DNA of 64,000 nucleotides from NCBI RefSeq assembly GCF_000621165.1, contig NZ_JHZA01000007.1, positions 248,001-312,000 of the forward strand, in the 5' to 3' direction. The position numbers and the translations under genes are program-made. Source of the DNA: Enterovibrio calviensis DSM 14347 (GTDB taxonomy: Bacteria > Pseudomonadota > Gammaproteobacteria > Enterobacterales > Vibrionaceae). The notes below the pieces were generated by a model that ran no database searches, had not been told where the DNA came from, and worked only from the letters and a program-made list of their open reading frames with translations. This document shows positions 1 through 64,000 of this stretch, one piece after another; the stretch's first letter is position 1; every line of letters begins with the position of its first letter.

Positions 1-810
1 GCCCAGCGTGCCGTTACGAAGATCGTTAATCAGAATTTCAGACGCTTTGTGAATGTCGATTCTTCCACCAGCTCGCAAACAACCGCGTTTCTCGCCAATG
101 GCTTCCATCAACTCGACTTCGCTATCTGGCAACTCTTCGATGTTGTAACGATTCTTCAGGAGTTGCGGATAAGCCTTTGCCAGATATTCCACGGTGTAAA
201 ATGCGACTTCGTCGTATTCCATCGCCGTGTCTTTAACCGCACCAGTGGCGGCTAAGCGAAAACCGCTGTGTGGGTTTTCTACTTTTGGCCACAAAATCCC
301 TGGTGTATCTGACAAGATCACACCATTTTGCAGGTTAATACGCTGCTGCTGACGCGTGACCGCAGGTTGGTTACCGGTTTTCGCGATAACACGGCCTGCC
401 AATGTATTGATGATGGTCGATTTTCCAACGTTCGGAATGCCCATGATCATAGTGCGAATGCTTTTGCCCATGTCTTCACGATGAGGCGCTAACTTGCGGC
501 AAAGATCCATGATCTTATTCACTTCACCCACGTTATCTGTGGTGATAGCCATCGCCTTTACGCCTTGCTCTTTCTCAAGATGTTCAAGCCATAGGGCTGT
601 CATCTCTGGGTCAGCAAGGTCGCGTTTATTCAATACTTTGATGACTGGCTTGTCTTTGCGAATGCGTCGGATCAGTGGGTTTTCACTGCTGAACGGAATG
701 CGCGCATCGAGAACTTCAATGATGACGTCGATTTTAGGAACGACTTCTTCAATCTCTTTACGAGCTTTGTGCATGTGGCCAGGAAACCACTGAATAGAGT
801 TGTTAATCAT
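1..810 (-). CDS. ylqF: Ribosome biogenesis GTPase, YlqF/RbgA family (C-terminus beyond window)
   Basis: This is a circularly permuted GTPase that assists late assembly of the large ribosomal subunit in the cytoplasm. Reading the minus strand from the ATG at 808-810, the first 270 codons are open and the frame runs off the left edge. The permuted motif order is visible: the G4-type NKRDL comes first (about residue 60), followed by the P-loop GIPNVGKST (about 145) and DTPG (about 195). The N-terminal IQWFPGHMHKA is the usual opening of this family. The stop codon lies outside the window. YlqF, RbgA and the eukaryotic MTG1 are close relatives, so the family is sure but the exact symbol is by analogy. 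Confidence 0.9.
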   Translation of the reverse strand, partial: MINNSIQWFPGHMHKARKEIEEVVPKIDVIIEVLDARIPFSSENPLIRRIRKDKPVIKVLNKRDLADPEMTALWLEHLEKEQGVKAMAITTDNVGEVNKIMDLCRKLAPHREDMGKSIRTMIMGIPNVGKSTIINTLAGRVIAKTGNQPAVTRQQQRINLQNGVILSDTPGILWPKVENPHSGFRLAATGAVKDTAMEYDEVAFYTVEYLAKAYPQLLKNRYNIEELPDSEVELMEAIGEKRGCLRAGGRIDIHKASEILINDLRNGTLG

Positions 811-1030
811 AAAAATGATTGCCTTAATAAATCGGTGTTATCGCCGGGAAAAGGGACTTAATTGACGGGCAATAGTCGCTTGGGCGTTAATATGGCGGGG
901 ATTTTAACACTTTACTGATGACAACGGAAAAGGTTGTGAGGATTAGAAAAATAATGAACAAGACGTAACCAGAATGGCGCTCATAAGCCATCATCGACTC
1001 GTCATCACGACATCTAAGCGGCGAGGCGAT

Positions 1031-1864
1031 TTAGCCGACCGTTAGCTGAGTGATCTCGGTTTGAACAATATCGCCGAAATAATCGGTTATCTTTTGCGGC
1101 ATGCCTAAATGAAAACCTTGGAAGTAGTCAATCTCCAATGCTTTCATTGCCATGTACTCCGCTTCGTTTTCGATCCCTTCTACCAGCACCTCTGCAAATA
1201 CCTCTTTGGCGATGGCGATACCATCTAGCATAGGCTGAGTGTCACCTTGCATATAGGACTGCAACAACGAGCGGTCGATTTTGATAATACTTGGGTTAAG
1301 GGAGTGGACGCGAGCGTCTTGCGAGCCGCTCACACCGTAGTCGTCGATGGCAATACGGAAACCATTATCAACTGAGATAGCAGATGCAATAGCGAGCGCT
1401 TGAACATCGTCATGAAGATGCTCGACAACTTCCAGAACAACGTGATGACGAGGAATGTTTAACTCCTCAAGCCGTTTCACCATGAGGTTTTGGTTTGAAA
1501 ATTTTGAGATTGCCGCGACGGCGGAAGAAGGCAACATATTGATGAAAATCGCGTGTTTACCAGCATAAGGAGCGAAATTCCGAAGATGGATTACTCGGGC
1601 TAGCCTATCGATATCTATCTGAGAGCGGTAGTCAGGATGTTGCTGATCGAGGTGCCGAAATAAATGGGCAGGGCAAACAGCCTCCCCATCTGGGTTATTG
1701 GCTCTTACTAACGCTTCAAAGCCCACAATTGAACCATCGCCGCGAAATATAGGTTGATAGACACTTCTTAGTACCAAATCATCATACAAAGCAATGAGTT
1801 CACCGGTTTCATCGGTGCTCAAGCATTGTTCAAATGCTTCCCTGGTTCTCAAGTGGTTATCCAC
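1031..1864 (-). CDS. Stand-alone EAL-domain cyclic-di-GMP phosphodiesterase
   Basis: The protein is predicted to hydrolyse cyclic di-GMP to pGpG, which lowers this second messenger. I chose the GTG start at 1864 because an AGGAG sits ten bases upstream. The frame is open upstream to 2035, but that extension looks non-coding in character. This start gives 277 residues, nearly all of them EAL domain. The catalytic set is present: EAL at residues 50-52, FINMLP (Asn), LEVVEH (Glu), IDDYG (the DD pair), IIKID (Lys), VEGIE (Glu) and YFQGF (Gln). There is no GGDEF, sensor or membrane segment, so regulation must come from elsewhere. It stands alone between rbgA and phhA. Enzymatic activity is inferred from intact motifs. 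Confidence 0.85.
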   Translation of the reverse strand: MDNHLRTREAFEQCLSTDETGELIALYDDLVLRSVYQPIFRGDGSIVGFEALVRANNPDGEAVCPAHLFRHLDQQHPDYRSQIDIDRLARVIHLRNFAPYAGKHAIFINMLPSSAVAAISKFSNQNLMVKRLEELNIPRHHVVLEVVEHLHDDVQALAIASAISVDNGFRIAIDDYGVSGSQDARVHSLNPSIIKIDRSLLQSYMQGDTQPMLDGIAIAKEVFAEVLVEGIENEAEYMAMKALEIDYFQGFHLGMPQKITDYFGDIVQTEITQLTVG

Positions 1865-2081
1865 GACGTTGTTTCTCCTCTTACCGCATGCTGGGAGCTT
1901 GTTCCTGTTGATTGAACGCATAGTACGGCAAAGAAAGCATTGAGAGAATAAATGCTTACAGCGCCCAAACTGTTTATGTGATCTGTGCCAATAGTGTGTC
2001 CCAATAACAGAACATGTTGTTAATTCAAATGGCAAGTTAGATAGACACTCACTCTATAAAAATAGTGATGTAAAAGCGTAG

Positions 2082-2099
2082 CGTAAAATAATTTTTACA
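2082..2099 (+). promoter_or_regulatory. Putative TyrR box upstream of phhA
   Basis: The sequence CGTAAA-N6-TTTACA matches the TyrR consensus TGTAAA-N6-TTTACA at 11 of 12 defined positions. It lies about 90 bases before phhA. TyrR/PhhR-type regulators control phenylalanine hydroxylase in other gamma-proteobacteria, so the position makes sense. No footprint is available; this is a motif match. Confidence 0.6.
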
Positions 2100-2190
2100 T
2101 ACGTTCATACTGTAACGCCAAGCATCTAGTGCCAGTTTCCGAAGGGAGAGTCTATCGTTTTAGAGTGGAACGAGTAGAGGGATGACAGGT

Positions 2191-2979
2191 ATGAAACTGA
2201 GTCACTATGAATCAAAGCCTCTTAACGCGCTCGGGAAGGTTGCTTGGAGCAGGGAAGAAGATGACATTTGGCAGCGCCTGATCTCTCGGCAACTTAGCTG
2301 TATCGAAGGTAAAGCCTGTCACGAATACTTAGAAGGGTTGTCCATGCTTAACCTTTCGGAGGATCATGTCCCTCAGTTAACAGATATCAATAAGGTGCTC
2401 GATAAGGCAACGGGATGGCAACTCGAACCCGTTCCCGCCTTGATTGATTTTGACCGCTTCTTTGCTTTGCTTGCATCTAAGCGTTTTCCGGTAGCGACAT
2501 TTTTGCGTTCAGTTGCGGACCTTGATTACTTGCAGGAACCAGATTATTTTCATGAAATTTTTGGCCATTGTGCCATGCTCACTCACAAAGCTTTTGCAGA
2601 TTTCACCCAGTTATACGGGCAACTTGGCGTTAAGGCGACAAAGGCTGAACGTGTGTATTTAGCGCGACTATATTGGTTTACGGTAGAGTTTGGCTTAATT
2701 GAGTCGTCCGGTCATAGGTCACTTTATGGTGGTGGGATTTTATCGTCACCCGCCGAAACGGATTATGCTTATAGCAGCCATGTTCCATTGAGGAAGAAGC
2801 TGGATGTTGTTGATGTAATGCGAACGCCATATCGTATCGACATTCTTCAGCCAGTTTACTTCTACTTGGAATCGCTTGATGCCTTGTACGAGCTTCAACA
2901 GTTAGACCTAATGGCTTGTGTTCATCGCGCCATGTCGTTGGGACTTCATCCACCCTGTTATCGAGAAAAGATCGCGTAA
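2191..2979 (+). CDS. phhA: Phenylalanine-4-hydroxylase
   Basis: PhhA is a non-haem iron, pterin-dependent monooxygenase that converts L-phenylalanine to L-tyrosine in the cytoplasm. The iron ligands are visible as HEIFGH (His121, His126) and Glu166 in YWFTVEFGL. The length of 262 residues is normal for the bacterial single-domain enzyme. An in-frame ATG at 2182 adds three residues. I prefer 2191 because AGAGG lies ten bases before it but only one base before the upstream ATG. The gene is followed 29 bases later by phhB, which recycles the oxidised pterin cofactor, and is preceded by a TyrR-like box. The cofactor is probably tetrahydromonapterin, made by the folX/folM products encoded near 45 kb. 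Confidence 0.95.
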
Positions 2980-3008
2980 TTAAAGGCGGAAAAAGGAGAG
3001 TAAGTTTA

Positions 3009-3350
3009 ATGGCCGAATTATCAGAATTACAATGTGAAGCATGCCGCGCAGATGCGCCCGCCGTGACTGAAACGGAAGCGACATCCTTGATGCCGAGCAT
3101 TCCAGAGTGGAACGTGATGAATGTTGATGGGATTGACCAACTTCAACGCGTGTTTACATTCAGAACGTTTAAGCAAGCGTGGGCGTTTTCTAATCTTGTT
3201 GCGGAACTCGCTGAAGAAGAAGGCCATCACCCAGCCATTTTGCTTGAATGGGGGCGCTGTACTGTGACTTGGTGGACGCACAAAATCAAAGGATTGCACA
3301 AAAACGACTTTATCTGTGCAGCGAAAACGGATGCACTGCTATCGGAATAG
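3009..3350 (+). CDS. phhB: Pterin-4a-carbinolamine dehydratase
   Basis: PhhB dehydrates the 4a-hydroxy-pterin formed by PhhA so that the cofactor can be reduced and used again. The ATG at 3009 follows AAAGGAGAG and gives 113 residues, the usual size. The signature [18 protein letters not shown] and the closing [10 protein letters not shown] are typical of the PCD/DCoH fold and include the catalytic histidine pair. It lies in the same orientation directly after phhA and is almost certainly cotranscribed. The N-terminal CEACRADAP segment resembles other bacterial PhhB proteins. Confidence 0.94.
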
Positions 3351-3377
3351 CGAAGGCGAACCGACGGGTAAACCGCC

Positions 3378-3444
3378 AGTATCGTTAATGAACAGTTTTG
3401 TTAGTGACCGGTATTGTTAACGATTAGTATTGTTAAAGAACAGT
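3378..3444 (+). repeat. Short imperfect tandem repeats (GTATTGTTAA-type)
   Basis: Three related units, at 3378-3396, 3410-3424 and 3426-3444, share (A/G)GTAT(T/C)GTTAA(T/C/A)GA, and two end in ACAGT. They fill the spacer between phhB and the YcaQ-type gene. The role is unknown; a regulator site or simple slippage product are both possible. Confidence 0.45.
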
Positions 3445-3509
3445 AGAGTTGCGGTGCCAACATCCTGTACGGTGGGTAGTAAGATGAATTCCCCCTTCAG
3501 ATAGGTGCT

Positions 3510-4670
3510 ATGCAATCAATCACTAAAGCGGAAGCAAGAAAGCTCATCTTGCTTTCGCAAGGCTTCTCTGCCAACAAAACCAACCTCACTGACCTCGAAT
3601 CAACGCTATCTGTTATTGAGCGTCTGGGTTACGTGCAAATCGACACCATCTCCGTCGTTAAGCGAGCTCATCATCATGTCCTTTGGAGCCGAAACGCGAC
3701 TTATCGCGAAAGCCATCTTTCGCAATTATTGGCGGACAAGACGGTGTTCGAATACTGGGCTCACGCCGCGTCCTTTCTTCCAATGAAAGACTTTCGATTT
3801 ACACTTCCGCGTAAAGCGGCGATCAAATCTGGTGAACATAAACACTGGTATTCGAAAGATCACACCATGATGGATGCCATTCTCAAGCGAATAGAAGAAG
3901 AAGGCCCATTGATGGCGAAAGATTTCGACTCCCCAAGTCGAAAGCACCAAGGTTGGGGGACGAAACCTGCGAAGCAAGCGTTGGAAAACCTCTATATGCA
4001 GGGTGAGCTCATGGTGCCGAAGCGTGAGAATTTCCATAAAGTGTATGATCTCACCGAACGAGTTCTTCCCGAGAAAATCAACAAGACACGGCCTTCAGAT
4101 GAAGAATACGGTCGTTATTTGGTGCTCAATTATCTCAATGCGCACGGGGTGGGGACGGTGCAAGAAATGACGTATTTGTTGAAAGGGGTGAAGTCGTTAG
4201 TGAATAACGCACTGAATGTATTGTGTGATGAAGGGAAGGTTGAACCCATTCGAATTGGTGATGTGCCATATTTTGCAGCTTCATCCTCATTAGCATTGCT
4301 CAATCGGCGGCTCAATCGACAACAAGCAAAAATCCTTTCCCCGTTTGATAGCCTAGTGATCCAAAGAAAGCGAGCAAGCGCACTTTTTGATTTTGACTAC
4401 CTCATCGAATGTTATGTGCCAGAGCCAAAACGTAGGTTTGGGTACTTTTCTTTGCCCATTCTCTGGAATGCAGAGTTGGTGGCACGAGCGGACTGCAAGA
4501 CGGACAAAGCGACATCCACGCTAATCGTTAATCATCTCTCTTTGGAGCCATCGGTGAAGCGAAGTGAGGCGTTTATGTCGGCGTTAGAAGATGAACTTCA
4601 GTTTTTTGCGGCCTTCAATGGCTGTGATAGTCACTCGATTAAGAAGATTTCACACAGAGGTAAGGAATAG
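3510..4670 (+). CDS. YcaQ/AlkZ-like winged-helix DNA glycosylase
   Basis: This 386-residue protein belongs to the HTH_42 winged-helix family, whose characterised members YcaQ (E. coli) and AlkZ (Streptomyces) unhook alkylated bases and interstrand DNA crosslinks. The catalytic QxD motif of the YcaQ branch is seen near residue 45 as GYVQID, followed by the conserved RAHHHVLWSR stretch. Several winged-helix segments follow, with the usual LSPFDSLVIQRKRA and EPKRRFGYFSLPIL blocks near the C-terminus. The ATG at 3510 has only a weak AGGTG upstream. It is a single gene on the plus strand. Activity on crosslinks is inferred from family membership. Confidence 0.85.
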   Translation: MQSITKAEARKLILLSQGFSANKTNLTDLESTLSVIERLGYVQIDTISVVKRAHHHVLWSRNATYRESHLSQLLADKTVFEYWAHAASFLPMKDFRFTLPRKAAIKSGEHKHWYSKDHTMMDAILKRIEEEGPLMAKDFDSPSRKHQGWGTKPAKQALENLYMQGELMVPKRENFHKVYDLTERVLPEKINKTRPSDEEYGRYLVLNYLNAHGVGTVQEMTYLLKGVKSLVNNALNVLCDEGKVEPIRIGDVPYFAASSSLALLNRRLNRQQAKILSPFDSLVIQRKRASALFDFDYLIECYVPEPKRRFGYFSLPILWNAELVARADCKTDKATSTLIVNHLSLEPSVKRSEAFMSALEDELQFFAAFNGCDSHSIKKISHRGKE

Positions 4671-4812
4671 TGGGAAGATGCGTGAACTGAATCTTGCGCT
4701 TTCAGCCACGCATGTGTTCGTGTATTGCGGTACTTGTGTCTTTGAGATCAGCGTTCTGCTTTGCTAGCTGCGCAGTGCTGCTTTACGCCACAATACAATT
4801 TAACAGCATAAG

Positions 4813-5103
4813 CTAGGACTGTTTCTTCTTACCAAATGCTGATTTATACAACTCAAATACGAACGTCGCTGCGCCACCTGCTGACGTTGAATTGGCATAG
4901 TCTTCTAATGGGGCACAGAAGTTGGATTTAAACTTCTCAATGGCTTCCTCCGATGATTCGGCGTAAATCACGTCGTCTTCTACTTCAAAGCCGAGGTCGA
5001 TGAGTTGAGCCTTTTCGGCTAAAAACGTCTCAGATCCCATGTCGACATAAGTGAATTCCTTACGGTTGGAATCAGGCTTACAAAAAAACTGGTACTTGGG
5101 CAT
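4813..5103 (-). CDS. Small uncharacterised protein (96 aa)
   Basis: I do not recognise this family. The 96-residue soluble protein has no signal peptide or membrane segment. It is acidic in the middle (FEVEDDVIYAESSEEAIEKF) and ends in the basic GKKKQS. An excellent GAGGAG lies five bases before the ATG, which strongly supports translation. The N-terminal part (KYQFFCKP, then AQLIDLGFEVEDDVI) has the look of a small alpha/beta domain. It stands alone on the minus strand between the glycosylase and a secreted DUF4174-like protein. Confidence 0.7.
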   Translation of the reverse strand: MPKYQFFCKPDSNRKEFTYVDMGSETFLAEKAQLIDLGFEVEDDVIYAESSEEAIEKFKSNFCAPLEDYANSTSAGGAATFVFELYKSAFGKKKQS

Positions 5104-5266
5104 TTTGTCTCCTCAAAATCGCCTTAGAGAAATGTCAGATAACGCACAGTTTCCCTACCTAGTGCGTAAAATCACACTAAGCGATTCATTGAGAGATCTC
5201 AATACCATTAGGTTGTATTCATTTGAGTTTATTCATTAATTTGGGCTTGGGTCATAGTAGAAAACG

Positions 5267-5710
5267 CTAAATGCTGCATCGATTTCCCCTGCGCTTCATT
5301 TCCGCCTTTCTCATAGGCATGCCATCAATCACTTCAACCAATTCGTTGATATTTACGGTTTGCCGCCAGCGAAATTTCTCAGTGCCATCTTTACCAATTA
5401 ACACTGCAATGTGCTCATTGGTGTCCACAGCATATTTTTGGCCGAGCTTGAGAATTTCTTGCGAAGAAAAGAGCCCTTGTGAGTCAGACAGATCCTGCAT
5501 GTTGAGAATGACAGGGTGAAGGTCGCGATCATCAATTTGGCAACTATGAATAAGCATGAGGCGTTCAAATGCGCGTACTTTATCGTCGAAGCTTGGCGCA
5601 AAGAAAATCAGTGTTCGATGTGGCTCGATGAGTCCATAGAAAGGGTAAGAGATGCTAGGTGATGACGCTAACAGCAGCAATAAAACGCTAAGTCGATTCA
5701 GAGCACGCAT
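5267..5710 (-). CDS. Secreted DUF4174-like protein
   Basis: The protein begins with a clear signal peptide (MRALNRLSVLLLLLASS) and continues with a thioredoxin-like core of roughly 110 residues: TLIFFAPS, then HPVILNM, then AVLIGKDGTEKFRWRQTV. This pattern matches DUF4174 domains, which are thioredoxin-fold proteins without the CxxC motif. I start it at the ATG at 5710 because AAGGGGG lies five bases upstream; the frame is open to 5746. Mature residues about 20-147 would be periplasmic. Its function is unknown. Confidence 0.7.
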   Translation of the reverse strand: MRALNRLSVLLLLLASSPSISYPFYGLIEPHRTLIFFAPSFDDKVRAFERLMLIHSCQIDDRDLHPVILNMQDLSDSQGLFSSQEILKLGQKYAVDTNEHIAVLIGKDGTEKFRWRQTVNINELVEVIDGMPMRKAEMKRRGNRCSI

Positions 5711-5957
5711 GCAGGCCCCCTTATCAATTAAGGATTTCAGTACCAATACGAAAGCCTAGTCTTAATAGTTTCAATCCGCACTTTTAACGTACGCCGCACT
5801 GTATTTGTGCACGTTCATTGTCGGTGCGCTGCATCGAATGGTCTGCACCATAATCAAGCAAATGGATCGGAGAGCTTTCCGTAAAAGCGCACGCTGAACG
5901 GTTAAACAGTTATTTTTTTCATGGTGTTACCAATTAATTGCGAGGCATACCCCTAGA

Positions 5958-5974
5958 TTGGCAAGCCTTTTGCT
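5958..5974 (+). promoter_or_regulatory. Sigma-54 promoter of the urea operon
   Basis: TTGGCAAGCCTTTTGCT fits the sigma-54 -24/-12 consensus (TGGCACG-N4-TTGCW) with exact GG-to-GC spacing: GG at 5960-5961 and GC at 5972-5973. Transcription should begin near 5985, about 27 bases before urtA. Such promoters need an activator, here presumably NtrC, which would make urea uptake and urease nitrogen-controlled. Possible activator half-sites with TGCAC and GGTGC lie at 5808-5850, but their spacing does not fit NtrC well. Confidence 0.8.
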
Positions 5975-6011
5975 CTCTTGTTCCGCAGGTACTCATTAAG
6001 GAGCTGTTGCA

Positions 6012-7301
6012 ATGAAAGGAAATAAGGTTGCATTAAATTGGGTAAGTGCGATTGCACTGGGTGGACTGTCGTTACAGGCTGTGGCGGCGGAAGACACAAT
6101 CAAAGTGGGTGTACTTCATTCGTTGTCAGGGACGATGGCAATCAGTGAAACCACATTGAAAGATACAGTGCTCATGATGATTGATGAGCAGAACAAAAAT
6201 GGTGGCTTGCTGGGTAAGAAGCTAGAAGCCGTTGTGGTTGACCCCGCATCAAATTGGCCATTGTTTGCAGAGAAGGCCAGAGAGTTAATTGAGAAAGAAG
6301 ATGTCGACGTGGTATTTGGCTGCTGGACATCTGTATCTCGCAAATCTGTGCTTCCTGTGTTTGAAGAGCTCAACAGCTTACTGTTCTATCCCGTTCAGTA
6401 TGAAGGCGAAGAATCGTCTAAAAATGTCTTCTACACCGGCGCTGCACCAAACCAACAGGCGATTCCAGCGGTTGACTATCTGAAAGATGAAATGGGCGTG
6501 AAACGCTGGGTGCTTGCAGGCACAGATTATGTTTATCCGCGTACTACGAACAAAATCCTCGAAGCTTACTTGATTGACCAAGGTGTCGCGAAAGAAGACA
6601 TCATGATCAACTACACGCCGTTTGGCCATTCCGATTGGCAGTCGATCGTTTCTGACGTCAAAAAGTTTGGCTCTCAAGGCAAGAAAACCGCGGTGGTCTC
6701 TACCATCAATGGTGATGCAAACGTGCCTTTCTACAAAGAATTGTCAGCACAAGGCGTAGAAGCAGAAGACATTCCTGTTGTCGCGTTCTCAGTGGGTGAA
6801 GAAGAACTCTCAGGTATGGATACGTCGTCTTTGGTCGGACACCTTGCTGCATGGAACTACTTCATGAGTGTGGAAACGGACCAGAATGATGAATTTGTCG
6901 AAAAATGGCATGCCTACATCAAAGACGATGAGCGTGTAACTAACGACCCGATGGAAGCCACCTACTTAGGCTTCAACATGTGGGCTAAGGCCGTTGAAAA
7001 AGCGGGAACGACAGATTCTGAAGCGGTTCAAGAATCCATCATTGGTGTGACGGTACCTAACCTCACGGGCGGCTACGCCACCATGATGCCAAACCACCAC
7101 ATCACAAAACCGGTTCTTATTGGTGAAATCCAAGACGATGGTCAGTTCGTTACGGTTTGGGAAACACCGGATGTGGTAGCAGGGGATGCTTGGTCAGATT
7201 TCCTTACGGGTTCAAAAGACTTATTCGCGAGCTGGTTGAAACCTATGTCTTGCGGCAGCTTTAACGTAGAAACCGGTCAATGCGCTGGCGTGGCCGAATA
7301 A
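6012..7301 (+). CDS. urtA: Urea ABC transporter, periplasmic urea-binding protein
   Basis: UrtA captures urea or short amides in the periplasm and delivers them to the UrtBC membrane channel. It has a signal peptide ending near AVA-AED (residue 25). The rest is a type I periplasmic-binding fold of the branched-chain amino acid receptor class, opening IKVGVLHSLSGTMAISE, which is diagnostic of UrtA. The 429-residue length is normal. A strong sigma-54 promoter lies just upstream. It heads the operon urtABCDE-ureDABCEFG, so the substrate assignment is well supported by context. A stem-loop directly after the gene may keep its expression above that of the transporter genes. Confidence 0.95.
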   Translation: MKGNKVALNWVSAIALGGLSLQAVAAEDTIKVGVLHSLSGTMAISETTLKDTVLMMIDEQNKNGGLLGKKLEAVVVDPASNWPLFAEKARELIEKEDVDVVFGCWTSVSRKSVLPVFEELNSLLFYPVQYEGEESSKNVFYTGAAPNQQAIPAVDYLKDEMGVKRWVLAGTDYVYPRTTNKILEAYLIDQGVAKEDIMINYTPFGHSDWQSIVSDVKKFGSQGKKTAVVSTINGDANVPFYKELSAQGVEAEDIPVVAFSVGEEELSGMDTSSLVGHLAAWNYFMSVETDQNDEFVEKWHAYIKDDERVTNDPMEATYLGFNMWAKAVEKAGTTDSEAVQESIIGVTVPNLTGGYATMMPNHHITKPVLIGEIQDDGQFVTVWETPDVVAGDAWSDFLTGSKDLFASWLKPMSCGSFNVETGQCAGVAE

Positions 7302-7319
7302 TCAATTAGAAAAATAATG

Positions 7320-7362
7320 TTGGCGGGTGGATACGGACATTGCTCGCCAACGTTTTACGCTT
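7320..7362 (+). terminator. Stem-loop between urtA and urtB (possible attenuator)
   Basis: GTTGGCG (7320-7326) pairs with CGCCAAC (7346-7352) and is followed by a T-rich stretch. It lies between the binding-protein gene and the permease genes, a common place for partial termination or 3'-end protection that raises the binding-protein transcript. Confidence 0.5.
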
Positions 7363-7436
7363 TTTATTTGCCTGCCTTGCGGTTTTGTTTCCACATTTTT
7401 TCCGTACTGGCAGGACTTTTTCAAAGGAACGCGTTT

Positions 7437-9110
7437 ATGTGTAAACAGACAAGACGATGGAATAACGTCTGTCGGTTTTTGACGGCTCTTTTTGTTGTTT
7501 TTATCACTTCTTTTGGTGCTTCGGCAGCCAGTCCCTCTACGTCAGAATCTCACTCGTCAGGCTCGTCATTGACTGATATTGAAGCCTTGCTGACGAGCAA
7601 ATCTTTTACAGACAAAGAAGCCGCGGTGTCATTGCTTGTTGCCTCTGACTTGCCCGCCACGACACAACTGTTGAATGGGTTAGTGAATAAACAAGTGGTA
7701 TATGACAAGAAAGACAAAGCCATTTGGTTTCTAGAGAACCCTCCCTTAAAAAAGGGCAGTACGTTAATGAATCTCGGCACTGGAGAAACGGTGACCGTTG
7801 AGAAAAAACGACAATATAGAACGGTGTCGCTAAACAACAGAATGCGCACAAAAATTAAAACGGCGTTGGCGACACTGGCGTTGACCGGTGATGACGTTGA
7901 CGCTAGGCGAGCGGGGGCAAAACGCTTGCTTGGGCAAGTGGATAATGATCTCGTCCCTGTTATATCTGAACTGCTCGTTACGGAAGGTGACACTGTCACT
8001 AAAGGCTACCTAACTGCTGCGGTGTCCATCACTCAGCTTGACGATAAGGACTCGGTGGATGCCCGGTTATCCGCGATCGATCAACTTGAAACATCGGGAT
8101 TAGCCGAAGCTTATGAAGCGCTAAAGGCAGCAAAAGCTCAGACAACGGATGCCACTCCAGAGGCTGTCCAGCGTGCCTTTGATGGTGCGATTGCCAGCTA
8201 TGAAGAAACGCAGCGCGTCGTAGACATTGCCCAAACCCTCTACTTTGGACTGAGTTTGGGGTCGGTATTAGTATTGGCGGGTATCGGCCTTGCGATTACC
8301 TTTGGTGTGATGGGTGTGATTAACATGGCCCATGGTGAACTGATCATGATCGGTGCCTATACCACCTATGTCATGCAGTTGTTGTTACCGGAATATACGG
8401 GCATCGCCTTGTTACTTTCTATCCCAGCAGCATTTCTGGTCGCTGGATTGGTTGGCGTGGCGATCGAACGCTCTGTTATTCGTCACCTTTACGGACGCCC
8501 CCTCGAAACACTGTTAGCAACCTTTGGTATTAGCCTCATTCTCCAGCAGGCTGTGCGCTCAATTTTTTCTCCGCTAAACCGTTCTGTCAGCACACCAGAA
8601 TTCATGAGTGGCATGATTGAAGTCACCCCAATGCTGCAGCTCACCACCAGTCGCATGTACATCATTATCTTCTGCTTAATGGTGTTCTTCGCGTTGCTGT
8701 TCATTCTTAAACGAACGTCGCTGGGCCTGCAAGTTCGCGCGGTTTCACAAAACCGTCCGATGGCGAGAGCCATGGGTGTGCGCTCTGAATGGGTGGACAT
8801 GGCGACCTTCGGTTTAGGGTCTGGTATCGCTGGCGTTGCGGGTGTTGCCTTGTCTCAGTTAACCAATGTTGGGCCTAACATGGGGCAAGCCTACATCATA
8901 GATTCTTTCATGGTGGTGGTGTTTGGCGGCGTTGGAAACCTTTGGGGAACGTTGGCGGCGGGGTTAAGCCTAGGCGTATTCAACAAAATTTTGGAACCAT
9001 GGGCTGGTGCTGTGTTGGCCAAAATTCTGGTTCTTGTCTTCATCATCTTGTTTATTCAAAAACGCCCGAAAGGACTCTTTCCTCAGCGCGGCCGTATGGC
9101 GGAGGATTAA
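7437..9110 (+). CDS. urtB: Urea ABC transporter, permease UrtB
   Basis: UrtB is one of the two inner-membrane subunits that form the urea channel. I start it at the ATG at 7437, where AAAGGAA lies seven bases upstream, giving 557 residues; an open frame extends to 7317. A signal-like helix (residues about 10-28) and a periplasmic alpha-helical region of about 230 residues precede the LivH-type permease domain, which begins near IAQTLYFGLSLGSVLVLAGIG. The long N-terminal extension is typical of UrtB and separates it from LivH. GVMGVINMAHGELIMIGAY and GGVGNLWGTLAAG are the conserved permease motifs. Confidence 0.95.
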   Translation: MCKQTRRWNNVCRFLTALFVVFITSFGASAASPSTSESHSSGSSLTDIEALLTSKSFTDKEAAVSLLVASDLPATTQLLNGLVNKQVVYDKKDKAIWFLENPPLKKGSTLMNLGTGETVTVEKKRQYRTVSLNNRMRTKIKTALATLALTGDDVDARRAGAKRLLGQVDNDLVPVISELLVTEGDTVTKGYLTAAVSITQLDDKDSVDARLSAIDQLETSGLAEAYEALKAAKAQTTDATPEAVQRAFDGAIASYEETQRVVDIAQTLYFGLSLGSVLVLAGIGLAITFGVMGVINMAHGELIMIGAYTTYVMQLLLPEYTGIALLLSIPAAFLVAGLVGVAIERSVIRHLYGRPLETLLATFGISLILQQAVRSIFSPLNRSVSTPEFMSGMIEVTPMLQLTTSRMYIIIFCLMVFFALLFILKRTSLGLQVRAVSQNRPMARAMGVRSEWVDMATFGLGSGIAGVAGVALSQLTNVGPNMGQAYIIDSFMVVVFGGVGNLWGTLAAGLSLGVFNKILEPWAGAVLAKILVLVFIILFIQKRPKGLFPQRGRMAED

Positions 9111-9116
9111 CCCATC

Positions 9117-10256
9117 ATGGAAAAGCAACTGTCGGACAATCAACAAACGGACCCTCAGGCGTTACCGCAGTTAGGGATATACAAACCACTGTTTGATAAA
9201 CCCAGCATCATCTTAATGGTGATCCTTGGGCTGGCCGTGATTCTGGTGCCCATAATGAATTTGTGGGTACCAGAGAGCAGCCCATTCCACTTGGAAACTT
9301 ACACCGTTTCACTGCTAGGCAAATACCTCAGTTTCGCCATTCTCGCGTTGGCGGTCGATCTGGTGTGGGGCTACCTTGGCATACTGAGTTTGGGTCATGC
9401 CGCTTTTTTTGGATTGGGTGGTTACGCCATGGGCATGTATCTGATGCGTCAGATTGGCGACCGCGGTGTGTATGGCAACCCTGAATTGCCGGACTTCATG
9501 GTCTTTCTCAATTGGCAGGAATTACCTTGGTTCTGGATGGGCTTCGACCAGTTTTGGTTCGCCTGCATCATGGCCGTGGTGATACCCGGTGCGTTGGCGT
9601 TTGTGTTTGGGTGGTTGGCATTTCGTTCACGCGTGTCGGGCGTTTATTTGTCGATCATGACCCAAGCCATGACCTTTGCACTGATGCTTGCATTCTTTCG
9701 CAATGAAATGGGGTTTGGCGGAAACAACGGCCTGACCGATTTCAAAGATATTCTCGGCTTTAGCCTTCAAAGCGACTTCACGCGCGTTTCCCTTTTCGTT
9801 GCCACAGTGATTGCGCTGATGCTCGCTTACATGCTGAGTCGCGCGATTGTTGTCAGCCGATTAGGGGCGCTCACTATCGCGATTCGAGACGCTGAATCAC
9901 GGACACGTTTCGTGGGATACGCGGTGGAGAAAAGCAAGCTGTGGTTATTCGTGTTATCTGCCGCTATTGCAGGCGTGGCTGGGGCATTGTATGTCCCACA
10001 GGTCGGCATTATTAACCCGGGTGAGTTTGCTCCGTTGAATTCCATTGAAGTGGTGGTCTGGGTCGCACTCGGCGGCAGGGCCACGCTATATGGCGCGATT
10101 ATTGGCGCACTCCTTGTTAACTATGCCAAGAGCTGGTTCACCGTGGAATTTCCCGAAGTGTGGTTATTCGCGTTGGGTGCATTGTTTGTGCTTGCTACCT
10201 TGTATCTGCCGAAGGGTGTGAGCGGATTCTTGCGTAAACAGGAGACGAATTCATGA
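9117..10256 (+). CDS. urtC: Urea ABC transporter, permease UrtC
   Basis: UrtC is the second, LivM-type membrane subunit of the urea transporter. The 379-residue protein has about ten membrane segments and the conserved WGYLGILSLGHAAFFGLGGYA and AIAGVAGALYVPQVGIINP blocks. The ATG at 9117 follows urtB by six bases, with GGAGGA ten bases upstream of it inside the end of urtB. Its stop overlaps the urtD start, which indicates translational coupling. Confidence 0.95.
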   Translation: MEKQLSDNQQTDPQALPQLGIYKPLFDKPSIILMVILGLAVILVPIMNLWVPESSPFHLETYTVSLLGKYLSFAILALAVDLVWGYLGILSLGHAAFFGLGGYAMGMYLMRQIGDRGVYGNPELPDFMVFLNWQELPWFWMGFDQFWFACIMAVVIPGALAFVFGWLAFRSRVSGVYLSIMTQAMTFALMLAFFRNEMGFGGNNGLTDFKDILGFSLQSDFTRVSLFVATVIALMLAYMLSRAIVVSRLGALTIAIRDAESRTRFVGYAVEKSKLWLFVLSAAIAGVAGALYVPQVGIINPGEFAPLNSIEVVVWVALGGRATLYGAIIGALLVNYAKSWFTVEFPEVWLFALGALFVLATLYLPKGVSGFLRKQETNS

Positions 10257-11146
10257 TGTCGAAAACACTGTGGAGCGAAGGTGTTCGTTACCAAGCAGAG
10301 CATATGCCAGAACGAACGGGGAGCGGCGAGTTTATTTCAGATCTTACACGCCGTGACCAAGTATTCAGCTTTTTGAAACCTCCATTCAACCCAAAGGTCG
10401 ATGTCAAAAATGGCATGTTGCTTTATGTCGAAGGTGTGTCTGTCTCGTTTGATGGGTTTAAAGCGATTAACGACTTAAACCTCTACATCAAGGAAGGCGA
10501 ACTTCGCTGCATTATCGGCCCAAATGGTGCGGGTAAAACCACCATGATGGACATCATCACGGGGAAGACTCGGCCCGATAAGGGTGATGTTTGGTTAGGC
10601 CAACAGCTCAATCTGCTCAATATGGATGAAGCCCAGATCGCTAACGCAGGGATCGGACGAAAATTCCAAAAGCCGACCGTGTTTGAAGCCTTGTCGGTTT
10701 GGGAGAACTTAGAGCTAGCAATGGCCGGGAATAAAGGCACTTGGTATCTGTTTCGAGCAGTTCTGTCGAGTGACCAAAAATGCGACATCATGCGAGTGTT
10801 GGAGCTTATAGGCTTAGAAACACACTACAAAATGCAGGCTGGAAAGCTGTCACATGGTCAAAAACAATGGCTAGAAATTGGCATGTTGTTGATGCAAAAA
10901 CCGCGACTGCTGCTGGTGGATGAGCCTGTCGCTGGGATGACTCACCAAGAGATGGACAGAACCTCTGAGCTTTTACTGTCACTGGCTGGAGAGCATTCGA
11001 TCATGGTGGTGGAACATGACATGGATTTTGTTCGCAGCATCGCCTCAACGGTGACTGTGTTGCATCAAGGACATGTATTGGCAGAAGGCAAAATGAAAGA
11101 TATCCAAGATGATCCTCGGGTTCGCGAAGTCTACTTGGGGCAATAG
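10253..11146 (+). CDS. urtD: Urea ABC transporter, ATPase UrtD
   Basis: UrtD is one of the paired ATPases (LivG type) that power urea import. The start overlaps the urtC stop by four bases (ATGA). A 55-60 residue N-terminal extension precedes the ABC domain, as is usual for UrtD. The Walker A is GPNGAGKT, the signature is LSHGQKQWLEIG and the Walker B is LLLVDEPVAGMT; VVEHDMDFV supplies the switch histidine. The signature has SHGQ in place of SGGQ, a known feature of this subfamily. Confidence 0.95.
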   Translation: MMSKTLWSEGVRYQAEHMPERTGSGEFISDLTRRDQVFSFLKPPFNPKVDVKNGMLLYVEGVSVSFDGFKAINDLNLYIKEGELRCIIGPNGAGKTTMMDIITGKTRPDKGDVWLGQQLNLLNMDEAQIANAGIGRKFQKPTVFEALSVWENLELAMAGNKGTWYLFRAVLSSDQKCDIMRVLELIGLETHYKMQAGKLSHGQKQWLEIGMLLMQKPRLLLVDEPVAGMTHQEMDRTSELLLSLAGEHSIMVVEHDMDFVRSIASTVTVLHQGHVLAEGKMKDIQDDPRVREVYLGQ

Positions 11147-11194
11147 AGCATTGAACGCGCAGCGAGCGCAAATGGCAATCAAACAGGAAACGTC

Positions 11195-11890
11195 ATGCTG
11201 AGTGTAAATGGATTAAATCAGCGATACGGGGAAAGCCAAACGCTTTGGGATTTGACGCTGAATGCCCCCAAAGGGAAGTGCACCGTGGTGATGGGAAGAA
11301 ACGGCGTCGGTAAAACGACGTTGCTTGAAAGCATCATGGGATTACTGGCGGTTGATAGCGGCGAGATGATACTGGAAGAAGAGGATCTCGTTAAACATCG
11401 CGCAGAAATGCGTCCGCGCTTAGGTGTGGGGTATGTGCCTCAAGGGCGGCAGATCTTCCCGCGATTGACCGTGGAAGAAAACTTGGAAATTGGGTTGCCG
11501 ATTCGGCCTAAGAATGACCGGAAAATTCCGGCGTTTATTTATGAATTGTTTCCCGTGCTAGCGGAAATGAAAAAGCGATTTGGCGGCGACTTGTCAGGCG
11601 GTCAGCAACAACAGTTAGCGATTGCTCGTGCATTGGTGATTGATCCTAAACTCTTGTTGTTGGACGAACCGACAGAAGGTATTCAGCCTAATATTGTTCA
11701 AGAGATCGGCGACATTATCTACAAGCTCAATCAAGAAATGGGGCTCACGGTGATTTTGGTTGAACAAAAGCTGCCGTTTGCGCGAAAAGTCGGGGATAGA
11801 TTTTGCTTGTTAGATCGCGGGCGTGACGTGGCGAGTGGTGACATGGGTGATCTGTCTGATGACCTTATCCGGCAGTATTTAACGGTGTAA
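11195..11890 (+). CDS. urtE: Urea ABC transporter, ATPase UrtE
   Basis: UrtE is the second, LivF-type ATPase of the urea importer. In 231 residues it shows Walker A GRNGVGKTT, the Q-loop region GYVPQGRQIFP, signature LSGGQQQQLAIARAL and Walker B LLLLDEPTEGIQP. The phrase TEGIQPNIVQEI is characteristic of UrtE. It is separated from urtD by about 48 bases and followed ten bases later by ureD, so transport and hydrolysis genes are on one transcript. Confidence 0.95.
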   Translation: MLSVNGLNQRYGESQTLWDLTLNAPKGKCTVVMGRNGVGKTTLLESIMGLLAVDSGEMILEEEDLVKHRAEMRPRLGVGYVPQGRQIFPRLTVEENLEIGLPIRPKNDRKIPAFIYELFPVLAEMKKRFGGDLSGGQQQQLAIARALVIDPKLLLLDEPTEGIQPNIVQEIGDIIYKLNQEMGLTVILVEQKLPFARKVGDRFCLLDRGRDVASGDMGDLSDDLIRQYLTV

Positions 11891-11900
11891 AGGAGAGCGC

Positions 11901-12803
11901 ATGGCGCAAACTGTGATTGATTGGTCGATCCACACCGCGAATGACATGCCATCCCGATGCTGGGAAGCTGAGCTTAAGCTCGGCTTTGTGGCGCGTGGTG
12001 ATAAAACCGTGCTTAAACATCGCACACATAAAGGCCCGCTGGCAGTTCAACGTTCACTTTACCCTGAAGGCGGCGTGTGCCACACCCATCTTTTACACCC
12101 GCCCGGCGGTGTTGTAGGCGGTGATTCACTGGATGTGCACGTGGATCTTGCTGAAGGTTCGCAGGCACTGATTACTACCCCTGGCGCAACGCGATTTTAT
12201 CGTTCAGATGGTCGTGTTGGGCATCTTACCCAAACGCTTACGGTGGCTGATAGCGCAAGACTTGAATGGCTACCGTTAGAAAACATTGCCTTTCCCAATG
12301 CGCGTTTGCGCACTCGCACTACCATTTCATTGAAGCCACATTCTCAATTTATTGGCTGGGATGTTTGGACCCTCGGGCAGCCTGCAACGGAAACCTTGTT
12401 CGAGAATGGCGAAATCGACGGCCTTACTTCGGTGTTTGTCGATGAGCGCTTGATTCTGTGCGAGCGTTTTCGCGTGAACCCTGAACAAACACGTTTTTCG
12501 GCTGCGGGACTTCGAGGCTATTCGGTATGCGGCACCTTGATCGCGTATGGCGATGCGGACGCCTTGGTAGAGATCATCAAGCAATGGTGGAGCGAGCAAC
12601 AGGAACAAGGATATACACGCTCGGACATGAGCAATCTAACGGGCATTGAGCTCGGCATTACCGTTATCGATGGCTTGCTTGTCGTGCGCGGTTTGGCGTT
12701 AAAAACCGACGCGTTATTCAACGTAATGGCCTTGTGCTGGCAACAAATTCGCCAGCACTGGACTGGAGAAATACCGGATATTCCGCGCATTTGGCGGACA
12801 TAA
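11901..12803 (+). CDS. ureD: Urease accessory protein UreD
   Basis: UreD (UreH) is the scaffold that binds apo-urease and, with UreF and UreG, delivers nickel to the active site. The 300-residue protein contains the family landmarks GPLAVQRSLYPEG, HLLHPPGGVVGGDSL, TPGATRFYRS and WLPLENIAFPNA. AGGAG lies five bases upstream of the ATG. Being first of the ure genes and adjacent to urtE, it marks the junction of the import and hydrolysis halves of the operon. Confidence 0.95.
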   Translation: MAQTVIDWSIHTANDMPSRCWEAELKLGFVARGDKTVLKHRTHKGPLAVQRSLYPEGGVCHTHLLHPPGGVVGGDSLDVHVDLAEGSQALITTPGATRFYRSDGRVGHLTQTLTVADSARLEWLPLENIAFPNARLRTRTTISLKPHSQFIGWDVWTLGQPATETLFENGEIDGLTSVFVDERLILCERFRVNPEQTRFSAAGLRGYSVCGTLIAYGDADALVEIIKQWWSEQQEQGYTRSDMSNLTGIELGITVIDGLLVVRGLALKTDALFNVMALCWQQIRQHWTGEIPDIPRIWRT

Positions 12804-12856
12804 AACACGAAAACGTCGCGCAATGTAAGCGTGCGACACAGTGAGGAGTGAATACC

Positions 12857-13159
12857 ATGGAGTTGACACCCAGAGAGAAGGACAAGCTGCTGTTGTTCAC
12901 GGCAGCATTAGTGGCAGAGCGGCGAAAAGATCGTGGCTTGAAGCTCAATTACCCTGAGTCTGTTGCTTTGATCAGCGCTGCGATTATGGAAGGCGCGCGG
13001 GACGGAAAAACGGTGGCTGAATTGATGGACTTTGGCCGTACGATTTTGACCGTTGATGACGTCATGGAAGGCGTCCCGAGCATGATTCACGATGTGCAAG
13101 TCGAAGCCACTTTTCCTGATGGCACCAAATTGGTGACCGTTCACGATCCCATTGTGTGA
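12857..13159 (+). CDS. ureA: Urease gamma subunit
   Basis: UreA is the smallest structural subunit of the cytoplasmic (UreABC)3 urease. The ATG at 12857, preceded by GAGGAG, gives exactly 100 residues beginning [13 protein letters not shown], the canonical length and opening. The GTG at 12848 is nearer the ribosome site than expected and is not used here. [20 protein letters not shown] near the C-terminus is conserved. Confidence 0.97.
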
Positions 13160-13169
13160 GGAAAGCGAT

Positions 13170-13544
13170 ATGTCTCAGACAACTGTCTCAACGTCTTCAG
13201 GTTCCGCCATGGTGCCGGGAGAAATGCGAACGAAAGAAGGCGACATCGAAATCAACGTGGGCAAAGCACGGGTTTCAATTGATGTCGCGAATACCGGCGA
13301 TCGTCCAGTGCAGGTCGGGTCGCACTATCATTTCTTCGAAGTGAATGATGCCTTGGTGTTCGACAGAGTTGCTGCGTGTGGTTTTCGGTTAAACATTCCT
13401 TCTGGCACGGCAGTGCGCTTTGAGCCGGGTCAAAGCCGAACCGTCGAATTGGTGGCCTACGCGGGTTCTCGGCATGTTTATGGTTTCCAAGGCAAAGTGA
13501 TGGGGCCATTAGATGGCACCGGAACCGCAGATAAGGACGATTGA
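13170..13544 (+). CDS. ureB: Urease beta subunit
   Basis: UreB is the second structural subunit of urease. I start it at the ATG at 13170, where GAGGAAA lies upstream; an earlier GTG at 13152 overlaps ureA. The 124-residue product shows [31 protein letters not shown] and [24 protein letters not shown], all typical. It is a separate gene rather than fused to UreA, as in Klebsiella-type ureases and unlike Helicobacter. Confidence 0.96.
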
Positions 13545-13545
13545 T

Positions 13546-15249
13546 ATGGCACGTATTTCGCGCAAAGCCTACGCCGAGATGTTTGGCCCAACCACAGGTG
13601 ATTGTGTTCGGCTGGCGGATACCGATCTCTGGCTCGAAGTGGAAAAAGATTACACCGAGTATGGCGATGAAGTGAAGTTTGGCGGCGGCAAAACAATCCG
13701 TGACGGCATGGGTCAAAGCCAACGCCCGAGCTTTGAAACGCCAGACTTAGTCATCACCAATGTGGTCGTACTGGATTACTGGGGCATTGTGAAAGCCGAC
13801 TTGGCGATAAAAGGCGGAAGGATCGCTGGTATCGGCAAAGCGGGGAATCCCGACGTGCAAGACAATGTCGACATCATCATTGGCCCGGGAACCGAGGTAA
13901 TTGCTGGCGAAGGCCAAATCGTCACGGCGGGCGGCATTGATTCCCACATTCACTTTATCTGCCCTCAGCAAATCGACGAAGCGCTAACATCCGGTGTCAC
14001 GACCATGATTGGTGGCGGCACTGGGCCAGCAACAGGAACCAATGCCACCACGTGTACGCCCGGGCCTTGGAACATTCATCGTATGCTGGAATCTCTTGAT
14101 GCGTTTCCCATGAACTTTGGTCTGTTGGGTAAAGGTAATGCGAGCTTGCCTGACGCGTTGGACGAGCAAGTCACAGCGGGTGCGTGCGGCCTAAAGCTAC
14201 ACGAAGATTGGGGCTCTACACCGGCAGCTATTGATAACTGCTTGAGTGTCGCCGATGTCACTGATGTACAAGTGGCGATTCATACCGACACGCTAAACGA
14301 ATGTGGTTTTGTGGAAGCAACGCTAGGCGCAATCGGGGATCGTGTCATCCACACCTACCATACGGAAGGTGCGGGCGGCGGTCATGCGCCAGACATCATT
14401 AAAGCGGCAGGCTTGCCGAATGTTCTGCCTTCTTCCACCAATCCAACACGCCCTTATACGGTGAATACGGTGGATGAGCACTTAGACATGCTGATGGTGT
14501 GTCACCACTTATCGCCGTCGATTGCTGAAGACATCGCCTTTGCGGAATCGCGTATTCGCCGTGAAACCATTGCGGCAGAAGACATGCTGCATGACATGGG
14601 TGCGTTTTCTATGATTTCGTCAGATTCACAAGCGATGGGTCGGATAGGCGAAGTGATCATGCGTACGTGGCAAACCGCACACAAAATGAAGGTGCAGTTT
14701 GGCGCGTTAGAAGGTGACCCGAGCCACAGTGATAATTTCCGCATCAAGCGCTATATCGCCAAATACACCATCAATCCAGCCATTACTCACGGTATCTCCC
14801 ACGAAGTGGGCTCGATCGAAGAAGGTAAATTGGCCGACTTGGTGCTTTGGAAACCCGCTTTCTTTGGCGTGAAGCCTTCATTGGTCATCAAAGGCGGTTT
14901 GATTGTCACCGCGCCGATGGGAGACCCCAACGGTTCCATTCCTACTCCACAGCCTGTTCACTATCGTCCTATGTTTGGTGCTTATGGCGCTGGGCCTGAG
15001 CAAAGCTCTCTGCTGTTTATGTCTCAAGCATCTGTCGATAGCGGTGTTCCGGCAATGTTGGGTTTGAAGAGTGGTGTCAGCGCGGTCAAGAACTGCAGAA
15101 ATATTCGTAAAAGCGACATGAAATTGAATGACTGGCAGCCAAACATTGAGGTTGATTCGCAGACCTATGAAGTGAGAGCGGATGGGCAGCTATTGGTATG
15201 TCAGCCCGCAGATGTGTTGCCGATGGCGCAGCGATATTTTCTGTTTTAA
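13546..15249 (+). CDS. ureC: Urease alpha subunit (catalytic)
   Basis: UreC holds the dinuclear nickel site that hydrolyses urea to ammonia and carbamate. The ATG at 13546 gives 567 residues, the same length as the Klebsiella enzyme, and the active-site numbering is identical. His134 and His136 lie in DSHIHF and the carbamylated Lys217 and His219 in GLKLHED. His246 is in AIHTDT, His272 in [10 protein letters not shown], Cys319 and the flap His320 in MVCHHL, and Asp360 in SSDSQAMGR. Every metal ligand is present, so the enzyme should be active once loaded with nickel. The start lies two bases after the ureB stop. Confidence 0.98.
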
Positions 15250-15301
15250 CGCTTCTGTTTTAACGCTTTAGGTTTTAAGTCTCTTTTCGCGAGGATCTTG
15301 G

Positions 15302-15757
15302 ATGATCGAATTTACACAAGTCAGTAATGCACCGGAAGGTTCAGAAAACCTGCCTACCGTGCACTTAAGTATTGAGGCTCGAATAAAAAGCCGAATCAAA
15401 ATCACCCTTGATGACGGCAGTGATGCAGGGCTGTTTTTGCCTAGAGGTTTAACCCTTCGTGGCGGCGATGTGCTGATTTCTACTGATGGCACACGAGTGC
15501 GCGTTGTAGCAGCGGAAGAGAAGGTATCGACTGCGCATGCCGACACCTCTCATTTGCTGGCAAGATTGAGTTATCACCTTGGTAACCGCCATGTACCGCT
15601 GCAGGTTGGCGATGGATGGGTGCGTTATCAGCACGATCATGTACTGGATGACATGGTGGGGTTACTTGGCGGAAACGTGATTGTCGAAATGGCACCGTTT
15701 GAACCCGAGGCAGGGGCTTATGGCGGTCAATCTTCAGGTCATCACCACCATCATTAA
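15302..15757 (+). CDS. ureE: Urease nickel metallochaperone UreE
   Basis: UreE binds nickel and passes it to UreG for urease activation. The 151-residue protein has the central LLARLSYHLGNRHVPLQ motif, whose histidine is the dimer-interface nickel ligand. It closes with SSGHHHHH, a short version of the histidine-rich tail that stores extra nickel in Klebsiella UreE. GAGGATC stands before the ATG at 15302. It is followed 47 bases later by a small secreted protein and then ureF. Confidence 0.95.
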   Translation: MIEFTQVSNAPEGSENLPTVHLSIEARIKSRIKITLDDGSDAGLFLPRGLTLRGGDVLISTDGTRVRVVAAEEKVSTAHADTSHLLARLSYHLGNRHVPLQVGDGWVRYQHDHVLDDMVGLLGGNVIVEMAPFEPEAGAYGGQSSGHHHHH

Positions 15758-15804
15758 ATACATAGCCAACAAAATGAATAACAAAGAAACACAGGAGTAA
15801 GAGC

Positions 15805-16035
15805 ATGGAAAAGAAAACCCTATCAGCCATCGTCTTCGCAGCACTGATGGCATCAGTGGCAATGCCAGTGACAGCGCATCCCCATAAAGAATCTGCCAGT
15901 GGTGATGCCGTGGTCAATACAGTCACGCATGATCATGCGGGTGGCGTGAACTCCACGAAGACTTGCGTGGGGAAAGATGGCGAACAAGAGACTTCAGCGG
16001 ATGACTGCAAAGTATCGCCTGTTTCAACTCATTAG
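15805..16035 (+). CDS. Small secreted His-containing protein inserted between ureE and ureF
   Basis: I do not recognise a named family. The 76-residue product has a clean signal peptide (MEKKTLSAIVFAALMASVAMPVTA, cut before HPHKES), so the mature peptide of about 52 residues should be periplasmic. It carries five histidines (HPHK, THDHAGG and a C-terminal TH) and two cysteines (KTCVG and DDCKV). CAGGAG precedes the ATG. Its last 35 bases overlap the start of ureF in another frame, which couples the two genes. Position inside the urease operon and a histidine-containing mature region suggest a metal or nickel role, but that is inference. Confidence 0.75.
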   Translation: MEKKTLSAIVFAALMASVAMPVTAHPHKESASGDAVVNTVTHDHAGGVNSTKTCVGKDGEQETSADDCKVSPVSTH

Positions 16036-16669
16036 TCCGTCGCTACCCGTTGGCGCGTTCAGTTACTCCCAAGGGCTTGAGTGGGCGATTGAATGCGGTT
16101 GGGTAGGGAGTCAATCTGATTTGACGGATTGGCTAAACAGCTTGGCGTTTGATTCCATGCAATACCTCGAATTGCCAGTGTTACGGCGTTTGTATCGAGC
16201 GTTTGAAGCCAAGGATGTTGAAGCCGCGGAGTATTGGTGCCAATGGCTGTATGCCAGCCGCGAAACTGCCGAGTTTCGAAAAGAAGAAATCCAGCGCGGC
16301 AGAACCATGTTGACCTTGCTCAAGCAACTGAAAGTGGTGGAAGACGGTGACGTTTGGGCAGGCATTGCGCAACAAAGCCAAATTGCGGGGTTTGCATTGG
16401 CGGGTGTTCGTTGGGGAATTGACGAAGAAACGCTGTGTGAAGGTTACATCTGGAGCTGGCTAGAAAACACGGTCATGGCGGGCGTAAAGTTGATCCCATT
16501 AGGTCAGACGGCAGGACAGCAGGTGCTAATGGCACTCACTCCTGTCTTGGATGATGTGGTATCGGCTTCATACGACGTGATGGACGAGCAGGTGGGCGGG
16601 TTTGCTCCGGCGCAAGCGATAGCATCGAGCCTTCATGAGACACAATATTCACGACTATTTAGGTCTTAA
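16001..16669 (+). CDS. ureF: Urease accessory protein UreF
   Basis: UreF joins UreD and UreG in the activation complex and controls GTP-dependent nickel insertion. I start it at the ATG at 16001, giving MTAKYRLFQLISPSLPVGAF, the usual UreF opening, and 222 residues; an upstream ATG at 15977 would add eight residues. The start lies inside the preceding small secreted gene, so expression is probably translationally coupled. SYSQGLEWAIECGWV and PLGQTAGQQVL are family motifs. Confidence 0.93.
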   Translation: MTAKYRLFQLISPSLPVGAFSYSQGLEWAIECGWVGSQSDLTDWLNSLAFDSMQYLELPVLRRLYRAFEAKDVEAAEYWCQWLYASRETAEFRKEEIQRGRTMLTLLKQLKVVEDGDVWAGIAQQSQIAGFALAGVRWGIDEETLCEGYIWSWLENTVMAGVKLIPLGQTAGQQVLMALTPVLDDVVSASYDVMDEQVGGFAPAQAIASSLHETQYSRLFRS

Positions 16670-16702
16670 CCCCTATGGTTGAGGACGACAAGGAGAACAG
16701 CT

Positions 16703-17323
16703 ATGAGCTACAAACAACCTTTACGTGTTGGTGTGGGGGGCCCTGTTGGGTCAGGAAAGACTGCATTACTTGAAGTATTGTGTAAGGCCATTCGAACCAC
16801 ATACAGCATTGCTGTGGTCACTAATGATATTTATACCCGTGAAGATCAGCGCATTTTGACCGAAGCACAGGCATTGGATGCAAACCGTATTGTGGGTGTG
16901 GAGACGGGTGGGTGCCCGCATACTGCTATTCGAGAAGATGCGTCGATGAACCTTGAAGCCGTGGATGGTTTAGCCCGTTTTCACAAAGATCTCGATGTGG
17001 TGTTCGTGGAAAGTGGCGGTGACAACCTGAGTGCGACGTTTAGCCCAGAATTGGCAGATTTAACGATCTACGTTATCGATGTGGCAGAAGGTGAAAAGAT
17101 TCCTCGCAAAGGCGGCCCTGGGATCACTCGCTCAGATCTGCTTGTGATCAACAAAATCGATTTAGCGCCTTATGTCGGCGCAGATCTTAACGTGATGGAA
17201 GCCGACACCAAACGGATGCGCAAAGACAAACCCTACGTGTTCACTAATCTCAAAGAGAAGCAGGGGTTGAGTGACATTATCGATTTTATCGAAACGGCGG
17301 GAATGTTAAAGAAAACGGGCTAA
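16703..17323 (+). CDS. ureG: Urease accessory GTPase UreG
   Basis: UreG is the SIMIBI-class GTPase that drives nickel transfer into apo-urease. The ATG at 16703 after AAGGAG gives 206 residues. The P-loop GGPVGSGKT, the nickel-binding Cys-Pro-His in [15 protein letters not shown], the [15 protein letters not shown] block and the [13 protein letters not shown] specificity motif are all intact. It is the last gene of the urea operon; a stem-loop begins within its final codons. Confidence 0.97.
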
Positions 17324-17338
17324 TTGCCCGCGTTTTCT
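17311..17338. terminator. Bidirectional terminator between ureG and the MATE gene
   Basis: GAAAACGGGC and GCCCG-CGTTTTC form a stem around TAATT that contains the ureG stop codon. It is flanked by A and T runs on the two sides, so it can end both the urea operon and the convergent MATE gene. Confidence 0.7.
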
Positions 17339-18776
17339 AGTTTGGCAAAACCATTTTGATGATGGCTTTCATGTCGTTGAGATAGTCACCGACAATTGAA
17401 GCCTCATCTTCAGTCAAACTCGATTGATGCTCGGTAAGCCATTTATCGAGCAGGGCTTTCGCATAAATCGCACCAGAGATATTCGCGATCGCAAGGCCTA
17501 TCCATATGTAGGGGGCGCTAAACAAAGCCCCGATAAGTGCAAAGGGTACCGAGAACAGCAAGGCTTTTACGAGCGTCAACTTCAACGAAATGATGGGCTT
17601 TTGCACGCCATTGAAGAAAGACGAGGTAATCAAGACCAAGCCAAAGGCAGGAAAAGAGAGCCCGACGATGGCGATATACAGATACCCAATCTGGATAATG
17701 TCTGCGTTGTCCGTGAACAAGCCAATAATGGGCTTTCCGAGCAGCAACAAGGCCACATAGACAACCATCCCCCAATACACGGTCATTCGACCGGACAAGG
17801 CGACGATGTTGTCCAACCTTAACGGCGATATGCGTGACTCTGACTTATTCTCCCCAAACGCGGCACCATAATTCTGCGCAACCAGTGGCGTAATAATTAC
17901 ACTTAATGCCAATATTCCCGTTAAGGCGAGTGATTCAATACGCGCGACAATACCGTAAGCAGCGACGGCATTATCACCAAAGCCCGATACAATGCGGGTG
18001 ATGATAGCAACTGAAATGGGTGTCAGGATTTGTGCTGCAACCGCGGGAATGGAAAGTGAAAGCACATTCTTAATATCTATCGATTTTACGTTACGTGGTA
18101 ACGCGATCAGTTCCTCTCGAATCAATAGCAATATCATTAAGATGAGCATGATGAACCAAGAAATCACCGTTGCCCATGCCGCACCAGAAAGCCCCATTGC
18201 GGGTATATCACCCAGACCGAAAATCAGCACATAATCCAGCACTAAGTTAATTAATCCGCCGATCCCCATGACAAGCATGGGCTTAATCATCACGCCTTTT
18301 GCCATGAGTGCTGCATTGCCTACCAACACAGCCGCTAACAATGCGAGCCCTGTATATAGCGGCAGCATGTACTCAGAAACAAGATGGGATAAACCTGCTG
18401 GTGTGCCCAGCAGTGAAAACGAGGAATGCAAAAACGTTGTACCCAATACGCCAACGAGGATGGCAACCACGCTCACTGAGATGATGGCTATGGCAATGAG
18501 AGAGGCGGCGCGTGGCGTATTGCCTTCGCCAAGCAGTTTGCCGACAGCTGCAGAAACCCCCGTAGAGAGCCCCATGAAAAGGCCGATAATGAGAATGTAA
18601 ATGGGATAGGAAAAGCTGATGGCGGTGAGTTCGTTAACACCCAGTTGTCCGATGAAGTAGGTATCGACGAGCTGAAAAAGAAACGTGAGTAGCATACCTA
18701 CCGCAGTAGGCGCTGCCATGGTGAGCAGCGCTCTGCGAATAGGCTGTGTAAGCAGTGGTGACGATGCGCTATCCAT
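17337..18776 (-). CDS. MATE-family multidrug/Na+ antiporter
   Basis: This is a 479-residue integral membrane exporter of the multidrug and toxic compound extrusion family, with about twelve hydrophobic segments. It opens with LTMAAPTAVGMLLTFLFQLVDTYFIGQLG and has the paired GxxxGxSxAVGKLLGEG region of MATE transporters. The two half-repeats are visible (ITPISVAIITRIVSGFGDNAVAAYGI in the second half). It converges on the urea operon. It is followed 15 bases upstream by the FMN reductase gene in the same direction, so the two may be cotranscribed. The substrate is unknown. Confidence 0.88.
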   Translation of the reverse strand: MDSASSPLLTQPIRRALLTMAAPTAVGMLLTFLFQLVDTYFIGQLGVNELTAISFSYPIYILIIGLFMGLSTGVSAAVGKLLGEGNTPRAASLIAIAIISVSVVAILVGVLGTTFLHSSFSLLGTPAGLSHLVSEYMLPLYTGLALLAAVLVGNAALMAKGVMIKPMLVMGIGGLINLVLDYVLIFGLGDIPAMGLSGAAWATVISWFIMLILMILLLIREELIALPRNVKSIDIKNVLSLSIPAVAAQILTPISVAIITRIVSGFGDNAVAAYGIVARIESLALTGILALSVIITPLVAQNYGAAFGENKSESRISPLRLDNIVALSGRMTVYWGMVVYVALLLLGKPIIGLFTDNADIIQIGYLYIAIVGLSFPAFGLVLITSSFFNGVQKPIISLKLTLVKALLFSVPFALIGALFSAPYIWIGLAIANISGAIYAKALLDKWLTEHQSSLTEDEASIVGDYLNDMKAIIKMVLPN

Positions 18777-18791
18777 GCATTCGTTCCCGTA

Positions 18792-19319
18792 TTATTTTGT
18801 TAGTGCATTTACCGCTTCTTGAAGCTGGGCTTTTAGTTCGTCGTTGCGCATTTTTTGCGTTTCCATGTCGAAGTTATCGAAGAAACTTGGCACAGAAAGT
18901 GAGCCTTTTACGTCTGCTGCAAAGTAAGGGGCAGAACCGACAGCACCTTGAAGCACAGAACTTGCACCGCCTGGGCCTGGTGATGTGGCAAGAAATACTA
19001 CTGGCTTGCCTTGGAACACTTTCATGTCGATGCGTGACGTCCAGTCGAACACGTTCTTGTAGGCCGCGGTGTAAGAACCGTTGTGCTCTGCAAAAGAGAT
19101 GATGACAGCATCAGCTTCGCCAATTTTTGCAAAAAATGCTTTTGCTTGCTCTGGCTGACCCAATACCGCCTCGCGGTCTGAGCTGTAGATTGGCATTTCG
19201 AAATCATTAAGATCAATCGTTTCTACTTCTGCGCCTTCAATAAGGTTTGCTGCATAAACTGCCAGTTGTTTGTTGATTGACTGAGAGCTGCTGGTTGCGC
19301 CAAATGCTAATACTTTCAT
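18792..19319 (-). CDS. NADPH-dependent FMN reductase-like flavoprotein
   Basis: The 175-residue protein has the flavodoxin-like fold of the NAD(P)H:FMN reductase/quinone reductase family. The FMN phosphate-binding segment is FGATSSSQSINKQLA near the N-terminus, and SFAEHNGSYTAAYKNVFDW is the conserved active-site stretch, where many relatives have PEYN. PVVFLATSPGPGGASSVL follows. It lies upstream of the MATE gene and divergent from a LysR regulator, which probably controls it. A role in quinone or electrophile stress is suggested by family only. Confidence 0.85.
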   Translation of the reverse strand: MKVLAFGATSSSQSINKQLAVYAANLIEGAEVETIDLNDFEMPIYSSDREAVLGQPEQAKAFFAKIGEADAVIISFAEHNGSYTAAYKNVFDWTSRIDMKVFQGKPVVFLATSPGPGGASSVLQGAVGSAPYFAADVKGSLSVPSFFDNFDMETQKMRNDELKAQLQEAVNALTK

Positions 19320-19520
19320 TGTGTTTTCCTCTAAGAATTCGTGTTGTTTTCGCCGAGTGGCGTCAGGTCATAAGCCTGTAAGTTTGTTTGACGTCTTATG
19401 TCTTGAGGTCACTATAGATATATTCCATACGAAGATTAATAGTGTTTTTGTAGAATGATTGTTTCCATATGACATGTAATTAATTATGCTAACCCATGGG
19501 TAAGGTATGAGACGTTAGAC

Positions 19521-20420
19521 ATGAATACACAATTACTTGATGGAATGGTGATATTTAGAGAAGTGATGAAGTATGGCAGTTTTACCAAAGCTGCTGATCG
19601 TACTGGGCATTCTACTTCCTATATAAGCAAGGAAATCAATAGGCTGGAAGAACGCCTAGGTGTGCGGCTTTTGCACCGAACAACTCGTTCATTGAGCCTA
19701 ACGCCGGAAGGCGAGCTTTATTATGAGCAGTGCCGACAGATCGTTCAGGACGCAGAAGAACTTGAAAACGCCATGCTGGGTCGTCAGGTTACACCAAGGG
19801 GTAACCTTAAAATAAGTTGCCCAACCAGTTTTGGCTTAACTCGTTTAGCGCCCGTTCTACGTGGCTTTTCTGAAGCGTATCCCGATATTTCTCTCAATAT
19901 AGAGCTTAATGACCGGAAAATCGATTTGGTGGCAGAAGGGTTTGATATCGCGATTCGGGCCTCACAGGCGCTCAATGACTCAAGCTTGATCAGCCGAAAA
20001 ATACACTCGTCACACGCAGCTACGATTGCAACGCCTGCGTATCTTGAAAAGCATGGGTTTCCGACACACCCTAAAGATCTCGTTAATCATAAAGTCATCA
20101 GCTACAGCAATATCCCTTCTTATAACACATGGCGCTATAAAGACCATGACGGTAGCGCGATAGATGTTGAACTGCAGAGTTTTGTCGTCAGCAACAGTTC
20201 GCAGTTGGAGCTGTTATTGTGCCTCTCTGGTGAAGGTATAACGCGAATGCCGCTGTTTAACTTGAATGGGGAATTGGACTCGGGAGAATTAGTGGAGTTG
20301 TTCAGTGATTTTCCGCGAACTAATATCGATGTCTTTATTGTTTACCCAAGTCGTAAACATATGTCTTCAAAGGTACGCTGCTTTATCGATTTTCTTATCG
20401 AGGCCATGGAAGTGGAGTAA
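19521..20420 (+). CDS. LysR-family transcriptional regulator (CrgA/AaeR-like)
   Basis: The 299-residue protein has an N-terminal winged helix (FREVMKYGSFTKAADRTGHS, then ISKEINRLEERLGVRLLHRT) and a C-terminal effector-binding domain. The TLSL-type spacing and the APVLRGFSEAYPDISLNIELND block place it in the subgroup represented by CrgA, AaeR and similar regulators. It diverges from the FMN reductase gene across about 200 bases, the normal arrangement for a LysR regulator and its target. The effector is unknown. Confidence 0.9.
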   Translation: MNTQLLDGMVIFREVMKYGSFTKAADRTGHSTSYISKEINRLEERLGVRLLHRTTRSLSLTPEGELYYEQCRQIVQDAEELENAMLGRQVTPRGNLKISCPTSFGLTRLAPVLRGFSEAYPDISLNIELNDRKIDLVAEGFDIAIRASQALNDSSLISRKIHSSHAATIATPAYLEKHGFPTHPKDLVNHKVISYSNIPSYNTWRYKDHDGSAIDVELQSFVVSNSSQLELLLCLSGEGITRMPLFNLNGELDSGELVELFSDFPRTNIDVFIVYPSRKHMSSKVRCFIDFLIEAMEVE

Positions 20421-20448
20421 GTATTCTTGTGTAGCGCCGACGGTGAAA

Positions 20449-20469
20449 AAAGCCCCTGCATGGGGCTTT
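20449..20469. terminator. Bidirectional terminator
   Basis: AAAGCCCC (20449-20456) and GGGGCTTT (20462-20469) form an eight-pair stem with a five-base loop. It is flanked by A and T runs between the convergent LysR and TDT genes. Confidence 0.85.
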
Positions 20470-20479
20470 CGTATTTTTG

Positions 20480-21430
20480 TTACTTGCCAAAGCCGTAATG
20501 TCGAACGTAGCCAAAACTGACCCAACTGACGAGCAAGGTGGCTACCGTCAATTCGACCAGACCCAAGCGTTCCAACCACGACCAATGCGGGAAATCTGTC
20601 CCAAGCCAAAGCGTTAATCGTTCCATGGCCACGGCGCTAATCACCGAAGGGAAGGTTAATGCCGCTAAGGTGGGCTGGAAGGGCTCTCGCAGCAAATCGA
20701 AATAGCATAGGTAAACAAACAAGGTCATCATGATACCCACGCCAGCAAGTGCGCCTGCCAGCACAGGGTCGGGGTTAGTCATATTCACTAGGTACGCGGT
20801 CAATGCGAGATTGACGGGCGCTGCCATGATCGCGAGAACAGGACGCGAGTTTCTTGGCAAGCTGTCTAAGAAACACAAGCGATACAATACAAACGGCAAC
20901 ATGCAGAAATACGCACCGATGCAGATATGTGCAACCAGTTCAGATTCGTCTCCAAACCCGAGCTTAGGCCCGGCAAGCGTGCTGCTTATCAATCCTACAG
21001 GGTAGAGAAACCAACTGGGGTAGATATGGCACTTCTCAAAGGATTTGAATTGGTGATAGAAGAAGTAGCACATCATGAATATGTGCATCACCACCGCGGG
21101 ATACCAAATGTACATTGCCGCACGAACGCTGATATCGCTGAGGAAATCAGCCATCAGTAACAATGACATGGTCATTGGTGCCATGAGACTGCCATATAGC
21201 GGGTCACGAAGATCTTGGAAGAAGCGCTTAGGTTCAAATGCGTACTTTAACCACACGCCACCAATCAGAAGTATGCCGACTGCGGATAGTAAAGGCCGAG
21301 ATATGTCACCGGTGAATGGATGATAGAGAGACCATGCAACGCCTAGCCCAAAGTACGCCATAGCCAGAGAAGCTTGAGCTGTTGGGATGAATCGAAATGG
21401 GGAACGGAAAGCTGTCAATCTGTCATCCAT
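20480..21430 (-). CDS. TDT-family transporter (TehA/SLAC1-like)
   Basis: This 316-residue membrane protein has ten hydrophobic helices in the pattern of the tellurite-resistance/dicarboxylate transporter family, which includes TehA and plant SLAC1 anion channels. It opens with RFIPTAQASLAMAYFGLGVAW, comparable to the PAxFGMxLGxxGLGxAW opening of TehA. Family members move anions such as malate, sulfite or nitrate. The substrate here cannot be read from the sequence, and tellurite resistance should not be assumed. Confidence 0.8.
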   Translation of the reverse strand: MDDRLTAFRSPFRFIPTAQASLAMAYFGLGVAWSLYHPFTGDISRPLLSAVGILLIGGVWLKYAFEPKRFFQDLRDPLYGSLMAPMTMSLLLMADFLSDISVRAAMYIWYPAVVMHIFMMCYFFYHQFKSFEKCHIYPSWFLYPVGLISSTLAGPKLGFGDESELVAHICIGAYFCMLPFVLYRLCFLDSLPRNSRPVLAIMAAPVNLALTAYLVNMTNPDPVLAGALAGVGIMMTLFVYLCYFDLLREPFQPTLAALTFPSVISAVAMERLTLWLGTDFPHWSWLERLGLVELTVATLLVSWVSFGYVRHYGFGK

Positions 21431-22010
21431 GGAATCGAATTAGCGCGGCTGAATAGGAGCGTATTATACGCAGACAACATCAGATTGTGATGAGGTGAAT
21501 ATAATTTCTTTTTGTTTTTATATGGCTAGGGACAAGCGCGGAAAAATCACAGTCAGTCACCGGCTGTTTTGAGTAGACCATATTGGCTTTTAAAGCATAA
21601 TCCCTGCCGACTATTGGTGATCAATCTATCAAAAAACTGATTTCTGAAACCGGATCACAATCATAGAAATGTGACATGGCAGGTCTTGTAGGTTTTCATA
21701 TACTCAAATTGCAACCAAAACATGACTGACGAATGAGGATGAGCTCCAAGCTCGGCGTGCCAGCCAATTCCATGTACACATAGACACATTTTGATAGCAA
21801 AATACTGGCACTGATACTGGGTTGCACAACAATTTGGACTGTTACATCGGCGTAGGAAATACGCATCGTAAGTGAACGTAAGACCTTACTTTCCAAAGAA
21901 CCCATGCAATGAAACGCACGAGGTAAGGAAGCTCAACGTAGTGAGCAATGTAGGGCAAGTAAACTTTAGAACACCACACAGTATTCGATTTTCAACTTTT
22001 AGAGCTAACA
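21431..22010. other. Long spacer without a recognised gene
   Basis: About 580 bases separate the TDT gene start from the terminator behind the S4-domain gene. I find no convincing coding frame: the 69-codon minus-strand frame at 21696-21905 has no ribosome site and no coding character. The stretch 21836-21960 contains short local stems, such as GCGTA..TACGC at 21850-21864 and GTAAG..CTTAC near 21870-21890. A structured RNA ending at the 22011-22037 terminator is therefore possible but unproven. Confidence 0.4.
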
Positions 22011-22037
22011 AAAAAGCCACCGCTTAGGTGGCTTTTT
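22011..22037. terminator. Strong stem-loop terminator
   Basis: AAAAAGCCACC and GGTGGCTTTTT form an eleven-pair stem around GCTTA. It lies 77 bases beyond the stop of the minus-strand S4-domain gene and works in both orientations. It would also end any plus-strand transcript from the preceding spacer. Confidence 0.85.
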
Positions 22038-22113
22038 CATTTGTTATGACCGTCTCATCAAAAGCGGCGCACAGACTATTTCAATAGTCTGACTGTTAAG
22101 CTGCTAGCGTCAA

Positions 22114-22638
22114 TCAGAAAGAAAGCGGCTTGCGTCCAGTAGCGGTATCACTTTTTGAGTTGTCCGTTGCTGACTTGCCTTGCTTTGGTCTTTCAATTTT
22201 TGGCGTCTTGTTCAGTTTTTCATCCGCACTTTTACTTAGCTTGGGTGACGCTTTTTGCGGCTCGGGCTTTTTAGGCTCAGGCTTTTTAGCAGCGGTGCTA
22301 GACGCTGGCTTCTGTTGTGGGGCTTTCTTCTGAGCGCGAGCATTTTCTTTTTTAGGTTTTACTGGTTTTGCTTGGCGAGGTTCAACAGCTGTTGGTGGCG
22401 CATCACATAGCAAAACGTAGAATTCTTCATTGAACTGAATAACATCTCCGTCATGAATTTTACGACGTTTACGAGTTTCAATTTCACCGTTCACCGCCAC
22501 ATAGCCCTCGACGATAGCCATCTTCGCTTCACCGCCGCCACTAACCGCGTTAGCGATCTTTAGTACCTTATAAAGTTCGACAGGGTGGGCGGATACTTCG
22601 ATGCCAATGGCTTCTACTTCAATTTCTTCATGCGACAT
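22114..22638 (-). CDS. S4 RNA-binding domain protein with long basic tail
   Basis: The first 80 residues form an S4-like RNA-binding domain of the YbcJ type: VELYKVLKIANAVSGGGEAKMAIVEGYV and VNGEIETRKRRKIHDGDVIQF. The remaining 95 residues are low-complexity Lys/Pro/Ala/Gln (KPEPKKPEPQKASPK), clearly disordered and basic. I start it at the ATG at 22638; a GTG at 22647 is possible. YbcJ proteins are usually about 70-80 residues, so this one carries an unusual tail that could bind RNA or ribosomes non-specifically. Its function is unknown. Confidence 0.8.
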   Translation of the reverse strand: MSHEEIEVEAIGIEVSAHPVELYKVLKIANAVSGGGEAKMAIVEGYVAVNGEIETRKRRKIHDGDVIQFNEEFYVLLCDAPPTAVEPRQAKPVKPKKENARAQKKAPQQKPASSTAAKKPEPKKPEPQKASPKLSKSADEKLNKTPKIERPKQGKSATDNSKSDTATGRKPLSF

Positions 22639-22735
22639 GATAGTCACTCTCTTATGGCTGATGTGCGGAGTGTAGCTGAACTCCGTCTAAGATAGCAGTA
22701 CGAAATGCGGTTTTGGCTATGACAAGGGGTCATTG

Positions 22736-22812
22736 TACCCAAGCAACCCTAAGATGTTGGTTTTCAGAGACCATCAGAGCGCTGAATCCTGCATCTTAGG
22801 GTTACTTGGGTA
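22736..22812. repeat. Dispersed palindromic repeat, copy A
   Basis: A 21-base arm (TACCCAAGCAACCCTAAGATG, 22736-22756 without the last base being essential) is repeated inverted at 22792-22812 with one mismatch, enclosing 35 bases. The same design recurs at 28579-28704 and as a half copy near 55724-55765, so this is a family of dispersed repeats common in Vibrionaceae spacers. Confidence 0.75.
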
Positions 22813-23175
22813 TAAGTCTGTCAAATCTCTGTAATTTAAGGAACATTAAACTGAACTGTGACTTGGGCGGCATGTATTGGGGCTGATTCACTTGAAAAGT
22901 GCAAGTGATTGTAATAAATATATAGATATCGTGACGATGTAGGGAATTTTATTCATTTTCCCCTGTCATATCATTAGCTTCTTTAAACACATATGAGTTT
23001 ATGCACCACTCTAACAGAAGCGCTCCTCTAAAATCATGAGGGGGATACGCCAGTCAATGGCATTGTGTTTAGACGAAGTGTTTTTAATATCTATCAGGTC
23101 GTTAATTGAGCTTACTGCCTAAAAACAGTATGGGTGTTTCTCTTTAAACCTGAGCTAATAATAAGGGTGTTTATT

Positions 23176-23253
23176 ATGACTAATAAAACCAGACGCCTGT
23201 GGTTCTACCATCAAAGTAAATCGCAAGATTCGCGTCCTTTGAAAATGCGCTAA
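23176..23253 (+). CDS. Possible 25-residue small protein
   Basis: An ATG at 23176 preceded by AAGGGTG opens a 25-codon frame, MTNKTRRLWFYHQSKSQDSR and five more residues ending KMR. The product would be strongly basic with a WFYH core. A perfect 13-pair inverted repeat follows 13 bases after the stop, a terminator-like arrangement that supports a short dedicated transcript. I know no family for it; it could be a small protein, a leader peptide or chance. Confidence 0.4.
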   Translation: MTNKTRRLWFYHQSKSQDSRPLKMR

Positions 23254-23265
23254 GCGCAGCAAGAT

Positions 23266-23293
23266 CCAGAAACGTCATTTATGACGTTTCTGG
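23266..23293. terminator. Perfect 13-pair inverted repeat
   Basis: CCAGAAACGTCAT (23266-23278) and ATGACGTTTCTGG (23281-23293) are exact complements around TT. Only a short T-poor stretch follows, so it is either a terminator of the small upstream ORF or an RNA-processing or protein-binding palindrome. Confidence 0.55.
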
Positions 23294-23597
23294 TTATAAT
23301 CCCTTAAATCCAACTCGACCTGTTTTTCATTCCTCTATATATACCTGCTAGTACATTCTCTGTTCTCTATCCAGATCTTCTGTTTTTGGCCTGTTGCCAT
23401 TTGCTATCTGACTGCTTCCTACATATTTCGAATTTTTTTGGGGCAACTGTCAGAAAATCATACTTAAATTCAGTTTGTTGATTCGCTTGTGGCTACACTT
23501 TAACCAAAGCTTTCTTATCGAGTTTGGTGGTTAGAAGCCAACTCTTATTTCAAATTGACACGATGAAGTTGCCAACACGGATGTCGGGGGAATAACA
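23294..23597. other. Pyrimidine-rich spacer, no gene seen
   Basis: The 300 bases between the inverted repeat and the next gene are rich in T and C on the plus strand. They show no start codon with an open frame of note, no clear stem-loop and no promoter I can name. They presumably contain the promoter for the gene at 23598. Confidence 0.4.
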
Positions 23598-23897
23598 ATG
23601 AATGTATTGTCTTGGGAAAATGTTTCCAAATTAGCTGGAAGTACGGTTCAGCTGATCGACGGTGCAGAAAATGAATACGATGTTTTGGTAGAATCCGTGC
23701 AGGAAGAAGCCGGAAACCAAACAACCATTGACGGTCGACTGGTTGAACATTACACCATGGTGCTTGTCGGTCCGGAGGACGCAGAATTCCCACAGGGAAA
23801 TTATCTGATCTCGCATCCTTCAATGGGGCAACAAATTCTATATATGCTGGTGGCGGGTGACAATCGATACACCATTGTCATCAATACTGAAGCATAG
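23598..23897 (+). CDS. Small DUF6916-like protein
   Basis: The 99-residue protein has no signal peptide and appears to be an all-beta domain: LAGSTVQLIDGA, HYTMVLVGPEDAEFPQGNYLISHPSMG, then ILYMLVAGDNRYTIVINTE. This pattern (phe/tyr-X-leu-X-leu-X-GP, a Gly/His loop and a closing beta strand) resembles the uncharacterised DUF6916 group, but I cannot confirm it without a profile search. GGGGGAA precedes the ATG. It stands alone upstream of modA and is separated from it by a 170-base spacer. Confidence 0.65.
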   Translation: MNVLSWENVSKLAGSTVQLIDGAENEYDVLVESVQEEAGNQTTIDGRLVEHYTMVLVGPEDAEFPQGNYLISHPSMGQQILYMLVAGDNRYTIVINTEA

Positions 23898-24067
23898 TGA
23901 TACAAAACGAAGCGACGCTGTCGGCCACGCAGTAAAGATTATGTCGAATTTGCGTTGCGTTGTTTGCTTTATCAGCAGGCCGACCAATTCTTCATGGTTT
24001 GAATACGTGTCTCACTAAAATACTTGTTATGATAACGCCTTTCTGTCGCGTACCAGTTAGGGGTCGT

Positions 24068-24841
24068 ATGCAACGTATCTTTCTGTTTTTGTTCATCACA
24101 GCCTCTCTGTTCCCCCAAGTTTCTTCCGCTGAAGAGAGAGTTCTCGTGTTTGCAGCGTCATCAATGACAACCGCATTGAATGAGATCGCGCAAACCTATG
24201 AACAAGAAACTGACCAAGCAATTACTATCTCTTACGCCTCATCTTCGGCGTTAGCCCGTCAGCTTGCGTATGGAGCACCTGCAGATATCTATATCTCAGC
24301 GAATGAGAAATGGATGGAATATGCGGTGTCTGAATCGGCAATTGATCCCGAAACCGTCTCACCGTGGGTTGAAAATGAGTTGGTGGTCATTGCCCATCAC
24401 GATCTGGTTGGTGGGGTGGCGTTAACCGCCGATGCTATCAATACAGCGATAGGAAATAGTCGTATCGCTATTTCAGATCCTAACCATGTGCCAGCAGGGA
24501 TTTACGCTAAACAGGCCCTGTTATCGTTAGGATTATGGCGTGTCATTGAAGATAAGCTCGCGCTATCTAACAGCGTTCGCGCAACACTTGCGCTAGTTGA
24601 GCGAGGAGAAGCGCCGCTCGGTGTGGTTTACCTTTCTGACGCTCTTGCGTCTTCATCCGTCAGCGTAGTGGCAGATATTCCCAGCGACACGCATACCGCG
24701 ATTGTTTTCCCTAAAGCGATGACACCCAATACATCTGTCAAAGCCCAACGCTTTTTTGCGTATTTAGATTCGCAAAAAGCCCAATCAATTTTGCAGGATA
24801 ACGGTTTCGTCGTTATCCATTCATCACAAGAGCAACTGTAA
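24068..24841 (+). CDS. modA: Molybdate ABC transporter, periplasmic binding protein
   Basis: ModA binds molybdate (and tungstate) in the periplasm. I start it at the ATG at 24068, preceded by AGGGG, which gives a 257-residue protein with a signal peptide (MQRIFLFLFITASLFPQVSSA). The mature start VLVFAASSMTTALNEIAQTYEQ is diagnostic of ModA, and the serine pair in AASSM binds the oxyanion. SNPNHVPAG-type and VRATLALVERGEAPLGVVYLSDA blocks follow. It is the first gene of modABC, four bases before modB. The molybdoenzyme genes at 31-35 kb are a likely client. Confidence 0.93.
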   Translation: MQRIFLFLFITASLFPQVSSAEERVLVFAASSMTTALNEIAQTYEQETDQAITISYASSSALARQLAYGAPADIYISANEKWMEYAVSESAIDPETVSPWVENELVVIAHHDLVGGVALTADAINTAIGNSRIAISDPNHVPAGIYAKQALLSLGLWRVIEDKLALSNSVRATLALVERGEAPLGVVYLSDALASSSVSVVADIPSDTHTAIVFPKAMTPNTSVKAQRFFAYLDSQKAQSILQDNGFVVIHSSQEQL

Positions 24842-24844
24842 AAT

Positions 24845-25537
24845 ATGCTATTAACACCCATAGAGTGGGAAGCGCTGCAACTTAGTCTGAAAATCTCCTT
24901 GGTGGCCGTGGCTGCAAGCTTACCTTTAGGTATTGCGATGGCTTGGGTGCTCGCCAGAAAGCAGTTCGCGGGAAAATCCATTGTGGATGGAATGATTCAT
25001 CTTCCTCTTGTTTTACCGCCTGTGGTTATCGGCTACTTATTATTGATTGTGATGGGCCGAAGAGGTGCAGTGGGTCAGTGGCTGTATGAAACATTTGGTG
25101 TTTCATTCTCGTTTAGTTGGAAAGGCGCCGCTTTGGCTTCTGCGGTCGTGGCATTTCCTCTGCTGGTTAGAGCCATTCGTTTGTCATTGGAGCTTGTCGA
25201 TCAGAAACTCGAGCAAGCCGCTCGCACCTTAGGCGCTTCTCCTTGGCGCGTATTTTTTACCATCACATTGCCATTGATCATGCCGGGGATTTTATCGGGG
25301 CTGGTATTGGCGTTTGCTCGTAGTTTGGGAGAGTTTGGTGCAACGATCACCTTTGTCTCAAACATTCCGGGAGAAACGCAGACCATTCCATTGGCAATGT
25401 TTGCTTTTATTGAAACCCCAGGGGCAGAACAGAGTGTAGCGCGGCTCTGCGTTCTATCCATTGTCATCGCTTTGATGTCGCTTCTTGGGTCAGAGTGGCT
25501 CAGTCGCCGAATGAAGCGAAGGATGGGCATGCAATGA
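24845..25537 (+). CDS. modB: Molybdate ABC transporter, permease
   Basis: ModB is the homodimeric inner-membrane channel of the molybdate importer. The 230-residue protein has five or six membrane helices and opens with LTPIEWEALQLSLKISLVAV. It has the conserved HLPLVLPPVVIGYLLL motif and the coupling EAA loop EQAARTLGASPWRVFFTITLPL. Its stop overlaps the modC start (ATGA). Confidence 0.95.
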   Translation: MLLTPIEWEALQLSLKISLVAVAASLPLGIAMAWVLARKQFAGKSIVDGMIHLPLVLPPVVIGYLLLIVMGRRGAVGQWLYETFGVSFSFSWKGAALASAVVAFPLLVRAIRLSLELVDQKLEQAARTLGASPWRVFFTITLPLIMPGILSGLVLAFARSLGEFGATITFVSNIPGETQTIPLAMFAFIETPGAEQSVARLCVLSIVIALMSLLGSEWLSRRMKRRMGMQ

Positions 25538-26637
25538 TTAAGTTGAACATGGCGCTAAAGCGCGAAGATTTTTCTCTGTCATTGAACGCTTCCATACCTT
25601 CTGAGGGCATCACCGCCATTTTTGGTCGTTCAGGGGCGGGGAAAACGTCTTTGATTAACGCCATTAGTGGACTTGTTACGCCGGACACTGGCTGTATTCA
25701 GATTGGCGACCAAGTGCTTTTTGACAGTGAAACGGGTGCTAACCTCCCACCAGAACGTCGACGCATTGGCTATGTTTTCCAAGACGCTAGGCTCTTTCCG
25801 CATATGTCTGTGGCTAAGAACCTAAAATATGGTTGCAAAGCCTATGACCCCAGCACATTTGATGAAGTGGTCACCTTGTTAGGTATTGATACCTTGTTGA
25901 CGCGTTACCCTCATGATTTATCTGGTGGCGAAAAGCAGCGTGTGGCCATTGGCCGCGCTTTGTTATCTGACCCCGAATTACTCATCATGGATGAGCCTAC
26001 GGCTTCGTTAGACGCGCCTCGTCGACAAGAGCTTATTACCTATTTACTACGTTTGGCGAAATCTCTTCATATCCCCGTTATCTATGTTAGCCACAGCTTG
26101 GATGAAATATTACAACTTGCGGATCATATGTTGATGCTCAATCAGGGGGAGGTGATTGCCAATGGCCCTTTGCATGAGATTTGGGGTTCGCCGCCCATGC
26201 GACCTTGGCTTTCAGCGAAAGAACAGAGCGCCTTGGTCACAGCGACTGTGATCGGAAATCATCCCGTCTATCCCATGACGCAGCTCGATTTACAAGGTCA
26301 GCCAGTCTGGGTACCAAGTGTTGAACAAGATAAGGGCATATCGCTGCGATTGCGGGTCTACGCGAATGACATTTCTATCGCTAAAACACAGCCGAAGGAC
26401 ACGAGTATTCGTAATGTCATCCCGTCAATCATTCATGCTATCGAACGTGCAGACGCGAATTCGTCGGACAGTGCTTATTGTCAGTTAGTGTTGCGCGTTG
26501 GTGATGAGACATTGCTGGCAAATATTACTCAATGGGCTTTAGATGAACTTGGCTTATCGGTTGGGCAAGAAGTGTTCGCGCAACTTAAAGGCGTGAGTAT
26601 TGCTCGAGGCGATTTGGCACAGAATCATCGCATTTAA
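25534..26637 (+). CDS. modC: Molybdate ABC transporter, ATPase with Mop/TOBE domain
   Basis: ModC powers molybdate import. The start at 25534 overlaps the modB stop, giving 367 residues. The ABC domain shows Walker A FGRSGAGKTS, Q-loop GYVFQDARLFPHMSV, signature LSGGEKQRVAIGRAL and Walker B LLIMDEPTASLD. The C-terminal 65 residues (RNVIPSIIHAIERAD to FAQLKGVSI) form a Mop/TOBE domain that binds oxyanion for feedback inhibition. No modE gene is visible in the window. Confidence 0.95.
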   Translation: MIKLNMALKREDFSLSLNASIPSEGITAIFGRSGAGKTSLINAISGLVTPDTGCIQIGDQVLFDSETGANLPPERRRIGYVFQDARLFPHMSVAKNLKYGCKAYDPSTFDEVVTLLGIDTLLTRYPHDLSGGEKQRVAIGRALLSDPELLIMDEPTASLDAPRRQELITYLLRLAKSLHIPVIYVSHSLDEILQLADHMLMLNQGEVIANGPLHEIWGSPPMRPWLSAKEQSALVTATVIGNHPVYPMTQLDLQGQPVWVPSVEQDKGISLRLRVYANDISIAKTQPKDTSIRNVIPSIIHAIERADANSSDSAYCQLVLRVGDETLLANITQWALDELGLSVGQEVFAQLKGVSIARGDLAQNHRI

Positions 26638-26807
26638 TGACAATTTACTTGCGCACTGTGGCCCATTTTTGAGTAGAATCTGCCGATACCGAATAGTGTG
26701 CGATGTGCCGCAAATCGGGTAAGAGAGCTTTAGATTAAGGGCGTTATCTCATGCGGATTGGATACTCTAGAAGAGTGCGATTGGGTATGAGCAAGTAGGA
26801 GAAGTAA

Positions 26808-27233
26808 ATGTTTGCATGGCTAACCGGCTTGTTTAAGAAAGAAACGATCAAGTCGACGGAGTGGGTTAAAAAGCTCATGCAAGCTAACCGAACGGGTAGC
26901 TACAGCAAATATAGAGAGTATTACGACAAACACGTCTCAAAAATTCATGATTCGTATCATAAGGATTTTCTGAGATTTGAACGGTTCGCTACCCAAAGCT
27001 ACAAGAAAGAAGACCAACGTGCATTCATGGCAATAAAAACCGCGATGTACGCGCACAAGTTGGGTCAAATCAAAGTAGCGGCGTGTATTACAGCCTCAGT
27101 AATCAATTTAAATAAGACACTGGTTGAAAGTCAGAAGGTTCAGTTGCATCCAAGATTACAACGGGCCGCGCTGGCGTTGCATAAGCAGATTATCGAATCT
27201 AATGCGAAGAAACGTAGAAAAGTAAAAGCCTGA
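26808..27233 (+). CDS. Uncharacterised basic helical protein (141 aa)
   Basis: I do not recognise this family. The protein is lysine- and arginine-rich and apparently all helical, with a short hydrophobic start (MFAWLTGLFKKE), a middle rich in Lys/Tyr/Asp/Phe (SKYREYYDKHVSKIHDSYHK) and a basic end (KKRRKVKA). A good ribosome site (AGGAGAAGTAA) precedes the ATG, and a terminator starts in its last codons, so it is a compact single-gene unit. Confidence 0.7.
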   Translation: MFAWLTGLFKKETIKSTEWVKKLMQANRTGSYSKYREYYDKHVSKIHDSYHKDFLRFERFATQSYKKEDQRAFMAIKTAMYAHKLGQIKVAACITASVINLNKTLVESQKVQLHPRLQRAALALHKQIIESNAKKRRKVKA

Positions 27234-27249
27234 CTAATCAGGCTTTTTT
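27224..27249 (+). terminator. Rho-independent terminator
   Basis: AAAAGCCTGA and TCAGGCTTTT form a ten-pair stem with a CTAA loop and a long T run. It closes the 26808-27233 gene and contains its stop codon. Confidence 0.9.
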
Positions 27250-27309
27250 TTGGTCGACGATTTTCTCACCTAGTATTGATTGGTAGAGATGAAACGCGCG
27301 TTTGTAGCG

Positions 27310-28395
27310 TTACCTGATGGCACTTTCGTTGATCAGTCGTTCGATGGCTGTCGTCACCTGTAAACTGCTGCTTTCCATGGTACGAAGATGTTCAACCATC
27401 GAAAGCAAATCCCCTCGGTTTCCTGCTTCAAGGGCAAATCGTCCCGTGTCATGCACTTGCTTGTGCGGTGAATCAATGGCACTGAACGATGGGAATGATT
27501 TGAAGTTCTTAGCACCCTCACCATTGAAATACCATTTACCTAGACGACACGATGAGTGGTTATTGACCTGCTGGCCAAACTCATTATTGCTGATGTGTTT
27601 GTAGACGGCGCTCTTCCATACCGCGTGATCCAGTTTTACCGTATTTAGGAACGATGAAACCGCCGCGTTTTGTATCACTCGTTGCATGTTTTTGGATTTA
27701 TCGATGACTTGATAAACCACCGTTTCGATTTGAGAAGAAGAGGTCGCGACGTCTTCTGCACCGTGCTTACTTTCTTCTACGAGTAGCTGAATGTCACGGT
27801 TCTGATCGATCACCTTTTTAACCAGAGTCTCAATTTGGCTGCTGGCTTCACCCGCTTTTCTTGCAAGCTGTCGAACTTCATCGGCAACGACAGCAAATCC
27901 TCGACCCGCCGCACCAGCACGAGCCGCTTCTATCGCTGCGTTTAGCGCAAGAAGGTTAGTTTGCTCGGAGATCTCCTGCACTGCAGCGACAAAACGATTG
28001 ATCGATGTTGTTGTTTGCGTCAATTCAGCAACGGCTTCTTGGTTTCTCAGTGCTTCTTGAGTGATTCTGTTTGCACGCGTTGAAAGGTTTGCAACGGCAG
28101 AAAGGGTTTGCGAGAACATATCATCAAGAGCAGCAAGTTCATTTTTCTCTGCAACAAGCATATCTGCGTTACTGAGTAGACCTTCTCGAATGGTTTCCAA
28201 CATTTCAGCACCTTGCTGCTGGCACTGACTGGTTTTCAATAGGTTTTCTATATGACTCTTCAAGGCGAATATTTGTTCATCCTTTTCTTCTAATTGTTGA
28301 GTCATATTTGTCAGTTTGTCTTGATAACTAATTTCAAGATCTTTGATCTGGGCGGAAAGCGCCATCTCACGCTCTTTGTTGTTCCAAAAAGCCAT
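27310..28395 (-). CDS. Soluble methyl-accepting chemotaxis-type receptor with CZB zinc domain
   Basis: The 361-residue protein has no membrane helix. An N-terminal coiled coil (residues about 10-50) leads into a chemoreceptor signalling domain whose hairpin tip reads [23 protein letters not shown]-terminal CZB domain follows, with the pattern [16 protein letters not shown] and [10 protein letters not shown] giving the His-Cys-His-His zinc site. CZB receptors sense zinc or oxidation by hypochlorous acid and often act on chemotaxis or on diguanylate cyclases. It is a lone gene on the minus strand. The signal and output partner are unknown. Confidence 0.9.
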
Positions 28396-28578
28396 TCTTA
28401 TTTCCTTGAGTCAAAACATACATATTGATGCTAGGCGTGATTGTATGGATGTTTCGATCGCAAAACACGGAAAATTATTGAGTATTTTTTGCCATTAACA
28501 ATAGATACTCAAAGGAGTAACGATATGGTGGTTTTGGAGGGTTTTTTGCGTGGAAATTGTTAATTTTAATAGGGTTAT

Positions 28579-28704
28579 ACCCAAACAACCTGAAGATGCA
28601 GGATTCAGCGAGATTTACTGCCGCTATGATCTAGGCGTCCCCTTGCTGATGTAGTGATCGCACTGATGGCCTCTGAAATCGAGCGTCTTCAGGTTGTTTT
28701 GGTA
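28579..28704. repeat. Dispersed palindromic repeat, copy B
   Basis: The left arm TACCCAAACAACCTGAAGATG (28579-28599, 21 bases) is inverted at 28684-28704 with two mismatches and encloses about 84 bases. Those internal bases include GCAGGATTCAGCGAGATTTA and a CTGATGGCCTCTGAAATCGAG segment. The latter segment recurs near 55721, and the arms match copy A at 22736. Confidence 0.8.
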
Positions 28705-28792
28705 TGTTGTGTTAGATTGCTGTTGGTAGCAGCTTCTGGAGTGTCGGGAGTTATTCGATCGTTGTTCCAATTATGTCAAAGGAAGAAGAAAC

Positions 28793-29245
28793 GTGGACTA
28801 TCTCGTTAAGTTATATCAAACCCCTTTTCTCGACACACTAAATGATGTTCAAACATTTACGATAAGAAAACCAATAGGGCCGGAAAAACACGCGGTAATG
28901 AACTGGATAGGTAAGCACTTCAATGAGCGCTGGCAAAGTGAAGCAGATTCCGCTTATTCAAGAAACAATTCCCTGTTTATCGCCATTGAAGGTCAGGAGA
29001 TTTTGGGCTTTTCTTGTTTTGACGGAACGGCTAAAGGTTTTTTTGGACCTCTGGGGGTCAGTGAGCTGGCTAGGGAAAAAGGGGTAGGAAAGCAATTGGT
29101 TCATAAGACATTGAATGCCATGAAAGAGGCGGGCTATGGGTACGCGATTATCCCCACAACAAGTGAAGACTACTACCGTAAATACTTAGACCTCATTGAG
29201 ATTAAGGGCTCTGAAAAAAGCATTTACCATGACATGGTAAGTTGA
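28793..29245 (+). CDS. GNAT-family N-acetyltransferase
   Basis: The 150-residue protein carries an acetyl-CoA-dependent N-acyltransferase domain. The conserved motif A is LGVSELAREKGVGKQLVHKTL, followed by AGYGYAIIPTTSEDYYRKYL. Translation probably starts at the GTG at 28793, with AAGGAAGAAG upstream; the frame has no better ATG. It lies alone between a palindromic repeat and the BCCT gene. The substrate is unknown. Confidence 0.8.
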   Translation: MDYLVKLYQTPFLDTLNDVQTFTIRKPIGPEKHAVMNWIGKHFNERWQSEADSAYSRNNSLFIAIEGQEILGFSCFDGTAKGFFGPLGVSELAREKGVGKQLVHKTLNAMKEAGYGYAIIPTTSEDYYRKYLDLIEIKGSEKSIYHDMVS

Positions 29246-29393
29246 TGTTGTTTATAAACAATGGTTTGAGGGTGGTTTGGGTCTCTGGGTGATTGATAAT
29301 GTAACGGAATATGCTTAGTGCACGAATAAAGTGATGGAGATCTCATTGATGTGCTGGTAGAGTGCTTTCCCTCACGCCCATTGTGAGAGCAGC

Positions 29394-30950
29394 ATGACTT
29401 TTAAATCTATAATTTCTAGCGATAAACTCGTTTCTATTCTGACTATCGGATTCTTTTCCGTTTTTCTACTCGCAGCGACGATGGACATCTCGCACTTCTC
29501 TAACATCATCAATACGCTTTTTGGCCAAGCCGCGAATTTATTCGGCCCATTCTGGCAGTGGTTGATGGTGGGTAACTTCATTTTTGCCCTCGTTGTTGCA
29601 CTCTCGCCAGCAGGCCGTATGACGCTAGGTAAACGTGCTAAGCCTGAAATCAGTACATTCCGATGGCTGTCGATGATCATGTGTACTTTACTGGCTGGGG
29701 GAGGCGTGTTTTGGTCGGCGGCTGAGCCTGTTTATCACTTCATGTCAGTGCCTCCCACGTTTTCAGATGTTGAGTCTGCGTCAAGTTCAGCGGTTTCTGC
29801 GGCACTCAGCCAAAGTTTTTTCCACTGGGGTTTTCTTGCTTGGGCTGTTCTTGGCACATTGTCCACGATCATCTTGATGCATGCACATCATCAAAAAGGG
29901 CTAAAGCTCAGGCCCCGCGCACTGCTGTATCCCTTGTTCGGAAAGCGGTTAGAAAATCATTGGTTTGGTGCGGTTGTCGATACGGTATCAATTATCGGTG
30001 TCGCGGCAGGTACCATTGGCCCTATCGGGTTTCTGGCGAGTCAGCTCGGTTACAGCGTTGAATCTCTGTTCGGTGTGGAAAACAGCTTAACGCTTCAACT
30101 TTGTATCCTGTCTGCTGTTGTTGCCGCGTATTCCATTTCCGCTTTTTCCGGTATGGACAAAGGTTTGCAGTGGTTGTCTAAGGTCAACGTCATTGGTGCA
30201 GTAGGGCTATTGGTTGCAGTGCTTATTCTTGGGCCGACGACGTTTATCTTTGAGCAGTTTGGTCAAGCATTTGGTCACTACGTTGTCAATTTCCCTTCAA
30301 TGAGCCTTGGTGAACACGACGCAGGTTGGATGACGGGTTGGACGTGGTTCTTCTGGGGATGGTTTATTGGCTTTGCACCGATGATGGCAATATTCATTGC
30401 TAAGATCTCTGACGGAAGAAGTATTCGCAACCTCGTTTTTGCCGTTGCTGTTTGTGCGCCGATTGCGACCAACTTTTGGTTCAGTGCCCTTGGCGGTACG
30501 GGAATATTCTTCGAACTCACTCAAGCGGGAAGCATTTCAGCCCCCTTGGCTGATGCAGGACTACCGGCAGTGCTGATCGCTATGCTGCAACAGCTGCCGC
30601 TTCAGTTCATTCTTGTTCCTGCATTCTTGCTGCTCACCACGACGTTTGTGGCGACGACAGGAGATTCAATGGCGTATTCAATTGCTGTTGTGACTTCGCA
30701 AAACACAACCCCATCAAAATACCACCGACTGTTTTGGGCATTGATGTTGGGTATCGTCGCGGGCGTGTTATTGATGGCAGGCGAGGGAGGCTTGGGAGCT
30801 CTGCAGTCTTTCATTGTGATTACCGCCGCCCCTGTATCACTTTTGGTTGCCGTTACCTTGGTGTGTGCACCGATGACCATTAGAGAAATGATGCGACAGA
30901 ATGCGGAAGCGAATACTGCTGAAATGGTGCCCGCATCACCAAGAGTGTGA
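29394..30950 (+). CDS. BCCT-family betaine/carnitine/choline transporter
   Basis: This is a 518-residue sodium- or proton-coupled secondary transporter with twelve predicted helices. The family signature is seen as LLAGGGVFWSAAEPVYHF and WTWFFWGWFIGFAPMMAIF followed by IAKISDGRSIRNLV. BCCT carriers import betaine, choline, carnitine or DMSP, often for osmoprotection, and marine Vibrionaceae carry several. The second half of the substrate tryptophan box differs from BetT/OpuD and no catabolic genes adjoin, so the substrate is open. A strong terminator follows. Confidence 0.88.
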   Translation: MTFKSIISSDKLVSILTIGFFSVFLLAATMDISHFSNIINTLFGQAANLFGPFWQWLMVGNFIFALVVALSPAGRMTLGKRAKPEISTFRWLSMIMCTLLAGGGVFWSAAEPVYHFMSVPPTFSDVESASSSAVSAALSQSFFHWGFLAWAVLGTLSTIILMHAHHQKGLKLRPRALLYPLFGKRLENHWFGAVVDTVSIIGVAAGTIGPIGFLASQLGYSVESLFGVENSLTLQLCILSAVVAAYSISAFSGMDKGLQWLSKVNVIGAVGLLVAVLILGPTTFIFEQFGQAFGHYVVNFPSMSLGEHDAGWMTGWTWFFWGWFIGFAPMMAIFIAKISDGRSIRNLVFAVAVCAPIATNFWFSALGGTGIFFELTQAGSISAPLADAGLPAVLIAMLQQLPLQFILVPAFLLLTTTFVATTGDSMAYSIAVVTSQNTTPSKYHRLFWALMLGIVAGVLLMAGEGGLGALQSFIVITAAPVSLLVAVTLVCAPMTIREMMRQNAEANTAEMVPASPRV

Positions 30951-30988
30951 TGTCGGCTAAGCGTAGCGCATTTGAATTTAATTGATGA

Positions 30989-31019
30989 AAAGCCATCCCA
31001 ATTGGGATGGTTTTTTTTT
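30989..31019 (+). terminator. Rho-independent terminator after the BCCT gene
   Basis: The perfect palindrome CCATCCCAATTGGGATGG (30993-31010) is flanked by AAAAG and nine T residues, which fits termination from either side of the convergent genes. Confidence 0.9.
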
Positions 31020-31030
31020 CAATTTGTCTC

Positions 31031-31639
31031 TTACCAGAGAGATGACATGTGAGTAAGGTAGTGAACGTAGTTCTCTAAGTCTTCTGGTGTGTCGATATCG
31101 ATATTGCACTGATCCAAGGCAAGCTTGTCGATGAGATGTGCTCTGTCCATGAGCAGTTTCTTTGCCCCTTCGTCGCCTTTGAGCGCTTTGAGTTCGTCGA
31201 AAACGCGAGCATTGATAATAGCCGGAACGCCAATGGTATCAGGGTATTGGCAGCATGCTGCGTCTGATTGGTGGCGCTCATAGACCTGACAAAGCAGCGC
31301 GACATTGTCGCCAGTAATAGCAGGCTGATCAGCTAATAAAAATAACAGTCCATCATAATCATCACACAGGGTGTGAGTGACATGGGATATCACATCCCCA
31401 ATACCCTGCTGCCAATTATCGATATATAGTAATTTCGCTTTCCACTGATTGTCCGTCGCAGCTTGAGACAGTGCTTTGTGCCAATATCCAGTCGCGATAT
31501 ACACATCGGGGGTTACCACGTTGGCAGCCGTGATACTTGATTCGATGAGGGGACGATCGTTGATTAGAGCAAGTGCTTTGCAGCTGCCAAACCGCGAGGC
31601 TTTGCCCGCAGCAAGAATTACGGCGGCGATTTTTTTCAT
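31031..31639 (-). CDS. Molybdenum cofactor nucleotidyltransferase, MocA-like
   Basis: The 202-residue protein is an NTP transferase of the MobA/MocA group. It opens with AAVILAAGKASRFGSCKALAL, the nucleotide-binding loop, and has LLFLLADQPAI, where the Asp binds metal. MocA enzymes add CMP to molybdopterin for the xanthine-oxidase class of enzymes, which fits the adjacent XdhC and hydroxylase genes. The start overlaps the xdhC stop (ATGA), so the two are translationally coupled. Cytidylyl rather than guanylyl specificity is inferred from context. Confidence 0.85.
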   Translation of the reverse strand: MKKIAAVILAAGKASRFGSCKALALINDRPLIESSITAANVVTPDVYIATGYWHKALSQAATDNQWKAKLLYIDNWQQGIGDVISHVTHTLCDDYDGLLFLLADQPAITGDNVALLCQVYERHQSDAACCQYPDTIGVPAIINARVFDELKALKGDEGAKKLLMDRAHLIDKLALDQCNIDIDTPEDLENYVHYLTHMSSLW

Positions 31640-32679
31640 TCTGATAGGGCACCACTGAACGACAAAGCGTTCGCATTGTTAAGCGTTGCAATACATTCTG
31701 AAAGCATAGAGATTGCAATACCTTCTGGCAATGCTGCGCCTAGATTCAATCCGGCAGGTCCATGCAATTTACATGGGAACTGCGATGAAGACACTTGTAC
31801 TACAGAGAGGACTTCTTCTTTACGGTGAACTGGCCCCAATAGGGCAAGGTAGCCAATGCTGGTTGGGGTTAAAGCTGTTAACACGGCGGCGTCGAGTGTC
31901 ACGCTGTGTGTCATGACAACCACGGCATCAACACAGTGGTCGTTGCAGTAAGCGGTTAGCGTGTCTGCTGAGCCGCGCAAGATATTGTCAGCATGTTCAA
32001 AGTAGTCACGGCGTGCATTTGCGGGTCTAGGGTCCCAGAGCGTGACATGCCAACCCATTTGGTGGGCGAGGTTAACCAGTGGCCTCGCGTCGAAACCACC
32101 GCCCGCAATCAGTAAATGAACAGGAGGCTGTACATAGGTTTTCAACCAAGTTTGATCGCCTTCCATGAACTGTTCGCCAATGGCTTCTTGATCGCTACGC
32201 AGTTTGTGTGGCGTTTGGGACACAACAAATTGAGCATGGTCTTCACCAGTGAATGCAGATGAGGATGCCATGGGAACATGTTGAAAGTAATGACCTGACT
32301 CTCGAGCTAATAAGTGCTCGTACACAGTGTTAAGTGATAGGTAGCCGTTATCTTGTGAAACAGGGTGAAGCATGACATGCACCGTGCCGCCGCACCCAAT
32401 GCCAAGTTGAAAAGAAAGGTCATCTTCATCCTGACTGTCGTAAACCTGTGTGATGGCTTTTCCCGTTGCCATTACCTTTTTAGCATGGCGTTGAATGTCT
32501 GATTCCAAACACCCACCACTTAGCATACCTAGCTGCTGGCCAAAGCTGCTAAATAACATCATGGCACCTGCTTTACGATAGCAAGGGCCTTCGGTTTTGA
32601 AGACAGTGCCGAGTACCCACTCGGCATTGTCTTTTTCGGGATACCACTGACTCAATATATGAAGAAGGTGGTTTGACAT
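31636..32679 (-). CDS. XdhC/CoxI-family molybdenum cofactor sulfurylation/insertion protein
   Basis: XdhC-type proteins bind sulfurated molybdenum cofactor and insert it into hydroxylases of the xanthine dehydrogenase family. The N-terminal XdhC/CoxI domain has GTVFKTEGPCYRKAGAMMLF and LGMLSGGCLESDIQRHA. The C-terminal Rossmann domain has LLIAGGGFDARPLVNLAHQMGWHVTLWDPRP. At 347 residues it is full length. It sits between the MocA-like gene and the large hydroxylase subunit on the same strand, which makes the client obvious. Confidence 0.9.
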   Translation of the reverse strand: MSNHLLHILSQWYPEKDNAEWVLGTVFKTEGPCYRKAGAMMLFSSFGQQLGMLSGGCLESDIQRHAKKVMATGKAITQVYDSQDEDDLSFQLGIGCGGTVHVMLHPVSQDNGYLSLNTVYEHLLARESGHYFQHVPMASSSAFTGEDHAQFVVSQTPHKLRSDQEAIGEQFMEGDQTWLKTYVQPPVHLLIAGGGFDARPLVNLAHQMGWHVTLWDPRPANARRDYFEHADNILRGSADTLTAYCNDHCVDAVVVMTHSVTLDAAVLTALTPTSIGYLALLGPVHRKEEVLSVVQVSSSQFPCKLHGPAGLNLGAALPEGIAISMLSECIATLNNANALSFSGALSE

Positions 32680-32719
32680 AGTTTACGCATCCATTCTTGA
32701 ACAAAGATGACCATCGCCT

Positions 32720-34939
32720 TTATGACAACTTCATGGGTAAGTCATAGAGACGCTTACCCGTCGCAGCAAATACTGCGTTAGCCACCGCAGGCGCGATAGG
32801 TGGCGTTCCAGGTTCGCCTACACCTGTTGGCGCTTCTGCAGAAGGGACAATGTGTACTTCAATGTCGGGCATTTGAGGGCCCCTCAATACCTGATAATCA
32901 TGGAAGTTTGATTGCACCACCGCGCCATCTTGTAGCGTGATTTCGCTCAACAGAGCCGGTGACAACCCAAACCCAATACCGCCCTGCATTTGGGCTTGAA
33001 TGATGTCGGGATTAATGGCAACGCCACAATCTACGGCGCAGACAACGCGATCGACTTGTATCTGCCCATTTTCAACCGTGACTTCTACCACTTGTGCCAC
33101 AAAGCTGTTGAACGACTCGTGCACGGCGACGCCTCGTCCGCGCCCTTTAGGCAATGGTGTTCCCCAACCGGATTTTTCAGCTGCAAGTTTCAAAACGCCA
33201 AGATGTCTAGGGTGGTTTTTAAGTAATGCTGTACGGAATTCGACGGGATCTTTGCCAGCTTGGTGAGCCAGTTCGTCAAAAAATGTCTCTGTTGAAAACG
33301 CCGTATGTGTGTGACCCACCGAGCGCCACCAGACGACAGGGACGGGAAGATTCACGGTATGAAGTTGCACGGAAAGGTTAGGGATCGCATAAGGAAGGGT
33401 GGAAGCGCCTTCAACAGATGATGCGTCGACACCTTCTTTCACCATGAAGCCTTCGAAAGGCGTGCCTGCTGCGATGGATTGCCCAACGATGCGCTGCTCC
33501 CACGCTTCGATATTTCCATCTTCATCGAGGGAGCCGCGAATTTTATGCACATACATAGGGCGATAGTAGCCTGCTCTCATGTCATCTTCTCGTGTCCAAA
33601 CAAGCTTCACAGGCACGCCGGGTTGGCTCTTGGCGATGTGTGCGGCTTCAAGAACATAGTCTGACTGAGGGTTTGCACGACGACCGAAACTCCCTCCAGC
33701 AAACAGCGTATTAATACTCACGTTTTCTGGTTTCAAACCTAACACTGCCGCGACTGACATTTGGTCAACGGTTTGAAGCTGAGCACCATACCAAAGTTCC
33801 GCTTTCTCACTATCGGCCACAACCACACAGTTCATTGGTTCCATCGCGGCGTGGGCGAGATAAGGGAAGTAGTAGGTCGCTTCCACCACGTTTTTGGCGT
33901 TGGAAAGAACATCCGGTGCATTGCCGTCGTTACGTGCAGGTAAGCCTGGTTTTTGGGCAAGAGCGACGTAATCTGATTTCATTTCCGCCGTGTTTTTACT
34001 GAATGCTGAACGATCCCATTCGATTTGTAGTTTGTCTCTTCCGACTTTTGCGCTCCAGAAATCTTTAGCGATAACAGCAATCCCTGTGGGGATCTGCACC
34101 ACGTCGATCACGCCGGAGGATTGCTTCGCTGCAGCCGAATCAAAAGAGATGACTTTTGCGCCGAAAGCGGGAGGGTGAGCCACGAGAGCTGTCAACATGC
34201 CTTCCAATTGCACGTCTTGGGTAAACAAGGCTGTCCCATTACTTTTACCTTTGTCTTTGCGCGACGTGCCCGTTTTCCCGATCAGGGTAAATTGTTCGGG
34301 ATTTTTGAGCGTGATTTGCTCATCAGTCGGCACGGTTTGCAGTGCTGCCAGTTCAGCCATTTGACCGAAGGTAGCGGATTTTCCCGATGCATGATGGGAA
34401 ATTACACCTTGGCTGACGACAACTTCTGCGACCGGAACTTTCCATACTTTTGATGCAGCACTAACGAGCATGGCACGCGCCTTGGCACCGGCATATCGCA
34501 TTTGCATGAAGGAGTTCGCGATGGCTGTGCTGCCGCCTGTTCCTTGAACAGGGCCAAAGAGAAGGTTGTTATATTCTTGCGCGTTAGAAGGAGCGGCCTC
34601 TGTGGAAACGTTTGCCCAGTCAGCATCAAGTTCATCCGCTGCAATGGTAGCAAGTCCGGTAGTGACGCCTTGGCCCATGTCCAAATGCTTGATCATAATC
34701 GTGACTGTGTTATCTGCTCCGACACGAACGAATGCATTGGGTGAAAATTCGGAACCAGAGGTATTTGCGCTTGTACCACTTTCCGCTGCGATGGTTGGCA
34801 AATGGACGCCAAGTGTGAGCCCCGCACTTGCGGTTGAAAGCAGTTTAATAAAACTCCTGCGGCTTGTTCCTGTTTCGCCCTGAGCGTCTTGTTGCTGCTC
34901 GTTTCGCTGAGGGGAGTAACCATTAAATATATTTCTCAT
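32720..34939 (-). CDS. Molybdopterin-binding large subunit, isoquinoline-1-oxidoreductase/aldehyde oxidase type
   Basis: This 739-residue subunit carries the molybdenum active site of a xanthine-oxidase-family hydroxylase. A twin-arginine signal is present ([20 protein letters not shown]), so the folded enzyme should be exported to the periplasm. The two-part architecture and motifs [18 protein letters not shown] and [19 protein letters not shown] (with the catalytic Glu) match the IorB-like group rather than XdhB. It pairs with the 2Fe-2S subunit one base upstream. The substrate, an N-heterocycle or aldehyde, cannot be read from sequence. Confidence 0.9.
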
Positions 34940-34940
34940 G

Positions 34941-35408
34941 TTATGCGCCCTCTTTTAGTTCGCTAGCAGCATCTTTGATGGCTTGGCGAATACGAACATA
35001 GGTAGCACAGCGGCAAATATTGCCAGACATGGCGGCATCGATATCGGCATCTGTTGGAGAGCTGTTGTTGGTTATCAGGGCGCTTGCCGCCATGATCTGA
35101 CCAGATTGACAGTAGCCACACTGAGGAACTTCAAGTTTTTCCCACGCGGTTTTTATGAGGGATGCTGCTTGCGAATCGACACCTTCAATTGTCGTAATAC
35201 GCTGTCCGACAACGGCCGAAACAGGGGTGACGCACGAACGTATTGGCTGCCCCGCCAAATGCACGGTGCATGAACCGCACTGAGCAAGGCCGCAACCAAA
35301 CTTAGTACCAGTCATTTTTAAATTGTCGCGGATAGCCCACAATAGCGGAGTCTCGGCGGGTACGTCTAATAGGTAATCTTGTCCGTTGATATTGACGGAA
35401 AAGGCCAT
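34941..35408 (-). CDS. 2Fe-2S subunit of the molybdenum hydroxylase (IorA-like)
   Basis: The 155-residue protein has both iron-sulfur sites of the family. A plant-ferredoxin-type cluster is seen in [14 protein letters not shown] and the following RSCVTP, and a helical second cluster in [12 protein letters not shown] and [13 protein letters not shown] start it at the ATG at 35408 because AAGGAG lies eight bases upstream; the frame opens at 35444. There is no signal peptide, so it is probably carried to the periplasm with its Tat-tagged partner. Electrons likely pass on to a c-type cytochrome or quinone that is not encoded here. Confidence 0.92.
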
Positions 35409-35669
35409 GGTGATCTCCTTCCATAGTTCGGCTCTGTCTGACATAGCTCATTATCGACATTGGCTCTATAGCGGCATTCGTAAAAACCCAAATGCCACCA
35501 TTTGTAAAAAGCACGAGTACTAACCATGGCGAATATTTGTTCAACTCGTTATCGAAATTTTCTCTATTCCTTGCCTAAAACTACGGAATATCAGTTTGGT
35601 TTCACTTTAGTTGCTCATTCAGTGTCATAATTCTACGAAATGTTGGACTGAGATAGGGATGAATGACAT

Positions 35670-36557
35670 ATGCAATTTGAGTCGTTTTTGGCTGATAAAG
35701 TGGCTGCGAAAATCAAAAGTGAAGGCTGCCAATGCACGAAAATAGACGGCATGAATTTGTTTCTATGCTCCTCGAATGTGTCGGTCATCCCCATCGTTTT
35801 GCAGCCGACGATTTGCTTTGTGCTGAGGGGGCAGAAGCGTGTTGTCACGGGTAAAACGTCCTACACATACAATGCTCACAGCTATCTGATTAACTCGGTG
35901 ACCAGGCCCGTTGAAGCGACATTGTCTGATGTGAGTAAAGACAAGCCTTATGTCGGGCTCAGTCTTGCTATCGATCAGCACTTAGTGGGTCAGTTGATGA
36001 TGGAGATGGCACCTTGGCAAGAAGAGTCGAATGAAGAACAACAAATGACGCTGACGCATTCGACGAATCTAACCGACCCGATTGCGGATGTGATTCGGCG
36101 CTTGGTGGATACACTTGATAACCCAATGGATGAAGAAATACTGGCAGGATCGCTGAAGCGAGAACTGTATTACCACGTTTTAAAGGGCCCGTGTGGAGGG
36201 TTGCTAAGAAACAGTGTGAGCAATCATGCTGGCGCGAATCGCATTGCTCGCGTCGTTCATTACCTAGAGCAGCATTTCGAGCGTAATATTGATATCGAAG
36301 AAATTACTCGCGTTGCGGGCATGAGTTCATCCACCTTGCATGAACATTTTCGTAAAGTCACATCGGTATCACCTATGCAGTATGTGAAGTCATTACGACT
36401 GCATAAAGCCCGATCGATGCTTTCATCGGGGCTTCAAGTGGCTGAAGTATCCTACGGGGTTGGTTACAGTAGTCCGTCTCAATTTAGTCGAGAATTTAAG
36501 CGCTATTTTGGGTTTACACCGAGTGAAGCTCGTTCTTTAATCGGTTCGCTTGGTTAA
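35670..36557 (+). CDS. AraC-family transcriptional regulator
   Basis: The 295-residue protein combines an AraC_N (AraC-type arabinose-like sensing) N-terminal half with a C-terminal double helix-turn-helix. The latter is RIARVVHYLEQHFERNIDIEEI, then MSSSTLHEHFRKVTSVSPMQYV and VGYSSPSQFSREFKRYFGFTP. It is divergent from the iron-sulfur subunit gene across 260 bases, so it is the likely activator of the molybdenum hydroxylase operon. AraC_N proteins near oxidoreductases usually respond to the enzyme's substrate or product. Confidence 0.9.
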   Translation: MQFESFLADKVAAKIKSEGCQCTKIDGMNLFLCSSNVSVIPIVLQPTICFVLRGQKRVVTGKTSYTYNAHSYLINSVTRPVEATLSDVSKDKPYVGLSLAIDQHLVGQLMMEMAPWQEESNEEQQMTLTHSTNLTDPIADVIRRLVDTLDNPMDEEILAGSLKRELYYHVLKGPCGGLLRNSVSNHAGANRIARVVHYLEQHFERNIDIEEITRVAGMSSSTLHEHFRKVTSVSPMQYVKSLRLHKARSMLSSGLQVAEVSYGVGYSSPSQFSREFKRYFGFTPSEARSLIGSLG

Positions 36558-36590
36558 CTGGAACATGGATTGCGTGCTACGAATCCACAA

Positions 36591-36619
36591 AAAACGGCAA
36601 GTCGAAACTTGCCGCTTTT
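36591..36619. terminator. Stem-loop terminator
   Basis: AAAACGGCAAGT and ACTTGCCGCTTTT pair around CGAA between the convergent AraC and YfaZ-like genes. The T run suits termination of the AraC transcript, and the A run suits the opposite one. Confidence 0.75.
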
Positions 36620-36657
36620 GGTGTAAATGAAGGGTGTTGTTGGATAGTCTTTCAGTA

Positions 36658-37209
36658 CTAAAACTCGAAACGAACGTTAAAGTAAAATTGCTCTTTGTAT
36701 AGACCATTGGCACGGTAACTTGCCCCGATGGATAGCATGTCGGTGGAGTGGAAACGCCCACCCAATTCAACAACACTTCGTGTGTCGTCGGAGTCAAAAG
36801 CAACCTGTCCTACCAGTACGTTTGCTTCAATCTGCGGCAGGATCCAAGCCCTCACACCAACATTGACACCGTAAGCAAGCTCGCCAAAATCATGTTTGTC
36901 GTCTTCAGGGAACTTCACTGAGTAAACGCGAGCATCTCCGTGAACATCAACAAATCCATTAATAGGCGCATGAAAACCCGCTCCGCCGGAAGCAATCCAG
37001 TCTCCTTCAAATTGGCTACTACCGCTCACCACAAAATGTGCGCCGTCCATAAAAACTAACTTGCCCGTTGCGCCCAAGCCAGAAGGGTTACCTGTGAAGC
37101 CAATTTCTAAATTGGTGTAGTTGAAATTGGTAGCCATAGAGGATGCAGAGAACGCACCCATTAAAGCGAATACCCATTGGATGACGCGTAACTTAAATAA
37201 TCGTTTCAC
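36658..37209 (-). CDS. YfaZ-like outer-membrane beta-barrel protein
   Basis: The 183-residue protein starts with a signal peptide (VIQWVFALMGAFSASSMA) and ends in aromatic beta strands with a terminal Phe (FYFNVRFEF), the signature of an outer-membrane barrel recognised by the BAM complex. Alternating strands such as NLEIGFTGN, FVDVHGDARVYSVKF and MLSIGASYRANG fit the YfaZ family of small porin-like proteins. Function is unknown. It stands alone on the minus strand. Confidence 0.7.
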   Translation of the reverse strand: MKRLFKLRVIQWVFALMGAFSASSMATNFNYTNLEIGFTGNPSGLGATGKLVFMDGAHFVVSGSSQFEGDWIASGGAGFHAPINGFVDVHGDARVYSVKFPEDDKHDFGELAYGVNVGVRAWILPQIEANVLVGQVAFDSDDTRSVVELGGRFHSTDMLSIGASYRANGLYKEQFYFNVRFEF

Positions 37210-37417
37210 AGCATTCCTTGCCTTGTCTGAACTTGTAACAATGTATTAAGTGTATGAGTTACTGACGTAAACCTTTAGCAGGGAGGTCCATAATTTTGAC
37301 CACTATGGCAAACAATTTCTTAGCAACTGGTTGCGTTGGCATTTTTTTGCAAACAGTGTGGTATCTTTGCACGCTTCATCAGTGCTTTAGATTCAAAAAA
37401 TAGAATTAGGTCTTCTC

Positions 37418-38878
37418 ATGCTTTCAACTTCTCGCGCTCTCATGGTGCAAGGTACAACGTCTGACGCTGGAAAAAGCGTGCTTGTCGCAGGGCTTGGTCG
37501 CGTACTTGCTCGCCGTGGTATTCATGTTGCTCCGTTTAAATCTCAAAACATGGCGTTGAACAGTGCAGTCACGGCTGATGGGGGAGAGATTGGCCGAGCA
37601 CAAGCCTTTCAAGCATTTGCCTGCGGCGTTGAACCAACCGTGCATATGAACCCCATTTTGCTTAAGCCTAACTCAGACTGCGGTGCGCAAATCATTGTTC
37701 AAGGCAAAGCGACGCAGTCCATGAACGCGATTGGATTTCAATCATACAAGCAGTTTGCAATGACCCCAGTTATGGAGTCTTTCGCCATTCTTCAAAGGCA
37801 GTTCGACTGCGTGTTGATTGAGGGAGCAGGAAGCCCCGCAGAGGTAAATTTGCGTGAGAACGACATTGCGAACATGGGCTTTGCAGAAGAAGCTGACGTT
37901 CCCGTGATCATTGTTGCCGATATTGATAGAGGGGGTGTCTTTGCGCACTTAATGGGCACCTTGGACTGCTTGTCTCAGTCAGAACGAGATCGTGTTATTG
38001 GTTTTGTGATCAATCGCTTTCGGGGTGATATCTCTTTGTTAGAGCCGGGTCTTGATTGGCTCGAAGAGAAAACAGGAAAACCCGTGATTGGTGTTGTTCC
38101 GTATCTTCAGGGGCTGATGTTGGATGCCGAAGATGCTATTGATGTTTCTCAGACTCAGTTAGCAGACGGTGACGTGCTTAACATCGTTGTTCCCGTTGTA
38201 CCGCGAATCAGCAATCATACGGACTTTGACGCCCTAAGAATTCATCCTCAAGTGAACTTGCAGTTTGCAGCGCCGGGTAAACCGCTACCGCCTTGTGACC
38301 TCATTATTCTGCCAGGTAGCAAAAGCGTTATTTCTGATTTGGAATCGATTCGCGATTATGGCTGGGATCAACAAATCGCTAAACACCTTCGTTATGGCGG
38401 CAAAGTGATGGGGATTTGTGGCGGCTATCAAATGCTTGGTAATGTCATAGAAGACCCTCATGAGATTGAGGGGCCGATGCTCAAAACCGATGGCCTTGGT
38501 TATTTGGATACACATACGGTGATTGAGCGTGAGAAGGTACTGACTCGAACAGAAGGCACACTGACACTCTGTGGCGAGCAAGCAAAAGTAACCGGCTATG
38601 AGATTCACATGGGCGTGACTTCGTCAAATGGTGAGCCGCTGATTTCGTCAGAAAATGGGTTGGATGGCCAAATTAACGCAGATAACAACGTATTGGGTAC
38701 CTACTGGCATGGCGTTTTTGATTCCCCCGAAGCGTGTTCGCTATTGCTCTCATGGGCGGGTTTGGGTGAAGTGGAAGAAATAAGCTTAGAAGCTGAAAGA
38801 GAGCGTAGTATCAATGTATTAGCTGACGCATTGGAAGCATCGTTAGATCTCAACAAGCTTTGGCCTGCCGACTTTTGA
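37418..38878 (+). CDS. cobQ: Cobyric acid synthase
   Basis: CobQ (CbiP) amidates four side chains of adenosylcobyrinic acid a,c-diamide using glutamine and ATP during vitamin B12 synthesis. The 486-residue protein has an N-terminal dethiobiotin-synthetase-like domain ([19 protein letters not shown], with SQNMALNS). The C-terminal class I glutaminase has its nucleophilic Cys in [10 protein letters not shown] and the His in YWHGVFD. It is isolated here from other cobalamin genes. I looked for a cobalamin riboswitch in the 208 bases upstream and saw none. Confidence 0.95.
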
Positions 38879-38953
38879 ACGAAAAATCATTATTCTAATA
38901 GCACATATTTTTCGATGGTCAATATATTGATGCAATAAAAATTATAAAATATC

Positions 38954-38971
38954 TGTAAAAATAGGTTTGCA
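38954..38971 (+). promoter_or_regulatory. Putative TyrR box upstream of aroG
   Basis: TGTAAA-N6-TTTGCA matches the TyrR consensus at 11 of 12 positions. It lies about 100 bases before the aroG start, as expected for aromatic-amino-acid control of DAHP synthase. Confidence 0.6.
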
Positions 38972-39070
38972 CTCTGTTCGGAATGGCGATAAGTTATCAC
39001 TCATTATGTAGGGAAACACATTGTTCAACTTCAAGTATGAACAATGCTTAGCGAGCAGCAAGGTGAAAGA

Positions 39071-40132
39071 ATGAGCATTTATCAAACAGACGACGTACGC
39101 ATTAGCAACATCAAAGAACTCTTGCCACCTGTGGCAGTGTTGGAGAAGTTTCCGGCCACTGAAAAAGCGTCTGAGACAGTGTTTAATGCTCGTCAGGCAA
39201 TCCACAATATTCTCAATGACAATGATGACCGACTGCTGGTTATCATTGGTCCGTGTTCTATCCATGACCCAGAAGCTGCTGTGGAATATGGTAAGAAACT
39301 AAAAGCACTGCGTGAACTTCATGCTGATAAGCTTGAAATTGTTATGCGTGTATATTTCGAAAAACCACGCACCACTGTCGGCTGGAAAGGCTTAATCAAC
39401 GACCCGTACATGGATAACAGTTTCCAGCTTAACGACGGTTTAAGAATTGGTCGTAAACTGCTCCTTGATATCACCGACATGGGTCTGCCGACTGCTGGTG
39501 AGTTCCTTGATATGATTACGCCACAGTACATGGGTGATCTTATCAGCTGGGGTGCGATTGGTGCTCGTACTACCGAGTCACAGGTTCACCGTGAACTGTC
39601 TTCTGGTCTGTCATGCCCTGTAGGTTTCAAAAACGGCACGGATGGCAACATCAAGATCGCTACAGATGCGATTCGTTCGGCTGAATCACCGCACCATTTC
39701 TTGTCTGTAACTAAATACGGTCACTCTGCCATTGTAGAAACGGCGGGTAATGAAGATTGCCATATCATTCTTCGTGGCGGTAAAGAGCCAAACTACTCGG
39801 CTGAACATGTTTCAGCGATCACGGCTCAGCTAGATGCGGCGAAACTGCGTAATAAGCTAATGATCGACTTTAGTCATGCGAACAGCAGCAAAGATTTCAA
39901 ACGTCAGGTTGTTGTTGCGGATGATGTAGCAAATCAAGTTGCTGGTGGAAACGATGCAATCTTTGGTGTGATGATTGAAAGCCATTTGGTCGAAGGTCGT
40001 CAGGATCTTGTTGATGGCAAAGCGCCTGTTTATGGACAGAGTATCACCGATGCTTGTATTGGTTGGGATGACACTGAGCAAGTGCTTCAACGTTTGGCGG
40101 ATGCAGTCAACGAGCGTCGCGCAGCTAAATAA
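39071..40132 (+). CDS. aroG: 3-deoxy-7-phosphoheptulonate synthase (AroG type)
   Basis: This enzyme condenses phosphoenolpyruvate with erythrose 4-phosphate, the first step of aromatic amino acid synthesis. I start it at the ATG at 39071, preceded by AAGGTGAAAG, giving 353 residues beginning MSIYQTDDVRI. An upstream ATG at 39044 gives nine extra residues. The conserved IIGPCSIHDP, VYFEKPRTTVGWKGLINDP, GARTTESQVHRELSSG and MIDFSHANSSKD blocks are intact. The sequence is closest to the Phe-inhibited AroG of enterics, but the feedback effector was not proven by residues. A TyrR-like box lies upstream. Confidence 0.95.
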   Translation: MSIYQTDDVRISNIKELLPPVAVLEKFPATEKASETVFNARQAIHNILNDNDDRLLVIIGPCSIHDPEAAVEYGKKLKALRELHADKLEIVMRVYFEKPRTTVGWKGLINDPYMDNSFQLNDGLRIGRKLLLDITDMGLPTAGEFLDMITPQYMGDLISWGAIGARTTESQVHRELSSGLSCPVGFKNGTDGNIKIATDAIRSAESPHHFLSVTKYGHSAIVETAGNEDCHIILRGGKEPNYSAEHVSAITAQLDAAKLRNKLMIDFSHANSSKDFKRQVVVADDVANQVAGGNDAIFGVMIESHLVEGRQDLVDGKAPVYGQSITDACIGWDDTEQVLQRLADAVNERRAAK

Positions 40133-40173
40133 GCGTTAATCAGACACGCCAATTTCGCGAGAAACTAAAATCC

Positions 40174-40209
40174 AAAGCCAGAAGGTGAATTTCACCTTCT
40201 GGCTTTCTT
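40174..40209 (+). terminator. Terminator after aroG
   Basis: AAAGCCAGAAGGTGAA and TTCACCTTCTGGCTTT form a 16-pair stem around one base. A short T-containing stretch follows. Confidence 0.8.
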
Positions 40210-40317
40210 GATCTTTACGTGCGACCTGTGCAGTTTAGATGACTTACTTAAAAGCGTATTGCACTCACCAAAGTGGTGCACGACAGTATGCAACCCGCAC
40301 CATTTTCAATATTTAAA

Positions 40318-40329
40318 GAAAGCGCTTTC
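40318..40329 (+). promoter_or_regulatory. LacI-type operator, copy 1
   Basis: GAAAGCGCTTTC is a perfect 12-base palindrome of the kind bound by LacI/GalR-family regulators (central CG step). An identical copy lies 291 bases downstream, before the sugar-symporter gene. No LacI gene is visible in the window, so the regulator is encoded elsewhere. Confidence 0.6.
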
Positions 40330-40608
40330 GTTACATTCGCGTAACAACGTTAGGGTATTGAGTATTTGATGCGAAAAATTAAGTCATTGATTTATATTAT
40401 CAATATTGAATACGTCAGATGCGCTATATCGCTATGAATTACGAGTCATTATTGAGACTTGTTACATCAATATCCATTTTACTGTCTGCTTTATCACTTA
40501 TGCGTAAAATACTGCATTTTCATGTCAGTTTAGTTGATAGTTCTGTGACAGGTGGTTAAAGCATGCTTTATACAGTAAATGTTGTGATTTTCATTTTCCA
40601 CCACAAAA
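40330..40608. other. AT-rich regulatory spacer before the GPH symporter gene
   Basis: This stretch between the two GAAAGCGCTTTC operators has no open frame of note. It is AT-rich, with several TATAAT-like hexamers and no clear terminator, and presumably contains the promoter for the sugar-symporter gene. Confidence 0.4.
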
Positions 40609-40620
40609 GAAAGCGCTTTC
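40609..40620 (+). promoter_or_regulatory. LacI-type operator, copy 2
   Basis: GAAAGCGCTTTC is repeated exactly here, about 108 bases before the symporter start. Two identical operators nearly 300 bases apart suggest DNA looping or dual control by a LacI-family sugar repressor. A third exact copy is found at 56465-56476. Confidence 0.65.
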
Positions 40621-40727
40621 AAAGTAATTAAATGTGGTCAACTCTTCTTTGATACCAGTTTGATGTGACGCGCAACACCTAGTTAGTATTGCGATACCAA
40701 ATTCACAAACGGTTAACAAGAAGAGCG

Positions 40728-42176
40728 ATGTCACAGATAGAAGCTACAGAAAATCACACTATGGAAGCGAAAAAAAGCGTGCCTACGACTCAAAAGGGTG
40801 CATACGGTTCGGGTACACTAGTACTCAACTTATTGCCCGGTGCATTAGGTGTGTTCTCGTTCTTCCTGATTACCGCATTTGGTATCGACCCATTCTTGGC
40901 AGGTTTACTGGGTGGTTTACCAAGACTTTTTGATGCCCTGACTGACCCAATTATGGGTTTTATTACGGACAATACGAAATCACGTTGGGGACGAAGAAGA
41001 CCTTACATTGTTGTTGGTGCCATTCTTAGTGGCGTATTTTTCGCCTTACTCTGGCAACTCGATCCTGAAGCATCTCAAGCGTACAACTTTTGGTATTTCC
41101 TCATTTTCTCGCTGATCTTCACTATCGGTAACACCATGTTTGCTACGCCGTTTGTGGCACTAGGTTATGAAATGACCTCGGATTACAACGAGCGTACGCG
41201 CTTGATGGCGTTTGCTCAAACAATGGGGCAAATTGCGTGGATGATTGTTCCTTGGTTCTGGGTACTTATTGCTGACCCTGATCTCTTCCCTACACAAGCG
41301 GACGGCGTGCGTGAACTGTCACTTTATGTTGCAGGTGCATGTATCGTTCTCGGTATTTTGCCGGGCTTGTTTTGTAAGGGTATTGATGACAGCAAGATGG
41401 AGAACCGAGCTGAAATCTCTTTCGCTACGCTTTGGACTAACTTGATTTCTGTATTTTCCGGCATCAAGAAAGTATTCAAAAATCGCCCATTCGTAAAACT
41501 CTGTGGCGCAACTTTCCTTGTTTTCAATGGCTTCCAGCTTGTTGCTTCGTTTAGTTTCTTCATCATCGTTTTCCACATGTTCGATGGTGACTACGGAGCA
41601 ACGGGCAGCTGGCCAGCGTGGTTTGCGACAGTGAGTGCAATGACCACAGCATTTTTGGTCATTCCAATCATTAGCTACATGGCGAGAAAATTCGGTAAGC
41701 GAAATGCATTTATCATTTCAACCTTGATCTCCATTGTTGGTTACGGCCTGAAATGGTTCAGCTTCGACCCGTCTAATCCTTGGCTAATTTTCATGCCGAT
41801 TCCTTTGATGTCATTCGGTATTGGTGGTTTGTTTACACTCATGATGAGCATGACTGCTGACGTTTGTGATATGGATGAACTGGATAACGGCATGCCACGT
41901 CGCGAAGGGACATTCGGTGCTATCTATTGGTTGATGGTAAAACTCGGTCAAGCACTGGCGCTTATCCTCGGTGGTCTTGTGATTAAGATGGTGGGCTTTG
42001 ACCCAGGTGCCGCTAGTCAATCAGCTGAGACGTTGATTCAATTGCGCCTTGCAGACATTCTGATCCCTGCGACGACAGCAGCACTCGCCGTTCTTGTAAT
42101 GTGGAATTATGATTTGTCTGAAGAAAAAGCACGCGCCATTAAAGCCAAGCTTGTTGAATTGCGCGGTGAGCTATAG
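40728..42176 (+). CDS. GPH-family glycoside/sugar:cation symporter
   Basis: The 482-residue protein is a major-facilitator carrier of the glycoside-pentoside-hexuronide group (LacS/MelB relatives) with twelve helices. The hallmark is PRLFDALTDPIMGFITDNTKSRWGRRRPYI between helices 2 and 3, which includes the cation- and sugar-coupling Asp residues. I start it at the ATG at 40728, preceded by AAGAAGAG; the frame opens at 40689. Two GAAAGCGCTTTC operators stand upstream, which fits sugar-dependent repression. No glycosidase gene adjoins, so the sugar is unknown. Confidence 0.88.
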   Translation: MSQIEATENHTMEAKKSVPTTQKGAYGSGTLVLNLLPGALGVFSFFLITAFGIDPFLAGLLGGLPRLFDALTDPIMGFITDNTKSRWGRRRPYIVVGAILSGVFFALLWQLDPEASQAYNFWYFLIFSLIFTIGNTMFATPFVALGYEMTSDYNERTRLMAFAQTMGQIAWMIVPWFWVLIADPDLFPTQADGVRELSLYVAGACIVLGILPGLFCKGIDDSKMENRAEISFATLWTNLISVFSGIKKVFKNRPFVKLCGATFLVFNGFQLVASFSFFIIVFHMFDGDYGATGSWPAWFATVSAMTTAFLVIPIISYMARKFGKRNAFIISTLISIVGYGLKWFSFDPSNPWLIFMPIPLMSFGIGGLFTLMMSMTADVCDMDELDNGMPRREGTFGAIYWLMVKLGQALALILGGLVIKMVGFDPGAASQSAETLIQLRLADILIPATTAALAVLVMWNYDLSEEKARAIKAKLVELRGEL

Positions 42177-42235
42177 CTGAGATTCGCTATCATGATCTCG
42201 TACTGACGAAAACAATTTAAGCGATGACAATAATG

Positions 42236-42264
42236 AAAAGGATGAGCTTGGCTCATCCTTTTTG
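42236..42264. terminator. Terminator between symporter and amidohydrolase genes
   Basis: AAAAGGATGAGC and GCTCATCCTTTTT pair around a TTG loop. It can serve both convergent genes. Confidence 0.88.
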
Positions 42265-42309
42265 TTTTCCGGGTGCTTGGAATGGCTGATATAGAGAACC
42301 CGCGTTAAA

Positions 42310-43443
42310 TCAGCCTTGGGCTCTAAGCCCGTTCATGTCTTTAATGATTTGTTCAAACAGCTTGCTGGAGATATCTATCAAGGTATCGGGGAAGTCGTAA
42401 TGAGGATCGTGAAGAGGTGGATGTTCAGCACCGCTGCCAATGCCAAAAAAAGCGGAAGGCCACACCTTCGAATATTCTGAAAAATCCTCTGACCATCGCA
42501 TGGGTTCTTCAAGATTGATGAAATCGAACCCTAGGTCCTTACATGCTTGTTTGAGTAGCATGTTGGCTTCACTGTGGTTAATGGTCGCACTGAATGAATC
42601 AACCCAAGTTATGTCCAGTTTCAAGCCGTCACGGTTCGCGTAATATTGCGCTCGCTCTTTCACGTGGTCACAAAGGGATGCAAAACTCTTATTGCTGTCG
42701 CTTCTCAGGGTTGCCATTAACTCGCCAGTTTCCGGTGTCGTACCAAACGCAGGTTTACCTAGATTGATGTGAACGATGGTCGACATGGTTAACCCATTCG
42801 TAATGGTTGAAGGAAAGGTTTCGATATCAATCATCAGTTGTCGAATGGCACGTGCAGGGTTAATTGCCGTTTCTGGATAAGCCGCATGCGCTGTGGTTCC
42901 GGTAAACTTGATAGAAACACCGGTTGAGGCGCAAGAAAAGGTGTTATCTCGACAGAGGATTTGCCCTAGAGCGAAGCCAGGAACGTTATGATAGCCGAAG
43001 GCATAATCAATCGAGCCTTGTGACCAATTGTCATCAGCAAGCATTGAGCGTGCGCCTTCGCCATTTTCTTCTGACGGTTGAAAGAGTAAGGTGACTGAAC
43101 CCCGTTGCAACTGTTGTTCAGAAAGCCGATGCGCCAACCCCATTAAGCTCGCAGAGTGGCCATCGTGACCACAAGCATGCATCACACCAATGCGTTGTGA
43201 ACCATGCTCATGCTTTGCGCGTTCATTGATAGGAAGCCCATCCATATCGGCCCGAAACAAAAGGTGAGGGCCTGTCTGATCACTTTCAATCTTAACAATA
43301 ACCCCATGACCTCCAACGCCTTCTATAGGCTCATAGCCAAATGAACGTAACGTTCGCGCAATCACTTCTTTCGTTTCTTTTTCTTCACCAGACAATTCTG
43401 GCATTTTGTGTAAATGGTGCCGAAACAGAATTGGGTTGAACAT
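42310..43443 (-). CDS. M20D-family amidohydrolase (hippurate hydrolase/aminoacylase-like)
   Basis: The 377-residue metallo-amidohydrolase removes N-acyl groups from amino acids or peptides. The binuclear metal ligands typical of family M20D are seen in MHACGHDGHSASL (Cys, His, His) and QPSEENGEGARSM (Glu), with YHNVPGFALG following. A dimerisation domain occupies roughly residues 180-290. It is a single gene, and no signal peptide is present, so it should act in the cytoplasm. The acyl substrate cannot be read from the sequence; amhX, hippurate hydrolase and N-acetylcysteine deacetylase are all relatives. Confidence 0.88.
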   Translation of the reverse strand: MFNPILFRHHLHKMPELSGEEKETKEVIARTLRSFGYEPIEGVGGHGVIVKIESDQTGPHLLFRADMDGLPINERAKHEHGSQRIGVMHACGHDGHSASLMGLAHRLSEQQLQRGSVTLLFQPSEENGEGARSMLADDNWSQGSIDYAFGYHNVPGFALGQILCRDNTFSCASTGVSIKFTGTTAHAAYPETAINPARAIRQLMIDIETFPSTITNGLTMSTIVHINLGKPAFGTTPETGELMATLRSDSNKSFASLCDHVKERAQYYANRDGLKLDITWVDSFSATINHSEANMLLKQACKDLGFDFINLEEPMRWSEDFSEYSKVWPSAFFGIGSGAEHPPLHDPHYDFPDTLIDISSKLFEQIIKDMNGLRAQG

Positions 43444-43593
43444 TGCTCCACCAAGCTCACAGAAATCAGCCCCACACTCTACGCTCAGACATGAGCTAAA
43501 TATGTGATCTAGATCGACTATAAAGTGTGATCAGATCAGAGTTGTTTTTCGACAAATCTGAGTCTACTGAAGCAAGGATTCTGCAAAATGCAA

Positions 43594-43623
43594 AAAGGGC
43601 AGGCGTTAGCCTGCCCTTTATCT
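43594..43623 (-). terminator. Terminator of the cytochrome b561-yceI operon
   Basis: AAAGGGCAGGC and GCCTGCCCTTT form an eleven-pair stem around GTTA. On the minus strand it is followed by TTTTTG, which fits termination downstream of yceI. Confidence 0.88.
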
Positions 43624-43656
43624 ATAGGGGGAATAATGCGTTAAGAAATGCCGATG

Positions 43657-44226
43657 TTATTGACGGATGCCTTCGACATGCAATTCCAAGTCAACATAGC
43701 TTGAAGCACCCACGACAGCGATGCCATAGTCTTTAAGCGCTAAGCGCGTTGAACCTTCGAAACCAGCACGGTAACCACCCCATGGGTCGCTGCCTTCACC
43801 AATGAAGTTGGCTTGAATTGCAATTGGATTAGTCTTGCCATGCAAAGTCAGGTCACCGTTGACGGTGAGCGTACCATCGCCGTTTTCTTCGACTGATGTG
43901 CTTTTAAAAGTAGCGGTGGAATACTTTGAAGCATTGATGAAATCATCGCTGCGCAGGTGTTTGTCGCGCTCCGCGTGATTAGAATCAAGACTAGTTGTAT
44001 CGATGTTTACGACGATATTGGAAGCCGTAACATTGCTTGGATCGTAGGAAAAGTTACCACCGAAATCGTTAAAACGACCCTTGATGAAGCTGTAACCGAG
44101 ATGTGGCACTTTGAAGTTGATTGATGCATGAGCGCCATTTGTATCGATGACATAGTCATCAGCCAAGGCTGCGGTAGAGAATACAGTTGCTACACCAAGC
44201 CCTAGAGCAATAAGCGTCTTTTTCAT
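43657..44226 (-). CDS. YceI-family periplasmic protein
   Basis: The 189-residue protein has a signal peptide (MKKTLIALGLGVATVFSTAALA) and a YceI domain, a lipocalin-like beta barrel that binds isoprenoid or similar lipids. The hallmark is YVIDTNGAHASINFKVPHLGYSFIKGRFNDF, with SLDSNHAERDKHLRSDDFIN after it. It lies directly behind a cytochrome b561 gene (overlap of four bases, ATGA), the usual E. coli YceI-YceJ pairing. A role linked to quinone or acid/osmotic stress is known of the family only loosely. Confidence 0.93.
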   Translation of the reverse strand: MKKTLIALGLGVATVFSTAALADDYVIDTNGAHASINFKVPHLGYSFIKGRFNDFGGNFSYDPSNVTASNIVVNIDTTSLDSNHAERDKHLRSDDFINASKYSTATFKSTSVEENGDGTLTVNGDLTLHGKTNPIAIQANFIGEGSDPWGGYRAGFEGSTRLALKDYGIAVVGASSYVDLELHVEGIRQ

Positions 44227-44762
44227 TGTGATTTGCCTCCAATCATTTTCCGTAACGTATTATCTTTATCAATAAAGTGGTGCTTAAGTGCAGCGGCGGC
44301 ATGCAAAATCACCAAGCCAATTAGCCCATAAGCGGCGTAGTAATGAATGTTCCCTGCGATATCAGATTGATCGGGAAATAGCTCCCCGAATGATGGCACA
44401 GAAAACCAGTCAAAAACCTCAATGGGACGCCCATCAGAAGTGGAAATTAAATAACCTGAAGTAAAGATCACGAGCAATAGCACGTAGATGATGTTGTGCG
44501 CTGCATGCGCGGCGATCTTTTCAAATCGGTTGCCTTGTATGCTTGGTGTTCCTTTGACTGAACGCCAAACAAGACGAAATATCGTTAGAGCGGCAAGACA
44601 AATACCAACAGATTTATGCCAGTGAGGTGCTGTTTTGTACCAGGTGCTGTAGTAGGTCAAATCGACCATCCACCAACCTGCTGCAAACAACCCAATGACA
44701 GTCAGAGCACTTAGCCAGTGTATTAAGCGCAAAGTAAGGCCGTACTGCTCACTTCTTTCCAT
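44223..44762 (-). CDS. Cytochrome b561 (YceJ-like)
   Basis: This 179-residue di-haem inner-membrane protein has four helices. Haem-binding histidines are in RLIHWLSALTV, PHWHKSVGI and AAYGLIGLVILHAAAALKHHF. Such proteins transfer electrons between quinol and periplasmic acceptors, including removal of superoxide. Its stop overlaps the yceI start, so the two are translationally coupled. A Fur-like sequence lies 32-46 bases upstream of its start (44794-44808). Confidence 0.9.
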   Translation of the reverse strand: MERSEQYGLTLRLIHWLSALTVIGLFAAGWWMVDLTYYSTWYKTAPHWHKSVGICLAALTIFRLVWRSVKGTPSIQGNRFEKIAAHAAHNIIYVLLLVIFTSGYLISTSDGRPIEVFDWFSVPSFGELFPDQSDIAGNIHYYAAYGLIGLVILHAAAALKHHFIDKDNTLRKMIGGKSQ

Positions 44763-44779
44763 TTCCGTTACGTGTCCAT

Positions 44780-44956
44780 ATGATTAGTGTTAATGAGAAT
44801 TATAATCAACTAATCGAAAAGGTTAAGACGCTAACCCTGAACGACTTGTTCGAAAAATTAGAAGAAACTATTGGTCAACAGAGAATTGGTGCAAGGGAGA
44901 AGCTATTCTTCTTGCTGCCAGCTCAGACTAAGCGAGACCGAATCTGCAAACCTTAA
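44780..44956 (+). CDS. Possible 58-residue small protein
   Basis: A plus-strand ATG at 44780 opens a 58-codon frame ([20 protein letters not shown], then [14 protein letters not shown] and a basic tail). It overlaps the 3' end of folX by 54 bases on the other strand. The first 40 residues look like an amphipathic helix pair, but there is no good ribosome site. A Fur-like box overlaps the start region. It may be a real small gene or a chance frame. Confidence 0.3.
44794..44808 (-). promoter_or_regulatory. Possible Fur box
   Basis: TGAGAATTATAATCA agrees with the Fur 7-1-7 pattern TGATAATNATTATCA at 12 of 14 defined positions. It lies just upstream of the cytochrome b561 gene, a plausible iron-regulated target, but it also falls inside a possible small plus-strand frame. 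Confidence 0.4.
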
Positions 44957-45265
44957 AGCATGGGGCTTGTCTATGGTCACGCGTGCAAATGTCACCCAAT
45001 GATGGCTCTTGGCGATGTCTAGTACGCTAGAAACCAGTTTCTCTAGCAATAGGAAACGCCCATTTTCGACGTGGTCGATAATCGCTTTGGTGATCACTTT
45101 GTAATTGAGCGCCTCATCGACCACATCACTGGAACATGCTTTGTCGCCAGGGTAGTGAATTTCAAGATTGAGTACGACATCTTGCTTCTTTTCTTGTTCA
45201 TCGGGATTAAAGCCGATGTAAGTGCGAAGGCGAAGATTGGTGATTGTGATAATCGCATTTTGCAT
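44903..45265 (-). CDS. folX: Dihydroneopterin triphosphate 2'-epimerase
   Basis: FolX epimerises 7,8-dihydroneopterin triphosphate to the monapterin form, the route to tetrahydromonapterin. The 120-residue protein aligns with E. coli FolX in several blocks: [76 protein letters not shown] start it at the ATG at 45265, since GGAAT lies a proper distance upstream; the ATG at 45274 is too close to it. The gene follows folM by 18 bases on the same strand. The pterin it helps make is the probable cofactor of PhhA. Confidence 0.93.
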
Positions 45266-45283
45266 AGCTGTCATTCCGTTTTG

Positions 45284-45997
45284 TTATTTTAGTGCTCGAC
45301 CACCGTCAAGATTGACGCTTTGGCCAGTCATGTAATTGCTGTTCAAAATGAAGTCTACTGCATTCACCACCTCAACTTCTCCAGGTGCCAGTTTCATCAA
45401 AGACTTCGACAGCGCTTTCTGTTTGTATTCTTCGTTGTCATCATCGTTAAACATAATCAACGCGGGCGCGATGCTGTTCACTTTGGTTTGTGGGGCAAGT
45501 TTTTGCGCAAAAGACAGCGTTAAATTCTCCAATGCTGCTTTGCTTGCCGCGTAGGCTATGTGCTTTGCGCTGCCTTTTCTTACAACATAATCAGTAAAGT
45601 GGATGATGTCACTGCCTGCCTGATTATTTGCGCACATAAATGGCGCAAGGGCCTGATTAAGCAGATAGGGCGCTTTAACATGTACTTGCATCATTTGGTC
45701 TAAAAGGGCTGCATAATCATCCGTGTTTTTTTCAGCATTCCAATCGGAAGCATTATGGATAAGCGCTCGGATAGAAATATTTTTTTCGGCCAACGTGCGG
45801 GCAAACTGGTGGATTCCTCCATCAGAACCAAAATCTGCTTGAATACACTCAACACCACATTTTCTTAGTGTCTCTACACCAGGTTTGTCTGTTCGATAAG
45901 ACACAATCACTTTGCTGCCACTCTCGGCAAAGTGTCTGGCAAGAGCGAAACCAATTCTTTGTCCGGCGCCGGTGATCACTATGGTGTTTTGAGTCAT
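45284..45997 (-). CDS. folM: Dihydromonapterin reductase
   Basis: FolM is a short-chain dehydrogenase/reductase that reduces dihydromonapterin (and dihydrofolate) to the tetrahydro form. The 237-residue protein matches E. coli FolM in ITGAGQRIGFALARHF, VSYRTDKPG, CIQADFGSDGG, NASDWNAEKN, SDIIHFTDYVVRKGS and HIAYAASKAAL (catalytic Tyr and Lys). It is coupled to folX and supplies the reduced pterin that phenylalanine hydroxylase (phhA) and its recycling partner phhB require. It precedes folX on one transcript. Confidence 0.94.
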   Translation of the reverse strand: MTQNTIVITGAGQRIGFALARHFAESGSKVIVSYRTDKPGVETLRKCGVECIQADFGSDGGIHQFARTLAEKNISIRALIHNASDWNAEKNTDDYAALLDQMMQVHVKAPYLLNQALAPFMCANNQAGSDIIHFTDYVVRKGSAKHIAYAASKAALENLTLSFAQKLAPQTKVNSIAPALIMFNDDDNEEYKQKALSKSLMKLAPGEVEVVNAVDFILNSNYMTGQSVNLDGGRALK

Positions 45998-46077
45998 ATA
46001 TAACTAGTCCGAGGTAAGCACATTTCTGTTTGCCGAACACAGTACGAATAAGCGAACAAAAAGATCAGTGAATGGTT

Positions 46078-46095
46078 TGTTAATCAATAATTACA
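46078..46095 (-). promoter_or_regulatory. Possible TyrR box between folM and the SDR gene
   Basis: TGTTAA-N6-ATTACA matches the TyrR box TGTAAA-N6-TTTACA at 10 of 12 positions. It lies 80 bases before folM and 32 before the divergent SDR gene. If real, it would link cofactor synthesis to aromatic amino acid control. It is a weaker match than those before phhA and aroG. Confidence 0.3.
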
Positions 46096-46126
46096 TGATT
46101 TTAGCAGAATACACTTAGGGAATAAG

Positions 46127-46834
46127 ATGCAGAAGACGGTATTGGTGGCTGGCTCACACGGTGGGATTGGAAAGGCTTTAGTTGACGCGTTTTCATCTAA
46201 AGGATGCGAGGTGATAACGATCAGTCGTAGGCAGTCGAACGACAGCCCAAATCACTTGTGTGTTGATATGAGCGATCCACAAAATATTGATGTTATTCGC
46301 GAATGGATTAAGCCTCATATGCCTGAAGTTATGGGCATTGTTAACTGCGCTGGTGTGCTTCATAGCGATCACTACAAGCCGGAAAAGAATCTGGGCCAAG
46401 TGACCGATGAATGGCTAGAAAAATCGATGATGGGGAATGTATTACCTCATCTTCACCTTGCACAAGCAGTAGGGCCATTGCTCACGTCACAATCATGCCT
46501 GAAATGGATCTCTCTGAGTGCAAAAGTCGGCAGTATTGAAGACAACAACTTGGGAGGGTGGTACAGCTATCGTATGACCAAAGCGGCTCTCAATATGTTG
46601 ATCAAAACCCTATCGATTGAATGGCAACGCCGCGCGAAAAACTGTGTCGTTGTTGCTATGCATCCCGGAACCACACCGAGTTCACTGTCAGATCCATTCA
46701 CCACTAATTGGCCAAAGGAAAAGCTGTACACGCCGTCAGTCACAGCCAATCGAATACTTACGCAATTTGAAACGATGGATGCGAGCCATTCAGGCCATCT
46801 TTTCCACCATGACGGGTCAGTGATTCCTTGGTAG
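46127..46834 (+). CDS. Short-chain dehydrogenase/reductase (CsgA-like)
   Basis: The 235-residue NAD(P)-dependent oxidoreductase has the Rossmann start VLVAGSHGGIGKALVDAF (TGxxxGIG type). The active-site Ser, Tyr and Lys lie in the segments ISLSAK and YSYRMTKAALNMLIKTL. It resembles the C-factor/CsgA-type SDR group found in many marine gamma-proteobacteria. It is divergent from folM and separated by 129 bases. GGGAATAAG precedes the ATG. The substrate is unknown. Confidence 0.85.
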   Translation: MQKTVLVAGSHGGIGKALVDAFSSKGCEVITISRRQSNDSPNHLCVDMSDPQNIDVIREWIKPHMPEVMGIVNCAGVLHSDHYKPEKNLGQVTDEWLEKSMMGNVLPHLHLAQAVGPLLTSQSCLKWISLSAKVGSIEDNNLGGWYSYRMTKAALNMLIKTLSIEWQRRAKNCVVVAMHPGTTPSSLSDPFTTNWPKEKLYTPSVTANRILTQFETMDASHSGHLFHHDGSVIPW

Positions 46835-46875
46835 AAATAATGCCTTCGACGGGTCGACGTAGGTCTTAGGAAAAT

Positions 46876-47400
46876 CTAAGGTAAGTAATTTCGAATTTGC
46901 CAAATTCTGGCAGACCAGTAGGGGTTATCAAGCGTTGAGATAATCACACCTTTTGAGGATGAAGCGTGCATGAACTGCTTGTCACCGATATATATGCCAA
47001 CGTGGTAACGCCTTGAGCCAGTTTTGAAAAAGATGAGATCACCAAACGAGGCTGATTTGAGAGACGTTTTATTTCCTTGGGTGACTTGCTGTCTTGTTGT
47101 TCGTGGCAACGAGTGTTGAAAAACAGCCTGATAGGCTTGCTGGGTAAACGCAGAGCAATCAATGCCCCTTTTCGTAGCGCCACCCCAGCGATACGGTGTT
47201 CCTTGCCACTCTTCAAAATATTGAATGAGAGCGAGATCCAATGGTTTTTCTGGGTCAACCATAGGCGCTAATGAGTTGGGTCTATTGGTGTTGTAATAGG
47301 CGTTAGTTGTTGTAGAAGCATTCTCGGATTGCGTAGATTCACAACCAATGAGCAGCATACAGGTGAGTGCAATGGCATTTGAAGTAATCAGTTTGCGCAT
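46876..47400 (-). CDS. NlpC/P60-family lipoprotein, murein endopeptidase MepS-like
   Basis: The protein is a cell-wall peptidase that cuts D-Ala-meso-DAP cross-links if it follows MepS (Spr). I start it at the ATG at 47400, giving a 174-residue lipoprotein precursor with lipobox LLIGC; a GTG 15 bases upstream is possible. The catalytic Cys is in GIDCSAFTQQAY, the His in YHVGIYIG and the second His in FMHASSSKG. A C-terminal NlpC/P60 domain begins at about residue 60. The lipidated mature protein would sit in the outer membrane or periplasm. Confidence 0.85.
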   Translation of the reverse strand: MRKLITSNAIALTCMLLIGCESTQSENASTTTNAYYNTNRPNSLAPMVDPEKPLDLALIQYFEEWQGTPYRWGGATKRGIDCSAFTQQAYQAVFQHSLPRTTRQQVTQGNKTSLKSASFGDLIFFKTGSRRYHVGIYIGDKQFMHASSSKGVIISTLDNPYWSARIWQIRNYLP

Positions 47401-47532
47401 TTCTAGGTAAAACACCTGCTATTGGTCGATATTCTGAGTCTAAATATGCACATCGTGCTGAGCAATAGCTATTGTTCAGCGGTGTTTGATATTTCTCACG
47501 AATAAGGCAATAAGACACTGCATCAACGTCAA

Positions 47533-48399
47533 TTAAGCCGCATTTTGATTGCGTCGGATATACCACTCAGTGATGTAATCAGCCAAAGCAAGCACCGCGG
47601 GCTCACTCGCGCCAGGTTTTAGACTTAATCCACTGGCAATCGATGTTTCCAAAGAATGTCCGTTTAGCGACTCCAACAGATCCATGCTTTCAGTGACTGA
47701 ACATGCTGCAATAAGCGAAACGGCCATGCCTGATTCGATGGCTGCATTCAAACCGTGAAAATCTGCAGCAGATAACACCACCTGATAGGGTACGCCAGCG
47801 CGGTCCAGAATGTCCATGGCAAGTCGTCCCCAGCGGCAATCCACTTCAACGGCTAATGGTAAAGGGCGATCTTTGCAAAACGTCACATGCTTGGCTTTAG
47901 CCCAAACTAACTGCTCCGTAAATAACTGCGTCGCGGGGTAGCTTTGGTCATGAATATTGATAAGAGCCAAATCTAGGCGTCCATCGCGTACTTGTTTGAG
48001 TAAACGTTGGCTGCTGTTGCTTTGAACAGATAGCTGAAGGTTAGGGTAACGCTCAGAAAATCCGGTAAGAATGCGTCGAAAGACGAGGTTTACATAATCA
48101 TCACATACCCCGAGTTTCACCGTGCCATTCATTTCAGGGCTGTGAAAATGTGCCATCGCTTCATCATTCAACACGAGCATTTGCCGAGCATAACTCACCA
48201 ACGTCATTCCGTGGGAGGTAAGGACATGACGTCGGCCTTGTTTTTGAAAAAGCGCTACGCCAGAGACTTCCTCCAGCTTTTTCATTTGCATGCTGACTGC
48301 GGATTGCGTTCTGTGAACGCTATTGGCCGCTGCTGCGAAGTTACCGCAGTCGACGATAGCAACCAAGGTTCTGAGTTGGTCGATGTCAAAATTCGTCAT
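47533..48399 (-). CDS. LysR-family transcriptional regulator
   Basis: The 288-residue protein has a standard N-terminal winged helix (LRTLVAIVDCGNFAAAANSVHRTQSAVSMQMKKLEEVSG) and a C-terminal inducer domain (KLGVCDDYVN onwards). It diverges from a DUF1127 gene across 120 bases that contain the perfect palindrome AAACAATTAAATTGTTT. This LysR/DUF1127 arrangement is common in Vibrio, where the small protein gene is the regulated partner. Confidence 0.88.
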   Translation of the reverse strand: MTNFDIDQLRTLVAIVDCGNFAAAANSVHRTQSAVSMQMKKLEEVSGVALFQKQGRRHVLTSHGMTLVSYARQMLVLNDEAMAHFHSPEMNGTVKLGVCDDYVNLVFRRILTGFSERYPNLQLSVQSNSSQRLLKQVRDGRLDLALINIHDQSYPATQLFTEQLVWAKAKHVTFCKDRPLPLAVEVDCRWGRLAMDILDRAGVPYQVVLSAADFHGLNAAIESGMAVSLIAACSVTESMDLLESLNGHSLETSIASGLSLKPGASEPAVLALADYITEWYIRRNQNAA

Positions 48400-48444
48400 A
48401 CTTCAGCTCCGTTGAAGTGTTTTGTTAAAAAGATTGGCTTTTCT

Positions 48445-48461
48445 AAACAATTAAATTGTTT
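48445..48461. promoter_or_regulatory. Perfect palindrome in the LysR-DUF1127 intergenic region
   Basis: AAACAATTAAATTGTTT is a 17-base palindrome. It sits between the divergent start codons, where a LysR regulator would bind to control both its own gene and the DUF1127 gene. Confidence 0.6.
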
Positions 48462-48519
48462 AATTATTGAACTGTCAAGTCGGGAGGCGAATTAAAACAA
48501 GACCACGAGGAGAATCATC

Positions 48520-48768
48520 ATGAAGAGTAAAGCAGCAAGATCAGCGTGTGTGCAGCAAACCATTAAGCATTCTCACGCAAAGACAAATCTAAAAGGCGGC
48601 TTCATTGCTAATGTGATTCATCGTGCGTGGTCTGAATGGCGCAGGTATCAACTGATCAGTGAGCTTGAGCACAAGCGAAACGATGAGCATTTCTTGTTAG
48701 ATGTTGGGCTCACTCGCGCTCAAGTTGACCACAAAATTAGACAGCTAAGGCGCCAAAAAACTTTTTAA
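48520..48768 (+). CDS. DUF1127-family small protein
   Basis: The 82-residue basic protein has the DUF1127 signature WRRYQLISELEHKRNDEHFLLDVGLTRAQV near its C-terminus (YjiS-like domain of about 45 residues). DUF1127 proteins are small RNA-binding or regulatory proteins linked to phosphate, stress or RNA turnover in other bacteria; the function here is not known. CGAGGAGAATCATC precedes the ATG. It is probably regulated by the divergent LysR gene and is followed by a terminator. Confidence 0.9.
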   Translation: MKSKAARSACVQQTIKHSHAKTNLKGGFIANVIHRAWSEWRRYQLISELEHKRNDEHFLLDVGLTRAQVDHKIRQLRRQKTF

Positions 48769-48817
48769 CGAACAGATTTACCGAAACGAGTCCTTTGGCA
48801 GTATGCATCGCATATCC

Positions 48818-48852
48818 AACCGTGTCTTTTAATGAAGATGCGGTTTTTTTTT
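48818..48852 (+). terminator. Terminator after the DUF1127 gene
   Basis: AACCG-TG-TCTT pairs with AAGA-TG-CGGTT around TTAATG and is followed by nine T residues. Confidence 0.85.
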
Positions 48853-48999
48853 GCTTTAGATCTCGTGAAAGCGAGTTTGGCATTGGTCTCATCAATGAGG
48901 CAGCTTGAATGGGTTTGTGTCTTTAATATGTTTGTCATCCAACTGTGGTGTGATGTTGTTCGTGATTGAGGCGAATTCACACAGATAAATTGTGAAACT

Positions 49000-49298
49000 A
49001 ATTGGACATGAAATTGGATAATTCTAATTTCAGGGTCTAAGATTTATATAACATGATGAGTAACAACGTGATTTAGACATCTAATAGTGTTGTTGTTTAT
49101 CTGGAAGACTTGAATAAAAACGAGGTTTGCATAGAGCAAACTGGTTTGGACATTAAACAATTATCAGGATTTGGTTTGGCCGCCGACAACCTAGTAATTG
49201 GTCCAATTTTTGGCGTTACTGCATAGCTGGACTTTACTTTGCGAAAGCAATGAAAAGTCAAATAGTAACCTGACCCGGCTCCATGGACCGGGTTTTTT
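49000..49298 (+). ncRNA. Candidate small RNA (no ORF)
   Basis: A plus-strand terminator (CCCGG 49274-49278 with CCGGG 49288-49292, then TTTTTT) ends a gene-free stretch of about 450 bases between the DUF1127 terminator and rnb. No gene on the plus strand precedes or follows it, so the stem-loop must end some other transcript. That transcript would start upstream, possibly near 49010-49060, where TTGGAT and TATATA-like boxes occur. The class is unknown. Confidence 0.4.
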
Positions 49299-49360
49299 AT
49301 TGCCCAAAATTTGTGAGTTGGCCGGAAACTTGGGTATAGACAATGCAACATGCGTCAGAC

Positions 49361-49390
49361 AAAAAAAAAGCCAGACGAGGTCTGGCTTTT
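49361..49390 (-). terminator. Terminator of rnb
   Basis: GCCAGAC and GTCTGGC pair around GAG between long A and T runs. On the minus strand it ends rnb. Confidence 0.88.
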
Positions 49391-49414
49391 GCGGTTTTTT
49401 ACGACGCTGAGTGA

Positions 49415-51421
49415 TTATTCGCTTTTAGCGACAACTTTTTCGTCAGTCTCGTTCTTCTCTGCGATCACCGCAAATTCTTTTGTCGGCTTGCCAACAATTG
49501 AACGCGTTGCTTCTTTGATGTCAGTGATAATCACTTCAATTTGATCGCCAAGTTGGAATTCCTTGTTGCCATCAACAGATAAGGTTCCAGCCTCTGCATT
49601 GCATTCAACGCGTTTTTTGTTTTCGCAAACCAAAGAGCCAGGAATGAACGTCATTGCACCGTTTTCCAGTAAACGAACACGCATGCCAGCACGGTTGATA
49701 TCGAAAATTTCCGCAAGGAAGGTTTTCTTCTCACGTACGCTGTCTTTCAACAAGCGTACGTACAACCAATCAGAGACATCACGTTCAGCCATACGGTGGT
49801 GCTTACGATGCAGCGCAAGCTCGTCACCGATCATGTCGTCGGGCGTTTGTGCCGCTGTTTCGCCACGAACGATAGCTTTTAGTAAGCGATGGTTAATCAT
49901 GTCGCCATACTTACGGATAGGTGATGTCCACGTCGCATAGACATCTAGGCCCATTGCGAAATGTGGCAATGGTGCATTACCTACTTCACTGTATGACTGG
50001 AATTTGCGAATACGGTTATCAAGATAACTCGTTTCTTGAGTGTTCAACCAACGACGCAGGGCACTGAACCCTTCGATAGTTTCGAGGTTTTCGGCAGAAA
50101 CATCACCACCATGCTGGTTAATTAGCTCAACCACATCGGCCATTTTTTCCGGTGAAAAACCTGCGTGCGTGTTAAACACACCAAAGCCGAAATGTTCACG
50201 AAGGGTGCGACCAGCACAAATGTTTGCAGTGATCATCGCTTCTTCGACCATGCGGTTTGCAATACGTCGAGCATCGACATGAATTGCAACAACATCATTG
50301 TCCTCACTCAGCTCGAAACGGTAGTCCGGGCGATCTGGGAAGGTAACAGCATGGGTTTCGCGCCAGTTAACACGTGCTTTTGCAAGGCTGTGAAGAGCAG
50401 ACACTTGTTCTGCAATCACCTCATTAGGCTGCCAGTTGTCACTGTGACCATTTTCAATCCAATCTGACACGTTGTCGTATGCCAAACGGGCTTGAGACTT
50501 AATCGTGGCAGAAAAGAAGCTTGCGTCTTCAGTGATGGTGCCATCTGCTTGCACGGTCACTCGGCAGCAAAGGGCAGGGCGCACTTCTTCTTCACGCAGA
50601 GAACACAAATCGTCACTCAACTCACGTGGCAACATTGGAATGTTACGGCCTGGCAAGTAGATCGTGTAGCCACGATCACGCGCCTGCTTGTCTAACTGCG
50701 TGCTTTCGGCCACATAAGCAGTTGGGTCGGCAATGGCGATAGTTAGCGTAAATGTTCCATCGGCATTCGCGACGGTGTAAAGCGCGTCATCCATATCTTT
50801 CGTGGATGCATTATCGATGGTGATGAAAGGCAATTGAGTGAGATCTTCGCGAACCAAAGACTCATCCAGCATTTCCCAATGGTCTTGAGGTGCTGGCTCT
50901 TGATTTGGCAGATTGTGTTTTGCCAGCGTTACCCACCAAGGTGCGATTTTGTCGTTTGCATCGGTGATCTTTTCGCTGATTTCACAGAAAAAGCCGTTCT
51001 CACCGTTCAGTGGGTGGCGAATCAAGGTCGCAACAACCCAATCGCCTTCAGATAGCGCGTCGTGGCTCAACCCTTTGCGAGTTTTTGCGCGAATAGCGTC
51101 TTTAAGCTGTGGGCTGTCAGGCACGACATTCAATTTGTCGCGGATCATTTTTACACGACCAATGAATCGTGTAATAGATTGCTCTAATAACTCATCCGGC
51201 TCAGCCAGTTCTTTCTCTTTTTCGGTGCGGATCAGAGCTACGACCTTGTCACCATGCATGACTTTTTTCATGTAGATAGGGGGTATGAAGTAGCTAGTTT
51301 TACTGTCTACTTCAAGAAAGCCAAAGCCTTTTTCAGTCGCTTTTATCGTACCTTCTTTTTTAGGAATGGTTTCTTTAATCTGTTGTTTTAGTTGTGCAAG
51401 TAACGGGTTGTCTTGAAACAT
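49415..51421 (-). CDS. rnb: Exoribonuclease II
   Basis: RNase II degrades RNA processively from the 3' end in the cytoplasm. The 668-residue protein has two N-terminal cold-shock domains ([19 protein letters not shown] onward), the RNB catalytic domain with the acidic cluster in [18 protein letters not shown], and a C-terminal S1 domain ([21 protein letters not shown]). The length and the absence of RNase R-type extra termini support rnb rather than rnr. It is a single gene. Confidence 0.95.
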
Positions 51422-51594
51422 TAGCCTGATCTCAAAATGTGAACCGCCACACTATACGTATTCGTGCCGCTAAAACCAAGGTGTGTAATCTAACAATTTG
51501 TTGATAAAGACAGGCTAAATATTCGTGTTTACTCCCAAAGTTGATGTAACGGGAATGCGAAATCTAATGCCGATGACAGAATGACTCTCAAGGA

Positions 51595-53280
51595 ATGAAG
51601 CAAACGAGTAAGCGCATGGAAAGTGCTGAGTTAGAAAGTCCGATTGCAGCCCCGATCATAGATGACACGTTAGAAGCATGGTGCGAAGGAGTTTTCCATC
51701 GCTTAAGTGTTGAAAATGATGCCAAGAATTCGGCGTTATTTTTGTGGGTTAATAGTGAATTAGTTCTTGCTGCGAGCCAAACGCAGCATGTTTTCAATTT
51801 CTATTCTCAATTTAAACCCAGTGAAGAATATAGCGGTTATGCCATTGACTGGGCTTTCCTCGCGAGCAAACATCTTGACGATTTCTCATTTGTTTCCGAG
51901 TTGCCCTTCAATGCGGGTTGGCAACAAGATAATGTCATGTGGGAACATGCTGTTATCCCGCTGAGTAAAAGTGGTTCATTGCTTGGCTATGTCTTGGTTG
52001 AAGTCGCAACGCCCGATAAAATGCGACGACTTCGTTCCGAGAGTTTCGATTGGCTGCGTCGAGATGCCGCGTTTCAGTTGAAATGTAAGTTATTGGCACA
52101 TCAACTTGCTCAAGTACGACTGTCGAAACATCAAAACGAATTAGATCTGGCTCTTAATAACCAAACCTTGTCGTCTCAATTGACGTATTTGAAAAGCCTT
52201 CACGAAATATCTCTTCGTTTTACTAAAGCCACGTCTATTCATTCGTTATGCCGTATCGCCATTGAGCTAGGGCGAGACCGTCTCCAAATTGATCGTATGG
52301 GCATTTTTCTTTGTGATCTAGAAAAGGACAAAATGTGGGGAACGTGGGGAACCGATCCACATGGCAACGTGGTTGACCGCAGCGATTTTTGTCAGCAAAT
52401 GCCAAACACATTATTTATGGAAGAGGCTTTCACGACAAAGAATCAACTCATCGTAAAAGAGAATGTCCCTTTGTATTTTGGCCGAGAACAAGTGGGTATC
52501 GGTTGGAACGTCATGATGGTGATGTGGAACGGTGATGAATGTATAGGGTGGCTAGCTGCCGACAACTTGATCTATCGCTCGGTATTGGATGAGCCTAAGA
52601 AAGAGTCGATTAAATTGCTGGCGGCGTCAGTCTGTCAGAAAATCACCAAACTGCGTGAAACTGAACTGAGTAATCAGCGTTTCGGTGAACTTGAAAAATT
52701 GAACATGCGTCAAGGACACGAGTTGGCGCAATTGAGACTTAAGCTTGATAGTGTTAACCGACAAGGCGCTTGGTCTAACACCATTGATCCTGTCACTGAC
52801 CTCCCTAATGAAAAATACTTGGCGTTGAGTCTCCCACAGATTGTCTCTGATTCTCGCAAGCAAAAAGGCGCATTGGCCGCCATATCCATTGAGGTAGATT
52901 TCTTCCGTGGCTATAAAAAGCTATACGGTGAACATGAGGCGTCGAATTTACTACGTTCAATCGCAATATTGATTGAAGAAAGCACCGACGGTTACTCATT
53001 TCATTTGTGCGCAACGACAGCAACGGGTGAATTCCTGATTTTGGTGCAATACGAAAACGAAGTTCACCTGCGTGAAATGAGTGAAGCCTTGGTTAATTCG
53101 ATGTACCACCGCAATGTACGCAATCGCGCATCTGCTATTTATCAACGTGTCACCTTGAGTGTGGGTGTGGTGTTGGGAGGGATTTCTTTGTTCAATCGAG
53201 CAAGTCACTTGCTAAAAAATGCAGAAAAACAACGTTTGATGGCTCGGAAACTCGGGCGAAATCGAATTTGTGTGGATTAA
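51595..53280 (+). CDS. GAF-type sensor with degenerate GGDEF domain
   Basis: The 561-residue soluble protein begins with a region of about 190 residues with no named domain. A GAF-like module follows (residues about 200-350, starting LKSLHEISLRFTKATSIHSLCRIAIELGRDRL), then a coiled coil, and a C-terminal GGDEF-type domain begins at DPVTDLPNEKYL. The catalytic loop reads ATGEF where GGDEF is expected, so cyclase activity is unlikely. The domain may instead bind nucleotide or serve a signalling partner. Another GGDEF protein, with an intact motif, lies at 56.6 kb. Confidence 0.85.
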   Translation: MKQTSKRMESAELESPIAAPIIDDTLEAWCEGVFHRLSVENDAKNSALFLWVNSELVLAASQTQHVFNFYSQFKPSEEYSGYAIDWAFLASKHLDDFSFVSELPFNAGWQQDNVMWEHAVIPLSKSGSLLGYVLVEVATPDKMRRLRSESFDWLRRDAAFQLKCKLLAHQLAQVRLSKHQNELDLALNNQTLSSQLTYLKSLHEISLRFTKATSIHSLCRIAIELGRDRLQIDRMGIFLCDLEKDKMWGTWGTDPHGNVVDRSDFCQQMPNTLFMEEAFTTKNQLIVKENVPLYFGREQVGIGWNVMMVMWNGDECIGWLAADNLIYRSVLDEPKKESIKLLAASVCQKITKLRETELSNQRFGELEKLNMRQGHELAQLRLKLDSVNRQGAWSNTIDPVTDLPNEKYLALSLPQIVSDSRKQKGALAAISIEVDFFRGYKKLYGEHEASNLLRSIAILIEESTDGYSFHLCATTATGEFLILVQYENEVHLREMSEALVNSMYHRNVRNRASAIYQRVTLSVGVVLGGISLFNRASHLLKNAEKQRLMARKLGRNRICVD

Positions 53281-53583
53281 GATAAATAGACAAAGCGTGA
53301 ATGGAAGCCCAATTTAACGACAATTTGCTAGCGAATTAGGCGATTGCAGTCAAAAAGTCATCAGCCGTAGAAAAAATTGTGAACTCCTTCAATTTTTTCT
53401 GGCTTTTTTTGGTTTATTGGCGCAGAATTCTGACCCTTATTTGTCGAGGCCCGTAGCGTTAGTTGCTGTTGCAGAGAGTAGGAAATCACTGTTTGTATCA
53501 AAGTGAACCTGCATCAGTAAAATATAACAGTGCGAAACCGCTAGCAGGGGCCCCGTTACTTTTGTCTATATATTGGGATCCCA
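53281..53583 (+). promoter_or_regulatory. Long 5' leader region of deaD
   Basis: This 303-base spacer precedes deaD. It contains an 11-pair A/T hairpin (AGAAAAAATTG 53369-53379 with CAATTTTTTCT 53390-53400) followed by a T-rich tract and no ORF. Long structured leaders before DEAD-box helicase genes often carry autoregulation or cold-shock control; the mechanism here is inferred. Confidence 0.45.
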
Positions 53584-55470
53584 ATGCAAGATATCGTTAC
53601 TGAATTTCGTCAGCTAGACCTAGCTGAAAACCTTCTTTCCGCTTTAGATTCAATTGGCTTTGTATCACCTACGCCAATCCAAGCGGCTTCGATTCCTTTG
53701 CTTCTTACTGGTGTTGATGCACTAGGTAAGGCACAAACTGGTACTGGTAAAACCGCTGCGTTTTCTCTACCAATCCTAAACAAAATCGATCTGAACCAGC
53801 ATAAGCCACAAGCTATTGTTATGGCGCCTACTCGTGAGCTAGCTATTCAGGTTGCAGCAGAAGTTAAACTTCTGGGCCAAAAAATCTCTGGTTTGAAAGT
53901 ACTTGAGATCTACGGTGGTGCTTCAATCGTTGAGCAAATGCGTGCTCTACGTTCTGGTGCTCACATTGTTGTTGGTACACCTGGTCGTGTTAAAGACCTT
54001 ATCAACCGCGAACGCCTTCAACTAGACGAAGTGAAAACTTTCGTTCTTGATGAAGCCGACGAAATGTTGAAAATGGGCTTCGTTGACGACGTTACTTGGA
54101 TCATGGAACAAGCGCCAGAAACTGCACAACGTGTATTGTTCTCTGCAACCATGCCTCCAATCGTTAAAGAAATCGTTGACCGTTTCCTACGTGAACCTTC
54201 GCGCATTGACGTTGCTGGTAGCAACCGTACTGTTGAGAAAGTAGAACAACAATACTGGGTAGTGAAAGGCGTAGAGAAAGACGAAGCAATGTCTCGTCTT
54301 CTTGAAACTGAAGAAACTGATGCGTCTATCGTATTCGTACGTACTCGTCAGGACACTGAGCGTCTAGCTGATTGGTTGCAAGCACGTGGCTTTAAAGCTG
54401 CTGCATTGCACGGTGATATTCCTCAGTCACTTCGTGAGCGTACTGTTGATCACATCAAGCGTGGCGTTATCGACATTCTTGTTGCGACTGACGTTGTTGC
54501 ACGTGGTCTTGATGTTCCACGTATCACCCACGTATTTAACTACGACATCCCATTCGATGTTGAGTCATACATTCACCGTATCGGTCGTACTGGCCGTGCT
54601 GGTCGCGCTGGTAAAGCAATCTTGTTGGTTCGCACTAACCAGATCCGTATGCTTCGCACCATCGAGCGTGTAACGTCTACTCGTATGGAAGAAATTCAAC
54701 TTCCAATGCGTGACAAGGTTGCTGAAGCGCGTCTTGCTGCACTAGCAAGTGACCTGCTTGAGCAGAAAGAAGCTGAAAGCCTAGAAGCGTTTGTTGGTCT
54801 TATCGAGAAGCTTCAAGAGCAAATCGAAGTTGACGCAGCAACCTTGGCAGCGATGCTTCTTCAGCGTCAACAAGGTAAGCGTCCATTGTTCTACAATGGT
54901 CCAGATCCAATGATCACTGCAATCGAGCGTGAAAACAAACGTCGCGAATCTCGTCGTGATGAGCGTCCACGTGACGGTAGCCGTCCAGAGCGCGGTGAGC
55001 GTCGTAGCTACAACGCTGCTGATTGGGATACTTACCAATTGCAAGTTGGTCGTGATCAAGGTGTTCAAGTTAAAGACATCGTTGGCGCTATCGCAAACGA
55101 ACTAGGTCTAGAGAAGCAATTCATTGGTTCTATCAAGCTAGCAACGGGTCACACTTACGTTCAATTGCCTAAGAAAATGCCTAACGAAATCATGGCACAA
55201 CTGAAGCAACTGCGTATTCGCCAGAAAGCGACTGATGCACAGCTAGTTGAAGGTCACGTTAACATGGAGCCACCTCGTCGTCGTAGCGGCGGTGATCGTT
55301 CTGGTGCGCCAGGCGGTAACGGTGGTCGTCGTTTTGAAGAGCGTGGTCCACGCGGCGGTAACGGTGGCAACCGTTCAGACCGTGGTGGAGAGCGTCGCTT
55401 CAACCGTGACCGCGGTAACGACCGTCGCCCTGCGGGCGCTCGTTCTGACCGTCGTCCAGCTGACGCATAA
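53584..55470 (+). CDS. deaD: ATP-dependent DEAD-box RNA helicase DeaD/CsdA
   Basis: DeaD unwinds RNA for ribosome assembly and mRNA turnover, especially in the cold. The 628-residue protein has Q-motif, AQTGTGKT, DEAD, SAT and HRIGRTGRAGRAG in order. A C-terminal RNA-binding domain follows (RDQGVQVKDIVGAIANELGLEKQFIGSI), then an Arg/Gly-rich tail. Codon use is markedly more biased towards GTT, CGT and AAC than in its neighbours, which fits high expression. A long leader and a terminator enclose a single-gene unit. Confidence 0.95.
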   Translation: MQDIVTEFRQLDLAENLLSALDSIGFVSPTPIQAASIPLLLTGVDALGKAQTGTGKTAAFSLPILNKIDLNQHKPQAIVMAPTRELAIQVAAEVKLLGQKISGLKVLEIYGGASIVEQMRALRSGAHIVVGTPGRVKDLINRERLQLDEVKTFVLDEADEMLKMGFVDDVTWIMEQAPETAQRVLFSATMPPIVKEIVDRFLREPSRIDVAGSNRTVEKVEQQYWVVKGVEKDEAMSRLLETEETDASIVFVRTRQDTERLADWLQARGFKAAALHGDIPQSLRERTVDHIKRGVIDILVATDVVARGLDVPRITHVFNYDIPFDVESYIHRIGRTGRAGRAGKAILLVRTNQIRMLRTIERVTSTRMEEIQLPMRDKVAEARLAALASDLLEQKEAESLEAFVGLIEKLQEQIEVDAATLAAMLLQRQQGKRPLFYNGPDPMITAIERENKRRESRRDERPRDGSRPERGERRSYNAADWDTYQLQVGRDQGVQVKDIVGAIANELGLEKQFIGSIKLATGHTYVQLPKKMPNEIMAQLKQLRIRQKATDAQLVEGHVNMEPPRRRSGGDRSGAPGGNGGRRFEERGPRGGNGGNRSDRGGERRFNRDRGNDRRPAGARSDRRPADA

Positions 55471-55490
55471 TCAGTACTGAAATGACCTTA

Positions 55491-55517
55491 AAAAAGCCGA
55501 CGAAAGTCGGCTTTTTT
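55491..55517 (+). terminator. Terminator after deaD
   Basis: AAAAAGCCGAC and GTCGGCTTTTTT pair around GAAA. Confidence 0.9.
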
Positions 55518-55723
55518 GTATCTGTTGTTTTCGGTTTCCAAGCATGATGCATTGAAAGTAATTGCTAAATCGTTAACGCTCGTTGAAAAGACATCTTTAG
55601 GCTGCTTCGGTATATCAATACGTGGCGGTGTCCTGAATTTGTCTCTCACTTCCAATGAATGCGACGACAGCTCAGATACTCCAAGACTATATTATTTATG
55701 TTGCCAGCTTAAATTGAATACTC

Positions 55724-55765
55724 TGATGGCCTCTTAAATCGAGCATCTTTAAGCTTTTGGTATTA
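55724..55765. repeat. Dispersed palindromic repeat, degenerate half copy C
   Basis: CTGATGGCCTCTTAAATCGAG, here split for length, matches the internal segment of copy B (28665-28685). It is followed by a drifted right arm (ATCTTTAAGCTTTTGGTA). No left arm is found, so this is a decayed or truncated copy just upstream of the cupin gene. Confidence 0.55.
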
Positions 55766-55787
55766 TTTCCTGTTTGAGGATTGTCTT

Positions 55788-56453
55788 ATGTTGAATATGC
55801 AATTTGACCAACGGGTGATCATTAACACCAACGAACTTGACTGGCAGCCATCACCCATCGAAGGCGTACTCAGAAAACCTCTCGCTCGAGAGGAGGAAGA
55901 GCGGGGCCATGCTACTAGCATTGTAAAATTCGCGCCTAAGAGTGAATTCTCTCATCATGAGCATCCATTAGGTGAAGAGATATTGGTTCTCGATGGTGTT
56001 TTTTCGGATGAATATGGTGACTATCCCGCAGGTACTTATCTTCGAAATCCACCGGGTACCTCTCACACACCATTTAGTACTGTAGGCTGTACGCTGCTGG
56101 TGAAATTACACCAGTTTTCAAGTAATGACTTCCATCAAATCAGAATCAACACACGCGATGAGTCTCAGTGGATCGATGGTCAAGGTAGGCTGAAGATACT
56201 TCCACTTCATGAGTTTAATGGTGAACAAGTTGCGATGATCCGATGGCCCGCTGGTCAGCACTTTTTTTCTATTTCTCATTTCTGTGGTGAAGAAATTTTT
56301 GTCATCGGTGGTGAGTACCGTGATGAATTCGCCAAATACCCAGCAGGCGTATGGATGCGCACTCCCCATATGTTTGAATACAACCCTTTTGCTGAAGAAG
56401 ACACATTACTTTGGGTGAAAGTAGGGCACCTTCCTTATCCAAATCCGACGTAG
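55788..56453 (+). CDS. Tandem cupin protein of the ChrR type
   Basis: The 221-residue protein contains two cupin domains, the second a repeat of the first. The first has HHEHPLGEEILVLDGVFSDEYGDYPAGTYLRNPPG, and the second FCGEEIFVIGGEYRDEFAKYPAGVWMRTPH. This is the anti-sigma factor ChrR cupin fold, but there is no zinc-binding N-terminal anti-sigma domain, so it is not a sigma-E antagonist. Family members occur as stand-alone enzymes or sensors, and metal ligands H, H and E are present in repeat one only. GAGGA lies eight bases before the ATG. Confidence 0.8.
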   Translation: MLNMQFDQRVIINTNELDWQPSPIEGVLRKPLAREEEERGHATSIVKFAPKSEFSHHEHPLGEEILVLDGVFSDEYGDYPAGTYLRNPPGTSHTPFSTVGCTLLVKLHQFSSNDFHQIRINTRDESQWIDGQGRLKILPLHEFNGEQVAMIRWPAGQHFFSISHFCGEEIFVIGGEYRDEFAKYPAGVWMRTPHMFEYNPFAEEDTLLWVKVGHLPYPNPT

Positions 56454-56464
56454 CTGGTAAGAGT

Positions 56465-56476
56465 GAAAGCGCTTTC
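56465..56476 (+). promoter_or_regulatory. LacI-type operator, third copy
   Basis: GAAAGCGCTTTC is identical to the two copies before the sugar symporter at 40.3-40.6 kb. It lies between the cupin gene and the diguanylate cyclase gene; a weaker GAGCGCTTTC follows at 56559. Whether it regulates anything here is unknown. Confidence 0.4.
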
Positions 56477-56607
56477 TGAGTGTGTGTATCAAAAGTGAAT
56501 CAAACGTCTTCCACCTTTATCGCTAGTATATTGCCTGAGTGTTTCGCTTGATAATTTGAGCGCTTTCTTGAATATGTCTCAGTAACGCTAGGAAATAACG
56601 AACTCGG

Positions 56608-58230
56608 ATGTTCCAGATTCAAAACCATTCTCAGATGCTGTATTTCGATATTGCACCTGTTCCCATGCTTATTCTTAATGAGCTGGGAGAAATCGTCCAT
56701 GGGAATCGAGAGTGTCAAAGTACTCTACGATTTCAAAACGGGAGTCATCACTTAGATGGCTATTTTTCGGTGGGTGTTTGGGATGACATTAAACATTACT
56801 TCGCGTCTTCGCCGTCTTTATCGCAGTTTGAACCCTTCCATAAGGTGGTAAGCCTTTCTCAATCCAATAAACCTTGCCAATTAAAAGTGAGTTTGGATAC
56901 CAGCGCGTCCAGCAATATCTATATTGTTGCGATTTCTGAGTGTGCGAAACACGAGAAGAGCGATGATGAACTGAAAATGGACGGCTTGCCTTACGGCATG
57001 GCGGTGGTCGATCCTGAAGGCCAATTTGTCACCATCAATAAAGCGTTTTATCGACTTCTTGGATACAGCGAATACGAGTTAAAAGGGAAGAGCGACTTTG
57101 AACTGACCTTTGAATCAGACGCAAACAGCGAAAAACCACTAAGACGACAGCTATTGTCTGAATGCCGAGAGCATTATCAAGTGGATAAGCGCTACATTCA
57201 TAAAAATGGCCATCAAATTTGGGTTAGAACCTTTGTTTCTGCGGTTCCTTCGGACAGTATGGGCTCCATCAATTTTGTTGTGTCTGTGTTTGATATTCAT
57301 GAAGAAAAACAGCTTCAAGACGTCATTTCAACCTCAGAAAGGCGTTTTCGAATCATTGCAGAAAACGTCAGTTCAGTGGTTTGGATCTCTGCGCCCGATC
57401 CCATGCGGCTTTTTTATGCAAACCGATGTTACAACAATATTTGGGAAGAACCCGCTGAGTCACTATATGGTGATCCTCGTGCGTTTCTAAATAGAGTGCA
57501 CCCCTCTGATCGAGATCTAGCAGCGTCAACGCGATTTTCCTCTTCGACTGATTCATGGAGCGTTAACTACCGACTTCTGTTCCCTGATGGTCGCACTAAA
57601 CACATCAGAGATAGCGGGCATTGCGTTTTTGATGGAAACCACGAACTCATTTACCGTGTTGGCACCATGACGGACATCACCTCTGAGATTGATCAGCGAG
57701 ATACGGTGGTTACCATGGCGCACCATTTGCGTAAATTAGTGGAGTATGACTCTCTTACCGGCATTAAATCACGCCATGCGATCATGAATGATATTCGAGA
57801 AACCTATCAGCAATACGCCATGACGGGCGATCCTTCAATGCTGGTGTATATCGATGCTGATGGCTTCAAAGGCATCAATGACACCTACGGACACAAAATT
57901 GGTGATGAAGTCTTGGTGAAAATTGCCGAGCACCTCACCAGTAATATTCGAGATTCTGATGTGGCAGGTCGAATCGGGGGTGACGAGTTTGTCGTGCTTT
58001 TGCGTCATACGGCGCAGTCTGAAGTTCCTCAAATATTGGAAAGACTGTGTCAAGATATTCATTCTGATGGGTTGCCCAGTGACATTACTGTTTCTTTGAC
58101 ATTGGGTGAGAAAGAACTGACGTCTGATATTCAATCGGCAGAACAATGGCTTAGCGTTGCTGACCAAACCATGTATCAAAATAAGCGTAGGAAGAAAGCC
58201 TTATACAATCGGTCAATGACGCCAATGTGA
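56608..58230 (+). CDS. PAS-domain diguanylate cyclase
   Basis: The 540-residue soluble protein makes cyclic di-GMP from two GTP. Three PAS-like modules (roughly residues 10-100, 125-240 and 245-365) precede a GGDEF domain starting at EYDSLTGIKSRHAIM. The catalytic GGDEF is intact in GRIGGDEFVVLLRH, and an RxxD inhibitory site (RDSD) lies five residues before it, so feedback inhibition by product is expected. The second PAS module closes with a PAC-like segment (RYIHKNGHQIWVRTFVSAV). It is a single gene; the signal is unknown. Confidence 0.92.
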   Translation: MFQIQNHSQMLYFDIAPVPMLILNELGEIVHGNRECQSTLRFQNGSHHLDGYFSVGVWDDIKHYFASSPSLSQFEPFHKVVSLSQSNKPCQLKVSLDTSASSNIYIVAISECAKHEKSDDELKMDGLPYGMAVVDPEGQFVTINKAFYRLLGYSEYELKGKSDFELTFESDANSEKPLRRQLLSECREHYQVDKRYIHKNGHQIWVRTFVSAVPSDSMGSINFVVSVFDIHEEKQLQDVISTSERRFRIIAENVSSVVWISAPDPMRLFYANRCYNNIWEEPAESLYGDPRAFLNRVHPSDRDLAASTRFSSSTDSWSVNYRLLFPDGRTKHIRDSGHCVFDGNHELIYRVGTMTDITSEIDQRDTVVTMAHHLRKLVEYDSLTGIKSRHAIMNDIRETYQQYAMTGDPSMLVYIDADGFKGINDTYGHKIGDEVLVKIAEHLTSNIRDSDVAGRIGGDEFVVLLRHTAQSEVPQILERLCQDIHSDGLPSDITVSLTLGEKELTSDIQSAEQWLSVADQTMYQNKRRKKALYNRSMTPM

Positions 58231-58345
58231 TAAGGAAAGTACTAGCACTTTATGCTGATACAGTTCAGTTGTTTTTAAAATGAGACACATCTCTGTATTG
58301 CTTCAGCGTATTCTCTCAGTTGAATAACATAGGGGATTGGACATC

Positions 58346-59014
58346 ATGCAGAGCGTTGTTGAAGTGTTTGGTACGGCACTGGCGAGTTATTTTAATGGTA
58401 ACAAGTCTGGAAAGCTCATTGTAAGAGAAAACAATGGAACGTCAGTCATTCCGACGTCGGAGTTTTTTCGACGCCCAGAGGACGTTGCTACGGACAGAAT
58501 CGCGCTTTCATATTGCCGTCGTAGTGTGCTTAATATTGGCGCGAGCGGAGGGGAGCATTCTCTGTTTCTGGTTGCCAAAGGCATGAAAGTCACGTCTATC
58601 GACAATTCGCCTATCGCTTGTGCGATCATGCATCAACGTGGTGTCCCTTCTGTTATCTGTGGCGACCTATTTGACCAACACCCTATGTTTGACCGTTCTT
58701 TCTCTTGGCTCGCGCTGCGTGGCGTCGTGGGCAAGCTCGGCAACATCCGTAACTTTTTCCACTTTCTCAATCTGGCGCATCGGAACTTGTACCCTGGTGG
58801 ACGGCTTATCTTGAGTTCGGAAAACCTCAAGTATGAAGGTTACCGTACCAGGCATTTAACGTTTGAATTCGATGGGCGAGTGAGTGAAGAAATCCCGTGG
58901 TTCGACATTGGTATGTCCACGTTAAGGCAGGTAGCGGATAGCCATAACTTCAATTGTCGCATCGTTTACTGCGATGACAGTAACAAGTACGTGGCGTTAT
59001 TGACGAAACGATAG
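58346..59014 (+). CDS. SAM-dependent methyltransferase (class I)
   Basis: The 222-residue protein has the SAM-binding motif LNIGASGGEHSLFLVAKGMKVTSIDNS, then the acidic Asp of the motif II region (TSIDNSP) and ALRGVVGKLGNIRNFFHFLN. I start it at the ATG at 58346, with AGGGGATT upstream; a TTG lies at 58337. No unusual domain identifies the substrate. It follows the diguanylate cyclase by about 115 bases and appears to be a single transcription unit. Confidence 0.8.
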   Translation: MQSVVEVFGTALASYFNGNKSGKLIVRENNGTSVIPTSEFFRRPEDVATDRIALSYCRRSVLNIGASGGEHSLFLVAKGMKVTSIDNSPIACAIMHQRGVPSVICGDLFDQHPMFDRSFSWLALRGVVGKLGNIRNFFHFLNLAHRNLYPGGRLILSSENLKYEGYRTRHLTFEFDGRVSEEIPWFDIGMSTLRQVADSHNFNCRIVYCDDSNKYVALLTKR

Positions 59015-59127
59015 CAGCAGGGGTGTAAGTGTTTGGCAATCAATAAAGTGATTATTGTGACGTTGTCACTACATGGAGGCTAATCACAATATCTACTTCA
59101 TCGAGTACTGTTATTTTACGAATAGGA

Positions 59128-59156
59128 AATGGGGCTGTTTACAGCCCCATTTTTTT
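59128..59156 (-). terminator. Terminator containing the stop of the DUF3283-like gene
   Basis: AAATGGGGCTGT and ACAGCCCCATTT pair around TT and are flanked by T and A runs. The stem includes the TAA of the minus-strand gene at 59139. Confidence 0.85.
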
Positions 59157-59345
59157 TGAATATTTTTCCACACAATCAATGAAGTGTGCTCTTTCATTCT
59201 CATCCGACATCGCCTGCGCTTGCTGCGCAAACGTGCTTCTTTCGGCTAACGCGTTTTTTACTTGCCATACGGCGTAAGCTGCTTGTTTATCCAATTCTAT
59301 TTTCTGTTTTTCATCTGCCGGAAGCAGCGCTAGATTGTCGCTCAT
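59139..59345 (-). CDS. DUF3283-like small protein
   Basis: The 68-residue protein has the look of the Vibrionaceae-restricted DUF3283 family: LALLPADEKQKIELDKQAAYAVWQVKN at the start and ERAHFIDCVEKYSKKMGL at the end. It is a short helical protein without a signal peptide. Its stop codon lies in a terminator stem. The function is unknown. The match is from memory of the family and would need a profile search. Confidence 0.65.
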   Translation of the reverse strand: MSDNLALLPADEKQKIELDKQAAYAVWQVKNALAERSTFAQQAQAMSDENERAHFIDCVEKYSKKMGL

Positions 59346-59497
59346 GGGAAATCTCGTTCATTGATTAACGGCGCTACCATAGCGAAGAGTGCAGGGTGAG
59401 ACAAGTGCTTACATAGGGCTTACGGTTAACTGACACAAAAAATGGGGGTTTCTCTAGTATAAGGCTCATCCGTTGATAGGGTATCAGAGGGAAAACA

Positions 59498-59845
59498 ATG
59501 GAATTTACCTATCATGACAGACAAACACTTTACGATGCTTGGATGTCTTACAAAGCGAAACTTCGCATTACTCAAATTGAAATGGCAAAGCGCCTAGGCG
59601 TTAGTCAGTTGGATTTTTCAAAAACGCTGCGTGGTGATGTTCCTCTCGATAGAGGGTTTGTCCTTCGTTTTTGTAAAGAAATCGGCTTAGATCCTAATCA
59701 TTCGTTGCCGAGTTTGAAAAGCAATCACGTGTCTGTAATGACGGGAGATATTTCTGTCAATACGTCATTGACCGTGGACGGAAAGGTCACCAAGGTTGAA
59801 TATTCTGACAACCAAGTGTTTATCGAATACGTGAAGCAATTGTAG
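59498..59845 (+). CDS. Helix-turn-helix (XRE-like) small regulator
   Basis: The 115-residue protein has a Cro/C1-type helix-turn-helix near residues 20-60: RITQIEMAKRLGVSQLDFSKTLRGDVPLDRGFVLRFCKEIG. The C-terminal part (MTGDISVNTSLTVDGKVTKVEYSDNQVFIEY) is beta-rich and could be a ligand or dimer domain. It is a stand-alone single-gene unit with its own terminator. The target is unknown, and nothing near it suggests a phage. Confidence 0.75.
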   Translation: MEFTYHDRQTLYDAWMSYKAKLRITQIEMAKRLGVSQLDFSKTLRGDVPLDRGFVLRFCKEIGLDPNHSLPSLKSNHVSVMTGDISVNTSLTVDGKVTKVEYSDNQVFIEYVKQL

Positions 59846-59846
59846 A

Positions 59847-59877
59847 AACAGCCATCTGAGGATGGCTGTTTTTTATC
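59847..59877 (+). terminator. Terminator after the HTH gene
   Basis: AACAGCCATC and GATGGCTGTT pair around TGAG, followed by a T run. Confidence 0.9.
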
Positions 59878-59883
59878 GTGTTT

Positions 59884-60507
59884 TTACTTTGTCGACGCTT
59901 CAATGAATGCAGGGCGTTCGCTGATCTTGCGGTGCCACGCCAACAACGCGGGCAATGATTCATCAAGGTGTAAATCAAGATTTTTCATAAAGCCACAAAG
60001 GACATACGCCGTGATGTCTGCAACCGAGAATTTGTCTCCCGCAACATAGGGCGACGTTGTTAAGCGTTTTTCCAACTCAGGCAAAAACTCTTCCAAACGT
60101 TGTTTGGATTCCTTTCCCCATGCTTCCACGCAACGCTCTCTGTCTTTGTAAATGCCAGTTATGTTTCTAAAGGCTTGAAAAGCAGCATAAAGCCCTTGGA
60201 ATTCAACAATGCGATTCCACATTTCGACTTGTCCGATAGCCAGCGCATCTTCTCCAAACAAGTGATGGTTTGTTGGAAACGCCGCATCAATGTAGCGACA
60301 GATAGCAACAGACTCACAGATGGTTGTTTCATCGTCGAGTTCTAGCAAAGGGATTTTTCCGTTGGGGCTCTTCGCTTTAAATTCGTCGGTAACATTCTCT
60401 CCACCGCGAATGTCCACATCGACTCTTGGGATCTCAATGCCTTTTTCAGCAATGAAAAGGCTAACTCTGAGTGAATTGGGTGTGGGCGCTTTCTCGTACA
60501 ACTTCAT
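59884..60507 (-). CDS. Glutathione S-transferase
   Basis: The 207-residue protein has an N-terminal thioredoxin-like glutathione site (LYEKAPTPNSLRVSLFIAEKG, then NGKIPLLELDDETTICESVAICRYID, where the cis-Pro is followed by ES) and a helical C-terminal domain. I start it at the ATG at 60507, preceded by AGGGA. Its conserved motif DKFSVADITAYVLC is the N-capping box of GSTs. It is a lone gene between the HTH gene and pdsS. The substrate is unknown. Confidence 0.9.
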   Translation of the reverse strand: MKLYEKAPTPNSLRVSLFIAEKGIEIPRVDVDIRGGENVTDEFKAKSPNGKIPLLELDDETTICESVAICRYIDAAFPTNHHLFGEDALAIGQVEMWNRIVEFQGLYAAFQAFRNITGIYKDRERCVEAWGKESKQRLEEFLPELEKRLTTSPYVAGDKFSVADITAYVLCGFMKNLDLHLDESLPALLAWHRKISERPAFIEASTK

Positions 60508-60550
60508 AAACATTCCCTGTTTTGATATGCCCTACTCGGGTCGGTCGATC

Positions 60551-62743
60551 TTAAGTGTAAGTCACTGGCAGCAACACGGTCACTATAACGCCATTGTTCG
60601 TCACACGATTGGCGATAGTGAGTTCACCATGGTGGAACTCTGCCACTAAACGCGCAATGTAAAGGCCGAGCCCTAAGTGGGGCTTGTCGGATTTCTGGTT
60701 TTCATCCCTCACTGAGACCATGGAAGCCAGCAATTGATTTCCCATATTTTCGGGTAAATTTGGCCCAAGGTTAGAAACAGTGATGCAAGCGCGGTGTTCA
60801 TGTTGAACCAATTGAATATCAATCGGTGTGTTGGGGGTTCTGAATTCGACAGCGTTGGCGATGAGTTTGTCGAGTAACTGAGCGACGTATTCAGGCACGC
60901 CCTCCATGTCATATTGCCCATCTTTAATCCGCAAAGTGAATGCTTGGTCAGGGTAGGCGTATTCATAGCCTTGTACACAGCCGGTAATGACTTTATCCAG
61001 TGGGAAAGACGTCTTTTCCGCATGCTCAAAGCTTTGTTCAAGCCTCGTTGCTTCGGTCATGCTCGACAGTATGGTTGCGAGCCTTGCCACGCCTTCTTGA
61101 GCGCGGTCGATATAACGGCGTTGGTCATCATCCGTATTGACAAAAGCAAGGTTCTCTAACGAAGAACGCACAACAGCGACCGGTGTCCGTAACTCATGGG
61201 AAAGACTGGATGACATCTTCTCAAGGTAACTGTTGTAATCAGAAAGCCTTGTGACCATGGTTGATAGCGTGCGCGAGAGATCGCCGATCTCATCTTTGCT
61301 TTCGATTGGATCAAGTTGATGGCGAACACGCCCCTGTGGGTCAATGGCACTTTCAGCATCGTCTCTTAGCCTTCTAACTCGCTTGGAAATATGTGAGCCA
61401 AATAGGAGCAAAACCACTACACCGGTGCAAATAACTGCCAATAGTACATTGAACAATTGCTCAAGCGCTTTATTGCGAAGCGTCGTGATGCCATTCGTGG
61501 TTTCTTCGACGACCACAGCACCAACAATGTCATCGTTGACTTTTATTGGATACGCGGCAGAAAGGATCATTGCACTTTCGTCGTCGGTCACTCGCCAGTT
61601 AGCATAAGGGCGTCCAATAAGCGCTTGTTGTACTTCAACACCTCTAAACACAGCGGCATGCTGCATTGCATCAACAATGTGTTCCGGTGGGCGCTGCAGT
61701 ATTTGATAGTAAAGCGGGTTAAGGATCTCAGTTTGTATCCATCCCATTACCCCTGAAGGAGGATCCTGGTACTTTATGGTTGTCTCCCACACCCCATTAG
61801 CAGACTGTAAATCTCCCGTCTTTGCGAGCACACGACCATGTTTGTCCACCGCCCAAACCCGTGAATTACCGTCGTTGATTTTGGTGAGAACCCGCTCAAG
61901 ATCCGGAGAGGGAACGAGTAAGGTGCCGAGTGTTTCCGCACTGCGCGGATTAGACGTTGCCAAGATGGTTTCAATATCTCTGTTAAAAGGGTCGACAACG
62001 TTGTAATAGGCAAAGCTGAGTTTTTCGCCCACCAGCCAATCGGGGATTGCTAATTCAATGGCATAACCATTGGCCGTCTCTTGCCACCAAGCACGAATCG
62101 CTTCAGAGGGAAAGTTGTGTTCGGTATCTGAAATTGTTGTTTCAATCAAAGAAACATCAGCGGGCCCGCTTTGTGCGGCTGAAATAGCGTAACGCTTGAA
62201 CTCACCCTCTAACGTGGTGAGCGTGACCATAAGATGGTCATTGCGATCGATGCGCAGCGAGCCACTTCGACGCATCACGGGCGAGCGGTCTGCGACATCG
62301 ACGAGAGCAAAGATCTCATCGCCATCACTGGTGAGCGTGAGATCAAAATTCAAGTCATCAGAGCGATAAGGAGAGCGACTGAATATGACGTTGTCTTGCG
62401 CATAATTGTGTTTGTAGGCTTGGTAGCGATCCCAATCTAGGGTTGAACCATCGATATCAATGTGAGACTGAAGTGCCACCGCATAGAGATCTTTGCCTCT
62501 CTCTAAGCGTGGCTTTGTCGCTAATTGGCGTTCAAATAACTCGGGTTGTTGATTGAGTGACATGGAAAATGCACGCGCCGACCCCATGAGTGTTTGCTCT
62601 TGCCCTTGGCGAAGCACATTCTCTAATTCCCACACATAGTTGTAACCAATGAACGGCAACAATAGAAGTAGACCTGAGAGCAGGACGACTTTGGCGCGAA
62701 TGCCGGACACCCAGCGCCAAACCTGTTCTATAAAGAGTCTCAT
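60551..62743 (-). CDS. pdsS: Sortase-system sensor histidine kinase PdsS
   Basis: PdsS is the membrane sensor of the proteobacterial dedicated sortase system. The 730-residue protein has a first transmembrane helix (residues 18-36) and a large periplasmic region of roughly 380 residues. A second helix (about 430-452, QLFNVLLAVICTGVVVLLLFG), a HAMP region and an HisKA domain follow, with the phospho-accepting His near 515 in SLSHELRTPV. An ATPase domain ends with GLGLYIARLVAEFHHG. The periplasmic part has a CBM9-like pattern (DIDGSTLDWDRYQ, then FALVDVADRSP, then YAIELAIPDWL). The stop of pdsR overlaps its start (ATGA). Symbol by family recall. Confidence 0.78.
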   Translation of the reverse strand: MRLFIEQVWRWVSGIRAKVVLLSGLLLLLPFIGYNYVWELENVLRQGQEQTLMGSARAFSMSLNQQPELFERQLATKPRLERGKDLYAVALQSHIDIDGSTLDWDRYQAYKHNYAQDNVIFSRSPYRSDDLNFDLTLTSDGDEIFALVDVADRSPVMRRSGSLRIDRNDHLMVTLTTLEGEFKRYAISAAQSGPADVSLIETTISDTEHNFPSEAIRAWWQETANGYAIELAIPDWLVGEKLSFAYYNVVDPFNRDIETILATSNPRSAETLGTLLVPSPDLERVLTKINDGNSRVWAVDKHGRVLAKTGDLQSANGVWETTIKYQDPPSGVMGWIQTEILNPLYYQILQRPPEHIVDAMQHAAVFRGVEVQQALIGRPYANWRVTDDESAMILSAAYPIKVNDDIVGAVVVEETTNGITTLRNKALEQLFNVLLAVICTGVVVLLLFGSHISKRVRRLRDDAESAIDPQGRVRHQLDPIESKDEIGDLSRTLSTMVTRLSDYNSYLEKMSSSLSHELRTPVAVVRSSLENLAFVNTDDDQRRYIDRAQEGVARLATILSSMTEATRLEQSFEHAEKTSFPLDKVITGCVQGYEYAYPDQAFTLRIKDGQYDMEGVPEYVAQLLDKLIANAVEFRTPNTPIDIQLVQHEHRACITVSNLGPNLPENMGNQLLASMVSVRDENQKSDKPHLGLGLYIARLVAEFHHGELTIANRVTNNGVIVTVLLPVTYT

Positions 62744-63435
62744 TTGCTGCTGTCCCAGCGATAGCCCATGCCATAAACCGTATCGATGAAATCAAAATCT
62801 GTATCAAGGGCGATGAACTTTTTACGAATGCGTTTGATGTGCGATGTGATCGTACTGTCATCCACCACCACGTGGGCTTCTTGCATCAGATCTTGACGGC
62901 TACGAACATGCCCAGGGCGTTTCGCCATGGCATGAACTAACCAAAATTCGGTGACAGTGAGATCAACCGTGTGCTGATTCCATTTGACTTGCATGCGATT
63001 CAAGTCGAGCGTGAGATTTCCTCGTTCCAGCAAAGACTCACTGTCAGTGGCTGACTGTTTCAACAACTCGCTTCTGCGGAAAAGTGCAGCAATACGCGCC
63101 ATCAAATGCGGCAGGCTGATGTCTTTGGTGAGGTAGTCGTCAGCGCCCATGCGTAGCCCAACGACCGTATCGATATCACTGTCTCTGGCGGTAAGAAAAA
63201 TGATTGGCAGCGTGGCCGACATCGCGCGCACTGTTTGGCAAAGTTGAAACCCACCGTCAATTTCATCAGCAAGGCCAATGTCGATAATGGCTAAATCGGG
63301 TAAACGCTGTTTAAAGCCGTCCTCAGCATCGTGCCTGTTAGCATAAGTAGAGACGGCGTAACCTTGCTTTCTTAATACGTCCGCGTAGTTCTCACGGATA
63401 GCGGGTTCATCTTCTACGATGGCAATACGTTTCAT
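62740..63435 (-). CDS. pdsR: Sortase-system response regulator PdsR
   Basis: PdsR is the OmpR-type response regulator partnered with PdsS. The 231-residue protein has a receiver domain (AIVEDEPAIRENYADVLRKQ, with phospho-Asp near 52 in IIDIGL and Lys in YLTKDIS) and a winged-helix DNA-binding domain (VDLTVTEFWLVHAMAKRPG, then IRKKFIALD). It overlaps pdsS by four bases and is divergent from pdsO across 223 bases that carry phased GCCA repeats, a likely operator. Assignment to the sortase family rests on the whole gene set. Confidence 0.8.
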   Translation of the reverse strand: MKRIAIVEDEPAIRENYADVLRKQGYAVSTYANRHDAEDGFKQRLPDLAIIDIGLADEIDGGFQLCQTVRAMSATLPIIFLTARDSDIDTVVGLRMGADDYLTKDISLPHLMARIAALFRRSELLKQSATDSESLLERGNLTLDLNRMQVKWNQHTVDLTVTEFWLVHAMAKRPGHVRSRQDLMQEAHVVVDDSTITSHIKRIRKKFIALDTDFDFIDTVYGMGYRWDSSK

Positions 63436-63522
63436 TTTTACTCAGATAATCAACCACAAGATGATTTGACTATACCTGAAAATGAAAGCGGTAAAAGGCC
63501 TTGAAAGCGTTTAACCGCAAAA

Positions 63523-63590
63523 GCCATTTTTTTGCCACATTTGCTCGTCACATTGCCATTTTTGCTCCCATTACATGCCACTTTGACTTG
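63523..63590 (+). promoter_or_regulatory. Phased GCCA repeats between pdsR and pdsO
   Basis: GCCA(C/T) boxes begin at 63523, 63534, 63555 and 63577, spaced 11, 21 and 22 bases apart, that is, by whole helical turns. Two of them are the start of the 15-base near-repeats TTGCCACATTTGCTC and TTGCCATTTTTGCTC, 21 bases apart. This is the usual look of a tandem operator for an OmpR-family regulator and could be bound by PdsR to drive pdsO. Confidence 0.5.
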
Positions 63591-63658
63591 TTTTAATGAC
63601 CTCATCGAAACAACAACTGGGTACATACCCAATCCCTACTTAGGATGAGGAAAGCACA

Positions 63659-64000
63659 ATGAAAAAATTCAACAAAACAATGCTAGCGATTTCTTTGGTG
63701 GTTCCAATGTCAGTATCTACCGCATTTGCCAACGACCAACTGACTCACGCCGAGCGTGACAGCACGGTTGAAATGATTGGTTTCGGTGGTGGCGCGGCAT
63801 TCGGTGCAGTTGTCGGTGGCCCTGTTGGCGCAGTGGCTGGCGCGTTGGTAGGCGGTTTGATTGGTCAAATCGCGAGTTCAGACAAACAAAATGTGGCGCA
63901 AGAACAAATCATCGCCGATATGCACGAAGAAAATGTTCAGTTAGCCACTTACCGAGATCTTTACGCGAACAATGAATTAGAACTCGCCAATCTGAAAGCA
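63659..64000 (+). CDS. pdsO: Sortase-associated OmpA-family protein PdsO (N-terminal part)
   Basis: The gene starts at the ATG at 63659 after GAGGAAAGCACA and runs off the right edge after 114 codons. A signal peptide ends at about residue 24 (SVSTAFA). The next segment is a glycine-zipper membrane-associated region (GFGGGAAFGAVVGGPVGAV, then AGALVGGLIGQIA) followed by a coiled coil. The known full-length family has a C-terminal OmpA domain, which would lie outside the window. It is divergent from pdsRS, and the sortase and its LPXTG-type target are expected further right. Assignment by gene order and N-terminal pattern. Confidence 0.7.
   Translation, partial: MKKFNKTMLAISLVVPMSVSTAFANDQLTHAERDSTVEMIGFGGGAAFGAVVGGPVGAVAGALVGGLIGQIASSDKQNVAQEQIIADMHEENVQLATYRDLYANNELELANLKA

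Follow-up and report, generated by a model that had tools for sequence, protein, structure and literature searches.

The window analyzed here, a stretch of 64,000 nucleotides of the Enterovibrio calviensis genome, ends at its right edge with the genes for a sensor histidine kinase, PdsS, and its OmpR-type response regulator, PdsR, the latter gene preceding the former with an overlap of 4 bases, and with a divergently oriented gene, pdsO, which shares a single intergenic region with pdsR (Table 1). The presence of a kinase, its OmpR-type partner and a divergent gene, from which the original prediction recognized the order pdsS-pdsR-pdsO, is confirmed by the profile searches and the gene orientations, and the names are correct as well, with all three products scoring above the cut-offs of TIGR03785, TIGR03787 and TIGR03789. 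For PdsO, this holds at full length (241 aa, L002:4660-5385; 217.6 bits against a cut-off of 152.2); because the window edge cuts the gene, which continues for another 385 bp, the 114-residue piece inside the window reaches only 65 bits. The C-terminal part of PdsO is an OmpA-like domain (PF00691, 70.2 bits), its N-terminus, read by eye, is a putative signal peptide, and glycine-zipper profiles match below their cut-offs (22.6 of 28.9 bits and 22.3 of 25 bits). According to Pfam and the AlphaFold models, PdsS consists of a predicted CBM9-like sensor domain (approximately residues 85-279), a second extracytoplasmic segment, a transmembrane helix, a HAMP-like region (20.7 bits, below the Pfam cut-off of 25), and HisKA and HATPase_c domains that both exceed their cut-offs. 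The next-best NCBIfam models are CreC for PdsS (146.6 bits, below the cut-off of 356) and CreB for PdsR (177.4 bits, below the cut-off of 273).

Table 1. Features of the pds system in E. calviensis; positions refer to the window unless a contig is named.
Feature	Position	Strand	Remarks
pdsS, sensor histidine kinase, 730 aa	60551..62743	-	TIGR03785, 794.9 bits (cut-off 612.2)
PdsS residues 64-279, predicted CBM9-like beta-sandwich	61907..62554	-	modeled alone; mean pLDDT 91.0
pdsR, OmpR-type response regulator, 231 aa	62740..63435	-	TIGR03787, 411.5 bits (cut-off 335.7)
Proposed PdsR box GCCATTTTTTTGCCACATT	63523..63541	+	between pdsR and pdsO, directed toward pdsO
Wider run of half-site-like units, 10-11 bp steps	63523..63574	+	includes the box; read from the sequence
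pdsO, 5' part, 114 of 241 aa	63659..64000	+	putative signal peptide and putative glycine zipper
Class GN sortase	contig C3, L003:13846-14514	-	TIGR03784, 194.5 bits (cut-off 158.25); TLVTC present
VIT/vWA target	contig C3, L003:14517-16661	-	TIGR03788, 677.5 bits (cut-off 551.65)

Sortases are protein-attachment enzymes, and systems of this kind are rare in Gram-negative bacteria. The locus had been taken for the left border of a compact pds cluster, with the sortase and its target expected just to the right of the window. Both genes are present but on a different contig (C3, the window being on C4), where they are 2 bp apart, so that all five pds protein families are represented in the genome. 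The window's contig extends for about 149 kb beyond the right edge; no sortase gene lies within the first 10 kb, and neither sortase nor target was found in the first 15 kb (open frames of at least 110 aa; whole-genome searches with TIGR03784, PF04203 and TIGR03788). By reading, this region contains GNAT-type, Ada-like repair, HD-GYP, rhodanese-like, RavA-ViaA and ABC-transporter genes, of which RavA and ViaA were checked with profiles. The latter two were considered as a vWA sortase target and rejected, being a RavA/ViaA pair (ViaA above its cut-off, RavA at 504 bits with a cut-off of 681). Whole-genome profile searches identify the sortase on C3 as the only one in the genome; PF04203 matched this protein and, in addition, one chance-level hit (E 0.18), which was dismissed as a second sortase. 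The tail of the target consists of LQSGLGS, a hydrophobic stretch and RR, and lacks a literal LPxTG; LPKNNG was discarded as the sorting motif, given that it varies among relatives, whereas [L/I]QSGLGS is kept across the 12 target tails listed from the genus.

The pdsS-pdsR-pdsO locus is the regulatory half of a pds system that is split in Vibrionaceae; the system itself was already known, and the split arrangement is new. In E. calviensis, both halves lie deep within contigs of 461 and 593 kb and would be at least ~310 kb apart even if C3 and C4 were joined end to end. The 12 other genomes of the genus with a sortase match are likewise split, including one assembled into three contigs (G051), with pdsS on a 1.76 Mb contig and the sortase on a 3.76 Mb contig, and one in which 1.35 Mb separates the two genes on the same contig (G026). 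No match to pdsO or pdsR was detected at 20 target loci of the family with flanks of up to 1.5 kb.

The two halves share an operator-like repeat. The first base of the proposed PdsR box lies 136 bp upstream of the pdsO start codon, and the exact pattern GCCAYWWTNNNGCCAYWWT occurs twice in the 5.5 Mb genome, before pdsO and before the target-sortase pair, compared with no occurrence of the reversed control. Because this pattern was drawn from sites already seen, and a stricter one likewise, with the creD sites discussed below in mind, the pattern searches show rarity and not independent discovery. With at most one mismatch, the stricter pattern yields 47 sites in 18 genomes of the genus, compared with 11 in the control, and is present in all 13 pds-positive but in none of the five pds-negative genomes; a hand tally assigns 13 sites to pdsO, nine to the target, nine to creD, three to a gene for a beta-helix protein and 13 to other places. 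The box motif also arises de novo from 39 non-redundant pdsO intergenic regions of the family, and the resulting model gives 32.3 bits at the window box, itself part of the training set, versus 12.3 bits at the next place in the window. The same motif emerges de novo upstream of pdsR at 26 loci from other families, with a score of 335 versus 160-182 in five shuffled sets, the latter searched from 8 starts and the real set from 60. With a model derived from pdsO promoters, the motif is recognized before 17 of the 20 family targets at no more than 1 of 200 shuffles (the exceptions are L088, L089 and L105); with a flexible half-site model whose training loci came from other families, and whose seed was chosen with the motif already known, it is recognized before all 20, on the strand directed toward the target. 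From the sequence, the shared repeat suggests that both halves are still switched on together.

The boundaries of this signal are less sharp. A half-site model trained at the class level gives 11.5 at the wider run, less than at two unrelated places in the window (13.0 and 12.5); on its own, extending the box to the wider run is therefore weakly supported. Among 25 contiguous named pds clusters, 13 reach 12 bits by the half-site model, and those of Marinobacter and several Betaproteobacteria show no array by this model. Of the 31 pdsS-positive genomes of genus g7, 11 lack the exact pattern at pdsO. In this genus, 17 of 38 exact sites belong to neither pdsO nor a target; nine of the 17 were opened, and seven of these fall inside open frames of at least 130 aa, so that they look like chance occurrences and were rejected. 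Six of the 13 sites located elsewhere in the window's genus were opened as well; four of these lie inside open frames, the other two being L311 at 1009 and L315. The beta-helix protein with an upstream box (G075, G031, G055) was rejected as a second sortase substrate given that two complete copies lack a sorting tail; the third copy is cut off by the end of the sequence read.

A third promoter bears the same box. The creD gene is a classic target of CreB; in the window's genome, a copy with one mismatch to the stricter form precedes it, and in the genus the box is present before creD in nine of nine genomes (11.2-22.9 bits), creD having contributed neither to the model nor to the first pattern. 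For the 11 creD genes of other family members, scores never exceed 2.3 on the gene strand or 9.0 on the opposite one. In the half-site test, one creD from outside the genus (L235) passes, and one from within it (L242) falls narrowly short (p 0.059). A creC-like H-box is found within 1.5 kb of creD in 10 of these 11 loci versus none of nine in the genus, and the 108 bp of the creD promoter read in the window's genome contain an array of the GCCA type and lack a TTCAC repeat. Four of the 13 pds-positive genomes of the genus lack creD.

A hint of what PdsS may sense comes from structure prediction. Because the fold search with the whole PdsS model was swamped by kinase domains, the sensor was modeled alone, with its first ~20 residues poorly modeled. 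The best PDB matches to this model are CBM9 modules (1i82, E 1.9e-7; 7nwn, 1.5e-6; 7nwo, 2.2e-6), with TM-scores of 0.54-0.61 by query length, followed by two chains of 4jpq and by the haem-binding subunits of ethylbenzene dehydrogenase (2ivf_C, 6.4e-5) and nitrite oxidoreductase (7b04, 4.1e-4). The Pfam search of full PdsS matched no sensor domain; PDB sequence searches matched the full protein mainly in the kinase part and gave nothing convincing for the sensor profile. Among 38 PdsS homologs, CBM9_1 (PF06452) matches 30 at E of 1 or below (best 2.7e-6) and is the only Pfam family to match more than two; for PdsS from the window, E is 0.063 (13.6 bits, below the cut-off of 23.4). The PdsS sensor is predicted to have the CBM9 fold.

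The phyletic distributions of the two halves overlap without coinciding. In a sample of 150 genomes of the family, the sortase is present in 21 and pdsS in 56, with pdsS in all 21 sortase-matching genomes and in 35 more without a sortase match (Fisher p 6e-11, uncorrected for relatedness; the genomes counted are related and therefore not independent). PdsO is also found in 56 of the 150, 55 of which have pdsS. In none of the 21 family genomes with both do the sortase and pdsS lie within 240 kb on one contig, whereas at the class level they are within 15 kb in 19 of the 36 genomes that have both. Also at the class level, 28 of the 64 pdsS-positive genomes have no sortase match, and for 19 of the 55 genomes with a sortase, pdsS gave no match at 1e-120; therefore, the sortase can occur without the PdsS kinase.

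Taken together, these observations make it likely that PdsSR is a CreBC-like envelope-stress system that controls the distant target-sortase operon in trans, along with pdsO and creD; the genes, their split, the sharing and rarity of the motif and the predicted sensor fold are the observed part of this explanation. PdsS would be an inner-membrane kinase that senses a ligand through its CBM9-like periplasmic domain, in the simplest case perhaps a glycan freed by disturbance of the cell wall or of a surface polysaccharide. The kinase would in turn phosphorylate PdsR, and we infer that PdsR binds tandem GCCAYWWTT-type half-sites in 10-11 bp steps before pdsO, the target-sortase operon and creD, presumably as an activator. 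The proteins produced in response would form an envelope set: PdsO, an OmpA-like and probably peptidoglycan-binding protein, the exported VIT/vWA target, the sortase and CreD. Within this set, the sortase would cleave the target at a C-terminal Q-[S/T]-[G/A] signal and possibly join it to an acceptor. A review (PMC12114352) reports a connection of pdsS and pdsO with membrane integrity and beta-lactam resistance in Shewanella algae, in keeping with a role in envelope stress.

That the split is an artefact of assembly and the genes are truly adjacent is extremely improbable: the genome is only a 28-contig draft, but the position of both halves deep inside their contigs, the same separation in the 12 other genomes, including G051 and G026, and the 20 target loci with no match to pdsO or pdsR all contradict it. 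A more substantial concern is that PdsSR-PdsO and the sortase-target pair are independent modules, the former an envelope two-component system of its own and the latter under other control, with the NCBIfam name carried over from species in which both halves happen to adjoin. The many pdsS-positive genomes with no sortase match, in the family (35 of 56) and in the class, and the close association of pdsO with pdsS accord with such independence; the array before every one of the 20 family targets, the confinement of the exact pattern in the window's genome to the two halves, and the presence of pdsS in every sortase-matching family genome make it distinctly unlikely.

The remaining alternatives concern the regulator and its signal. 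The repeat might serve a different OmpR-type regulator, for example a CreB, and PdsR might not be involved, as the position of the repeat before creD and its step of 11 bp, identical to that of the published cre tag, TTCACN6TTCAC (PMC4689548), would allow. The half-sites are unlike, however, GCCAY as opposed to TTCAC; the 10 family creD genes adjacent to a creC-like gene have no box on the gene strand; the motif precedes pdsR itself in other families; and the pds-negative genomes of the genus have no stricter sites, so that we regard this possibility as very unlikely. The signal for PdsS could also be haem or the redox state and not a glycan, a variant that would leave the regulon and the split unchanged and to which the matches to 2ivf_C and 7b04 point; with the top three structural matches all CBM9 modules and CBM9_1 alone recurring among the homologs, it appears unlikely.

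Compared with the pds system as defined in NCBIfam (TIGR03784/03785/03787/03788/03789), the Enterovibrio system has all five families, a TLVTC sortase that adjoins its VIT/vWA target, and divergent pdsR and pdsO with a common intergenic region; it differs in its two distant loci, a target promoter with its own operator-like array, a putative sorting signal in the genus, [L/I]QSGLGS, that departs from LPxTG, and the box borne by creD. Shewanella and relatives keep a single compact cluster. In Shewanella, Agarivorans and Paraglaciecola, the order is pdsS-pdsR followed by divergent pdsO-target-sortase, and their sortases form one supported group with those of Vibrionaceae (96/84); there, in contrast, the genes are adjacent and arrays, where found, precede pdsO and never the target. 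The GlyGly-CTERM/rhombosortase system resembles pds in that VIT/vWA proteins carry a C-terminal sorting signal in both (PMC3237569), but its enzyme and signal are unrelated; six listed paralogs from the genus have GlyGly-type tails. With CreBC/BlrAB, the pds system shares, besides the next-best profile matches, a direct-repeat operator with an 11-bp step, the box before creD in the genus and an envelope-related output; the differences are profile scores below the CreC and CreB cut-offs, the distinct half-sites, the CBM9-like sensor domain and the tie to a sortase module. CreBC itself is activated when PBP4 is lost or the cell wall is under stress.

Among the open-licence papers listed by literature searches, no title or abstract opening describes a PdsR operator or regulon. 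The candidate operator, the proposed three-promoter regulon of the window's genome and the predicted ligand-binding sensor fold connect the pds system with the cell envelope and make the timing of sortase attachment directly testable. In addition, "sortase system histidine kinase", as NCBIfam names the PdsS family, is a label that many genomes with no sortase match would receive, such as the 35 of 56 here. A broader proposal, which we advance only tentatively, is that PdsSR, instead of being dedicated to sortase regulation, is a CreBC-like system that senses glycans and responds to envelope stress and is widespread in marine Gammaproteobacteria, for which the sortase-target pair would be an optional output that was repeatedly moved, given an operator or lost, and creD an output captured from CreBC in Enterovibrio and Grimontia. 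If PdsSR is such a glycan-sensing system, sortase attachment in Gram-negative bacteria would be a response to damage of the cell wall or of surface glycans.

The three genes at the right end of the window belong, as typical members, to the known proteobacterial dedicated sortase (pds) system, and the positions and families originally predicted for the histidine kinase PdsS, the response regulator PdsR and PdsO are correct, with the cut-offs of TIGR03785, TIGR03787 and TIGR03789 all passed. In a profile search of the full pdsO gene, an OmpA-like domain was detected at the C-terminus of the protein, beyond the window edge. The closest named PdsS is that of Enterovibrio norvegicus FF-33 (84%), followed by that of Grimontia indica AK16 (78%); the next-best NCBIfam models are CreC for PdsS and CreB for PdsR, both with scores under the cut-off. 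By reading, a glutathione S-transferase-like gene (59884-60513, minus strand) lies 37 bp downstream of pdsS on the same strand. A RavA-ViaA pair is located ~7.5 kb to the right of pdsO (L002:12874-15987), and its vWA protein was rejected as a sortase target.

Genes of the pds system in the genome of E. calviensis (positions without prefix, window; L002, stretch across the right edge of the window; L003, stretch of contig C3)
Gene	Position	Strand	Evidence
pdsS	60551-62743	-	TIGR03785, 794.9 bits, well above curated cut-off
pdsR	62740-63435	-	TIGR03787, 411.5 bits, well above curated cut-off
pdsO (241 aa in full; truncated by window edge)	L002:4660-5385		TIGR03789, 217.6 bits (cut-off 152.2), full-length gene
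sortase	L003:13846-14514	-	TLVTC active-site motif; follows target gene
VIT/vWA target (714 aa)	L003:14517-16661	-	TIGR03788, 677.5 bits

The sortase and its target had been expected just to the right of the window, but among the frames of at least 110 aa in the adjoining 15 kb there is neither. The sole TIGR03784 match of the genome (5.5 Mb in 28 contigs) is on contig C3 (425935-426450), and a PF04203 search for further sortases gave one extra match only, at chance level (E 0.18). The anticipated pair, a sortase with a TLxTC motif and a VIT/vWA target, exists at this distant locus; the LPxTG-like motif foreseen for the target is not kept in its literal form in the genus (Enterovibrio/Grimontia). 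Contig ends are far from both halves of the system, pdsSR-pdsO on C4 (of which the window spans 248001-312000) and target-sortase on C3. At ~3.4 kb from the sortase gene there is a corticovirus-like provirus of the PM2 type (L003:1092-10431, limits set by eye), which encodes P2 coat protein domains as well as a replication protein of the G2P type.

This split is general in the sample of 150 Vibrionaceae genomes and is not an assembly fault. At thresholds of E<=0.001 for the sortase, 1e-120 for pdsS and 1e-35 for pdsO, a sortase match was found in 21 genomes (19 above the cut-off), pdsS in 56 and pdsO in 56; all 21 genomes with a sortase match, one of which (G084) retains only a 26-residue remnant, also have pdsS. 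The two genes are on different contigs in 19 of these 21 genomes and on one contig, separated by 242 kb and 1.35 Mb, in the other two; in the three-contig assembly of G051, the contig with the sortase measures 3.76 Mb and that with pdsS 1.76 Mb. Matches to pdsO and pdsR are absent from all 20 target loci retrieved from the family, each taken with up to 1.5 kb of flank. Among 369 genomes at the class level, the sortase is present in 55, pdsS in 64 and both in 36; the two are at most 15 kb apart in 19 of the 36, 871 kb apart in one, and on different contigs in 16, some of which are perhaps due merely to short contigs.

In named genomes of Shewanella, Agarivorans, Aliiglaciecola, Paraglaciecola, Glaciecola and Psychromonas, in contrast to the two distant halves in the Vibrionaceae, the genes are adjacent, in the order pdsS-pdsR followed by divergent pdsO-target-sortase. 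In the sortase tree, where the bootstrap had not settled, the Vibrionaceae group with Psychromonas (96/79, below the star of the tool), and this group is nested in a larger one with Shewanella and Alteromonadaceae (96/84). We infer that the compact order is the older one and the split is derived. The sortase of Psychromonas antarctica (L324) falls with those of the Vibrionaceae in the tree, its own cluster being nevertheless compact. Some genomes show signs of loss in progress, namely the sortase remnant of G084 (L025), a short sortase frame in G067 (L024), and targets in two pieces in G016 (L104/L109) and G081 (L105/L108). In G006 (L188), pdsO and pdsS are on separate contigs, with no pdsO match beside pdsR and the repeat described below still before pdsR, a possible three-way split.

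Side-by-side reading of the pdsR-pdsO intergenic regions and the target upstream regions revealed common words. The de novo motif of 39 non-redundant pdsR-pdsO intergenic regions (of 51) is tGCCATTTTTTTGCCACAa; a separate motif from 17 non-redundant target upstream regions (of 20) is GCCAcAtTT.GtCttaATT. The pdsO-trained model scores the pdsO site of the window, itself part of the training set, at 32.3 bits (best other of 127,518 positions, 12.3 bits) and the target site of this genome at 15.0 bits; for 17 of the 20 family targets, no more than one of 200 shuffles does as well. The three that do not reach this level (L088, L089 and L105) have arrays whose first step is 10 bp, not 11 bp. With a flexible half-site model, for which 26 loci from other families served as the training set, all 20 targets show a three-unit array that 0 of 100 shuffles reach; the seed of this model was picked by the author and alone the model is unspecific, two other places in the window scoring above the pdsO array. 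The pdsR upstream regions of those 26 loci share the de novo motif ttGCCA.atTTcgTCA.aat (score 335 vs 160-182 for five shuffled sets, in which fewer search starts were used).

In nine of the named compact clusters (L320, L321, L322, L324, L325, L328, L329, L333 and L340), pdsR and the target flank a recognised pdsO; an array of at least 12 bits is present in four of the nine, always before pdsO and in none of the four before the target. A simpler two-unit pattern likewise recovers the box before pdsO in L325, L328 and L333. The 12-bit level is reached in 13 of the 25 named contiguous clusters that were scanned, and the array is absent in Marinobacter and several betaproteobacterial clusters. 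Thus, where seen, the compact clusters have one array, before pdsO, whereas in the Vibrionaceae the target also has its own.

The exact pattern GCCAYWWTNNNGCCAYWWT, derived from the pdsO and target sites already seen, occurs in this genome only before pdsO (window 63523) and the target (C3:428717; reversed control, 0), and across 18 genomes of the genus at 34 sites vs 4 in the control. One of the other sites precedes creD, a gene that was not used for motif building. Present in 20 of the 150 family genomes, creD is preceded by the box in 9/9 cases within the genus (11.2-22.9 bits); in the 11 other creD genes the score does not exceed 2.3 bits (gene strand) or 9.0 bits (opposite strand). With the half-site model, eight of the nine genus creD genes pass p<=0.05 (L242 is at 0.059), as does one of the 11 others (L235, a TCCA-type array). 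A creC-like H-box lies within 1.5 kb of creD in 10/11 genomes outside the genus and 0/9 within it.

A stricter pattern, GCCAYWWTNNNGCCACAWTT, written after the creD sites were seen and searched with at most one mismatch, has three sites in this genome, those of pdsO, target and creD (control, 0), and 47 in the 18 genus genomes vs 11 in the control (by our own tally, pdsO 13, target 9, creD 9, a beta-helix gene 3 and elsewhere 13); sites are present in 13/13 pds-positive vs 0/5 pds-negative genomes. All three boxes in this genome are oriented toward the gene, 136 bp (pdsO), 108 bp (creD) and ~105 bp (target, counted from the preferred ATG, not the listed GTG) from the start codon, and inspection by eye suggests that each is followed at similar phase by a hexamer, TTTAAT or TGTAAT. 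Their position, orientation, rarity and co-occurrence suggest that the arrays are binding sites of PdsR. The beta-helix protein with this box upstream (G075, G031 and G055; L306:2141-3907, L307 and L308) contains a choice-of-anchor Q domain and looks secreted; neither of its two complete copies has a sorting tail.

The 12 target tails printed from the genus carry LQSGLGS (11) or IQSGLGS (1), after which come a hydrophobic segment and a small number of basic residues; a second genus of the family, taken to be Photobacterium, has LAQTGT or LAQTST in three and LAQTGL in one, and other families have LPQTAT, MAKTAT, YPATAT and similar. The genus targets lack a literal LPxTG, yet the sortase is retained. 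Sortase-positive genomes of the genus also encode VIT/vWA paralogues with GlyGly-type tails (L110-L115), and related proteins may there follow two sorting routes within one cell.

Residues 64-279 of PdsS are modeled as a confident beta-sandwich (AlphaFold with 38 homologues, mean pLDDT 91.0). The top-ranking PDB structures are three CBM9 carbohydrate-binding modules (1i82, 7nwn and 7nwo) and 4jpq, a putative carbohydrate-binding protein (E from 1.9e-7 to 1.1e-5), so that the predicted sensor fold is CBM9-like; subunits of ethylbenzene dehydrogenase (6.4e-5) and nitrite oxidoreductase (4.1e-4), both of which bind haem, follow, such that the matches include carbohydrate- as well as haem-binding proteins. 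At E<=1, 30 of the 38 homologues match Pfam CBM9_1, the lowest E value being 2.7e-6; for this PdsS it is only 0.063.

In Shewanella oneidensis, srtA is reportedly reduced twofold by riboflavin, and deleting the gene leaves current density unchanged (PMC8176591); a review reports that pdsS and pdsO of S. algae have been linked to membrane integrity and beta-lactam resistance (PMC12114352). Among the titles and abstract openings listed from the open-licence literature, no account of a PdsR operator came up. The pds system itself is already known; new are the split, an operator-like repeat that both halves have in common and that ties them to each other, a box ahead of creD, the CBM9-like fold of the sensor, and the large number of genomes with pdsSR-pdsO and no sortase match. 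Judging from the upstream sequences, the sortase-target module appears not just to have moved but to bear, or to have acquired, a control site of its own, which argues that co-regulation of the two halves was retained by selection after the split.
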